Origin: Halisarca cf. caerulea
Lineage: Eukaryota > Porifera > Demospongiae > Chondrillida > Halisarcidae
Direction: 5' to 3'
Assembly (NCBI GenBank): GCA_963170055.1
Contig: CAUJGJ010000467.1
Coordinates: forward strand, 410,901 to 474,900
DNA: 64,000 nucleotides
Every line of letters starts with the position of its first letter. Within the stretch, counting starts at the first letter, position 1. Shown here one piece after another: positions 1 through 64,000 of this stretch. Under the pieces are notes generated by a model that was not told the origin of the DNA, ran no database searches, and saw nothing but the letters and a program-made list of their open reading frames with translations. The translations under genes were made by a program, and so were the position numbers.

Positions 1-230
1 TCCCAAGTTCCTTTAGCAACATCTTCGAATTCATTGGTAAAATTCCCTGTTTTACAATTTAAAACTCCACAAACTACAACATACAGAATGGATGGCCTAA
101 ATTCCTCACAGACAGGAACAGTGCACACATCACACAGCTACCTAGAGAGACCAGTTATCTTTCCATTTATCCACAAAATAGCAACCGTTAAATGTTCACT
201 ATCAAAACTATAAACATAAGATAGAGTATA
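1..230. other. Sequence downstream of TRAPPC13
   Basis: No assignable gene. This is the 3' flank of TRAPPC13, whose stop codon is at 231-233 on the minus strand. Bases 1-46 on the minus strand can be read as a short exon-like stretch (GNFTNEFEDVAKGTW) after a possible acceptor (CAG at 47-49). It could belong to the next gene beyond the window edge or be chance. Confidence 0.4.
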
Positions 231-457
231 TTAACTGGAGATCATGGCTTGTTCAACTTGAACAAAGACTCTTGTGCGTTTTAACAAATAAGTCTTGGAG
301 GAAATCATATCAATGAACTCTAGTCCTGTGATGTCCTGAATGAGAAAGTGGTACTGTCTGTTAACATGATGGTCTTGTCATATCTCAAACATGAACACAT
401 ACACACACAGACACAGACACAGACACACACACACACACACACACACGCACGCACGCA

Positions 458-520
<63 letters not shown>

Positions 521-3500
521 TCACAAACACATAATACAAAACACGCAGATAGGTACACACACTTGTCTGAGTAAACATACAAACCTGCAGTCCTGGTCTA
601 ATGGGTATCAGAGTAAAAGTGACTTCTTTTTGACTATTTGTGGCAAGTTCACCTATTTCCTGTATGTTAAGGAAGTCAGTGAGGGGTGTAGAGTGAGGGG
701 GTATTGAGTGAGGGGTGTAGAGTGAGGGGGTATTGAGTGAGGGGTGTAGAGTGAGGGGTATTGAGTGAGAGGTGTAGAGTGAGGGCGTATAGAGCGAGGG
801 GGTGTGGAGTGAGGGGGTATGAAGTGAGGGAGTATGGAGTGAGGGTGTGTGGAGTGAGGTGGTGTAGCATGAGGGGTGCAGAGTGAGGGGTGTAGAGTGA
901 GGGGGTATAGAGTGAGGGGTGTAGTGTGAGGAGGTGTAGGGTGATGGGTGTAGAGTGATGGGTGTCGAGTGAGGGGGTATAGAGTGAGGGGTGTAGAGTG
1001 ATGGGTGTCGAGTGAGGGGGTATAGAGTGAGGGGTGTAGAGTGAGGGGTATAGAGTGAGGGGTGTAGAGTGAGGGGTGTAGAGTGAGGGGTGTAGAGTGA
1101 GGGGTGTAGAGTAAGGGGTGTAGAGTGAGGGGTGTAGAGTGAGGGGTGTAGAGTGAGGGGTGTAGAGTGAGGGGATGTAGAGTGAGGGGTGTAAAGTGAG
1201 GGAGTATGGAATGAAGGGTGTAGAGTGAGGGGTATGGAGTGATGGGGTGTAGAGTGAGGGGTGTAGAGTGAGGGGGTGTAGAGTGAGGGAAGGGAGGCAC
1301 AGTGATGTGAAGTGTACTTACTGTTCCACTCAAACCACTCCACAAGATTCCACCCGTGTGTTGTTGTGGAAACACAGTCTTCAATAACATATTTGATTTG
1401 CTATATGAATACACACAACACGCAATTCCCTACATCCTCTATACAAGGCAAAGCTGGTACCAAGGATAACACACCTAATATTCTTCAGCAAACATGTGGC
1501 AGTAAATGGCTGCTCCAAAAGAACTTGCCCGGGTACTTCACAGACTTGAGCCAAAAACTCCCTACTTCTTTCAACCTGGAAGAGAAAGGTTTTAGATAGT
1601 GTCACATAATGCTACCAACAGCCAACCTTTGCTTCTAAAGGAGATGTTTGTATACGACCCTTCTCTCCGTAGCTAGACATCCAAGCAATGTCCACTTTAC
1701 CAACTTTTATAGAACAATAAGTCTACAAAGAAAAGAAACGGATACTTGACCAATGCAGTAAACCCCAATACTAAACACATCCTTACATTACCATCCCTTG
1801 CAACTTTTGGAGAAGGCCAAAAAGAAGGAGTAATCTTGTACAAGTACTGCCGTGTATTGCGCGGTTTAATCCACTTGTGGTGACCAAACACTGATAAGCA
1901 GCTGCAAACCAAACTACACAAACTGGAGACATTTGCTAATCACTACATTGACAAACAATACGAACTCATCTCCTGGATAGCTGTCACTGCAGGAGACAAC
2001 AGTACAGTTCTCTGCTGGTTCAAATTTGAATACTTCCAATACAAAAGGAGAAGGCATCAAATTCTCAATTTGAATCTCAAACAAAATGTCTCCTTCCTGT
2101 AGACCGCCAAAGGTAAACTACATCAATTGTGCCCAATGCATACAACAGGATAATGATAATAATAATAACAAGTTGAGAACTAAGTTCACAACCACACTGA
2201 TAGAGTGAGAAGGATAGTGTTGAATAAAAGTTAATATTATATCTAAATACGTATATACATGCATAATATGTGTATATACCATTTTCACCCTTTAGATATG
2301 GAATTGTATGGGATTGACTGGTTACATAAACCATAGACCAAACCTTGGTTCAAATGTCAGCTAATACTAAATGTCTGTGCAAATGCCTGGCCTTGAAGGT
2401 GCCTCCAATGATAATTTTGGAATGCTAAGTTTTAAGTTAACAAAATACAAAAACTGCAATCACCAAAATCCCTAAGTTTTCTTCAAATTAACTAAAGGAC
2501 ATTTTCAGACTTGTAGTCTAAGAGCTGTGAAACAATTCAGGTTAAAAGTGCCACTCTTAGGATCTTTGTACAAAATGTCATTAGAGCTTGAGAAAGATTT
2601 TACTTTAGTAGTGTGCTATGCCTTTGCTCCTTCTGATCTAGTCTTGCGGAGCCAGACCCTTCCGCTTATCTGAGGAATGCGCAGAGGAAAAGGAAATGGT
2701 CTGGCTCCGTGAAACTATTCTGATCAGGGGACAAATTATTACAACCCTTTCAACTGAGAAATATTTTTTCAAAGAATCCAAATATTGGCCATAAATGACC
2801 AAAGTCCACACAATTCAGTACGCAGGGAGGTTAACAGGACTAGGCTACAATTCAGTACGCAGGGAGGTCAACAGGACTAGGCTACACTTCAGTGCACAGG
2901 GAGGTTAACAGGACTAGGCTACACTTCAGTGCGCAGGGAGGTTAACAGGACTAGGCTACACTTCAGTGCGCAGGGAGGTCAACAGGACTAGGCTACACTT
3001 CAGTGCGCAGGGAGGTCAACAGGACTAGGCTACACTTCAGTGCGCAGGGAGGTTAACAGGACTAGGCTACAAAGCATAAGTAGTGTTCAAGTAGTAACCT
3101 TCCCTAAACCACTCCGTAATAATACACACCGGATGAAGCCCCCCCCCCTCCACACACACATACCTAACACATGTACACATAAACACAGTCTGAAATGTGT
3201 ACATACCTCCTCAACTGCACAATGGGTAGTCTTGACATCTAGAGGCTTTATGACCTAGCCAACCAAACAAATGTCTGTCCACATACCTAAACACTTCACT
3301 AGCACAAAACTAACAGGAATACGGAATGAACGCTTCATCAGAGTTTCTTCACCATTGATGTGGGTGTAGCTAACTGACACCACCAAACTATGCTCTTCTA
3401 ACTCATGAACTTCATGCATAACAACTTTCTCAACAGACCCTCCACCGTCCACTTGTTGAATGAAGAAAGGATGAAGGAGCACATGCCTATGATTTCGTGT

Positions 3501-4156
3501 CAATAGTTCCACCTAGTGCCAGCCAGTCAGACAAAAGACTTCATAGATGGAAGATTAAAAACTAAACTACGCACAAAAATACACTATACCTTTAAATTGA
3601 CTTTCGAAGCAACCTGGCTTGTTTCATTGTGGATGGCAATCACAGCACTAAAGGTTTCTCCTAGAAACAATTTACTATAGGAAGAACATACACGGGTCAC
3701 ACAGAAAGTCTAGCACGTGTATCCGTCTCCACAAACCCAAAAGTTTTCGGTAGCTGTAACGCCATGCCTGGCTGCGCTCCCTGAAGACCACGAACAGATC
3801 TAATATCATTGTCTTGATAGTTGATAAACGAATCACCTTCGCAGATTATAAATGGCTCGAATGAAACATGTCTAGGGCGTACACTTAGCTACTGAAAACA
3901 CATACCAATATATACAAATTACCTAATATATCTTCTTTTTCGGAATATATTGGATGAAACTGGTGGAATGTAGGCTTCGTTAACCTCATAACTATACAGG
4001 CGTGCATCGAAAAGGTTGTATAGTTAACATGATTAATTTATTCTATAGCTAAGCTTTGCAACAACTAAAAGTTAAGTTACCTTTGATTCCAAGAATATCA
4101 CTGAGCCGAGTTGGAGTGGGAAGCGAGCTCGAAGAAGGTTGACGACCACTTTCCAT
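231..4156 (-). CDS. TRAPPC13: TRAPPC13, trafficking protein particle complex subunit 13
   Basis: Subunit of the TRAPP III complex, which activates Rab1-type GTPases in ER-Golgi traffic and autophagy (family knowledge). Thirteen exons join in phase with GT-AG introns: 4081-4156, 3923-3991, 3737-3836, 3590-3674, 3315-3512, 3207-3254, 1966-2096, 1787-1901, 1627-1722, 1475-1575, 1322-1400, 585-659, 231-335, giving 425 aa; human is about 417. Recognisable segments in order: VMRLTKPTF, LPKTFGKLFLGETFSAVIAI, KPLDVKT, FEIQIENLMPSPF, NTRQYLY, VGKVDIAWMSSYGEKGRIQT, ILWSGLSGT and LLKRT near the C-terminus. The least certain joint is the 1966 donor (GTTCGT), chosen because it keeps phase. Start is ATG at 4156 (MESGRQP). 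Introns hold a 37-bp repeat (2812-3072), an 80-bp MITE (2639-2717) and a 0.6-kb minisatellite (671-1296). ZRANB2 ends about 210 bp upstream on the same strand. Confidence 0.93.
388..530. repeat. (CA)n microsatellite
   Basis: Dinucleotide CA tract with ACAG variants at the left and a short (CACG)n stretch near 445-460. It lies in the last intron of TRAPPC13, between coding exons 231-335 and 585-659. Open frames across it are low-complexity artefacts. Confidence 0.95.
671..1296. repeat. 14-15 bp minisatellite (GTGTAGAGTGAGGG)
   Basis: About 42 tandem copies of a 14-15 bp unit, GTGTAGAGTGAGGG with an optional extra G or GTATAGAGTGAGGGG form. It fills almost the whole TRAPPC13 intron between exons 585-659 and 1322-1400. 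The complementary strand is CT/CA-rich and gives long LTLHPSLYTP-type open frames that are not genes. Confidence 0.95.
2639..2717. mobile_element. Short MITE with 8-bp target duplication (hAT-like)
   Basis: An 80-bp element with inverted ends: left TAGTCTTGCGGAGCCAGACC, right the complement of TAGTTTCACGGAGCCAGACC. It is flanked on both sides by the exact 8-bp direct repeat TTCTGATC (2631-2638 and 2718-2725). TAG-starting ends with an 8-bp duplication are typical of hAT elements; the superfamily call is inference. It sits in a TRAPPC13 intron. Related ends occur at 11576-11671 and 15684. Confidence 0.8.
2812..3072. repeat. 37-bp tandem repeat, about 7 copies
   Basis: Unit resembles ACTTCAGTGCGCAGGGAGG followed by TTAACAGGACTAGGCTAC, with T/C variants. 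It lies in the TRAPPC13 intron between exons 1966-2096 and 3207-3254. No coding role is seen. Confidence 0.93.
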
Positions 4157-4368
4157 AATGATACTTAGCAACAAGGCTTTCAGGTACTAAAGCTCGGGCA
4201 TCAGGTAGCCATGTTAAACTGAGGGAGATCCCCTTGTATGATCGCACGCAAACGTACTGTTCGCACTACAGAAACACGTACAAATTACGGTAGTAAACGC
4301 GAACAATCGATACAATTGTGTACTACAGTCTAGCTCTTGTGTTAAAGAGCCTGTTTTGTCTTTTATCC
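4157..4368. promoter_or_regulatory. TRAPPC13 upstream / ZRANB2 downstream interval
   Basis: The 212 bp between the TRAPPC13 start codon (4156) and the ZRANB2 stop codon (4369) must hold the ZRANB2 3' UTR and the TRAPPC13 promoter. No TATA box or clear poly(A) signal is evident. The role is inferred from position only. Confidence 0.4.
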
Positions 4369-5782
4369 TCATCTCCGATCCCTTCTATCTCTTGATCTTG
4401 ATCTCCGATCCCTTCGATCTCTTGACCTTGACCTTGATCTTGATCTCCGATCCCTTCTATCTCTTGACTTTGACCTCCGATCCCTTCGATCTCTTGACCT
4501 TGACCTTGATCTCCGATCCCTTCTATCTCTTGACCTTGACCTCCGATCCCTTCGATCTCTTGACCTTGATCTTGATCTTCGATCCCTTCTATCTCTTGAT
4601 CTTGAACTCCGATCCCTTCGATCTCTTGACCTTGATCTTGATCTCCGTTCCCTTCTATCTCTTGACCTTGATCGTGATTTCCAAGTTTTCTCATCTGATT
4701 CTGATCTATAATCTTTTGATTTCCTTGCTTGATCTCTCCTGTCCTGCAGTTTCATCTGTGATCTATCATTTGAACAACTCCTAGATCGAGACCTCCTTAA
4801 TCTGTCAGTGTTTCAAAGTGAGAAGAAAAGGTTGGAGAACTACAGAAGAAACTATCATGACATACAGATCTTTCTATATGCGATATTCACTTACATGTCT
4901 TGGGGTTCTTTGTCCAAGTCTGCGAAGAGGTCGTATTTAGCTGTGTCTTCATCACTGTCATCCTCACTGTCCTCATCATTCAGTCCACTACCTTCTTCAG
5001 GAAGTGACTGAATGCTATAGTTTCCGTTTCCAGTTTCACCTCCAAGTGGGACTGCATGCTCTCCATCAGTAAGTTTGCGAAACTTCTTCTTCTTCTTTCT
5101 TCCAAACTACACACAAAAATTTAGTAGAAAAGATGTCTATTGGCAATAACAGTTCACCTACTTCATCAAATTCATCATCAGATTCCTCTCTTTCGATATA
5201 TTCAACATTCTCTCGTTCATTGTATCCCCCACCAGCTCCGGTGCGAGCTTCCACTTTACCAAATTTAGGCTCATTACAAATATTGCATTCACTCCTCCTT
5301 GCCCAGTTAATATTCCCGCATCTAAATGGTCATACATCATCAGTGCAGGGAAAGACGAGAATATATCACATCTGCTAGACAAAACTTAGCAGTAGAAAAG
5401 GTCAATACTCGACCACAAATTACTTGGCACATTGCCAGTCGTCAGCGCTGAAAAGTCCACCACTTTTAGTGGCCAAAGCTTTTCCTACTTCATGACCAGT
5501 CTTTTTAAATATGTCCACCTTTCCCTTCTCTACAGTACATGAATTAAGATAGCATGTCCACGGTCACAACAACCGAAGTCTTATTGAAGAAAGCCATTGA
5601 CAACCTTTCCCACACTTATTGCAGTTGGTCCGCCACGTAAAGTTGACATTGCCGCAACTAAACAGAAGCAAATCATTGATTAAGTCTTTAACGTAGTTTG
5701 ATAGACATAAAAAGCGGTAAACGTACGAGGAATCGGCACAAATCCAATCTCCATCGCTTAAGGGTGCTTTCTTGCTCGCCAT
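4369..5782 (-). CDS. ZRANB2: ZRANB2, RanBP2-type zinc-finger SR-like splicing protein
   Basis: Nuclear splicing regulator; in the family the two RanBP2-type fingers bind single-stranded RNA with 5'-splice-site-like GGU and the RS tail contacts spliceosome proteins. Six exons join in phase: 5727-5782, 5605-5657, 5424-5529, 5162-5321, 4895-5106, 4369-4801, giving 339 aa. Finger 1 (about residues 9-38) has DGDWIC, CGNVNF and NCNKCG; finger 2 (about 65-95) has DDWQCAKCGNINWARRSECN and CNEP. These are followed by the hallmark GGGYNERENVEYIEREES, a basic GRKKKKKFRK block, an acidic DEDSEDDSDED stretch and an RS/RD tail. The RS tail is encoded by a minisatellite (about 4372-4680). The start MASKKAPLSDGDWIC is 20 bp from the divergent CLPP start. 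Confidence 0.96.
4372..4680 (-). repeat. Coding minisatellite for the ZRANB2 RS domain
   Basis: Tandem units of 27, 33 or 39 bp built from the hexamers GATCTTGATCTC / GATCCCTTCGATCTCTTGAC on the plus strand. Read on the minus strand in the ZRANB2 frame they encode repeats of RSRSRDRRDRR. All unit lengths are multiples of three, so copy changes keep frame. Other frames of the same DNA are also open (EIEGIGDQDQGQ-type and its complement), which are shadows. Confidence 0.92.
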
Positions 5783-5802
5783 TTCTGTAAACGCCCAAGA
5801 AA
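5783..5802. promoter_or_regulatory. 20-bp bidirectional start region, ZRANB2 / CLPP
   Basis: Only 20 bp separate the two divergent start codons, so each transcript must begin inside or very near the other gene's first exon, or have an extremely short 5' UTR. Both starts sit in ATGGCG: GAAAATGGCGGC for CLPP and, on the other strand, CAGAAATGGCGAGC for ZRANB2. CLPP matches the YY1/TISU-type initiator (SAASATGGCGGC) at all but one position; ZRANB2 matches less well. No TATA box is present. Confidence 0.7.
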
Positions 5803-7665
5803 ATGGCGGCTACACTAGTACGACAATCTTTGCGATCAGTTACCTCTTTGAAAAGAAGCTGCTGGAAGTACTATAATATTATATACATGTGCTGTTTGTA
5901 CTACTGAGAATTTACATACCCAGCGTTTTTTTATCCGTAGGGTTACTATATCTAAACATGATATCACGAGACATTGGTCTGGGCTTATTCCAATTGTTAT
6001 TGAACAAACAGTTAGTGCTCTTGTACATGTAATGAATGGATCTCTATCGTTAATTACTTCCATAGGGACGAGGAGAAAGAGCATACGATATATACTCGAG
6101 ACTACTCAAGGAGAGGATCGTGTGTCTAATGTCCACAGTACATGCAATATCCATTCATGTTTAGATGATAACATGCAGTTTAGTATCTGTCCTTGTAGGT
6201 CACTGATGATGTAGCCAGTGTCATTATTGCACAACTACTCCATCTTCAATCTGAGAACCCAAAGAAAGTGATTAACATGTATATCAACAGCCCTGGTATG
6301 TGTTGAGTCTGTGCCAAGGAAGGCTTCCATGTGTTGTGTTGACTCTTAGAATAGATTGCAATTGCTGTTTGCAGGAGGTTCTGTGACAGCTGGGTTTGCT
6401 ATCTATGACACGATGCAGTATTTGTCTGTACCCATTTCAACCTGGTGTGTTGGCCAGGCATGTAGCATGGGTGCTCTATTGCTGGCCGCAGGAAGTCCAA
6501 CAATGAGAGTGGCCCTGCCTCATTCCAGAATAATGATTCACCAGCCATCAGGTTCTGTGGGGGTCAGTATTTTATATATGTATGTATGTATGTACGTACG
6601 ATTTTCTATCATTCAAAACTGTCTTCAAGTTGTTACGCTTCTTTTAAGGGTCAAGCTACAGATATTGCTATACATGCTGAGGAGATAGTCAAGGTGAAGA
6701 ACACATGCAACGAAATTCTGGCCCGTCACACTGGCCAGTCTGTGGAGCATATAAGTGAGTGAAATTGTACGAAATGTGGTCTACCCATTGGTCTTTGCTA
6801 GACTGATTAATGTAGCTATAACATGGACACAGTATGACTTTATGCGATATGAGTATCTAACATGCTGATAATTTGAGGTTTTGGAGAGACATGTTGTGAA
6901 ACCCCTCTATTCCAGACACCTCACATAATATTATATAGTGAATTATTTGGCTCCAGTCACATGTGCCCATTTTAGAGGGTGTCTGCTATTCCAGGGGGCT
7001 GTTCATTAGAGGGTGTCTGCTATTCCGGGGGGCTGTTCATTAGAGGGTGTCTGCTATTCCGGGGGGGGGGGGGGGCTGTTCATTAGAGAGCTCTAGATCA
7101 AGCCAAAAAGAAGCTAAAATAGACATTTGTCACCACAAAAAGTAAGCTTACTGTACTCAAGCAGGGAACGCAAATGGTAGCTTCCTTTAGGGACATTTAT
7201 TTGCAGAAGTCCAGAGCATCTGCTTAAAGTCCAGAAACAGATGCTATGATGGTTAAGACATGCACTCAGGCTGCGTGGCATAGTCTGGTGTGGCCAGACA
7301 GAATTCCTCCATTTGCAGGTCTGCATGGCCACGCCAGCAGACTAGTGTGCACATGGCACATACTATAACTGCAGCATTTGTACCTGCAGTGCTTATATCT
7401 GCAGTGCTTATATCCCCAGTGCTTGTATCTGCGCAGTGCTTATATCTCCAGCGCTTGTGCTTGCATGTATCTGCAGTGCGTGTACCTGTATTGTACCTAT
7501 GTAGCCATTTCTGTCAACAGCTTTGTGTCCTACATCTATTTTGAAATCCTTTGTACAGAGACATGTGTGGAGCGGGATCGTTTCATGTCTGCTAAAGAAG
7601 CCCTCGATTTTGGAATTATTGACAAGATAGCTGTTAATGAATACAACATCAACAATACAACATGA
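5803..7665 (+). CDS. CLPP: CLPP, mitochondrial ATP-dependent Clp protease proteolytic subunit
   Basis: Serine peptidase that forms the tetradecameric barrel of mitochondrial ClpXP. Seven exons join in phase: 5803-5867, 5941-6010, 6066-6137, 6199-6295, 6375-6562, 6649-6754, 7559-7665, giving 234 aa. The first 30 or so residues ([20 protein letters not shown]) are basic, hydroxylated and free of acids, as expected for a mitochondrial presequence. Family blocks: [67 protein letters not shown] and [20 protein letters not shown]. The catalytic triad is intact as Ser132, His157, Asp206, with the same spacing (25 and 49) as E. coli Ser97/His122/Asp171. The C-terminus is shorter than in human CLPP (277 aa precursor). 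The last intron (6755-7558) holds short repeats. Confidence 0.97.
6975..7090. repeat. About 36-bp repeat with G-run in CLPP intron
   Basis: About three copies of GGGTGTCTGCTATTCCGGGG followed by GGCTGTTCATTAGA. The last copy contains an uninterrupted run of about 14 G. A second low-complexity block of TGCAGTGCTTATATC-like units follows at 7385-7480. Both are within the 0.8-kb last intron of CLPP. Confidence 0.85.
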
Positions 7666-7796
7666 CATTTCTTGTGTACGGTTGCTCAATCAAGGTTCAA
7701 TTTTAAGCATTTGTGGTGCTTTTGTTCAGGTCATGGCATGCATGATTATACAGAATAACCAAGAAAACAACCAATGTTCGCAGCCCCTTGCCAGGC

Positions 7797-10700
7797 TCAT
7801 GATCTAACACTCTTTCTTGCTATCTTCTTGTCTGTCAGTGTTTTCTTCAGTTTTTTGTAATCTTCAGTGATTTCTCTGTGTGATTCCTGTTCCAGTCTTA
7901 GTTCTTCTTGTGTTAGTCTAATTCTCTTCTGTAAATTATTGTTTTCTCGCTCAAGTTTTACAGCCAATGCTTTCATGTTGTTCTGAAGAAGACAATGACA
8001 CTGACACACTAACACTTTCTACATGTTACATGGCAAAACAGTCCTCACATTGTGCGATAGCTTATGGGTACTAGTAGCTTGGTCTACATGAAAGCATTAG
8101 GTAAAGAAGCTTAATACATGTCAGGTCACCAAAGCCCTACATACCTTTCACTGGGGTTGAATTAGAAACCTCTAATCTCCTTGACAACTTTTCACATTCT
8201 TTTACAAGAGTTTTGTGTTGATCCTGGAGGCCTGTGTGGAGTTGCTTCTCCTTAACAACTAAAGTCTTCCAATGTTGTTCATCTAACAGGCACTCCATAC
8301 GATGCAACTGACTCACTATACTAATGCAAATACTACAAACTAACCTTGCTCAATTTTCTTCTTAAGTTCATCCTTTAGGCTTTTGGCCTTCAAACACAGT
8401 TCTCTGTACTTTGTGAGCATTTTCGTCCTAAATGTATAAGAATTTTTATTGTAGTTTGCACAACATAACCTGATGTTCACATGCAGGTTCCTTTGAGGAT
8501 AATGAAAAGAAGGAGCAATAACAAAGTGATGTAATGGGGGGGGGCAGATATATGAATACAATTGGAATCATAGTGGTCTATACTAGGAGTGTCTGGGGTG
8601 TGCTCCCCCAGGGAATTTCCTTTAGTTTTTAGGCCTCATAAGGGTCTGAGACCGTTTCAGTCAACTTGAAGTAGTTTCTGAATACAGTACACAGATCAGC
8701 CTGTTGCAATTGTGCATGTGCATTACAGCTAGGATAATATTTCAATGGGGGGGGGGGGGGGGGGGGATACCCCCTGTACCCCCCCCCCCCCCTCCCAAAC
8801 AAGAAACCCTGATGTATATGCATGTGTTTGACTGGATGGGTATGGGTACATGGGTACTGTCTGTTGGTGTGTGCATGGACCATTTGACAGTATGGTAGCA
8901 TACGTACCTGAGTGTTCTGTACTTCCTGAGGTCAGCTAACGTGGCATTCAAAACTAAAGAGGTGATAAATGAAAAGTAAGACTTCACTCACTCTAAGGGT
9001 AAAGATATGGAACTCACCAATGTCGCTATCTGATGATGTGATTGGAGGTAGAGGAGGGGACTTTGGAAAAGAATCTTGCAGGCTATTGTAGTGATTTGAT
9101 GAACCTTTTAGTTTCCTGTCAGTCATACACTTTGATGGATCCCATATCTCAGATGGGTGGTGAGGGGTGATGTGTCCATCAGCTGTGTGGTGAGGGGTGG
9201 TGCATTCATCAGCTGGGTGGTGAGGGGTGGTGTGTCCATCAGCTGTGTGGCGAGGGGTGGTGCGTTCATCAGCTGTGCAGTGAGGGGCAGTGTGTCCATC
9301 AACTGTGTGGTGAGGGGTGGTGCATTCATCAGCTGGGTGGTGAGGGGTGGTACATTCATCAGCTGTGTGGCGAGGGGTGGTGCGTTCATCAGATTTGAGG
9401 TGAGGGGTGGTGCGTTCATCAAATGTGAGGTGAAGGTTGGTGTATTTATCAGATGTGAGGTGAGGGGTGGTGTGTTCATCAGATGTGAGGTGAGGGGTGG
9501 TGTGTTCATCAGATGTGAGGTGAGGGGTGGTGTGTTCATCAGATGTGAGGTGAAGGGTGGTGTATTCATCAGATGTGAGGTGAGGGGTGGTGCGTTCATC
9601 AGATGTGAGGTGAGAGGTGGTGTGTCCATCGGCTGTGACGTTGGGGAGTGGCTGCCTGTGTGTTAGCTGCTGAGGTGATAATATCATGTCTGGTGTCTGG
9701 TGAAATGACAATCCTCTGTTGGGTGTCTGGTGATGTAATCTACTTCTGGTAGCAGGAAGGATTGAATGTCCATTCTGAATATGGGTGTTTGGTAAATGCC
9801 TGCCTGGTGATGATTGGTAAACATTTCTTTCCTGTAAAAGAGCTCCTGGAACTTCTATACATGAGGATGTAACCACACTCTTCAAACCTGTTTTATCACA
9901 CATCTGATACACCACATCATTCCCCACCCAGGTATCAGTCTCATCATCACATATGCTTGCACCTTCACCATCAGGCCTAGCTCCAAACAAAGTTTGCTCC
10001 AAAGCAACAGTTGCAGCCGCTACTTCTATGCCTTGCAGGTTGAGATCAACATGTAGGTTCGATGGACTGGGAGAGCTGGGTACAAGGGACTGGCAAGACC
10101 CAACTGAGTCAACCCATGACGCACTTTGCAAGGATGTTCCTCCAGAGTCTGAATCTACCCAAGAAGAAGTTGGACTGGAAGACACATTTGATGTAGTAGG
10201 TCTGCTCTCTGTAGTGGTTACATTACTCAACTCTGCAGTTCCCTCTGAGCTGGAGGCTAGGTTGCTAGACAGTGTATCCCGAACACTGTCTGATACATAT
10301 TCAATCGCCTGCCTTTTCTCTTTGAGCCTGCTGGTCTTCTTATCTGAACAGTCGGCTATAACACTACTTTCTTGAGATGTTGAGGCAATGGTAGCACATG
10401 CTGTATCACTTTGTTGGTTACCAATGCCTGCTCTATTCCCTCTGCATGCCGGGAAAGGCTCTTCTGTAATGTTCCCTAGTGCAGCAGTTACATGCCTCAT
10501 CAGTTCTGAGCCATCCAAAGTTGCAGCTCTGCGCCGTCTCTGGTAATCTACAGTATTACTACTGCTCACTTGTTGCATTGGATGTCGATGACTGTCATAA
10601 TGCCCTGGGAAGGGGAAATGAGAGGAGCGGGCCAAGTATTGACGTGGTCGAAGTGGTGAGAGAGAATATCGATGGTTGGTGATACCAAGATTACCAGTGG

Positions 10701-11522
10701 ATGGATTTACAGTTATATTACTGGAGCTCTTGTCAATGCACACTGAATCTATGATATAGATCTCTGATACGGCCACCTAAAAGACAAAGTACACGAAGTA
10801 TCTGTTTTAAGTACATTATTGCTAAACACAATTGAGCAATGAAAGACAAACATACCACATAATATTGTGGATATAAAATTAAATTAAATACAGTTTCTAA
10901 GAATCTTAGAAAGTGTAACAGAAAACAACTGTGTCTATAATACTTGAGTGTTAGGAAGTTTTCAATTCAATGCATATTAAACTCACAAAGGGCGGTGCAA
11001 AGAGAGATACTTTTAGAAATTCTTCCTGAAGAGAAGACACCTATTACACACGCACATTTTAAGTACACTGACATAAAACGATAGGTATTTAGTAAAATCA
11101 ATTTACCAATGCCATGTGTCGACCAACATTCTTCAAAAAGTGATACTTGTTCGGTAGGATGTCCGATTCTAACTGCTGCTTGCAAACACCTCTCAGTTCT
11201 TTGAGAGTAACTTCAGGTGATACTCTGAGCAAGAAGTCAAGAACATCAAGTATACTCTCCCCAAACAACACGTTAAAGTTGAGAAGAGCAATCTTCTAAG
11301 GTCAGAACGACCTACCTGACGAAACCAGAGGATATGGACTCCAGACAAACACTTGCGAATATACATCGCAGGTCGGCTCTCCACAGAAACGACGGAGCGA
11401 TAAGCACGTGCAAGTCTATAGAATTCTGTTCGGGGTCAGTTGCAAAGTACGCCACATAAATACCTTCGCAGAGTAGATGAATGGACAACTCTTACGTCTA
11501 AAGACTTGACAGATGTGGACAT
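7797..11522 (-). CDS. SPATA1: SPATA1-like spermatogenesis-associated protein
   Basis: Homologue of SPATA1, a testis/sperm protein with a conserved N-terminal domain and a C-terminal coiled coil; its molecular role is poorly known. Nine exons join in phase: 11496-11522, 11316-11425, 11107-11224, 10987-11025, 9018-10776, 8908-8953, 8345-8427, 8152-8315, 7797-7982, giving 843 aa (human about 460). N-terminal matches: LHVLIAPSFLWRADL, GFVRVSPEVTLKELRG, NKYHFLKNVGRHMAL and FLKVSLFAPPF. The large central exon is S/T-rich and disordered, and includes about sixteen 10-residue HTTPHLTSDE-type repeats. The C-terminal exons are heptad-rich (LTKYRELCLKAKSLKDELKK, LAVKLERENNNLQKRI). The extra length is the central exon. 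The first tiny exon and the 8152 donor (GTGAAA) are the least certain parts. Confidence 0.85.
8746..8796. repeat. poly(G)/poly(C) inverted tract in SPATA1 intron
   Basis: A run of about 20 G is followed by ATACCCCCTGTA and a run of about 14 C, so a strand can fold into a G-C hairpin or form G-quadruplex / i-motif. It is in the SPATA1 intron between exons 8345-8427 and 8908-8953. Confidence 0.85.
9150..9640 (-). repeat. 30-bp coding minisatellite in SPATA1 exon 5
   Basis: About sixteen tandem 30-bp units (plus strand GATGTGAGGTGAGGGGTGGT followed by GTGTTCATCA and variants) encode a 10-residue repeat HTTPHLTSDE / HTTPHHTADE in the SPATA1 frame. Unit length is a multiple of three. Because all frames lack stops, long antisense frames also appear here; they are shadows. 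Confidence 0.93.
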
Positions 11523-11575
11523 CGCCTCTCAACACGGCTCGGCGCACTTCGTTAGCATTTATAGCACCGCCCCCC

Positions 11576-11671
11576 TAGTCTCGTGAACCAGACCCCTCCC
11601 CGCCCTCCATTTTATCATTACGGGCGTAATGATAAAATGGAGGGCGGGGAGGGGTCTGGTTCACGAGACTA
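11576..11671. mobile_element. Near-perfect 96-bp palindrome (fold-back MITE)
   Basis: Two 47-bp arms are perfect reverse complements around a 2-base centre (GG at 11623-11624). The arms begin TAGTCTCGTGAACCAGACCC, similar to the ends at 2639-2717 and to a single arm at 15684-15722. An 8-bp direct repeat ACCGCCCC lies at 11566-11573 and 11671-11678. It is about 55 bp upstream of the SPATA1 start codon. Confidence 0.9.
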
Positions 11672-12556
11672 CCGCCCCATGTGACCACACCTACAACGAG
11701 GTCAGTTGAATGTCTATGGTTCAATGAAAAAGGATTCAATTAATCACATGAACCGTCACTCCAGCCTCTCAACCACCTCTCGTCTACTCTAGAACAGTCA
11801 AATTGCGGTTTCCCTAGGTGTTCATTGACTTCATTGTGTAATCGACACATCCACTGAGATAACTCCCTTTGGCTTGAAGCAATGGGCGGATCAATCTTCA
11901 ATCTGTGTTACACGAAAAGCAATTGCATCAACTGTGGCAATACACCAATAATCATCACTATTATCTATTCTCCAGGAAGCATTTGAATAGTAAACCCATC
12001 ACCTACTGTTCAGCGACTAATCACCTTTCCTGCATGTGTTGAGCACAAGGCTCACATGGATATACTTTGGATATAATATATATAAAATTTTCCATGTCTT
12101 TCTCTTGCTGAGTTGATGGGGTGGTTGGATAATATGCTGCTACTGTGTGCAAGAACGTCCATGTTGCTCGACCTAGCTCCTCACTGTCCACTGGGCATTC
12201 CTTCTTTACTACATCACCAGATTTCTAAAAACGTAATCACCACTAATAATCATAGCAATCCGTTTGCATGCACAGCAATGAATGTACATGTCCAATTCAG
12301 TGTTATCTTTGTTGTGATAATACTAACAACCATTCATTGTGCAGTAATGTTTATGTATTGCAATGAATAAACAAATGCTTGAAGATTGCCAGACCGGACA
12401 CAAATTTACTGGTTTGTGGGGTTCACAAGTCAGAGACTGTATGAAGACACTCAACATAAAAAGTAAGGACACACCAAAAATAAATACACATACAAAATTA
12501 AATATTATGATAGTTGGGACAATACTTTGCCCGACTTATTACCCGGGCGAGTAACT

Positions 12557-12665
12557 CATTGCAAGATGCAGACATTACAGTTTACCACAAACAAATTCAT
12601 TGTAAGATGCAGTGGATATGACAGTCTACTGCAAACTATCTCATTGTAAGATGCAGTGGACACAA
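12557..12665. repeat. About 47-bp degenerate tandem repeat
   Basis: Three diverged copies of TCATTGTAAGATGCAGTGGA plus a variable CTACTGCAAAC part. No coding potential is seen. Confidence 0.7.
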
Positions 12666-13064
12666 AGCTCAATGTGACAAGTTCCAGTGTGGTAATAAAT
12701 GACACGAGAAAGTTGTGAAATTCGTTCACTTTTGCATTCGTTCCAGATTTAGATTTACCATAACAGTAACGGAAGGGGATGGTTAACGTGTGGGTGATGC
12801 CAACACAGACTCTTCCAGTCCTACACATCAACTTATGATGTGGCCATAGCGCACAAAAGTATGCCCGGTCTAAATTTAAGTAAATGGTGACAAGCGTGGA
12901 ATTCTATGTTTCAACAGACACAGATGAACCTTCTGTTGCTGACGGGACCAGTTCTTGAAATCAGAGCACACACGACAAACGTTTGCGGCCATTTTTGTTT
13001 GCATCTCTATGAATATCATTAGTAAACCCTGCAGGGGGTCCTTTAGGAGAGAGAAGCCAGCAGG

Positions 13065-15194
13065 ATGATTCCGAACGGTAGCAGCAACAGCAACAACAAC
13101 AGCAATGTTCCAGTTGCGCCAGGCGTAATCGTGAATCCTGGGACGCCGTTTTCTATAGCCAGTCCAACTTTTCCAGAGGACAATGCGGTACGCTTTCTGC
13201 CATCACTATCCTACAGGCGTAGCGTTTTGTCCGGGGGGCGGCCAATCTCCGACCTCCCCGTCTACGACACCCCTGCTCCGATAAAGCAAGAATGTCTCCA
13301 AGAGCCTTGCATCAGGTCATTTATTGATCCACACGGCAACCCAAACCGATCATCACAGCTGAACCAACGGGGAAGAGTGAGTGGAAGTCATCTGTTAAGA
13401 CCGCCCAACTCATTGAATCCGGTTTCTCCTACTTTCTCTGACGTTTCTTCAGTACGTCTTACTCCTCGATCGCCGAATTTTTCTAGATACTGTAACTCTG
13501 GCTGTCCAGCGTCACTTCATGAAATCTTCAAAACTCCGGAAGGTTCCAGGAAAAACTCATTGACCAGCAGACAGCTTCATCAAAGCTTTGATCTTGACGA
13601 CGCTGTTCTCTTTCCTCTATATCCTCCGATCCAGTCGTACTCTCCATACCTTAGCAGTCCGCTGTTGAGCAGTCCTCAGCATGTCCTGGGATCCAGGAAG
13701 AGAACTCTATCTGTGTCTCCCTTTTCCGATCTTGCTGACCTCAATACAATGAGAGGCTCTCCCAACTCGCTATCTATAGCTGGAAATTCCCCCTTTCAAC
13801 CCGGGTCTGTTGGTCACCTTATAGGGCATCTACCCAGTCCAGCTGCAACCCCCACCTTTGTTCACTATCAAGTCCAGCAAAGGAAGACATCCATTGAACA
13901 CAATCATGGGCGGCTAACGATAACTAACCAAGTCACTTTTACAGAGGCTCCAGCCACCCTTGTGCCTCCAACAGAGTACAGCTACAGCACTGCCAGTATG
14001 ACCCAAGATACATGGTCGAACAGCCAATCATCCATTGGGAATATGGTTCTCAGTGGCCCTGGCACAATGGATACTGATGCTGATGTTGGAGGTACAATAG
14101 CAGATACCACAGATATTTCACAGATGGAAATTACTGCTGCTGCTAAATCACTACTGTGCTGTCGATGGAAGGATTGTTCAATGGCTTTTGAGGATCAAGA
14201 TGATTTAGTTCGACACATTGAAAAGGCACATGTTGAGCCAAAGAGGAGCCAGGATGATTATGTATGCATGTGGGAAAAATGTTCTCGAAGCCAAAAACCT
14301 TTCAATGCTCGATACAAGCTCCTCATTCACATGCGTACACACTCTGGGGAGAAGCCTAATCACTGCACAGTGAGTCATTACCATGATCTGCTGGTTTCCC
14401 CTTTGCTTTATGGTTGACTATAGCTTGTTTCTTCATTTGTGCATGCAGTTTCCAGGCTGTGATAAGGCATTTTCGCGAATGGAAAATCTTCGAATTCATT
14501 TGCGTTCTCACACTGGAGAACGCCCCTACCCTTGTCAATTTCCAGGTTGTTCCAAGACTTTCTCAAACTCCTCAGATAGGTCCAAACACCAAAGGACACA
14601 TTACGATCAGGTGAATTAAGGATTATAATATTACATGCACAGATTTGATATAACCTATATACTTTCCTTCATGTGCATGTCCCATACTTCTGCAGAAACC
14701 TTATGGTTGCTCACATCCTGGGTGTACAAAAAAGTACACGGATCCAAGTTCATTGAGAAAGCATGTCAGGACACACACACAGCCAAGGAAAAGGGTATAG
14801 GGAATATCTGTGCTCCTAGCTGCATGTGTGATCGATCTAGAATTATATTATAACTGTTATTTGTTTGCTTCAGATCAAAAATGATGAAGAGGACTTGAAC
14901 AATATACTAACTGTGCAACCTATTCAGAAAACTAATAAGGGAAAACCCCTTGCTGTCATTCATGGCTACACACTAGCTAATAGCCCATTACATCCACCAG
15001 CTCCTGAAGCGGTAACATGGCCTCAATACACAGACGATCAAGGCACAGATCCCTCCTATTCCTTGCAGCCGTTAACTCCTCAATGCTCTGGACCATACAT
15101 GTCACTGGATGTGTTCCCATCTTCTACAACACACCCTCTGCCACACCCTCTGCCACACCCTGCACACCCACCACCTCCTTACTCGTCACATTAA
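13065..15194 (+). CDS. GLIS-family Kruppel-like zinc-finger transcription factor
   Basis: DNA-binding regulator of the GLI/GLIS/ZIC superfamily. Four exons join in phase: 13065-14369, 14449-14610, 14696-14794, 14874-15194, giving 628 aa. Five tandem C2H2 fingers span about residues 364-522: [52 protein letters not shown] and [20 protein letters not shown]. The signature [20 protein letters not shown] is GLIS-type; GLI proteins have PFKAQYMLVVHMRRHTGEK. The last finger is followed by basic QPRKR. The N-terminal 360 residues are Ser/Pro-rich and disordered; the C-terminus is proline-rich ([20 protein letters not shown]). I cannot tell which of GLIS1, 2 or 3 is closest, so no symbol is given. 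The single long first exon keeps the first two fingers together. Confidence 0.92.
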
Positions 15195-15436
15195 CCTGAT
15201 AGAACTTATTTACTGCATAATATGTAGTTCTACAATGTTTTGGTTTGTGCATGGCATGATATTATAGTTGCATGTGTTTTGTGACAAGTTATAACTAACT
15301 AGAGTACCAATGCATCTTTTATAGGGCTAAAGTGGTATCACAATATGATAACGCAAGAAGACTTTAATACTAATTGACCGTTATAGGGCAAGCCCCTTTC
15401 ACTGAAATAATTAAACTTGCATAATATTATGTACAT
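15195..15436. other. 3' flank of GLIS-like gene
   Basis: AT-rich sequence after the GLIS stop codon, expected to contain its 3' UTR. No further gene and no clear poly(A) signal are recognised. Confidence 0.4.
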
Positions 15437-15683
15437 AGTGCACCAAAACGGACAACAGCCAGTCAAAATGGCTAAAGCAAAACAGAAGTATAGAACTTTG
15501 TATAAAAGCTGCTGTCCTCATGTACCATTCTCCTTTGTGAGTAGATGTGGATTGTGTCGGTTGTAAACTCAAATAGTGCTGAATTCAGAAAAGGGGTAAC
15601 TCCAAACCCAGGTGCATGACCAAGACCGATCAGGCTATACTACCTTTACGCCATTGTTCAAAGTACAGGATCCAGGAAGCCAG
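15437..15683 (+). mobile_element. Promoter-like interspersed repeat, copy 1
   Basis: About 240 bp aligned by eye with 23512-23747. Shared landmarks: a CACCAAAACGGACAACAGCC-like stretch, TATAAAAGCTGCTGTCC, TTTGTGAGTAG, GAATTCAGAAAAGGGGTAAC and GGATC(C/T)AGGAAGCC. The conserved TATAAAA box suggests an LTR or a transposon 5' end. At 15684 the match stops where a TAGTCTTGTGAACTGGACCC MITE-like arm starts. Confidence 0.7.
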
Positions 15684-15724
15684 TAGTCTTGTGAACTGGA
15701 CCCCTCCTTGTCCTCCATTTTATA
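15684..15724. mobile_element. Single arm of the TAGTCT MITE family
   Basis: TAGTCTTGTGAACTGGACCC, CTCC and TCCTCCATTTTATA closely match one arm of the palindrome at 11576-11671. No second arm was found nearby, so it is a solo or truncated copy, or the end of a longer element. Confidence 0.65.
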
Positions 15725-16330
15725 AATATGCTTGTTTCATCCCATGCTCTTCCATTCCATGCTGTTCCATCCCATGCTCTTCCATTGACTGGAGTGACTG
15801 CCAGCTGTGATGGGCTGTGGATGTGACAGTGTCACTCCTGTAGGCTCCCCGCTTGGCAGTCATCCATTTCTTGTGCTGCTCTACCTCGATCCGCCCCTTG
15901 GTAGCACAGAGGTACCTCAATCCAGTTAGGAGGTGCTGGATGTAGGTCCTAATTGTTCCCTGTTGTAGCTTTCTTTCTATTTGAATCCACTCTAGGAATC
16001 CCTCCACCCATTTGCGTTCTCCAAGGCATTCCAAATTAGGCTGCTGAAATCCAGTCCTCTCTGGGGGGAGGGGGGGGGGGGGGGCTGCTGAAATCCTGTC
16101 CTCTCTGTGGGGAGGATGGGGGAGGAGGTGGGGCATCCTTGGGCAGGGGAGGGGGGCTGCTGAAATCCGGTTTTCTCTTGGGGAATAGAGGGATCCTTGG
16201 CCAGAGGGGACTGCTGGGGCCCAGTCCTCTCTGCAGTTTTCTTTGGTTGGATAATTTCAGGTGGTATCATCTCCATAAACTCTCCATAGAGCTCCTCTTG
16301 ACTCTGATTCATTGTTGTTGGCTTCAACTA
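15725..16330 (-). pseudogene. Transposon-derived reading frame, possibly tyrosine-recombinase N-terminal region
   Basis: Two overlapping minus-strand frames (about 15992-16327 and 15720-16136) look like one protein broken near a G-run at 16065-16083. The upstream part is proline-rich with three copies of ERTGFQQP. The downstream part, FLEWIQIERKLQQGTIRTYI followed by LLTGLRYLCATKG, is helical and resembles the SAM-like core-binding domain of tyrosine recombinases (DIRS or Crypton type). No catalytic R-H-R-Y residues are visible. The tail MEEHGMEQHGMEEHGMKQ comes from a 15-bp tandem repeat at 15735-15785. Assignment is tentative. Confidence 0.35.
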
Positions 16331-16544
16331 AACCACCTGCTGAGGAGTTGCTGTTCTATATAGTGCCTGTCTGCCAGGGAATGGCTTCAGACACTGCACA
16401 ATGCCCATAGTATTAATGTTGGGTTTCTTTCTTATTCCATCCTTCAGAGCCAAGTACCATCTGTAATCTCCCTCTCTCTCCAATGATGATGGTTAACAGT
16501 ACGTATGTACTAAGTATGCTTTCTCTTTCTCTGCACTTGCTCCC
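16331..16544. other. Unassigned sequence before microsatellite
   Basis: About 200 bp, probably part of the same transposon-derived region. I see no gene or structured repeat. Confidence 0.4.
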
Positions 16545-16600
16545 TGTGTGTGTGTGTATGTGTGTGTGTGTGTGTGTGTATGTGTGTGTATGTGTGTATG

Positions 16601-16631
<31 letters not shown>

Positions 16632-16647
16632 GTGTATGTGTGTGTGT

Positions 16648-16696
<49 letters not shown>

Positions 16697-16715
16697 GTGT
16701 ATGTGTGTGTGTGCA

Positions 16716-16776
<61 letters not shown>

Positions 16777-16784
16777 ACGTGCAG
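16545..16784. repeat. (GT)n microsatellite
   Basis: About 240 bp of GT with scattered TATG interruptions. Open frames of CVCVCV and THTHTH type are artefacts. Confidence 0.96.
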
Positions 16785-16955
16785 TTGTGTATTTATTTAC
16801 ATTCTTCTTCATTCTCCCTCCAGATATGTGTTCTGCGGCCCAAAAATGCCGGTTGGAGTATTCCATGAAGAGCAATCCACAGCAGTACATTTGCTATTGC
16901 GTGAAAAAAGTAATCAAGGCCACGTACATGTACGTATGATGTCATTTCCGTGTCA

Positions 16956-16958
<3 letters not shown>

Positions 16959-17012
<54 letters not shown>

Positions 17013-17105
17013 GTGTGCAGAGTGTCACTATATAGTATATAGAGTGTCACCATGAGTATAACATACAAAGTGTGCCAGTGAGTATGCAAAATGTGTCAGT
17101 GAGTA
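16959..17105. repeat. (GT)n tract and decayed AGTGTCACCATGAGTAT-like repeat
   Basis: A pure GT run (16959-17010) is followed by about five degenerate copies of an AGTGTC(A/C)C..TGAGTAT unit up to 17105. It lies immediately upstream of the TXNL1-like exons. Confidence 0.75.
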
Positions 17106-17149
17106 TACAAAGTGTCCCAGTCCAACCAGGTGAAGAAATGTACTTGTGC

Positions 17150-17530
17150 AGCAGAAGTTGTATCACTTTGCAGCTGTTTGCCAAGGACAACCAAGGTGAT
17201 GAGGATGAAACATGTCTGGAGTATTTGTCAAGGACAACCAAGGTGATGAGGATGAAACGTGTCTGGAGTATTTGTCAAGGACAACCAAGGTGATGAGTAT
17301 GAAACGTGTATGGAGTATTTGTCAAGGACAACCAAGGTGATGAGGATGAAACATGTTTAGAGTATTTGTCCTTTTATGGAACTCCTTTGGATGTGACTAA
17401 CATGAAGGACTTTAAGAGAGTATGTCTCCATGGTAACATCACCACGCATTTAAGCTAAATCTCCATTCTGTGTATTAATGGCCTATTTCCTCTGGTCCAG
17501 GTGACTGGTGAAACAGGAGAGAGTCACTAG
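17150..17530 (+). CDS. TXNL1-like 3' terminal exons (PITH domain), partial
   Basis: The C-terminal end of a thioredoxin-like 1 protein, a proteasome-associated redox protein. Exon A (about 17150-17419) reads SCITLQLFAKDNQGDEDETC at its start and EYLSFYGTPLDVTNMKDFKR at its end. Exon B (17501-17530) reads VTGETGESH then a stop; the human ending is VVGKKGESH. The 17420-17500 intron is GTATGT...CCAG. Inside exon A, four 47-bp tandem copies (17196-17383) break the frame unless 17196-17336, which starts GT and ends AG, is spliced out; then the frame is exactly restored. No thioredoxin domain or upstream PITH exons are visible between 15195 and 17150, so this is a partial duplicate or gene fragment. 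Confidence 0.7.
17196..17383 (+). repeat. 47-bp tandem repeat in PITH-domain exon
   Basis: Copies start at 17196, 17243, 17290 and 17337, each GTGATGAGGATGAAACATGT and so on, ending ...GGACAACCAAG. Every junction has the form CCAAG|GTGATG. Three extra copies total 141 bp, a multiple of three, although 47 is not. Confidence 0.95.
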
Positions 17531-17689
17531 ACTGTGCAACTACATGTACTAATGTACTCGGAAATTGTACGTTAGACAAACTTAATTGATTGATGATAGT
17601 AACTGCAGATATTTAATTACTATTCTTACACACTAGTCTAATACACAATGTACTAAGTTAGAGATTACAACATTGAAACTTGGAGCTGC

Positions 17690-18732
<1,043 letters not shown>

Positions 18733-18900
18733 CTTTTGATGTTCAAAGTCTAATAAGCACGTGATGTATGTAACAGTCACGACACATCACAGGTCAATGC
18801 TGAAAAATTGAAAGATTATATATACAAGTTCTCTCTGTTTAGTTTACAATAGAATACAGTCCACATAATGATTTAGGGCACATTTGGGAGAGCACTAACA

Positions 18901-19100
18901 NNNNNNNNNNNNNNNNNNNNNNNNNNNNNNNNNNNNNNNNNNNNNNNNNNNNNNNNNNNNNNNNNNNNNNNNNNNNNNNNNNNNNNNNNNNNNNNNNNNN
19001 NNNNNNNNNNNNNNNNNNNNNNNNNNNNNNNNNNNNNNNNNNNNNNNNNNNNNNNNNNNNNNNNNNNNNNNNNNNNNNNNNNNNNNNNNNNNNNNNNNNN
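18901..19100. other. Assembly gap (200 N)
   Basis: Exactly 200 N. True gap size is unknown. It separates the enolase pseudogene from exon-like sequence at 19101-19330. Confidence 1.
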
Positions 19101-19228
19101 AACAATGTTCTTCCAATAACAATATTTACTATGTAATCATGCTGAAGACACATTCTATGACGGACCCTGAAAGAGAAGGGTAAGAGCATTAAGAGGCAGA
19201 TTCAAACACTTTAAGAACAATAGCTCAC

Positions 19229-19326
19229 CCCTACATCAACGCCCTTAGGTGTTACTTCTTTATAAGTACTCCTGAGCTGCTGCCGTAGCCACTTTTTGAC
19301 TCCATCTGATTTTGTATTGAGTTTGT
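19229..19326 (-). CDS. Candidate exon of an unidentified minus-strand gene
   Basis: Open stretch KLNTKSDGVKKWLRQQLRST then YKEVTPKGVDVG with a good acceptor (TTGTTTTCAG) and donor (GTGAGC). A neighbouring stretch at 19101-19180 reads RHRMCLQHDYIVNIVIGRTL and runs into the N gap; DYIVNIVIG recalls the core strand of Tctex-type dynein light chains. Another open stretch lies at about 19687-19765 (KETPVNEKLAKDPLYGALEF). I could not join these in consistent phase, so the gene is unproven. Confidence 0.35.
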
Positions 19327-19330
19327 CTGA

Positions 19331-19794
19331 AAACAAAAGTAGTAATGTAAATAACAACAAAACTAAAGCTATACAAGACATATTTTATACACATATACAT
19401 GCACACATTGTGAATGCATAAACAAAGAGACTCGCATTACAAGACTACATAGCCATCAACAGACACTATCCAGACAATAATACACAGAAAATACAACAAA
19501 AAGGATAGCAATATTATGTCATTAGATGTGCTAACCTTCGCCATGAAACCCACTACACACCAGCAAAGTTGCTGCTCAACACAATATTTGTGACACTACA
19601 TTTAGAGGATTTCACCTGTTCATAATTTCCATGGTAAGAGGCATGCTATTGTACAAAAATGGCTACCAGCAGACGTTCAACAGCACCTTGCCAGACAGAC
19701 AATGGAATTCTAAAGCCCCATACAAAGGATCTTTGGCTAACTTTTCGTTAACAGGAGTCTCCTTAACACCTGATGCTCCAAGAGGTGATAAGAG
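19331..19794. other. Unassigned AT-rich sequence before minisatellite
   Basis: Mostly non-coding, apart from the open stretch near 19687-19765 noted with the candidate exon. No repeat or known element is recognised. Confidence 0.4.
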
Positions 19795-21905
19795 TAGAGA
19801 GAACACATCACTCAATGTGTGGAGAGAACACACCACTCAATGTGTGGAGAGAACACACCACTCAATGTATGGAGAGAACACACCACTCAATGTAGAGAGA
19901 ACACACCACTCAATGTAGAGAGAACACACCACTCAATGTGTGGAGAGAACACACCACTCAATGTATGGAGAGAACACACCACTCAATGTATGGAGAGAAC
20001 ACACCACTCAATGTATGGAGAGAACACACCACTCAATGTATGGAGAGAACACACCACTCAATGTAGAGAGAACACACCACTCAATGTAGAGAGAACACAC
20101 CACTCAATGTAGAGAGAACACACCACTCAATGTATGGAGAGAACACACCACTCAATGTATGGAGAGAACACACCACTCAATGTAGGGAGAGAACACACCA
20201 CTCAATGTGTGGAGAGAACACACCACTCAATGTATGGAGAGAACACACCACTCAATGTATGGAGAGAACACACCACTCAATGTGGAGAGAACACACTCAA
20301 TGTGGAGAGAACACACCACTCAACGTAGAGAGAACACACCACTCAATGTAGAGAGAACACAGTGACACTACTCAATATAGAGGGAGAACACACCACTCAA
20401 TGTAGAGAGAACACAGTGACACTACGCAATATAGAGGGAGAACACACACTCAATCTACAGAGAACATACACTCAATGTACAGTGAACACATCACTCAGTG
20501 TGGGGAGAACACACCATTTAGTGTGTAGAGGACACACCACTCAATGTACAGTGAACACACCACTCAATGTGGAAAAAACACACCATTCAATGCGGAGAGG
20601 GAACACGGCCACTCAATGTAGAGAGAACACATCACTCAATGCGGAGAGAACACATCACTCAATGTAGAGAGGATACGCACTCAATGTAGAGAGAACACAC
20701 CACTCAGTGTGGAGAGAACACACCACTCAGTGTGGAGAGAACACACCACTCAATGTAGAGAGAACATACCACTCAATGTGGAGAGAAAACATCACTCAAT
20801 GTAGAGAGGACACAGACTCAATGTAGAGAGAACACACCACTCAATGTGGAGAGAACACACCACTCAATGTGGAGAGAACATACCACTCAATGTGAAGAGA
20901 ACACACACTCAATATAGAGTGAACACGCCACTCAATGTTGAGAGAATACACCATTCAATGTAGAGAGAACACACCACTCAATGTAGAGAGAACACATCAC
21001 TCAATGCGGAGAGAACACATCACTCAATGTAGAGAGGATACGCACTCAATGTAGAGAGAACACACCACTCAGTGTGGAGAGAACACACCACTCAGTGTGG
21101 AGAGAACACACCACTCAATGTAGAGAGAACATACCACTCAATGTGGAGAGAAAACATCACTCAATGTAGAGAGGACACAGACTCAATGTAGAGAGAACAC
21201 ACCACTCAATGTGGAGAGAACACACCACTCAATGTGGAGAGAACATACCACTCAATGTGAAGAGAACACACACTCAATATAGAGTGAACACGCCACTCAA
21301 TGTTGAGAGAATACACCATTCAATGTAGAGAGAACACACCACTCAATGTAGAGAGAACACATCACTCAATGTAGAGAGGATACACACTCAATGTGAAGAG
21401 AACACACACTCAATATAGAGTGAACACGCCACTCAATGTAGAGAGAATATACCACTCAATGTAGAGAGAACACACACTCAATGTAGAGAGAACACACACT
21501 CAATGTAGAGAGAACACACACTCAATGTACAGAAAACACACCACTCAATGTAGAAAGAACACACCACTCAATGAAGAGAAAACACACCACTCAATGCGGA
21601 GAGAACACATCACTCAATGTGGAGAGAACACATCACTAAATGTGGAGAGAACACACCACTCAATGCGGAGAGAACACACTTTCAATGTAGAGAGAACACA
21701 CCACTCAATGTAGAGAGAACACATCACTCAATGTAGAGAGAACACACCACTCAATGAAGAGAAAACACACCACTCAATGCGGAGAGAACACATCACTCAA
21801 TGTGGAGAGAACACATCATTAAATGTGGAGAGAACACACCACTCAATGTAGAGAGAACACACTTTCAATGTAGAGAGAACACACCACTCAATGTGGAGAG
21901 AACCA
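19795..21905. repeat. 22-27 bp minisatellite (GAGAGAACACACCACTCAATGT)
   Basis: About 90 tandem units of GAGAGAACACACCACTCAAT plus GT, GTGTG, GTATG or GTA. Two larger blocks within it are near-identical: about 20640-20990 and about 21005-21355, offset about 365 bp. Frames such as WREHTTQC are repeat artefacts. Confidence 0.95.
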
Positions 21906-22303
21906 GGGAAGTCACCAGAGAATAAATAAAGAGTGACATACATCAATGAAGTGAGTACCATTTGTAGCTAAACATTATTTCCTTATACTCATCTACATTC
22001 TACTGCTACACTAAAATCATCTTAGTGTTGCAGTAGCAAAAGATTTTGTTCACCAAAGTCAGTGGATGAAGTGCATTGCAGTCACATTTGCTGAGCTTGC
22101 TAGACTTCAAAGTAGGTGTAAACAATTACTACTTTGCACCCAATCAAAATTTCTGTCACCTATCACAGGCACCTTCATACAGCTCACTGTAGTGTGTGTA
22201 GAAATGAGCAGGACTGTTTTATGATGGCTGAATATGGAATGGCTGAGATATTAAGCGCAGCACTTCGCCGCTCTACCGCTCTTTAGTTACCTCCCTGCAC
22301 TAA
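21906..22303. other. Spacer between minisatellite blocks
   Basis: About 400 bp of non-repetitive sequence. Its last part (about 22213-22310, GACTGTTTTATGATGGCTGA onward) is repeated at about 22552-22650, so the boundary between array and spacer has itself been duplicated. Confidence 0.8.
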
Positions 22304-22995
22304 ATGTACAGAGAACACACACTCAATGTAGAGAGAACACACACTCAATGTACAGAAAACACACCACTCAATGTAGAAAGAACACATCACTCAATGAAGA
22401 GAAAACACACCACTCAATGCGGAGAGAACACATCACTCAATGAAGAGAAAACACACCACTCAATGCGGAGAGAACACATCACTCAATGTGGAGAGAACAC
22501 ACCACTCAATGTGGAGAGAACACACTTTCAATGTGGAGAGAACACACCACTGACTGTTTTATGATGGCTGAATATGGAATGGCTGAGATATTAAGCGCAG
22601 CACTTCGCCGCTCTACCGCTCTTTAGTTACCTCCCTGCACTAAATGTACAGAGAACACATCACTCAATGTGGAGAGAACATACACTCCATGTAGAGAGAA
22701 CGCACCACTCAATGTAGAGAGAACACACCACTCAATGTGGAGGGAACACAACTCAATGTACAGAGAACACATCACTCAATGTAGAGAGAACACGGCCACT
22801 CAATGTGGAGTGAATACACACTCAATGTGGAGAGAACACCACTCAATGTAGAGAGAACACCACTCAATGTAGAGAGAACACACACTCAATGTACAGAGAA
22901 CACACACTCAATGTACAGAGAACACATCACTCAATGTAGAGAGAACACAACACACAATGTACAGAGAACACACACATGGAGAGAACACACACTCA
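22304..22995. repeat. Minisatellite continuation with duplicated spacer
   Basis: Two further blocks of the same 22-27 bp unit (22304-22552 and 22645-22995), separated by a second copy of the roughly 98-bp spacer at 22552-22650. Confidence 0.93.
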
Positions 22996-23511
22996 ATGGG
23001 GTTAGACACACTAGTCTAAAGCTGCATGTGTATGTCCAGCAGTAAACTACTGCATTGTCTCACATCTGCTGATCCAAAGTCACTTGATCCAATGTGCCCT
23101 GTGCGCTATAGAGGCAAGAACAAGTGAAAGTTTGTGAAAAGTCAAACAGTAGAGATCACTGCCAAAAAGTCTCAAGAGCTAACTTGACAGTTTGAAGGTA
23201 ATCCAATCATATGCTTGTCAACTATCGTTCTTCTAGGCTGTGGAGAACACAAAACAAAATACATTATTGTTTAAATACTAGATCCTAGAGGCATCACATT
23301 GCCCACTTTATGCCATAAGAGTATCTATGCTGTAACTTCGTTAACTGTGTTTTAGTTTCCTAGCCATTCTTGCCTGACTGTGACACACCCTGCAAGGACT
23401 CTGAGCATCAAGATAGTATAATCTTTCGCCAGTACTGCATCGACGGGGCGTAGACATGTCTTCCTGTACGCTAAGGGGTAGCCCCTCCATTTCACCAATT
23501 AATTAGCTTGG
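22996..23511. other. Unassigned sequence after minisatellite
   Basis: About 500 bp without recognisable gene or repeat. Confidence 0.4.
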
Positions 23512-23747
23512 CACACAAAGCGCGCCAAAACAAGACAACAGCCAATCAGAATGCTCAACATTAAACGGAAGTAGAACTTTAGTATAAAAGCTGCTGTCCC
23601 TCGCCATTTTCTTTTGTGAGTAGTTGTTGTGTTGGTTGCAGGCTCCAATAGCGCTGAATTCAGAAAAGGGGTAACTCCGAACCCGGGTGACCAAACCGAC
23701 CAGGCTACTACCTTGCGCCCATGCTGGCGGGATCTAGGAAGCCCGTA
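23512..23747 (+). mobile_element. Promoter-like interspersed repeat, copy 2
   Basis: Aligned with 15437-15683. It includes TATAAAAGCTGCTGTCC at about 23584, TTTTGTGAGTAG, GAATTCAGAAAAGGGGTAAC and GGATCTAGGAAGCCC. Here the match continues into a downstream tandem array, so this copy may be the 5' part of a larger element reaching 25.6 kb. Confidence 0.7.
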
Positions 23748-24103
23748 GTAGTCTCCCTTAAGGGGTCCTGGAGTAAGTCTTCGGTGCGGGGCGTTAAGGG
23801 TCAGCCGCATGGCTCTACTCACCAACCTTTTGTCGGTGTACGGTCGGAGCTTGCAGATTGGGTACGGTCCTTGCTCCTTAAAGACGCGGGAGTTGTGAGT
23901 TTGAGTTCGCCCTTGCAGTGTTGCTTGCCACATGGTCCTTTGGAGGCAGGTCCGCTTCATTGGAAGTGGGAAGGGCCTGTAAGTTACCGTTCTCTTCTCC
24001 ATCTCTTTGCTGTCTAGTACCCAGCGGTGTGATGTAAGGCCCGTGAGACTTGCAGATCATCGCCCGGTTACACGTATCGTATGTGTGCCGGTGCACGGTG
24101 TCA

Positions 24104-24590
24104 GTCGGTGTACGGTCGGAGCTTGTGATTGGGTGCGTCCTTGCTCCTAGCAGACATTTTGGTGGGTGTCTGAAAGTACCCAGCGGTGACGTGTCATCGC
24201 ACGGCTACACTTTGTGTGCCACAGTCGTTGTACGGGTCGGTGTACGGTCGGAGCTTGTGATTGGGTGCGTCCTTGCTCCTAGCAGACATTTTGGTGGGTG
24301 TCTGAAAGTACCCAGCGGTGACGTGTCATCGCACGGCTACACTTTGTGTGCCACAGTCGTTGTACGGGTCGGTGTACGGTCGGAGCTTGTGATTGGGTGC
24401 GTCCTTGCTCCTAGCAGACATTTTGGTGGGTGTCTGAAAGTACCCAGCGGTGACGTGTCATCGCATGGCTACACTTTGTGTGCCACAGTCGTTGTACGGG
24501 TCGGTGTACGGTCGGAGCTTGTGATTGGGTGCGTCCTTGCTCCTAGCAGACATTTGCGAGGCGGTGTCTGAAAGTACCTGTAGTTCCAAC
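24104..24590 (+). repeat. 132-bp tandem repeat
   Basis: Units start GTCGGTGTACGGTCGGAGCT at 24104, 24236, 24368 and 24500, exactly 132 bp apart and nearly identical. A diverged partial copy lies at 23834. As 132 is 44 codons, the array is open in one frame (24050-24571, VGVRSELVIGCVLAPSRHFG repeated); with no homology I treat that as incidental. It probably belongs to the same element as 23512-23747. Confidence 0.93.
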
Positions 24591-26646
24591 CAGCGACTGT
24601 CACAAGTGTCTGCCTGAAGATTCCAGGGTAGTCTTGTGGACGATGTGCGACCTGTCTAATTGTGTTCTGGGAGAGGAACTGGTGTTGCAGCTGTTTCAGC
24701 ATTTTTTGTTGGTAGGTATTCAGTTGCTGATCCGTTTATGTGTACGTTATATCTATAAGAATGAGAATGCCTGGTCTTCGGAATTTTGTCAATTACATAT
24801 ATGTACGTAGTACATATAATTTATAATAATTGTGTACTGAAGACGTAAAATTGCTGTAATTGCTGTGCACTTTCTTGGGTCGGGTCCCTTTGTTTCATTA
24901 TTTCAGTATCTTTAGGAATCATTCATTTCTTCATTTGATTCATCCATTAAGTCTTGTGTGTGCCTTAGCTGGTGGTGTAGCCGTTTAAAATGCCAAAACT
25001 TAGTAGTATATAACCTGAAACTTGAATTTCAATTTTGTCATTTTTATAGAACCTGTGGCGGCAGCATGGTGGTGCTCGCTTTGTGGGGTAGCTGTGCAGT
25101 TGCAGGAGCTCAACACCAGTGGATGGGCATCCGTGGTACTCGATGTGTAGGACGTAATGGTTCCACTACCCTGAAATCCTGCCTGCTCGAGTAGCCTTTC
25201 CAATTAGCTACTGAACTGATTGATGTTGTCCATCTCCTCCATGTTGCTGGACCTGTCCTACCAAGACGACCTGAATCTGGTGCATTGTGGTGCTTGGACT
25301 AGTCTGAGTAGTGTCAGTGTTCAGGTGTCCAGCAGCTGATTGGCGTCCGTGGTACTCGTTGTGTAGGATGTAATGGTTCCACAGCCCTGAAGTCTTGCCC
25401 GCTCGAGTAGCCAGTCCACCCTGTCCATCGATTGATCTGTTCAAAGTGGCACCTCCCAGTGATGTCTAGTCCGGATCCCCTTGTGATGATTCCACAGATG
25501 CAACTGGTCTGACGGTAGACTTGTCACAGCCTGGCTTTTGGGGCATGATGTACCTCCCCGTCCTCGCCGGATGCCCTGGGCACACGAGTTAGTCGTGTGG
25601 CAAAGAGAGGTACGAGAATGACTGCTATTTATAGCTATACTGCATGTTGACAATTACATAGCTAGCATTTAATTTTGCATATTATGACACTATTTGGTTG
25701 GTTCTCTAATACTGTTTTGTGTTTTATAATATTATATTCACAAACTCTATACTTGTTAGGTTTGACCGTATATATGCTAGGATATTATGCATTTGATTGA
25801 TATACTCAGTTGTTAAATTGAAATATATTTCACTAGTATTCGAATTCAGACTGAGATTGATTGCATGGTATTTACAATGGGTAGCTCCCATGTACAGTAG
25901 TTGGTTCACTTGCTCAGTAGCTGGTTGGTGCACCACACCCAAAACAATGCTAGGACTCCACATGGGGCCAATGCAGCAATGCGTGACAAACTCTGCAAGA
26001 TAACTTGTAATTTTGTAGTACACCCATTACAGGCTTACTGCATATTCTCTAAATCAATTTGTCACACCTAGTTTCACAAAAATTTCCTTTGACAAGAAGT
26101 ATAGAATTTATGTAGAATTGTTTTCCAGAACCTATACCTTTGAGAATGGCTGATGAAACTTTGGAATTAATTAAGGAACGAATACTTAGGCTATTACAAA
26201 CATAATGTACATGGTTATAGTAATCTCAAGTGTAGTGAAAGGAACATTAAAGTGCAGCTCTCTAGTACATAGTTTGCAAGTTTTGAGGGATAGCTCATCA
26301 CATTGTTATGCCTAGCTGCCATTTTGTCAGTCCCACTCAACAGTATGCCTACCCCAACAGAACAAAAACAGCAAATAATTATCTATTGGTAAAATCATTA
26401 TAATTGTCAAGTTATATGCAAAAGTAAAATGAAACGTTTTAGCTAAAATATGCATCATTATGACCATGTAGTTACTTCTGTGCATGTAGTGATCTCCTAG
26501 CTATAAGTCTGGGGTGTGTATATCTGTGTGTTGTTCTGATGTTCTTCTGTGCTAGTGGTGGTGCTTGCTGTGTGTGCAGTGGGTAGTGGTGCATGTGTGT
26601 CTGGTTGTGCAGCATGGAGTGGGTACTGTAGAATATGTGGTGTGTA
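24591..26646. other. Unassigned, possibly transposon-derived sequence
   Basis: Contains two diverged copies of a block with GTGTAGGA(C/T)GTAATGGTTCCA and GCTCGAGTAGCC (about 25135-25200 and 25350-25415). The minus frame at 25724-26023 (GPMWSPSIVLGVVHQPATEQ) is open but not recognised. 25.7-26.5 kb is AT-rich with no supported gene. Confidence 0.4.
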
Positions 26647-27935
26647 CTAATGTATTGCATGTGGAGTGTAAAATGGTGTAGGGTATGGAGCATATTGTGA
26701 TATAGGTGGAGAGTGTGTCATGAATGGTAGTGGCTGTGCATGGTGTGGAGGTGCGGATGGCTGAGGGAATGTGGCTGGCGTCTGGGGTGATGTGCTGGGG
26801 ATCGCAGGAGTTGTGGCTGTCTTGTTGCTAGACACTGAGTGACTATCCTCCTGCCCTTGTGCACTTTCCACCTACAAGAGTAGTATTCAGTTGTATATAT
26901 AGGCTTAACCATACACAAGCTTACTATGTACTTTAGCTCCTTCTGTTGAGGTGTGGAAAGTTACATCTGTGCTTCTTCTTACACCCATTTGTGATGTTAA
27001 AGAATTTACACAATTTAGTGTTACATAGGGTATTTATAACCGTCCAGAAATATAATGCAAAAATGGCCATCTCAAAATAGCTTCACAATTTATCGATCAT
27101 TTCTACTTAGTTGACAAGATTTTCGCTGAGTTCTTCTTACTGTACGAAAGTTGTATATATTCCACGCTTGACAGTACTTAACTAGCGATTGTTTCTATTG
27201 TCTGAAGGAAGATAGCCAGCTAGGAATACATAGCAGTTTTAGACGAACTTTGCCTTGGTTAGACCTTTAGATCCCTCTCAATTCCCATTAAACAACACGA
27301 AAAGACAGAACAAGTGATGAGCTATCGGAAAATCGTTCCGGGCTATAGGTTATAATCTTCCGTAAGAAAGTTATAACCGAGAAACCTGTTTTTTCACCCT
27401 TCAAACGGCCAAAATTTAGCATAAATGGTCCAATTGCGAAAAACTGCTTGAATGTAGCACTATGCCCAGAACGATTTTCGCAAACCGAAACATCTTAAAA
27501 TTCCATCGAAAATGCATTTGGTGAGATTCGAAGGCATCTGAGGTCTAACCAAGCGACTTCATCTTCACCCTCAACAAAAGTGCCATTTTCGTGACGTTTC
27601 ACGGATACATAGGCATAGCGTCACAAAAGTCGCCTTCTTCCCCCATTCTGTTGATACGTGAAATTTCATACGTCATCTGAAAGACGCCAAATGATGCATT
27701 AAAAACAGTCGCTAATTGACGATGTTGAAAACAAGCACCGCCCACAATCGGAACAAGCAACAGACGGTTATAAACACCCTGTGTAGTAGACTTTTCTATT
27801 GGAAAGGACCAAACATCATAAATGTACATACATAATACCAGAACATTTGAAATGCGAGGTGTACTTACTGTGCTGTTTAGGCTTGCCAGCTTTGTCAAAA
27901 TAATTATTGACAAACTGAAAACCCTTGCCAGACAT
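26647..27935 (-). CDS. Possible small gene of unknown function (108 aa)
   Basis: Three-exon model with consistent phase: 27869-27935 (MSGKGFQFVNNYFDKAGKPK, QH), 26932-26966, and 26647-26871 ending PTPFYTPHAIH stop. The last exon is rich in Ser, Thr, Pro and His and looks disordered. The first donor (CACA|GTAAGT) and last acceptor (TCTTGTAG) are good; the middle acceptor (AAGCACAG) is weak. Intron 1 contains the 760-bp TIR element at 27024-27783. An alternative frame over the middle exon contains a CCCH-type zinc-finger spacing, so the middle exon is uncertain. I do not recognise the family. Confidence 0.4.
27024..27783 (-). mobile_element. 760-bp non-autonomous TIR element, copy 1 (CACAGGGT family)
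   Basis: Inverted ends CATAGGGTATTTATAACCG (left) and the complement of CACAGGGTGTTTATAACCG (right), flanked by TA on both sides. The whole interior is the reverse complement of the copy at 32957-33715. No transposase is present. CAC-starting ends and 2-bp target duplications resemble EnSpm/CACTA elements; that assignment is inference. Confidence 0.88.
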
Positions 27936-28274
27936 TCTTAGACTACAATACTCTGAATGCTATGGCCACTTAGCTGTCCAGCTTTAAATATGTGCATGGA
28001 TTGCATAGCTGGGGGTTCAGTGGAGGTATGATTTTGATGAATGGTTTACCATCTGTTTAGGCTAGGCAATACTATTAGAGCTTGGGACTATAAGGTGCTT
28101 ATGAGAAATTATTTGTGCAGGAACTCTACAACTGCCATGGTACTTTGATAATGGGCAAGGAGAAATGGCGGAAAAAGAGGAAATGGCAAAATGGTTGAAA
28201 CAGAGGAAATGCTCTCAGTAAGCATTTGCCATATATTATTTGACCACACCCACATGCCCAAATGTGTCTACGCA
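27936..28274. other. Left flank of 63-bp satellite
   Basis: Unique sequence up to about 28205, then a roughly 80-bp stretch (AGTAAGCATTTGCCATATAT onward, with GACCACACCCACATGCCCAA) that recurs at about 32655 and 35935. It marks the left edge of the satellite in each case. Confidence 0.8.
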
Positions 28275-31200
28275 CTGTAATGTAAATTTTAACCTCAGGA
28301 TGTGTTCCCTTTGATGCGGGAAGCCATGTGGTGTGGTGGGAAATGTAAATTTTCACCTATGATGTGTTCCCTTTGATGCGGGAAGCCATGTGGTGTCGTG
28401 GGAAATGTAAATTTTCACCACAGGATGTGTTCCTTTTGATGTGGGAAGCCATGCGGTGTGGTGGGAAATGTAAATTTTAACTTCAGGATGTGTTCCCTTT
28501 AATGCGGGAAGAAATGTGGTGTGGTGGGAAATGTAAATTTACACCTATGATGCATTCCCTTTGATGCAGGAAGCCATGCGGTGTGGTGGGAAATGTAAAT
28601 TTTCACCTCAGGATGTGTTCCCTTTGATGCGGGAAGCCATGCGGTGTGGTGGGAAATGTAAATTTTAACTTCAGAATGTGTTCCCTTTGATGCGGGAAGC
28701 GATATGGTGTTGCGGGAAATGTAAATTTCCACCTCAGCATGTGTTCCATTTGATGCGGGTAGCCATGTGGTGTGGTGGGAAATGTAAATTTACACCTATG
28801 ATGTGTACCCTTTGATGTGGGAAGCCATGTGGTGTTGTGGGAAATGTAAATTTACACCTCAGGATGTGTTCCCTATGATGCGGGAAGCCATGTGATGTGA
28901 TGGGAAATGTAAATTTACACCGATGATGTGATCCCTTTGATGCGGGAAGCCATGTGGTGTTGTGGGAAATGTAAATTTTCACCTCAGGATGTGTTCCCTT
29001 TGCTGCGGGAAGCCATGTGGTGTGGTGAGAAATGTAAATTTTAACTTCAGGATGTGTTCCCTTTGATGCGGGAAGCCATGTGGTGTGGTGTGAAATGTAA
29101 ATTTTCACCTCAGGATGTGTTCCCTTTGATGCGGGAAGCCATGTGGTATGCTGGGAAATGTAAATTTTCACCTCAGGATGTGCTCCCTTTGATGCGGGAA
29201 GCCATGTTGTATCGTGGGAAATGTAAATTTTCACCTCAGGATGTGTTCCCTCTGATGAAGAAAGCAATGTGCTGTCGTGGAAAATGTAAATTTTCACCTC
29301 AGGATGTGTTCATTTTAATGCGGGAAGCCATGTGGTGTGGTGGGAAATGTAAATTTTCACCTATGATGTGTTCCCTTTCATGCGGGAAGCCATGTGGTGT
29401 GGTGAGAAATGTAAATTTTCACCTATGATGTGTTCCCTTTGATGCGGGAAGCCATGTGGTGGGGTGAGAAATGTAAATTTTCACCTCAGGATGTGTTCCC
29501 TTTGATGCGGGAAGCCATGTTGTATCGTGGGAATGTAAATTTTCACCTCAGGATGTGTTCCCTCTGATGAAGAAAGCAATGTGCTGTCGTGGAAAATGTA
29601 AATTTTCACCTCAGGATGTGTTCATTTTAATGCGGGAAGCCATGTGGTGTGGTGGGAAATGTAAATTTACACCTATGATGTGTTCCCTTTGATGCGGGAA
29701 GCCATGTGGTGGGGTGAGAAATGTAAATTTTCACCTCAGGATGTGTTCCCTTTGATGCGGGAAGCCATGTTGTATCGTGGGAAATGTAAATTTTCACCTC
29801 AGGATGTGTTCCCTCTGATGAAGAAAGCAATGTGCTGTCGTGGAAAATGTAAATTTTCACCTCAGGATGTGTTCCCTCTGATGAAGAAAGCAATGTGCTG
29901 TCGTGGAAAATGTAAATTTTCACCTCAGGATGTGTTCATTTTAATGCGGGAAGCCATGTGGTGTGGTGGGAAACGTAAATTTTCACCTATGATGTGTTCC
30001 CTTTGATGCGGGAAGCCATGTGGTGGGGTGAGAAATGTAAATTTTCACCTCAGGATGTGTTCCCTTTGATGCGGGAAGCCATGTTGTATCGTGGGAAATG
30101 TAAATTTTCACCTCAGGATGTGTTCCCTCTGATGAAGAAAGCAATGTGCTGTCGTGGAAAATGTAAATTTTCACCTCAGGATGTGTTCATTTTAATGCGG
30201 GAAGCCATGTGGTGTGGTGGGAAATGTAAATTTTCACCTATGATGTGTTCCCTTTGATGCGGGAAGCCATGTGATGTGATGGGAAATGTAAATTTACACC
30301 TATGATGTGTTCCCTTTGATGCGGGAAGCCATGTGGTGTGGTGGGAAATGTAAATTTTCACCTCAGGATGTGTTAACTTTGATGCGGGGAGCCATGTGGT
30401 GTGGTGGGAAATGTAAATTTTCACCTCAGGATGCGTTCCATTTGATGCGGGAAGCCATGTGGTGTGGTGGGAAATGTAAATTTTACACCTATGATGTGTT
30501 CCCTTTAATGCAAGAAGCCATGTGGTGTTGTGGGAAATGTAAATTTTCACCTCAGGATGTGTTCCCTTTGATGCGGGAAGCCATGTGGTATGCTGGGAAA
30601 TGTAAATTTTCACCTCAGGATGTGTTCCCTTTGCTGCGGGAAGCCATGTGGTGTGGTGGGAAATGTAAATTTTCACCTCAGGATGCGTTCCATTTGATGC
30701 GGGAAGCCATGTGGTGTGGTGGGAAATGTAAATTTTACACCTATGATGTGTTCCCTTTAATGCAAGAAGCCATGTGGTGTTGTGGGAAATGTAAATTTTC
30801 ACCTCAGGATGTGTTCCCTTTGATGCGGGAAGCCATGTGGTATGCTGGGAAATGTAAATTTTCACCTCAGGATGTGTTCCCTTTGCTGCGGGAAGCCATG
30901 TGGTGTGGTGGGAAATGTAAATTTTAACTTCAGGATGTGTTCCCTTTGATGCGGGAAGCCATGTGATGTGATGGAAAATGTAAATTTACACCTATGATGT
31001 GTTCCCTTTGATGCGGGAAGCCATGTGGTGTTGTGGGAAATGTAAATTTTCACCTCAGGATGTGTTAACTTTGATGCGGGGAGCCATGTGGTGTGGTGGG
31101 TAATGTAAATTTTCACCTCAGGATGCGTTCCATTTGATGCGGGAAGCCATGTGGTGTGGTGGGAAATGTAAATTTTACACCTATGATGTGTTTCCTTTTA

Positions 31201-31985
31201 TGCAAGAAGCCATGTGGTGTTGTGGGAAATGTAAATTTTCACCTCAGGATGTGTTCCCTTTGATGCGGGAAGCCATGTGGTATGCTGGGAAATGTAAATT
31301 TTCACCTCAGGATGTGCTCCCTTTGATGCGGGAAGCCATGTGGTGTGGTGGGAAATGTAAATTTACACCTATGATGTGTTCCCTTCGATGCGGGAAGCCA
31401 TGTGGTGTGGTGAGAAATGTAAATTTTCACCTCAGGATGTGTTCCTTTTGATGTGGGAAGCCATGTGGTGTGGTGGGAAATGTAAATTTTCACCTCAGGA
31501 TGTGTTCAATTTGATGCGGGAAGCCATGTGCTGTCGTGGAAAATGTAAATTTTCACCTCAGGATGTGTTCAATTTGATGCGGGAAGCCATGTGGTGTGGT
31601 GGGAAATGTAAATTTACACCTATGATGTGTTCCCTTCGATGCGGGAAGCCATGTGGTGTGGTGAGAAATGTAAATTTTCACCTCAGGATGTGTTCCTTTT
31701 GATGTGGGAAGCCATGTGGTGTGGTGGGAAATGTAAATTTTCACCTCAGGATGTGTTCAATTTGATGCGGGAAGCCATGTGGTGTGGTGGGAAATGTAAA
31801 TTTTCACCTCAGGATGTGTTCAATTTGATGCGGAAAGTCATGTGGTGTGGTGGGAAATGTAAATTTTCACCTCAGGATGTGTTCAATTTGATGCGGAAAG
31901 TCATGTGGTGTGGTGGGAAATGTAAATTTTCACCTCAGGATGTGTTCAATTTGATGCGGGAAGCCATGTGGTGTGGCGGGAAATG
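28275..31985. repeat. 63-bp satellite array, main block
   Basis: About 59 copies of a 62-63 bp unit: GATGTGTTCCCTTTGATGCG, GGAAGCCATGTGGTGTGGTG, GGAAATGTAAATTTTCACCT, CAG. Variants with CTATGATGTG (one base shorter) recur, and multi-unit blocks are duplicated (for example 30421-30660 and 30661-30900). As 63 is 21 codons, long frames are open on both strands; they are not genes. Confidence 0.97.
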
Positions 31986-32640
31986 TGTTGCATGGTGTTG
32001 TATGGTGTTGTATGGTGTTGTATGGTGTTGTATGGTGTTGTATGGTACTGTATAGGGTTATATGGTGTGCAGGGTTGTATGGTGTTGTATGGTATTGTAT
32101 GGTGTTGTGTTGTATGGTGTTGTATGGTGTTGTATGGTGCTGTATAAGGTTATATGGTGTGTAGGGTTGTATGGTGTTGTATGGTATTGTATGGTGTTTT
32201 ATGGTGTTGTATGATGTTGTATGGTGTTGTATGGTGTTGTATGGTGCTGTATAGGGTTATATGGTGTGTAGGGTTGTATTGTGTTGTATGGTATTGTATG
32301 GTGTTGTATGATGTATTTTGTAGTATGGTGTTGTATGGTGTTGTATGGTGTTGTATGGTGTTGTATGGTGTTGTATGGAGTTGTATGGTGCTGTATAGGG
32401 TTATATGGTGTATAGGGTTGTATGGTGTTGTATTTTGTAGTATGTTGTTGTATGGTGTTGTATGGTGTTGTATGGTGTTGTATGGTGTTGCATGGTGCTG
32501 TATAGGGTTATGTGGTGTGCAGGGTTGTATGGTGTTGCATGGTGTTGTATGGTGTTGTATGGTGTTGTATGGTGTTGTATGGAGTTGCATGGTTTTGTAT
32601 GGTGTTGTATGGTGTTGTATGGTGTTCTATAGTATACAGT
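31986..32640. repeat. 10-bp satellite (TGTTGTATGG) with about 107-bp super-repeat
   Basis: Tandem TGTTGTATGG units broken at intervals by CTGTATAGGGTTATATGGTG, giving a super-repeat near 107 bp. VLYGVVWCCM-type frames and their TPYNTIQHH complements are artefacts. Confidence 0.95.
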
Positions 32641-32956
32641 ACAGTGAAAATGCCTCAGTAAGCATTTGCCATATATTATTTGACCACACCCATATGCCCA
32701 AATGTGTCTACATACTGTAATATAAATTTTCACCTGAGGATGTGTTCCTTTTGATGCAGGAAGCCATGTGGTGTGTTGGGTAATGTAAATTTTCACCGCA
32801 GGATGTGTTCCTTTTGATGCGGGAAGCCATGTGGTGTGGCGGGAAATGTGTTGTATGGTGCTGTATAGGGTTATATGGTGTGCAGGGTTGTATGGTGTTG
32901 TATGGTGTTGTATGGTGTTGTATGGTGTTGTATGGTGTTATATGGTGTTGTATATT
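32641..32956. repeat. Repeated array edge, 63-bp and 10-bp units
   Basis: A second copy of the AGTAAGCATTTGCC edge (32658-32720), two or three 63-bp units (32720-32850), the same junction into the 10-bp satellite as at 31985 (GGCGGGAAATGTGTTG), and a short 10-bp block up to 32956. Confidence 0.9.
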
Positions 32957-33715
32957 CACAGGGTGTTTATAACCGTCTGTTGCTTGTTCCGATTGTGGGC
33001 GGTGCTTGTTTTCTACGTCATCAATTAGCGGCTGTTTTTAATGCGTCATTTGGCGTCTATTGGATGACGTACGAAATTTCACGTATCAACAGAATGGGGG
33101 AAGAAGGCGACTTTTGTGACGTTTTGCATACGTATCCGTGAAACGTCACGAAAATGGCACTTTTGTTGAGGGGGAAGATGAAGTCGCTTGGTTAGACCTC
33201 AGATGCCTTCGAATCTCACCAAATCCAACTTCGATGGAATTTTAAGATGTTTCGGTTTGCGAAAATCGTTCTGGGCATAGTGCTACAATCAAGCAGTTTT
33301 TCGCAATTGGACCATTTATGCTAAATTTTGGCCGTTTGAAGGGTGAAAAAACAGGTTTTTCGGTTATAACTTTCTTACGGAAGATTATAACCTATAGCCC
33401 GGAACGATTTTCCAATAGCTCACCACTTGTTCTGTCTTTTCGTGTTGTTTAATGGGAATTGAGAGGGATCTAAGGTCTAACCAAGGCGAAGTTTGTCTAA
33501 AACTGCTATGTATTCCTAGCTGGCTATCTTCCTTCAGACAATAGAAACAATCGCTAGTTAAGTACCAACGTGCGCGGAATATATACAACATTCGTCCAGT
33601 AAGAAGAACTGGGCGAAAATCTGGTCAATGAAGTAGAAACGATCGATAATTTGTGAGGCTATTTCAAGATGGCCATTTTTGCATTTTATTCCCGGACGGT
33701 TATAAATACCCTGTG
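32957..33715 (+). mobile_element. 759-bp non-autonomous TIR element, copy 2 (CACAGGGT family)
   Basis: Ends CACAGGGTGTTTATAACCG and the complement of CACAGGGTATTTATAACCG, flanked by TT on each side. It is inserted inside the 10-bp satellite and inverted relative to 27024-27783. A short frame (VYNRLLLVPIVGGACF) is open in both copies but I cannot link it to any protein. Confidence 0.9.
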
Positions 33716-34607
33716 TTGTTGTATGATGTATTTTGTTGTATGGTGTTGTATGGTGTTGTATGGTGTTGTATGGTGTTGTATGGAGTTGTATGGAGTTGTA
33801 TGGTGTTGTGTTGTATGGTGTTGTATGGTGTTGTATGGTGCTGTATAGGGTTATATGGTGTGCAGGGTTGTATGGTGTTGTATGGTGTTGTATGGTGTTG
33901 TATGGTGTTGTATGGTGTTGTATGGTGTTGTATGGTGTTGTATGGTGCTGTATAGGGTTATATGGTGTGTAGGGTTGTATTGTGTTGTATGGTATTGTAT
34001 GGTGTTGTATGGTGTTGTATGTTGTTGTATGGTGTTGTATGGTGTTGTATGGTGTTGTATGGGGTTGTATTTTGTTGTATGGTGTTGTATGGTACTGTAT
34101 AGGGTTATATGGTGTGCAGGGTTGTATGGTGTTGTATGGTGTTGTATGGTGTTGTATGGTGTTGTATGGTGTTGTATGGTGTTGTATGGTGCTGTATAGG
34201 ATTATATGGTGTGTAGGGTTGTATGGTGTTGTATGGTGTTGTATGGTGTTGTGTGGTGTTGTATGGTGTTGTATGGTGTTGTATGGTGTTGTATGGTGCT
34301 GTATAGGGTTATATGGTGTGCAGGGTTGTATGGTGTTGCATGGTGTTGTATGGTGTTGTATGGTGTTGTATGGTGTTGTATGGTGTTGTATGGTGTTGTA
34401 TTTTATTGTATGGTGTTGTATGGTGTTGTATGGTGTTGTATGGTGTTGTATGGTGTTACATGGTGTTGTATGGTGTTGCATGTTGTTGTATGGTGTTGTA
34501 TTTTATTGTATAGTGTTGTATGGTGTTACATGGAGTTTTATGGTTTTGTATAGTGTTGTATGGTGTTGTATGGTGTTTTATAGTATACAGTACAGTGGAA
34601 ATGCCTC
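33716..34607. repeat. 10-bp satellite, second block
   Basis: Continuation of the TGTTGTATGG array with the same CTGTATAGGGTTATATGGTG interruptions. It ends in GTATACAGTACAGTGGAAATGCCTC, close to the array end at 32630-32655. Confidence 0.95.
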
Positions 34608-35934
34608 CACAGGCTCATTATAGCGCTTTTCGACTGGGGAAGAAAATGGCCGCCGCTCGAAATGGTAATATGTACATCGAATTTTACAGCTCAAACAACA
34701 ATGTACGTCAATTTTTACAACTGTTTAGTGTTTTAATGTTATTTGACGAAACAATAAACTACAAAACAGGCCCATGTGTCATATGCAGAAGTATAAAAAT
34801 GATTTTGAAAAAGGTACACTTTTTCTCTAAATGTCGATTTGGGGACGTGTAGACGGTCTCCCAAAGAGATGAAACTGGTATGAGATGAAAGAGTAAAGTT
34901 CATTTAAGATATGGATGCTGAGCGGAGAACATATAACTCCAACTGAAATAGTTATAACGAAAAATGTACTTTTACCGGGTAAAAATGGCTAAAAATGACA
35001 ATTAAAATGGTAATATCTTGGGCTAACCTGCTTATATAATCCCCGCTCAGCGAAAACAAGTAGACAAAAAGATTTTAAATCGTTGGATTCTTTTGTTGTT
35101 CGGAAAAAGTCCCGGGTACACGTCCCCAAAACAATATATTTGCAGGACGGTTCCAATCCGCCATTTTAGGATGACGTAAGGTGCGCGTCATCAGTATTGA
35201 GCATTTAAATTCGTATGGTACATTGGAAATAAGCGCCCTACAATGTTATCGTCTACGTGAACAATCGATCTGGTCGGCAATTTGTTGTGCGGAAAGTTCT
35301 ATTTTTCATTAAATGGTTCCAACAAGTATCGGTGAGTTCTTATGCATATATTCTTGTCATTGATAGTCATATCTGCGGCGAAAGTGGCATACTTGACGAC
35401 TAAGACTCAGAGACAGTGGCACTGGCTTGCGTGCGAAACTTGATCAATCGACTAGTACAAAGTCAGAAAGTGGACTGAGCCTGCTAACATTTTGCCGCTT
35501 TTGGCTAGTGTTTCATTCGTGATCTAGGATATCCTGGATAGTATAGTGCAGTTACCTTTCACAGCACTTTTTTACATTGATTCGGCATTCTGCAACGATC
35601 ATTCGAGGTGGGAAGGTCGATATCGGCGGTACCTGGCCCTTTTTGACGGTACTAGTGTAGCTTGAACATTGCGACTAAACATTGATGTGCTTTTACAAAT
35701 ACCTAAACAAAACTTATTAAGGCATAAAACGGCTTTTTGCCTTGTCAAAGTCGATACGATTCGAAAAGATTCTGCTATCGCTAAACCCCTGTAAGCGCCC
35801 GCTACTGATGACGTATTACAACGTTTATCTTCTGTTGGTAATGACGTATGGGTAAAATGTGACAAATTCCACAAATTCCATAACTTTGTCGCCTGTAATC
35901 CCCAACTTCCAAAAAGCGCTATAATGCCCCTGTG
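34608..35934 (+). mobile_element. 1,327-bp non-autonomous TIR element (CACAGG family 2)
   Basis: Ends CACAGGCTCATTATAGCGC and the complement of CACAGGGGCATTATAGCGC. A TC dinucleotide flanks both sides. The uninterrupted target is present in the paralogous array edge at 32650 (AATGCCTCAGTAAGC), which supports the boundaries and the 2-bp duplication. The interior has no recognisable transposase. It shares CACAGG termini with the 760-bp family but has a different interior. Confidence 0.92.
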
Positions 35935-36420
35935 TCAGTAAGCATTTGCCATATATTATTTGACCACACCCATATGCCCAAATGTGTCTTTGATGCGGGA
36001 AGCCATGTGGTGTGGTGGGAAATGTAAATTTTCACCTCAGGATGCGTTCCCTTTGATGCGGGAAGCCATGTTGTGTCGTGGGAAATGTAAATTTTAACTT
36101 TAGGATGTGTTCCCTTTGATGCAGGAAGCAATGTGCTGTCTTGGGAAATGTAAATTTTCACCTCAGAATGTGTTAACTTTGATGAGGGAAGCCATGTGGT
36201 GTGGAGGGAAATGTAAATTTTCACCTCAGGATGTGTTAACTTTGATGCGGGAAGCCATGAGGTGTGGTGGGAAATGTAAATTTTCACCAATGATGTGTTC
36301 CCTTTCATGCGGGAAGCCATGTTGTGTCGTGGGAAATGTAAATTTACACCTATGATGTGTTCCCTTTCATGCGGGAAGCCATGTGGTGTGGTGGGAAATG
36401 TAAATTTTCACCTAAGGATG
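35935..36420. repeat. 63-bp satellite, right block
   Basis: Third copy of the AGTAAGCATTTGCC edge (35937-35990), then about seven 63-bp units ending at about 36420. Confidence 0.93.
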
Positions 36421-37084
36421 TCGCATGTGAGACATGTCCAGGTTTGTTATGATAGCGCCCCTCAGTTTGCATAGTGATAAAATGTGGGTTTTCGGCGCCT
36501 ACAAGGTATTAGTCACGCATTTATCCCGTGATTTGAGCTGTTATTCGGGCGTATACGAATGTCGAATCCGTGTTTAGTGACGTTTTCTTTCGTCACAGTT
36601 GTTCTGTCACATGTTGGCTCATGACCTAACTGGATGTTCTTCGGAATTTTAGTTTTCGGCTGGGTGCTACGCGAGGGAACAAGCTAGACACAGTTTCTTG
36701 ATGCGAACGTCGAGCTATTTATAGAATACAACTTTTCCATGTGGGGGCAAAATAACTTTTGTTCCTGCCCGAAGTTATCGGAGCTTCAATTTTGTGGATT
36801 GAGGGCCAATTTCGCAGATCTCGGCTTCAGAGAGGAATTGCCAATGCCCCCGCATGGAAAAGTTAGTAAATGTGTTGCTATAGCTATTTATGTCAGAAAA
36901 TAGTCTTAAAAGTGTTCATTCATGTAGCACCCAAAGCGTTTCGCTTTCTACTAGGGCTTACAAAAACCTCACTAATTCCTTCGCGACAACAACAGGCCTC
37001 TCAAAAGGGAAATTATCGAAAGGTTTATGGGTCTACCTACTCGTTAAGCCCTCGTTCGACGCTCTGAAGCTTCTACAAGTTGAG
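36421..37084. other. Non-satellite spacer between two satellite domains
   Basis: About 660 bp of non-repetitive sequence. It contains an inverted pair, AACTTTTCCATGTGGGGGCA (36728-36747) and its near-complement TGCCCCCGCATGGAAAAGTT (36845-36864). No gene is recognised; a frame at 36890-37210 runs into the satellite and is not supported. Confidence 0.6.
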
Positions 37085-39494
37085 AACCGAAGTTATAAAA
37101 AAGTATTATTGGAATTGGTGGTTCTAAGACCAATATTTTGCAATAGCACCACGCACATTCCCAGTGGACACACATGTAGTTTTCGAAGATCTGCGGGCGT
37201 ATTTGTGTAGTGTTGGATATGCTCGTGCTAATACCAATATTTGGCACAAGCACCACGCGCATTCCCACACGTGAGGTTTCTGAAGTTTTGCATGCATATC
37301 TGTGTAGTTTTAAATATGCTGGTGTTAAGACCAATATTTGGCATATGGTAACCTTAAAAAACCCTAACTCTAACCCCTACCCACATTCCCAGTTGATGCA
37401 CATCAAGTTTCTGTTTTGCTGAGGGCAAAATTGTGTTATATTTGTATTGGCGGTTATAAGACCAATATTTTGCACTAGCACCACGCACATTCCCCGTAGA
37501 CACAATTGAAGTTTCTGAAGTGCTGTGGGCGTATTTGTGTAGTGTTGGATATGCTGGTGCTAATACCAATATTTGGCACTAGCACCACGTACATTCCCAG
37601 TGGACACACATGAAGTTTCTGAAGTGCTGTGGGCATATTTGTGTAGTGTTGGATATGCTGGTGCTAATACCAATATTTGGCACTAGCACCACGTACATTC
37701 CCAGTGGACACACATGAAGTTTCTGAAGTGCTGTGGGCGTATTTGTGTAGTGTTGGATATGCTGGTGCTAATACCAATATTTGGCACTAGCACCACGCAC
37801 ATTCCCAGTGGACACACATGAAGTTTCTTAACTACTGTGGGCGTATTTGTGTAGTGTTGGATATGCTGGTGCTAATACCAATATTTGGCACTAGCACCAC
37901 GCACATTCCCAGTGGACACACATGACCTTTCTGAAGTGCTGTGGGCGTATTTGTGTAGTGTTGGATATGCTGGTGCTAATACAAAAATTTGGCACTAGCA
38001 CCACGCACATTCCCAGTGGACACACATGAAGTTTCTTAACTACTGTGGGCGTATTTGTGTAATGTTGGATATGCTGGTGCTAATACCAGTATTTGGCACT
38101 AGCACCACGCACATTCCCAGTGGACACACATGACCTTTCTGAAGTGCTGTGGGCGTATTTGTGTAGTGTTGGATATGCTGGTGCTAATACCAATATTTGG
38201 CACTAGCACCACGCACATTCCAAGTGGACACACATGAAGTTTCTTAACTACTGTGGGCGTATTTGTGTAGTGTTGGATATGCTGGTGCTAATACCAATAT
38301 TTGGCACTAGCACCACGCACATTCCCAGTGGACACACATGACCTTTCTAAAGTGCTGTGGGCGTATTTGTGTAGTGTTGGATATGCTGGTGCTAATACCA
38401 ATATTTGGCACTAGCACCACGCACATTCCCAGTGGACACACATGAAGTTTCTTAACTGCTGTGGGCGTATTTGTGTAGTGTTGGATATGCTGGTGCTAAT
38501 ACCAATATTTGGCACTAGCACCACGCACATTCCCAGTGGACACACATGACCTTTCTGAAGTGCTGTGGGCGTATTTGTGTACTGTTGGATATGCTGGTGC
38601 TAATACCAATATTTGGCACTAGCACCACGCACATTCCCAGTGGACACACATGAAGTTTCTTAACTACTGTGGGCGTATTTGGGTAGTGTTGGATATGCTG
38701 GTGCTAATACCAATATTTGGCACTAGCACCACGCACATTCCCAGTGGACACACATGAAGTTTCTTAACTACTGTGGGCGTATTTGTGTAATGTTGGATAT
38801 GCTGGTGCTAATACCAATATTTGGCACTAGCACCACGCACATTCCCAGTGGACACACATGAAGTTTCTGAAGTGCTGTGGGCGTATTTGTGTAGTGTTGA
38901 TATGCTGGTGCTAATACCAATATTTGGCACTAGCACCACGCACATTCCCAGTGGACACACATGAAGTTTCTTAACTACTGTGGGCGTATTTGGGTAGTGT
39001 TGGATATGCTGGTGCTAATACCAATATTTGGCACTAGCACCACGCACATTCCCAGTGGACACACATGAAGTTTCTGAAGTGCTGTGGGCGTATTTGTGTA
39101 GTGTTGGATATGCTGGTGCTAATACCAATATTTGGCACTAGCACCACGCACATTCCCAGTGGACACACATGAAGTTTCTGAAGTGCTGTGGGCGTATTTG
39201 TGTAGTGTTGGATATGCTGGTGCTAATACCAATATTTGGCACTAGCACCACGCACATTCCCAGTGGACACACATGAAGTTTCTTAACTACTGTGGGCGTA
39301 TTTGTGTAGTGTTGGATATGCTGGTGCTAATACAAATATTTGGCACTAGCACCACGCACATTCCCAGTGGACACACATGAAGTTTCTGAAGTGCTGTGGG
39401 CGTATTTGTGTAGTGTTGGATATGCTGGTGCTAATACCAATATTTGGCACTAGCACAACGCACATTCCCAGTGGACACACATGAAGTTTCTTAA
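37085..39494. repeat. 104-bp satellite, left part with divergent edge
   Basis: The first four or five monomers (37085-37560) are strongly diverged and interrupted; after that units are nearly uniform. Unit: TGAAGTTTCTGAAGTGCTGT, GGGCGTATTTGTGTAGTGTT, GGATATGCTGGTGCTAATAC, CAATATTTGGCACTAGCACC, ACGCACATTCCCAGTGGACA, CACA. Divergent edge units are typical of satellite array borders. Confidence 0.97.
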
Positions 39495-40387
39495 CCCTTT
39501 ATCGTGGAACAAAAGTGCCCGCGAATAACGCGTTATCGTGGAAAAGCCACTATAGTGGCTCAACTAGTAGTTGTGGGAGATCAGCGTATCTTAGCGAAAT
39601 TTGTTCAAATTTTATATGCAGACTACGTGTGGTGATAAAGGCACATGCCAGCAATTCAAGAGCTGTGGTGCACATTACAACGAAGTTGTAACAAATAGAA
39701 AATAGTACAAAAAAGAACTGAATTACTGTGTTATGCGGCGATTATACAATGATATGCGGAATTATGCAATGTTTTACGAAGAATTTGTTTCGTCGAAATG
39801 AGGTTCTTGGCGAAAACGAAGAGTTACAAGCTCTTGCACCTTGTTACTGCTTGCAACTGTACCTTTTCGTACCCTCTGAAGAGTAATCCTTCGAAATGAT
39901 GCCAAAAATCAGGAAGAAATTCCATCGTTCGACGGAATTCGCACGACAGTTTCCTTACTCGCTTCCTCAAGTGCCAGGGCTTTACCTTCAGCTGAAATTG
40001 GACGAACTACTCATTTAGGGCTTGTTTGGTACCCCACAGTGGATTTGTGCTACTTCTGGATGGTTTCTGTGGTGAAAGTAAGCTGTTCGAACAGTGAGTA
40101 TTTTCACCCGTCGACGGAACGTTTATACCCTTAGATTTCGATCTATTCCAAGTTAGTGTGCGGAAATTTCCTTTAGTTAAGTATTCATTTGTGTTTCTTA
40201 TAAGCTTGAGGAGCTTTAAAAATGTTAAATGTTCCGAAAGCAATGGAATTCGCTTCGAAAATGCTTGAAAAAGAAGGAGCCACTATAGTGGCTTTTCCAT
40301 GACTACGGTTACACAATTTCACCATTTAGCCCACAACAGGGATTGGTCACGCGAGAGCCACTATAGTGGCTCATCCACGATAAAGGG
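39495..40387. mobile_element. 893-bp piggyBac-type non-autonomous element in the 104-bp satellite
   Basis: Inverted ends CCCTTTATCGTGGA (39495-39508) and TCCACGATAAAGGG (40374-40387), flanked by TTAA at 39491-39494 and 40388-40391. TTAA duplications and CCY ends are diagnostic of piggyBac elements. The TTAA comes from the satellite monomer itself (TTTCTTAACTACTG). Three copies of the palindrome AGCCACTATAGTGGCT lie near the ends (about 39546, 40278, 40356). A 78-residue minus frame (40007-40243) shows no transposase signature that I can recognise. Confidence 0.94.
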
Positions 40388-43300
40388 TTAACTACTGTGG
40401 GCGTATTTGTGTAATATTGGATATGCTGGTGCTAATACCAGTATTTGGAACTAGCACCACGCACATTCCCAGTGGACACACATGACCTTTCTGAAGTGCT
40501 GTGGGCGTATTAGTGCAGTGTTGGATATGCTGGTGCTAATACCAATATTTGGCACTAGCACCACGCACATTCCCAGTGGACACACATGACCTTTCTGAAG
40601 TGCTGTGGGCGTATTTGTGTAGTGTTGGATATGCTGGTGCTAATACCAATATTTGGCACTAGCACCACGCACATTCCAAGTGGACACACATGAAGTTTCT
40701 TAACTACTGTGGGCGTATTTGTGTAGTGTTGGATATGTTGGTGCTAATACCAATATTTGGCACTAGCACCACACACATTCCCAGTGGACACACATGACCT
40801 TTCTGAAGTGCTGTGGGCGTATTTGTGTAGTGTTGGATATGCTGGTGCTAATACCAATATTTGGCACTAGCACCACGCACATTCCCAGTGGACACACATG
40901 AAGTTTCTGAAATGCTGTGGGCGTATTTGTGTAGTGTTGGATATGCTGGTGCTAATACCAATATTTGGCACTAGCACCACGCACATTCCCAGTGGACACA
41001 CATGAAGTTTCTTAACTACTGTGGGCGTATTTGTGTAATGTTGGATATGCTGGTGCTAATACCAATATTTGGCACTAGCACCACGCACATTCCCAGTGGA
41101 CACACATGAAGTTTCTTAACTACTGTGGGCGTATTTGTGTAATGTTGGATATGCTGGTGCTAATACCAATATTTGGCACTAGCACCACGCACATTCCCAG
41201 TGGACACACATGACCTTTCTGAAGTGCTGTGGGCGTATTTGTGTAATGTTGGATATGCTGGTGCTAATACCAATATTTGGCACTAGCACCACGCACATTC
41301 CCAGTGGACACACATGAAGTTTCTTAACTACTGTGGGCGTATTTAAGTAGTGTTGGATATGCTGGTGCTAATACCAATATTTGGCACTAGCACCACGCAC
41401 ATTCCCAGTGGACACACATGACCTTTCTGAAGTGCTGTGGGCGTATTAGTGCAGTGTTGGATATGCTGGTGCTAATACCAATATTTGGCACTAGCACCAC
41501 GCACATTCCCAGTGGACACACATGACCTTTCTGAAGTGCTGTGGGCGTATTTGTGTAGTGTTGGATATGCTGGTGCTAATACCAATATTTGGCACTAGCA
41601 CCACGCACATTCCAAGTGGACACACATGAAGTTCCTTAACTACTGTGGGCGTATTTGTGTAGTGTTGGATATGTTGGTGCTAATACCAATATTTGGCACT
41701 AGCACCACACACATTCCCAGTGGACACACATGACCTTTCTGAAGTGCTGTGGGCGTATTTGTGTAGTGTTGGATATGCTGGTGCTAATACCAATATTTGG
41801 CACTAGCACCACGCACATTCCCAGTGGACACACATGAAGTTTCTGAAATGCTGTGGGCGTATTTGTGTAGTGTTGGATATGCTGGTGCTAATACCAATAT
41901 TTGGCACTAGCACCACGCACATTCCCAGTGGACACACATGAAGTTTCTTAACTACTGTGGGCGTATTTGTGTAATGTTGGATATGCTGGTGCTAATACCA
42001 ATATTTGGCACTAGCACCACGCACATTCCCAGTGGACACACATGACCTTTCTGAAGTGCTGTGGGCGTATTTGTGTAGTGTTGGATATGCTGGTGCTAAT
42101 ACCAATATTTGGCACTAGCACCACGCACATTCCCAGTGGACACACATGAAGTTTCTGAAGTGCTGTGGGCGTATTTGTGTAGTGTTGGATATGCTGGTGC
42201 TAATACCAATATTTGGCACTAGCACCACGCACATTCCCAGTGGACACACATGAAGTTTCTTAACTACTGTGGGCGTATTTGTGTAGTGTTGGATATGCTG
42301 GTGCTAATACCAATATTTGGCACTAGCACCACGCACATTCCCAGTGGACACACATGAAGTTTCTGAAGTGCTGTGGGCGTATTTGTGTAGTGTTGGATAT
42401 GCTGGTGCTAATACCATTATTTGGCACTAGCACCACGCACATTCCGAGTGGACACACATGACCTTTCTGAAGTGCTGTGGGCGTATTAGTGCAGTGTTGG
42501 ATATGCTGGTGCTAATACCAATATTTGGCACTAGCACCACACACATTCCCAGTGGACACACATGACCTTTCTGAAGTGCTGTGGGCGTATTTGTGTAGTG
42601 TTGGATATGCTGGTGCTAATACCAATATTTGGCACTAGCACCACGCACATTCCAAGTGGACACACATGAAGTTTCTTAACTACTGTGGGCGTATTTGTGT
42701 AGTGTTGGATATGTTGGTGCTAATACCAATATTTGGCACTAGCACCACACACATTCCCAGTGGACACACATGACCTTTCTGAAGTGCTGTGGGCGTATTT
42801 GTGTAGTGTTGGATATGCTGGTGCTAATACCAATATTTGGCACTAGCACCACGCACATTCCCAGTGGACACACATGAAGTTTCTGAAATGCTGTGGGCGT
42901 ATTTGTGTAGTGTTGGATATGCTGGTGCTAATACCAATATTTGGCACTAGCACCACGCACATTCCCAGTGGACACACATGAAGTTTCTTAACTACTGTGG
43001 GCGTATTTGTGTAATGTTGGATATGCTGGTGCTAATACCAATATTTGGCACTAGCACCACGCACATTCCCAGTGGACACACATGAAGTTTCTTAACTACT
43101 GTGGGCGTATTTGTGTAATGTTGGATATGCTGGTGCTAATACCAATATTTGGCACTAGCACCACGCACATTCCCAGTGGACACACATGACCTTTCTGAAG
43201 TGCTGTGGGCGTATTTGTGTAATGTTGGATATGCTGGTGCTAATACCAATATTTGGCACTAGCACCACGCACATTCCCAGTGGACACACATGAAGTTTCT

Positions 43301-46300
43301 TAACTACTGTGGGCGTATTTAAGTAGTGTTGGATATGCTGGTGCTAATACCAATATTTGGCACTAGCACCACGCACATTCCCAGTGGACACACATGACCT
43401 TTCTGAAGTGCTGTGGGCGTATTAGTGCAGTGTTGGATATGCTGGTGCTAATACCAATATTTGGCACTAGCACCACGCACATTCCCAGTGGACACACATG
43501 ACCTTTCTGAAGTGCTGTGGGCGTATTTGTGTAGTGTTGGATATGCTGGTGCTAATACCAATATTTGGCACTAGCACCACGCACATTCCAAGTGGACACA
43601 CATGAAGTTCCTTAACTACTGTGGGCGTATTTGTGTAGTGTTGGATATGTTGGTGCTAATACCAATATTTGGCACTAGCACCACACACATTCCCAGTGGA
43701 CACACATGACCTTTCTGAAGTGCTGTGGGCGTATTTGTGTAGTGTTGGATATGCTGGTGCTAATACCAATATTTGGCACTAGCACCACGCACATTCCCAG
43801 TGGACACACATGAAGTTTCTGAAATGCTGTGGGCGTATTTGTGTAGTGTTGGATATGCTGGTGCTAATACCAATATTTGGCACTAGCACCACGCACATTC
43901 CCAGTGGACACACATGAAGTTTCTTAACTACTGTGGGCGTATTTGTGTAATGTTGGATATGCTGGTGCTAATACCAATATTTGGCACTAGCACCACGCAC
44001 ATTCCCAGTGGACACACATGACCTTTCTGAAGTGCTGTGGGCGTATTTGTGTAGTGTTGGATATGCTGGTGCTAATACCAATATTTGGCACTAGCACCAC
44101 GCACATTCCCAGTGGACACACATGAAGTTTCTGAAGTGCTGTGGGCGTATTTGTGTAGTGTTGGATATGCTGGTGCTAATACCAATATTTGGCACTAGCA
44201 CCACGCACATTCCCAGTGGACACACATGAAGTTTCTTAACTACTGTGGGCGTATTTGTGTAGTGTTGGATATGCTGGTGCTAATACCAATATTTGGCACT
44301 AGCACCACGCACATTCCCAGTGGACACACATGAAGTTTCTGAAGTGCTGTGGGCGTATTTGTGTAGTGTTGGATATGCTGGTGCTAATACCATTATTTGG
44401 CACTAGCACCACGCACATTCCGAGTGGACACACATGACCTTTCTGAAGTGCTGTGGGCGTATTAGTGCAGTGTTGGATATGCTGGTGCTAATACCAATAT
44501 TTGGTACTAGCACCACACACATTCCCAGTGGACACACATGACCTTTCTGAAGTGCTGTGGGCGTATTTGTGTAGTGTTGGATATGCTGGTGCTAATACCA
44601 ATATTTGGCACTAGCACCACGCACATTCCCAGTGGACACACATGAAGTTTCTGAAATGCTGTGGGCGTATTTGTGTAGTGTTGGATATGCTGGTGCTAAT
44701 ACCAATATTTGGCACTAGCACCACGCACATTCCCAGTGGACACACATGAAGTTTCTGAAGTGCTGTGGGCGTATTTGTGTAGTGTTGGATATGCTGGTGC
44801 TAATACCAATATTTGGCACTAGCACCACGCACATTCCCAGTGGACACACATGACCTTTCTAAAGTGCTGTGGGCGTATTTGTGTAGTGTTGGATATGCTG
44901 GTGCTAATACAAATATTTGGCACTAGCACCACGCACATTCCCAGTGGACACACATGAAGTTTCTTAACTACTGTGGGCGTATTTGTGTAGTGTTGGATAT
45001 GCTGGTGCTAATACCAATATTTGGCACTAGCACCACGCACATTCCCAGTGGACACACATGACCTTTCTGAAGTGCTGTGGGCGTATTTGTGTAGTGTTGG
45101 ATATGCTGGTGCTAATACCAATATTTGGCACTAGCACCACGCACATTCCCAGTGGACACACATGAAGTTTCTTAACTACTGTGGGCGTATTTGTGTAATG
45201 TTGGATATGCTGGTGCTAATACCAATATTTGGCACTAGCACCACGCACATTCCCAGTGGACACACATGACCTTTCTGAAGTGCTGTGGGCGTATTTGTGT
45301 AGTGTTGGATATGCTGGTGCTAATACCAATATTTGGCACTAGCACCACGCACATTCCCAGTGGACACACATGAAGTTTCTTAACTACTGTGGGCGTATTG
45401 GTGTAGTGTTGGATATGCTGGTGCTAATACCAATATTTGGCACTAGCACCACGCACATTCCCAGTGGACACACATGAAGTTTCTGAAGTGCTGTGGGCGT
45501 ATTTGTGTAGTGTTGGATATGCTGGTGCTAATACCAATATTTGGCACTAGCACCACGCACATTCCCAGTGGACACACATGACCTTTCTAAAGTGCTATGG
45601 GCGTATTTGTGTAGTGTTGGATATGCTGCTGCTAATACAAATATTTGGCACTAGCACCACGCACATTCCCAGTGGACACACATGAAGTTTCTTAACTACT
45701 GTGGGCGTATTTGTGTAGTGTTGGATATGCTGGTGCTAATACCAATATTTGGCACTAGCACCACGCACATTCCCAGTGGACACACATGAAGTTTCTGAAG
45801 TGCTGTGGGCGTATTTGTGTAGTGTTGGATATGCTGGTGCTAATACCAATATTTGGCACTAGCACCACGCACATTCCCAGTGGACACACATGAAGTTTCT
45901 TAAGTACTGTGGGCGTATTTGTGTAATGTTGGATATGCTGGTGCTAATACCAATATTTGGCACTAGCACCACGCACATTCCCAGTGGACACACATGACCT
46001 TTCTGAAGTGCTGTGGGCGTATTTGTGTAGTGTTGGATATGCTGGTGCTAATACCAATATTTGGCACTAGCACCACGCACATTCCCAGTGGACACACATG
46101 AAGTTTCTTAACTACTGTGGGCGTATTTGGGTAGTGTTGGATATGCTGGTGCTAATACCAATATTTGGCACTAGCACCACGCACATTCCCAGTGGACACA
46201 CATGAAGTTTCTGAAGTGCTGTGGGCGTATTTGTGTAGTGTTGGATATGCTGGTGCTAATACCAATATTTGGCACTAGCACCACGCACATTCCCAGTGGA

Positions 46301-49300
46301 CACACATGACCTTTCTAAAGTGCTGTGGGCGTATTTGTGTAGTGTTGGATATGCTGGTGCTAATACCAATATTTGGCACTAGCACCACGCACATTCCCAG
46401 TGGACACACATGAAGTTTCTTAACTACTGTGGGCGTATTTGTGTAGTGTTGGATATGCTGGTGCTAATACCAATATTTGGCACTAGCACCACGCACATTC
46501 CCAGTGGACACACATGAAGTTTCTTAACTACTGTGGGCGTATTTGTGTAGTGTTGGATATGCTGGTGCTAATACCAATATTTGGCACTAGCACCACGCAC
46601 ATTCCCAGTGGACACACATGAAGTTTCTGAAGTGCTGTGGGCGTATTTGTGTAGTGTTGGATATGCTAATGCTAATACCAATATTTGGCACTAGCACCAC
46701 ACACATTCTCAGTGGACACACATGACCTTTCTGAAGTGCTGTGGGCGTATTTGTGTAGTGTTGGATATGCTGGTGCTAATACCAATATTTGGCACTAGCA
46801 CCACGCACATTCCCAGTGGACACACATGACCTTTCTGAAGTGCTGTGGGCGTATTTGTGTAGTGTTGGATATGCTGGTGCTAATACCAATATTTGGCACT
46901 AGCACCACGCACATTCCCAGTGGACACACATGAAGTTTCTTAACTACTGTGGGCGTATTTGTGTAATGTTGGATATGCTGGTGCTAATACCAATATTTGG
47001 CACTAGCACCACGCACATTCCCAGTGGACACACATGACCTTTCTGAAGTGCTGTGGGCGTATTTGTGTAGTGTTGGATATGCTGGTGCTAATACCAATAT
47101 TTGGCACTAGCACCACGCACATTCCCAGTGGACACACATGAAGTTTCTTAACTACTGTGGGCGTATTTGTGTAATGTTGGATATGCTGGTGCTAATACCA
47201 ATATTTGGCACTAACACCACGCACATTCCCAGTGGACACACATGACCTTTCTGAAGTGCTGTGGGCGTATTTGTGTAGTGTTGGATATGCTGGTGCTAAT
47301 ACCAATATTTGGCACTAGCACCACGCACATTCCCAGTGGACACACATGAAGTTTCTTAACTACTGTGGGCGTATTTGTGTAGTGTTGGATATGCTGGTGC
47401 TAATACCAATATTTGGCACTAGCACCACGCACATTCCCAGTGGACACACATGAAGTTTCTGAAGTGCTGTGGGCGTATTTGTGTAGTGTTGGATATGCTG
47501 GTGCTAATACCAATATTTGGCACTAGCACCACGCACATTCCCAGTGGACACACATGACCTTTCTAAAGTGCTGTGGGCGTATTTGTGTAGTGTTGGATAT
47601 GCTGCTGCTAATACAAATATTTGGCACTAGCACCACGCACATTCCCAGTGGACACACATGAAGTTTCTTAACTACTGTGGGCGTATTTGTGTAGTGTTGG
47701 ATATGCTGGTGCTAATACCAATATTTGGCACTAGCACCACGCACATTCCCAGTGGACACACATGAAGTTTCTGAAGTGCTGTGGGCGTATTTGTGTAGTG
47801 TTGGATATGCTGGTGCTAATACCAATATTTGGCACTAGCACCACGCACATTCCCAGTGGACACACATGAAGTTTCTTAAGTACTGTAGGCGTATTTGTGT
47901 AATGTTGGATATGCTGGTGCTAATACCAATATTTGGCACTAGCACCACGCACATTCCCAGTGGACACACATGACCTTTCTGAAGTGCTGTGGGCGTATTT
48001 GTGTAGTGTTGGATATGCTGGTGCTAATACCAATATTTGGCACTAGCACCACGCACATTCCCAGTGGACACACATGAAGTTTCTTAACTACTGTGGGCGT
48101 ATTTGGGTAGTGTTGGATATGCTGGTGCTAATACCAATATTTGGCACTAGCACCACGCACATTCCCAGTGGACACACATGAAGTTTCTGAAGTGCTGTGG
48201 GCGTATTTGTGTAGTGTTGGATATGCTGGTGCTAATACCAATATTTGGCACTAGCACCACGCACATTCCCAGTGGACACACATGACCTTTCTAAAGTGCT
48301 TTGGGCGTATTTGTGTAGTGTTGGATATGCTGGTGCTAATACCAATATTTGGCACTAGCACCACGCACATTCCCAGTGGACACACATGAAGTTTCTTAAC
48401 TACTGTGGGCGTATTTGTGTAGTGTTGGATATGCTGGTGCTAATACCAATATTTGGCACTAGCACCACGCACATTCCCAGTGGACACACATGAAGTTTCT
48501 TAACTACTGTGGGCGTATTTGTGTAGTGTTGGATATGCTGGTGCTAATACCAATATTTGGCACTAGCACCACGCACATTCCCAGTGGACACACATGAAGT
48601 TTCTGAAGTGCTGTGGGCGTATTTGTGTAGTGTTGGATATGCTAATGCTAATACCAATATTTGGCACTAGCACCACACACATTCTCAGTGGACACACATG
48701 ACCTTTCTGAAGTGCTGTGGGCGTATTTGTGTAGTGTTGGATATGCTGGTGCTAATACCAATATTTGGCACTAGCACCACGCACATTCCCAGTGGACACA
48801 CATGACCTTTCTGAAGTGCTGTGGGCGTATTTGTGTAGTGTTGGATATGCTGGTGCTAATACCAATATTTGGCACTAGCACCACGCACATTCCCAGTGGA
48901 CACACATGAAGTTTCTTAACTACTGTGGGCGTATTTGTGTAATGTTGGATATGCTGGTGCTAATACCAATATTTGGCACTAGCACCACGCACATTCCCAG
49001 TGGACACACATGACCTTTCTGAAGTGCTGTGGGCGTATTTGTGTAGTGTTGGATATGCTGGTGCTAATACCAATATTTGGCACTAGCACCACGCACATTC
49101 CCAGTGGACACACATGAAGTTTCTTAACTACTGTGGGCGTATTTGTGTAATGTTGGATATGCTGGTGCTAATACCAATATTTGGCACTAACACCACGCAC
49201 ATTCCCAGTGGACACACATGACCTTTCTGAAGTGCTGTGGGCGTATTTGTGTACTGTTGGATATGCTGGTGCTAATACCAATATTTGGCACTAGCACCAC

Positions 49301-52300
49301 GCACATTCCCAGTGGACACACATGAAGTTTCTTAACTACTGTGGGCGTATTTGTGTAGTGTTGGATATGCTGGTGCTAATACCAATATTTGGCACTAGCA
49401 CCACGCACATTCCCAGTGGACACACATGAAGTTTCTGAAGTGCTGTGGGCGTATTTGTGTAGTGTTGGATATGCTGGTGCTAATACCAATATTTGGCACT
49501 AGCACCACGCACATTCCCAGTGGACACACATGACCTTTCTAAAGTGCTGTGGGCGTATTTGTGTAGTGTTGGATATGCTGGTGCTAATACAAATATTTGG
49601 CACTAGCACCACGCACATTCCCAGTGGACACACATGAAGTTTCTTAACTACTGTGGGCGTATTTGTGTAGTGTTGGATATGCTGGTGCTAATACCAATAT
49701 TTGGCACTAGCACCACGCACATTCCCAGTGGACACACATGACCTTTCTGAAGTGCTGTGGGCGTATTTGTGTAGTGTTGGATATGCTGGTGCTAATACCA
49801 ATATTTGGCACTAGCACCACGCACATTCCCAGTGGACACACATGAAGTTTCTTAACTACTGTGGGCGTATTTGTGTAATGTTGGATATGCTCGTGCTAAT
49901 ACCAATATTTGGCACTAGCACCACGCACATTCCCAGTGGACACACATGAAGTTTCTGAAGTGCTGTGGGCGTATTTGTGTAGTGTTGGATATGCTGGTGC
50001 TAATACCAATATTTGGCACTAGCACCACGCACATTCCCAGTGGACACACATGAAGTTTCTTAACTACTGTGGGCGTATTTGTGTAGTGTTGGATATGCTG
50101 GTGCTAATACCAATATTTGGCACTAGCACCACGCACATTCCCAGTGGACACACATGAAGTTTCTGAAGTGCTGTGGGCGTATTTGTGTAGTGTTGGATAT
50201 GCTGGTGCTAATACCAATATTTGGCACTAGCACCACGCACATTCCCAGTGGACACACATGACCTTTCTAAAGTGCTGTGGGCGTATTTGTGTAGTGTTGG
50301 ATATGCTGCTGCTAATACAAATATTTGGCACTAGCACCACGCACATTCCCAGTGGACACACATGAAGTTTCTTAACTACTGTGGGCGTATTTGTGTAGTG
50401 TTGGATATGCTGGTGCTAATACCAATATTTGGCACTAGCACCACGCACATTCCCAGTGGACACACATGAAGTTTCTGAAGTGCTGTGGGCGTATTTGTGT
50501 AGTGTTGGATATGCTGGTGCTAATACCAATATTTGGCACTAGCACCACGCACATTCCCAGTGGACACACATGAAGTTTCTTAAGTACTGTGGGCGTATTT
50601 GTGTAATGTTGGATATGCTGGTGCTAATACCAATATTTGGCACTAGCACCACGCACATTCCCAGTGGACACACATGACCTTTCTGAAGTGCTGTGGGCGT
50701 ATTTGTGTAGTGTTGGATATGCTGGTGCTAATACCAATATTTGGCACTAGCACCACGCAAATTCCCAGTGGACACACATGAAGTTTCTTAACTACTGTGG
50801 GCGTATTTGGGTAGTGTTGGATATGCTGGTGCTAATACCAATATTTGGCACTAGCACCACGCACATTCCCAGTGGACACACATGAAGTTTCTGAAGTGCT
50901 GTGGGCGTATTTGTGTAGTGTTGGATATGCTGGTGCTAATACCAATATTTGGCACTAGCACCACGCACATTCCCAGTGGACACACATGACCTTTCTAAAG
51001 TGCTTTGGGCGTATTTGTGTAGTGTTGGATATGCTGGTGCTAATACCAATATTTGGCACTAGCACCACGCACATTCCCAGTGGACACACATGAAGTTTCT
51101 TAACTACTGTGGGCGTATTTGTGTAGTGTTGGATATGCTGGTGCTAATACCAATATTTGGCACTAGCACCACGCACATTCCCAGTGGACACACATGAAGT
51201 TTCTTAACTACTGTGGGCGTATTTGTGTAGTGTTGGATATGCTGGTGCTAATACCAATATTTGGCACTAGCACCACGCACATTCCCAGTGGACACACATG
51301 AAGTTTCTGAAGTGCTGTGGGCGTATTTGTGTAGTGTTGGATATGCTAATGCTAATACCAATATTTGGCACTAGCACCACGCACATTCCCAGTGGACACA
51401 CATGAAGTTTCTTAACTACTGTGGGCGTATTTGTGTAATGTTGGATATGCTGGTGCTTATACCAGTATTTGGCACTAGCACCACGCACATTCCCAGTGGA
51501 CACACATGAAGTTTCTGCAGAGCTGTTGGCGTATTTGTGTAGTGTTGGATATGCTGGTGCTAATACCAATATTTGGCACTAGCACCACGCACATTCCCAG
51601 TGGACACACATGAAGTTTCTTAACTACTGTGGGCGTATTTGTGTAATGTTGGATATGCTGGTGCTAATACCAATATTTGGCACTAGCACCACGCACATTC
51701 CCAGTGGACACACATGACCTTTCTAAAGTGCTGTGGGCGTATTTGTGTAGTGTTGGATATGCTGGTGCTAATACCAATATTTGGCACTAGCACCACGCAC
51801 ATTCCCAGTGGACACACATGACCTTTCTGAAGTGCTGTGGGCGTATTTGTGTTGTGTTGATATGCTGGTGCTAATACCAATATTTGGCACTAGCACCACG
51901 CACATTCCCAGTGGACACACATGAAGTTTCTGAAGTGCTGTGGGCGTATTTGTGTAGTGTTGGATATGCTGGTGCTAATACCAATATTTGGCACTAGCAC
52001 AACGCACATTCCTAGTTGACACACATGAAGTTTCTTAACTACTGTGGGCGTATTTGTGTAATGTTGGATATGCTGGTGCTAATACCAGTATTTGGAACTA
52101 GCACCACGCACATTCCCAGTGGACACACATGAAGTTTCTGAAGAGCTGTTGGCGTATTTGTGAAGTGTTGGATATGCTGGTGCTAATACCAATATTTGGC
52201 ACTAGCACCACGCACATTCCCAGTGGACACACATGACCTTTCTGAAGTGCTGTGGGCGTATTTGTGTAGTGTTGGATATGCTGGTGCTAATACCAATATT

Positions 52301-55300
52301 TGGCACTAGCACCACGCACATTCCAAGTGGACACACATGAAGTTTCTTAACTACTGTGGGCATATTTGTGTAGTGTTGGATATGTTGGTGCTAATACCAA
52401 TATTTGGCACTAGCACCACACACATTCCCAGTGGACACACATGACCTTTCTGAAGTGCTGTGGGCGTATTTGTGTAGTGTTGGATATGCTGGTGCTAATA
52501 CCAATATTTGGCACTAGCACCACGCACATTCCCAGTGGACACACATGAAGTTTCTGAAGTGCTGTGGGCGTATTTGTGTAGTGTTGGATATGCTGGTGCT
52601 AATATCAATATTTGGCACTAGCAACACGCACATTCCCAGTGGACACACATGAAGTTTCTTAACTACTGTGGGCGTATTTGTGTAATGTTGGATATGCTGG
52701 TGCTAATACCAATATTTGGCACTAGCACCACGCACATTCCCAGTGGACACACATGACCTTTCTGAAGTGCTGTGGGCGTATTTGTGTAGTGTTGGATATG
52801 CTGGTGCTAATACCAATATTTGACTCTAGCACCACGCACATTCCCAGTGGACACACATGAAGTTTCTTAACCACTGTGGGCGTATTTGGGTAGTGTTGGA
52901 TATGCTGGTGCTAATACCAATATTTGGCACTAGCACCACGCACATTCCCAGTGGACACACATGACCTTTCTGAAGTGCTGTGGGCGTATTTGTGTAGTGT
53001 TGGATATGCTGGTGCTAATACCAATATTTGGCACTAGCACCACGCACATTCCAAGTGGACACACATGAAGTTTCTTAACTACTGTGGGCGTATTTGTGTA
53101 GTGTTGGATATGTTGGTGCTAATACCAATATTTGGCACTAGCACCACGCACATTCCCAGTGGACACACATGACCTTTCTGAAGTGCTGTGGGCGTATTTG
53201 TGTAGTGTTGGATATGCTGGTGCTAATACCAGTATTTGGCACTAGCACCACGCACATTCCCAGTGGACACACATGAAGTTTCTTAAGAGCTGTTGGCGTA
53301 TTTGTGTAGTGTTGGATATGCTGGTGCTAATACCAATATTTGGCACTAGCACCACGCACATTCCCAGTGGACACACATGAAGTTTCTTAAGTACTGTGGG
53401 CGTATTTGTGTAATGTTGGATATGCTGGTGCTAATACCAATATTTGGCACTAGCACCACGCACATTCCCAGTGGACACACATGACCTTTCTAAAGTGCTG
53501 TGGGCGTATTTGTGTAGTGTTGGATATGCTGGTGCTAATACCAATATTTGGCACTAGCACCACGCACATTCCCAGTGGACACACATGACCTTTCTGAAGT
53601 GCTGTGGGCGTATTTGTGTAGTGTTGGATATGCTGGTGCTAATACCAATATTTGGCACTAGCACCACGCACATTCCCAGTGGACACACATGAAGTTTCTG
53701 AAGTGCTGTGGGCGTATTTGTGTAGTGTTGGATATGCTGGTGCTAATACCAATATTTGGCACTAGCAACACGCACATTCCCAGTGGACACACATGACCTT
53801 TCTGAAGTGCTGTGGGCGTATTTGTGTAGTGTTGGATATGCTGGTGCTAATACCAATATTTGGCACTAGCACCACGCACATTCCCAGTGGACACACATGA
53901 AGTTTCTGAAGTGCTGTGGGCGTATTTGTGTAGTGTTGGATATGCTGGTGCTAATACCAATATTTGGCACTAGCACCACGCACATTCCCAGTGGACACAC
54001 ATGACCTTTCTAAAGTGCTGTGGGCGTATTTGTGTAGTGTTGGATATGCTGGTGCTAATACCAATATTTGGCACTAGCACCACGCACATTCCCAGTGGAC
54101 ACACATGAAGTTTCTTAACTACTGTGGGCGTATTTGTGTAATGTTTGATATGCTGGTGCTAATACCAATATTTGGCACTAGCACCACGCACATTCCCAGT
54201 GGACACACATGACCTTTCTAAAGTGCTGTGGGCGTATTTGTGTAGTGTTGGATATGCTGGTGCTAATACCAATATTTGGCACTAGCACCACGCACATTCC
54301 CAGTGGACACACATGACCTTTCTGAAGTGCTGTGGGCGTATTTGTGTAGTGTTGATATGCTGGTGCTAATACCAATATTTGGCACTAGCACCACGCACAT
54401 TCCCAGTGGACACACATGAAGTTTCTGAAGTGCTGTGGGCGTATTTGTGTAGTGTTGGATATGCTGGTGCTAATACCAATATTTGGCACTAGCACCACGC
54501 ACATTCCCAGTGGACACACATGAAGTTTCTTAACTACTGTGGGCGTATTTGTGTAATGTTGGATATGCTGGTGCTAATACCAGTATTTGGAACTAGCACC
54601 ACGCACATTCCCAGTGGACACACATGAAGTTTCTGAAGAGCTGTTGGCGTATTTGTGTAGTGTTGGATATGCTGGTGCTAATACCAATATTTGGCACTAG
54701 CACCACGCACATTCCCAGTGGACACACATGACCTTTCTAAAGTGCTGTGGGAGTATTTGTGTAGTGTTGGATATGCTGGTGCTAATACCAATATTTGGCA
54801 CTAGCACCACGCACATTCCAAGTGGACACACATGAAGTTTCTTAACTACTGTGGGCGTATTTGTGTAATGTTGGATATGCTGGTGCTAATACCAGTATTT
54901 GGAACTAGCACCACGCACATTCCCAGTGGACACACATGACCTTTCTGAAGTGCTGTGGGCGTATTTGTGTAGTGTTGGATATGCTGGTGCTAATACCAAT
55001 ATTTGGCTCTAGCACCACGCACATTCCCAGTGGACACACATGAAGTTTCTTAACCAATGTGGGCGTATTTGGGTAGTGTTGGATATGCTGGTGCTAATAC
55101 CAATATTTGGCACTAGCACCACGCACATTCCCAGTGGACACACATGACCTTTCTGAAGTGCTGTGGGCGTATTTGTGTAGTGTTGGATATGCTAGTGCTA
55201 ATACCAATATTTGGCACTAGCACCACGCACATTCCAAGTGGACACACATGAAGTTTCTTAACTACTGTGGGCGTATTTGTGTAGTGTTGGATATGTTGGT

Positions 55301-58300
55301 GCTAATACCAATATTTGGCACTAGCACCACGCACATTCCCAGTGGACACACATGACCTTTCTGAAGTGCTGTGGGCGTATTTGTGTAGTGTTGGATATGC
55401 TGGTGCTAATACCAGTATTTGGCACTAGCACCACGCACATTCCCAGTGGACACACATGAAGTTTCTTAAGAGCTGTTGACGTATTTGTGTAGTGTTGGAT
55501 ATGCTGGTGCTAATACCAATATTTGGCACTAGCACCACGCACATTCCCAGTGGACACACATGAAGTTTCTTAAGTACTGTGGGCGTATTTGTGTAATGTT
55601 GGATATGCTGGTGCTAATACCAATATTTGGCACTAGCACCACGCACATTCCCAGTGGACACACATGACCTTTCTAAAGTGCTGTGGGCGTATTTGTGTAG
55701 TGTTGGATATGCTGGTGCTAATACCAATATTTGGCACTAGCACCACGCACATTCCCAGTGGACACACATGACCTTTCTGAAGTGCTGTGGGCGTATTTGT
55801 GTAGTGTTGATATGCTGGTGCTAATACCAATATTTGGCACTAGCACCACGCACATTCCCAGTGGACACATATGAAGTTTCTGAAGTGCTGTGGGCGTATT
55901 TGTGTAGTGTTGGATATGCTGGTGCTAATACCAATATTTGGCACTAGCACCACGCACATTCCCAGTGGACACACATGAAGTTTCTGAAATGCTGTGGGCG
56001 TATTTGTGTAGTGTTGGATATGCTGGTGCTAATACCAATATTTGGCACTAGCACCACGCACATTCCCAGTGGACACACATGAAGTTTCTTAACTACTGTG
56101 GGCGTATTTGTGTAATGTTGGATATGCTGGTGCTAATACCAATATTTGGCACTAGCACCACGCACATTCCCAGTGGACACACATGACCTTTCTGAAGTGC
56201 TGTGGGCGTATTTGTGTAGTGTTGGATATGCTGGTGCTAATACCAATATTTGGCACTAGCACCACGCACATTCCCAGTGGACACACATGAAGTTTCTTAA
56301 CTACTGTGGGCGTATTTGTGTAGTGTTGGATATGCTGGTGCTAATACCAATATTTGGCACTAGCACCACGCACATTCCCAGTGGACACACATGACCTTTC
56401 TGAAGTGCTGTGGGCGTATTTGTGTAGTGTTGATATGCTGGTGCTAATACCAATATTTGGCACTAGCACCACGCACATTCCCAGTGGACACACATGAAGT
56501 TTCTGAAGTGCTGTGGGCGTATTTGTGTAGTGTTGGATATGCTGGTGCTAATACCAATATTTGGCACTAGCACCACGCACATTCCCAGTGGACACACATG
56601 AAGTTTCTTAAGTACTGTGGGCGTATTTGTGTAATGTTGGATATGCTGGTGCTAATACCAATATTTGGCACTAGCACCACGCACATTCCCAGTGGACACA
56701 CATGACCTTTCTAAAGTGCTGTGGGCGTATTTGTGTAGTGTTGGATATGCTGGTGCTAATACCAATATTTGGCACTAGCACCACGCACATTCCCAGTGGA
56801 CACACATGACCTTTCTGAAGTGCTGTGGGCGTATTTGTGTAGTGTTGATATGCTGGTGCTAATACCAATATTTGGCACTAGCACCACGCACATTCCCAGT
56901 GGACACATATGAATTTTCTGAAGTGCTGTGGGCGTATTTGTGTAGTGTTGGATATGCTGGTGCTAATACCAATATTTGGCACTAGCACCACGCACATTCC
57001 CAGTGGACACACATGAAGTTTCTGAAATGCTGTGGGCGTATTTGTGTAGTGTTGGATATGCTGGTGCTAATACCAATATTTGGCACTAGCACCACGCACA
57101 TTCCCAGTGGACACACATGAAGTTTCTTAACTACTGTGGGCGTATTTGTGTAATGTTGGATATGCTGGTGCTAATACCAATATTTGGCACTAGCACCACG
57201 CACATTCCCAGTGGACACACATGACCTTTCTGAAGTGCTGTGGGCGTATTTGTGTAGTGTTGGATATGCTGGTGCTAATACCAATATTTGGCACTAGCAC
57301 CACGCACATTCCCAGTGGACACACATGAAGTTTCTTAACTACTGTGGGCGTATTTGTGTAGTGTTGGATATGCTGGTGCTAATACCAATATTTGGCACTA
57401 GCACCACGCACATTCCCAGTGGACACACATGAAGTTTCTGAAGTGCTGTTGGCGTATTTGTGTAGTGTTGGATATGCTGGTGCTAATACCAATATTTGGC
57501 ACTAGCACCACGCACATTCCCAGTGGACACACATGACCTTTCTAAAGTGCTGTGGGCGTATTTGTGTAGTGTTGGATATGCTGGTGCTAATACCAATATT
57601 TGGCACTAGCACCACGCACATTCCCAGTGGACACACATGAAGTTTCTTAACTACTGTGGGCGTATTTGTGTAATGTTGGATATGCTGGTGCTAATACCAA
57701 TATTTGGCACTAGCACCACGCACATTCCCAGTGGACACACATGACCTTTCTAAAGTGCTGTGGGCGTATTTGTGTAGTGTTGGATATGCTGGTGCTAATA
57801 CCAATATTTGGCACTAGCACCACGCACATTCCCAGTGGACACATATGACCTTTCTGAAGTGCTGTGGGCGTATTTGTGTAGTGTTGATATGCTGGTGCTA
57901 ATACCAATATTTGGCACTAGCACCACGCACATTCCCAGTGGACACACATGAAGTTTCTGAAGTGCTGTGGGCGTATTTGTGTAGTGTTGGATATGCTGGT
58001 GCTAATACCAATATTTGGCACTAGCACCACGCACATTCCCAGTGGACACACATGAAGTTTCTTAACTACTGTGGGCGTATTTGTGTAATGTTGGATATGC
58101 TGGTGCTAATACCAGTATTTGGAACTAGCACCACGCACATTCCCAGTGGACACACATGAAGTTTGTGAAGAGCTGTTGGCGTATTTGTGTAGTGTTGGAT
58201 ATGCTGGTGCTAATACCAATATTTGACACTAGCACCACGCACATTCCCAGTGGACACACATGACCTTTCTAAAGTGCTGTGGGAGTATTTGTGTAGTGTT

Positions 58301-61300
58301 GGATATGCTGGTGCTAATACCAATATTTGGCACTAGCACCACGCACATTCCAAGTGGACACACATGAAGTTTCTTAACTACTGTGGGCGTATTTGTGTAG
58401 TGTTGGATATGTTGGTGCTAATACCAATATTTGGCACTAGCACCACACACATTCCAAGTGGACACACATGACCTTTCTGAAGTGCTGTGGGCGTATTTGT
58501 GTAGTGTTGGATATGCTGGTGCTAATACCAATATTTGGCACTAGCACCACGCACATTCCCAGTGGACACACATGACCTTTCTGAAGTGCTGTGGGCGTAT
58601 TTGTGTAGTGTTGGATATGCTGGTGCTAATACCAATATTTGGCACTAGCACCACGCACATTCCAAGTGGACACACATGAAGTTTCTTAACTACTGTGGGC
58701 GTATTTGTGTAATGTTGGATATGCTGGTGCTAATACCAATATTTGGCACTAGCACCACGCACATTCCCAGTGGACACACATGACCTTTCTGAAGTGCTGT
58801 GGGCGTATTTGTGTACTGTTGGATATGCTGGTGCTAATACCAATATTTGGCACTAGCACCACGCACATTCCCAGTGGACACACATGAAGTTTCTTAACTA
58901 CTGTGGGCGTATTTGTGTAGTGTTGGATATGCTGGTGCTAATACCAATATTTGGCACTAGCACCACGCACATTCCCAGTGGACACACATGACCTTTCTGA
59001 AGTGCTGTGGGCGTATTTGTGTAGTGTTGGATATGCTGGTGCTAATACCAATATTTGGCACTAGCACCACGCACATTCCCAGTGGACACACATGACCTTT
59101 CTGAAGTGCTGTGGGCGTATTTGTGTAGTGTTGATATGCTGGTGCTAATACCAATATTTGGCACTAGCACCACGCACATTCCCAGTGGACACACATGAAG
59201 TTTCTGAAGTGCTGTGGGCGTATTTGTGTAGTGTTGGATATGCTGGTGCTAATACCAATATTTGGCACTAGCACCACGCACATTCCCAGTGGACACACAT
59301 GAAGTTTCTTAACTACTGTGGGCGTATTTGTGTAATGTTGGATATGCTGGTGCTAATACCAATATTTGGCACTAACACCACGCACATTCCCAGTGGACAC
59401 ACATGACCTTTCTGAAGTGCTGTGGGCGTATTTGTGTTGTGTTGATATGCTGGTGCTAATACCAATATTTGGCACTAGCACCACGCACATTCCCAGTGGA
59501 CACACATGAAGTTTCTGAAGTGCTGTGGGCGTATTTGTGTAGTGTTGGATATGCTGGTGCTAATACCAATATTTGGCACTAGCACAACGCACATTCCTAG
59601 TTGACACACATGAAGTTTCTTAACTACTGTGGGCGTATTTGTGTAATGTTGGATATGCTGGTGCTAATACCAGTATTTGGAACTAGCACCACGCACATTC
59701 CCAGTGGACACACATGAAGTTTCTGAAGAGCTGTTGGCGTATTTGTGAAGTGTTGGATATGCTGGTGCTAATACCAATATTTGGCACTAGCACCACGCAC
59801 ATTCCCAGTGGACACACATGACCTTTCTGAAGTGCTGTGGGCGTATTTGTGTAGTGTTGGATATGCTGGTGCTAATACCAATATTTGGCACTAGCACCAC
59901 GCACATTCCAAGTGGACACACATGAAGTTTCTTAACTACTGTGGGCATATTTGTGTAGTGTTGGATATGTTGGTGCTAATACCAATATTTGGCACTAGCA
60001 CCACACACATTCCCAGTGGACACACATGACCTTTCTGAAGTGCTGTGGGCGTATTTGTGTAGTGTTGGATATGCTGGTGCTAATACCAATATTTGGCACT
60101 AGCACCACGCACATTCCCAGTGGACACACATGAAGTTTCTGAAGTGCTGTGGGCGTATTTGTGTAGTGTTGGATATGCTGGTGCTAATATCAATATTTGG
60201 CACTAGCAACACGCACATTCCCAGTGGACACACATGAAGTTTCTTAACTACTGTGGGCGTATTTGTGTAATGTTGGATATGCTGGTGCTAATACCAATAT
60301 TTGGCACTAGCACCACGCACATTCCCAGTGGACACACATGACCTTTCTGAAGTGCTGTGGGCGTATTTGTGTAGTGTTGGATATGCTGGTGCTAATACCA
60401 ATATTTGACTCTAGCACCACGCACATTCCCAGTGGACACACATGAAGTTTCTTAACCACTGTGGGCGTATTTGGGTAGTGTTGGATATGCTGGTGCTAAT
60501 ACCAATATTTGGCACTAGCACCACGCACATTCCCAGTGGACACACATGACCTTTCTGAAGTGCTGTGGGCGTATTTGTGTAGTGTTGGATATGCTGGTGC
60601 TAATACCAATATTTGGCACTAGCACCACGCACATTCCAAGTGGACACACATGAAGTTTCTTAACTACTGTGGGCGTATTTGTGTAGTGTTGGATATGTTG
60701 GTGCTAATACCAATATTTGGCACTAGCACCACGCACATTCCCAGTGGACACACATGACCTTTCTGAAGTGCTGTGGGCGTATTTGTGTAGTGTTGGATAT
60801 GCTGGTGCTAATACCAGTATTTGGCACTAGCACCACGCACATTCCCAGTGGACACACATGAAGTTTCTTAAGAGCTGTTGGCGTATTTGTGTAGTGTTGG
60901 ATATGCTGGTGCTAATACCAATATTTGGCACTAGCACCACGCACATTCCCAGTGGACACACATGAAGTTTCTTAAGTACTGTGGGCGTATTTGTGTAATG
61001 TTGGATATGCTGGTGCTAATACCAATATTTGGCACTAGCACCACGCACATTCCCAGTGGACACACATGACCTTTCTAAAGTGCTGTGGGCGTATTTGTGT
61101 AGTGTTGGATATGCTGGTGCTAATACCAATATTTGGCACTAGCACCACGCACATTCCCAGTGGACACACATGACCTTTCTGAAGTGCTGTGGGCGTATTT
61201 GTGTAGTGTTGGATATGCTGGTGCTAATACCAATATTTGGCACTAGCACCACGCACATTCCCAGTGGACACACATGAAGTTTCTGAAGTGCTGTGGGCGT

Positions 61301-64000
61301 ATTTGTGTAGTGTTGGATATGCTGGTGCTAATACCAATATTTGGCACTAGCAACACGCACATTCCCAGTGGACACACATGACCTTTCTGAAGTGCTGTGG
61401 GCGTATTTGTGTAGTGTTGGATATGCTGGTGCTAATACCAATATTTGGCACTAGCACCACGCACATTCCCAGTGGACACACATGAAGTTTCTGAAGTGCT
61501 GTGGGCGTATTTGTGTAGTGTTGGATATGCTGGTGCTAATACCAATATTTGGCACTAGCACCACGCACATTCCCAGTGGACACACATGACCTTTCTAAAG
61601 TGCTGTGGGCGTATTTGTGTAGTGTTGGATATGCTGGTGCTAATACCAATATTTGGCACTAGCACCACGCACATTCCCAGTGGACACACATGAAGTTTCT
61701 TAACTACTGTGGGCGTATTTGTGTAATGTTTGATATGCTGGTGCTAATACCAATATTTGGCACTAGCACCACGCACATTCCCAGTGGACACACATGACCT
61801 TTCTAAAGTGCTGTGGGCGTATTTGTGTAGTGTTGGATATGCTGGTGCTAATACCAATATTTGGCACTAGCACCACGCACATTCCCAGTGGACACACATG
61901 ACCTTTCTGAAGTGCTGTGGGCGTATTTGTGTAGTGTTGATATGCTGGTGCTAATACCAATATTTGGCACTAGCACCACGCACATTCCCAGTGGACACAC
62001 ATGAAGTTTCTGAAGTGCTGTGGGCGTATTTGTGTAGTGTTGGATATGCTGGTGCTAATACCAATATTTGGCACTAGCACCACGCACATTCCCAGTGGAC
62101 ACACATGAAGTTTCTTAACTACTGTGGGCGTATTTGTGTAATGTTGGATATGCTGGTGCTAATTACAGTATTTGGAACTAGCACCACGCACATTCCCAGT
62201 GGACACACATGAAGTTTCTGAAGAGCTGTTGGCGTATTTGTGTAGTGTTGGATATGCTGGTGCTAATACCAATATTTGGCACTAGCACCACGCACATTCC
62301 CAGTGGACACACATGACCTTTCTAAAGTGCTGTGGGAGTATTTGTGTAGTGTTGGATATGCTGGTGCTAATACCAATATTTGGCACTAGCACCACGCACA
62401 TTCCAAGTGGACACACATGAAGTTTCTTAACTACTGTGGGCGTATTTGTGTAATGTTGGATATGCTGGTGCTAATACCAGTATTTGGAACTAGCACCACG
62501 CACATTCCCAGTGGACACACATGACCTTTCTGAAGTGCTGTGGGCGTATTTGTGTAGTGTTGGATATGCTGGTGCTAATACCAATATTTGGCTCTAGCAC
62601 CACGCACATTCCCAGTGGACACACATGAAGTTTCTTAACCACTGTGGGCGTATTTGGGTAGTGTTGGATATGCTGGTGCTAATACCAATATTTGGCACTA
62701 GCACCACGCACATTCCCAGTGGACACACATGACCTTTCTGAAGTGCTGTGGGCGTATTTGTGTAGTGTTGGATATGCTAGTGCTAATACCAATATTTGGC
62801 ACTAGCACCACGCACATTCCAAGTGGACACACATGAAGTTTCTTAACTACTGTGGGCGTATTTGTGTAGTGTTGGATATGTTGGTGCTAATACCAATATT
62901 TGGCACTAGCACCACGCACATTCCCAGTGGACACACATGACCTTTCTGAAGTGCTGTGGGCGTATTTGTGTAGTGTTGGATATGCTGGTGCTAATACCAG
63001 TATTTGGCACTAGCACCACGCACATTCCCAGTGGACACACATGAAGTTTCTTAAGAGCTGTTGACGTATTTGTGTAGTGTTGGATATGCTGGTGCTAATA
63101 CCAATATTTGGCACTAGCACCACGCACATTCCCAGTGGACACACATGAAGTTTCTTAAGTACTGTGGGCGTATTTGTGTAATGTTGGATATGCTGGTGCT
63201 AATACCAATATTTGGCACTAGCACCACGCACATTCCCAGTGGACACACATGACCTTTCTAAAGTGCTGTGGGCGTATTTGTGTAGTGTTGGATATGCTGG
63301 TGCTAATACCAATATTTGGCACTAGCACCACGCACATTCCCAGTGGACACACATGACCTTTCTGAAGTGCTGTGGGCGTATTTGTGTAGTGTTGATATGC
63401 TGGTGCTAATACCAATATTTGGCACTAGCACCACGCACATTCCCAGTGGACACATATGAAGTTTCTGAAGTGCTGTGGGCGTATTTGTGTAGTGTTGGAT
63501 ATGCTGGTGCTAATACCAATATTTGGCACTAGCACCACGCACATTCCCAGTGGACACACATGAAGTTTCTGAAATGCTGTGGGCGTATTTGTGTAGTGTT
63601 GGATATGCTGGTGCTAATACCAATATTTGGCACTAGCACCACGCACATTCCCAGTGGACACACATGAAGTTTCTTAACTACTGTGGGCGTATTTGTGTAA
63701 TGTTGGATATGCTGGTGCTAATACCAATATTTGGCACTAGCACCACGCACATTCCCAGTGGACACACATGACCTTTCTGAAGTGCTGTGGGCGTATTTGT
63801 GTAGTGTTGGATATGCTGGTGCTAATACCAATATTTGGCACTAGCACCACGCACATTCCCAGTGGACACACATGAAGTTTCTTAACTACTGTGGGCGTAT
63901 TTGTGTAGTGTTGGATATGCTGGTGCTAATACCAATATTTGGCACTAGCACCACGCACATTCCCAGTGGACACACATGACCTTTCTGAAGTGCTGTGGGC
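40388..64000. repeat. 104-bp satellite, main array with higher-order repeats
   Basis: About 227 nearly uniform monomers, continuing past the window end. Three variants of the same position alternate: GAAGTTTCTGAAGTGCTG, GAAGTTTCTTAACTACTG and GACCTTTCTGAAGTGCTG. Marker variants recur at fixed distances: ATTAGTGCAG at 40508, 41445, 42485, 43421, 44461 (alternating about 9 and 10 units, 19 units or 1,976 bp per cycle); ATATGCTAAT at 46661, 48637, 51341; and a block of at least 4.5 kb repeated at a 7,585-bp offset. Short 65-residue minus frames are artefacts. Confidence 0.98.

Follow-up and report, generated by a model that had tools for sequence, protein, structure and literature searches.

Minisatellites (VNTRs) can arise through microhomology-mediated tandem duplication, in which a direct repeat flanks the founding unit, the period is tens of base pairs and the number of units varies. 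Satellite-linked segmental duplications spread truncated genes to many sites. The locus described here, a 47-bp array in an exon of TXNL1 in the sponge Halisarca cf. caerulea, shares the same three features with minisatellites, with the differences that its founder is an exon and that the copies compared are paralogs, not alleles. As in satellite-linked segmental duplications, truncated genes are found here at many sites, and satellite DNA accompanies them in the block or contig.

Exonic tandem duplication is also the basis of the Rogers model of intron gain, for which cases have been described in ATP2A1, the potato RdRp gene and fission yeast (accessible text of PMC4974935, PMC3443670 and PMC3629103). 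As far as the accessible text of PMC4974935 and PMC3443670 goes, vertebrate ATP2A1 and potato RdRp resemble our locus in having an exonic tandem copy, the AGGT of the Rogers model, a removable GT...AG segment and relatives with one copy. They differ from it in that here the host gene is incomplete, the acceptor is weak and the case is known from sequence alone; potato RdRp, in the same text, further differs from the array in that its acceptor and pyrimidine tract were inherited from a real intron. The fission yeast genes SPOG_01682 and SOCG_00815 are alike in carrying several exonic tandem units with a proto-splice site, which is given as AGGC in the accessible part of PMC3629103 and as AGGT in that of PMC4974935. 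Multi-unit arrays crossed by an intron are, in that part of PMC3629103, already covered by the fission yeast case with spliced ESTs, in contrast to the gene studied here, which is truncated and read from DNA alone. The array is very probably a minisatellite born in a truncated TXNL1 pseudogene fragment within a widely duplicated block, and not a newborn intron.

A 47-bp tandem array in exon 6 of a TXNL1 copy

The whole 64-kb stretch analysed, hereafter the window, is part of contig C434 of the assembly that was searched (194.5 Mb; 194.47 Mb in 454 contigs). Tandem Repeats Finder, run on the window, placed a tandem array at 17177-17370 of the plus strand (period 47, 4.1 copies, 94% matches, 0% indels), for which chance is no explanation, the array being far beyond it. 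The array lies in exon 6 (17174-17419, plus strand; acceptor TTTGCAG, donor AGA/GTATGT, the slash marking the junction), the sixth of seven TXNL1 exons and part of the PITH domain. This exon measures 246 bp against 105 bp in the parent gene and holds three extra 47-bp units. Repeat finder and sequence both bear out the four 47-bp copies that a sequence-only reading of this DNA had reported in a PITH-domain exon, with AAG/GTGATG junctions (CCAAG/GTGATG) after 17195, 17242, 17289 and 17336. That reading had gone on to propose three of these units, 17196-17336 on the plus strand, as a candidate intron with GT...AG ends, a segment that we judge to be retained repeat DNA.

Reading straight through the array does meet stops, as had been stated. 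If the four units are all retained, translation in the TXNL1 frame runs LFAKDNQGDEDETCLEYLS...QGQPR, followed by two stops, V and another stop, all three in the third unit, and stops are present in all three forward frames of the retained array. Three units amount to 141 bp (3 x 47), which is divisible by three, so that downstream of the array the frame is correct with all four units, and the claim that excising three copies restores the frame was mistaken: only the internal stops go. Without the 141 bp, exon 6 would be open and continuous with the real intron 6 (17420-17500, plus strand, GT...AG intact) and exon 7 (17501-17530, plus strand, VTGETGESH and stop). The nested alternatives of 47 or 94 bp that had also been suggested would, if excised, leave the downstream frame shifted. 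Outside the array, exon 6, intron 6 and exon 7 of the window copy are free of frameshifts.

The stretch common to the window and the parent locus has its left edge at about 17009, at a 21-22 bp minisatellite in the former TXNL1 intron 5 (17019-17121, plus strand, from repeat finder and comparison), and exons 1-5 of TXNL1 were not found anywhere in the 64-kb window. A chimeric gene with an upstream exon at about 16824-16945 was considered and rejected; one frame of this stretch gave no Pfam match, and related stretches in C323 and C2 carry indels and substitutions, with an in-frame TAG in C323 (by eye).

The intact parent gene and its truncated copies

Contig C266 carries a complete TXNL1 of seven exons and 296 amino acids (297 codons with the stop) with one 47-bp unit, the intact TXNL1 elsewhere that the sequence-only reading had named, together with a silent window copy, as counting against it. 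Its product contains the Pfam domains Thioredoxin and PITH; residues 2-296 match Protein Data Bank chains of TXNL1 (E = 8.4e-77), and the alignment with such a chain has no gap over residues 209-296, exon 6 included. Because exon 6 at C266 (5113-5217 of L014, reverse-complemented; 105 bp) has one unit and aligns gap-free, one unit was taken as ancestral. Residues 1-190 (exons 1-3) have close matches in the assembly only at C266 (96, 93 and 98% identity), the remaining five of eight matches being weak (29-59% identity), and the part encoded by exons 4-5 gave two matches, both at C266. As a functional TXNL1, C412 was rejected, its PITH exon belonging to a different gene, which we take to be PITHD1. 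A copy of the duplicated block's tail also lies on the contig of C266 (41143-42354), so that the intact locus and the duplicated blocks are not clearly set apart from each other. An insertion of about 1.1 kb separates the intact TXNL1 from the intact enolase there (L014, reverse-complemented, 5503-6565), with a duplication of about 175 bp at its flanks; the copies compared showed no such insertion at the corresponding position.

Searching the assembly DNA with the 341 bases around the array gave at least 18 matches at 11 loci or more, the window included. Four units were counted in the window and in C290a, seven in C284 and C290b, eight in C344 and two in C86, and a single unit in the parent, C300, C2, C323 and C15; among the matches listed, six of the ten non-parent exon-6 loci have 2-8 units and four have one. 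Unit number varies between these related copies (1, 1, 1, 1, 1, 2, 4, 4, 7, 7, 8 across the 11 loci, parent included), as is the mark of a minisatellite or VNTR. Units 2 and 4 of C344 have one and the same sequence, with five differences from the common unit, as would be the case if a block of two units had been duplicated at a later stage.

The ten non-parent stretches examined, 64 kb in the case of the window and 9.5 kb at every other locus, contain none of exons 1-5, and all but that of C290a contain exon 7. All the expansions are in truncated copies, and some of these have suffered frameshifts or the loss of a splice site as well. C290a has an extra T and lacks the exon-6 donor; C284, C344, C86, C290b and C2 have exon-6 indels outside whole units, none being seen by eye in the window, C300, C323 and C15; and some units of C284 and C86 have small indels or junction changes. 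The C323 junction reads AAGGAGATG, so the AGGT is lost there. Exon 6 or 7 is damaged in several copies, that of the window being undamaged outside the array. A retrocopy origin was rejected, because intron 6 and the end of intron 5 are still present. The copies have the character of pseudogene fragments: they are truncated copies of an intact gene with the flanks copied along, the intron kept (DNA-level copying) and disabling changes in the copied genes.

A duplicated block with a broken enolase

Parent and copies have in common a block that starts towards the end of TXNL1 intron 5, takes in exons 6 and 7 and a convergent single-exon enolase, and reaches into a 23-bp minisatellite, which in the window occupies 19794-21903 (plus strand; repeat finder and comparison), at the right of the shared block. 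The window enolase (17692-18732, minus strand, its start codon placed by eye) faces the TXNL1 fragment tail to tail and is broken by a 162-bp deletion common to other copies and by frameshifts and stops, the stops numbering 16 when summed over three overlapping pieces, out-of-frame reading included. At C266 the enolase is intact (436 amino acids, no stop); the 17 further loci that were compared have a broken or partial gene, and no second full-length enolase is among the 35 matches of the family search. Thirteen enolase copies join parent position 1090 or so to 1253 (the 162-bp deletion), including eight of the ten array-bearing loci, the enolase stretches of the array-bearing C284 and C300 being too short for the deletion to be scored. 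Because these thirteen copies have the deletion in common, they probably descend from one defective founder; the enolase fragments of C208, C152, C402 and C226 keep part of the 162-bp stretch and so arrived by another route.

Several copies of the block extend jointly into a 1.25-kb tail (23012-24259 of the window, plus strand; comparison and assembly search), which was found in at least 40 places in the assembly, C266 among them (40 of the 81 candidates scored), and which in C290a abuts the 104-bp satellite. Tail pairs are inverted, 4.6-14 kb apart, on C290, C226 and C152, and several large contigs have the tail site once or as a pair; at a guess, these could mark centromeres. About 255 copies of the 104-bp satellite fill 37382-64000 of the window. 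It is a major satellite of the assembly, a 30-base piece of it giving 17,248 matches (10,033 forward, 7,215 reverse; at most one mismatch) and the backward control 0.

Three other features of the window were recorded. The bases matching the flanks of a run of 200 N (18901-19100) are directly adjacent in C290a and C344, so the run may be a join and not missing sequence. A C2H2 zinc-finger gene with short introns at about 13065-15194, presumably GLI/ZIC-like, adjoins the pseudogene block, its first frame matching Pfam zf-C2H2_15. A near-perfect palindrome at about 11577-11670, with arms of about 45 bp, looks by eye like a small inverted-repeat element, and a similar stretch was seen by eye near 15690.

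Origin of the unit and history of the array

In the parent gene, the 47-bp unit is flanked by TTTGTC direct repeats exactly 47 bp apart. Such homology of at least 6 bp was present in 0.19% of 247,000 breakpoint pairs of the block (spacings 20-119), and we infer from the TTTGTC microhomology that the founding event was replication slippage or microhomology-mediated end joining.

The GT...AG ends of 17196-17336 were correctly described and add nothing, because any tandem copy of an AGGT-containing segment has them. Of the possible 47-bp segments, 95 of 585 in the exons of the parent TXNL1 bear AGGT and hence would be removable as GT...AG, and the same holds for 136 of 1278 in the reading frame of the zinc-finger gene nearby. 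Among window repeats with a period of at least 20, three of 18 hold AGGT on the plus strand, the 47-bp unit included, and three others on the minus strand (18 of 29 such repeat rows counted, most of those left out giving the same arrays at another period).

A maximum-likelihood tree of the flanks, built with the array excluded (17 rows, 2437 of 2613 columns), placed the eight-unit C344 as sister to the one-unit C15 with support of 100/100, in a tree much of whose backbone is poorly supported and which gene conversion among copies could distort. In a tree of the 11 array-bearing loci alone, the same pair had support of 99/99. A single clade of the six multi-unit copies was rejected on this 11-locus tree (p-AU 1.8e-5, a cost of 54 log-likelihood units), in a test whose group was defined by unit number and which followed sight of the first tree; that tree requires three or more switches between single-unit and multi-unit states. 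Since an eight-unit copy is sister to a one-unit copy and the multi-unit clade is rejected, units come and go; in the truncated copies the array thus appears to have grown, or shrunk back to a single unit, more than once, which is how a minisatellite behaves.

Splice sites of the candidate intron

Were 17196-17336 a newborn intron of the Rogers type, it would be spliced from a transcribed TXNL1 paralog and the protein would be spared. The near-identical tandem copies with AG/GT, the opening of exon 6 on removal of 141 bp and the absence of frameshifts elsewhere in exon 6-intron 6-exon 7 all fit such an origin, the model is established and a multi-unit case has been published (accessible text of PMC3629103). 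We scored the candidate sites with splice matrices from 11 introns of three genes (six of TXNL1, three of the window zinc-finger gene and two of the C412 gene), a small model in which candidate sites were scored with all 11 introns in the matrix and real introns by leave-one-out. The candidate donor, at 3.7, falls within the range of real donors (1.3-10.0) and exceeds two of the 11 (1.3 and 2.5), at the 71st percentile of GTs in 9601-18900 against the 91st-100th for real donors. The candidate acceptors (AAG), with log-odds of -7.8 to -8.7, score lower than any of the 11 real acceptors (-4.8 to 9.2) and rank at the 5th-8th percentile among the AGs of the region (the 8th for the proposed intron) against the 91st-100th, and pyrimidines make up 44% of positions -20 to -5 against 56-81% in real acceptors. 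The real acceptor and donor of window exon 6 scored 5.1 and 8.5 on the same matrices, values that are not independent controls because these sites are related to two of the training introns; this acceptor lies only 22 bases upstream of the first array junction.

Taken on these scores, efficient splicing of 17196-17336 is unlikely. The sequence-only reading had attributed an intron to duplication of an exonic AGGT, and its two halves fared differently. Duplication of the exon segment stands on the one-unit parent and four other one-unit paralogs in the same assembly. The intron reading of 17196-17336 is not supported: exons 1-5 are absent from the window, with close matches only at C266, where TXNL1 is intact; array length is free among truncated copies, to which the expansions are confined, some of them with frameshifts or a lost splice site; and the acceptor is below every real one compared. 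Among the features of introns born by tandem duplication, the locus has the AGGT-containing exonic copy and the one-copy ancestor, and it lacks a complete host gene. We therefore regard a newborn intron as very improbable, and the window copy is presumably neither transcribed nor spliced. A broader version, in which some multi-unit copies would be transcribed and the spliceosome would remove whole units, making the 1, 2, 4, 7 and 8-unit loci a series of intron birth, seems very improbable.

A probable minisatellite of exonic origin

False expansion of the repeat in the scaffold is a further explanation to be weighed, the region being repeat-rich with 200 N at 18901-19100; against it, substitutions distinguish the units and arrays of 2, 4, 7, 7 and 8 units are found at five other loci, and an assembly artefact is highly unlikely. 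Retention of the array as coding sequence for a longer PITH protein, which the 141 extra bases would permit by preserving the downstream frame, has a practically negligible probability given stops in all three forward frames and missing exons 1-5.

For a minisatellite within a truncated pseudogene fragment, the history may be envisaged as follows. A block made up of the last part of TXNL1, from the end of intron 5 to exon 7, and of the convergent enolase would have been copied to many sites of the genome from a TXNL1-enolase locus like the intact one at C266, leaving promoter and exons 1-5 behind. Within copies, the 47-bp stretch of exon 6 between the two TTTGTC repeats would then have been tandemly duplicated, by slippage or microhomology-mediated end joining, and units gained and lost through slippage or unequal exchange. 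The GT...AG ends of the supposed intron would be a by-product of the AGGT within the unit.

The locus carries a caution, in that a tandem exon copy bearing AGGT always has the look of a perfect new intron, and only RNA, paralogs and the completeness of the gene can settle the matter. It also provides a small series of minisatellites that probably derive from an exon, and for these the parent gene still shows the 6-bp microhomology of the founding step. Were one of the copies spliced after all, the duplication model of intron gain could be tested on it directly.
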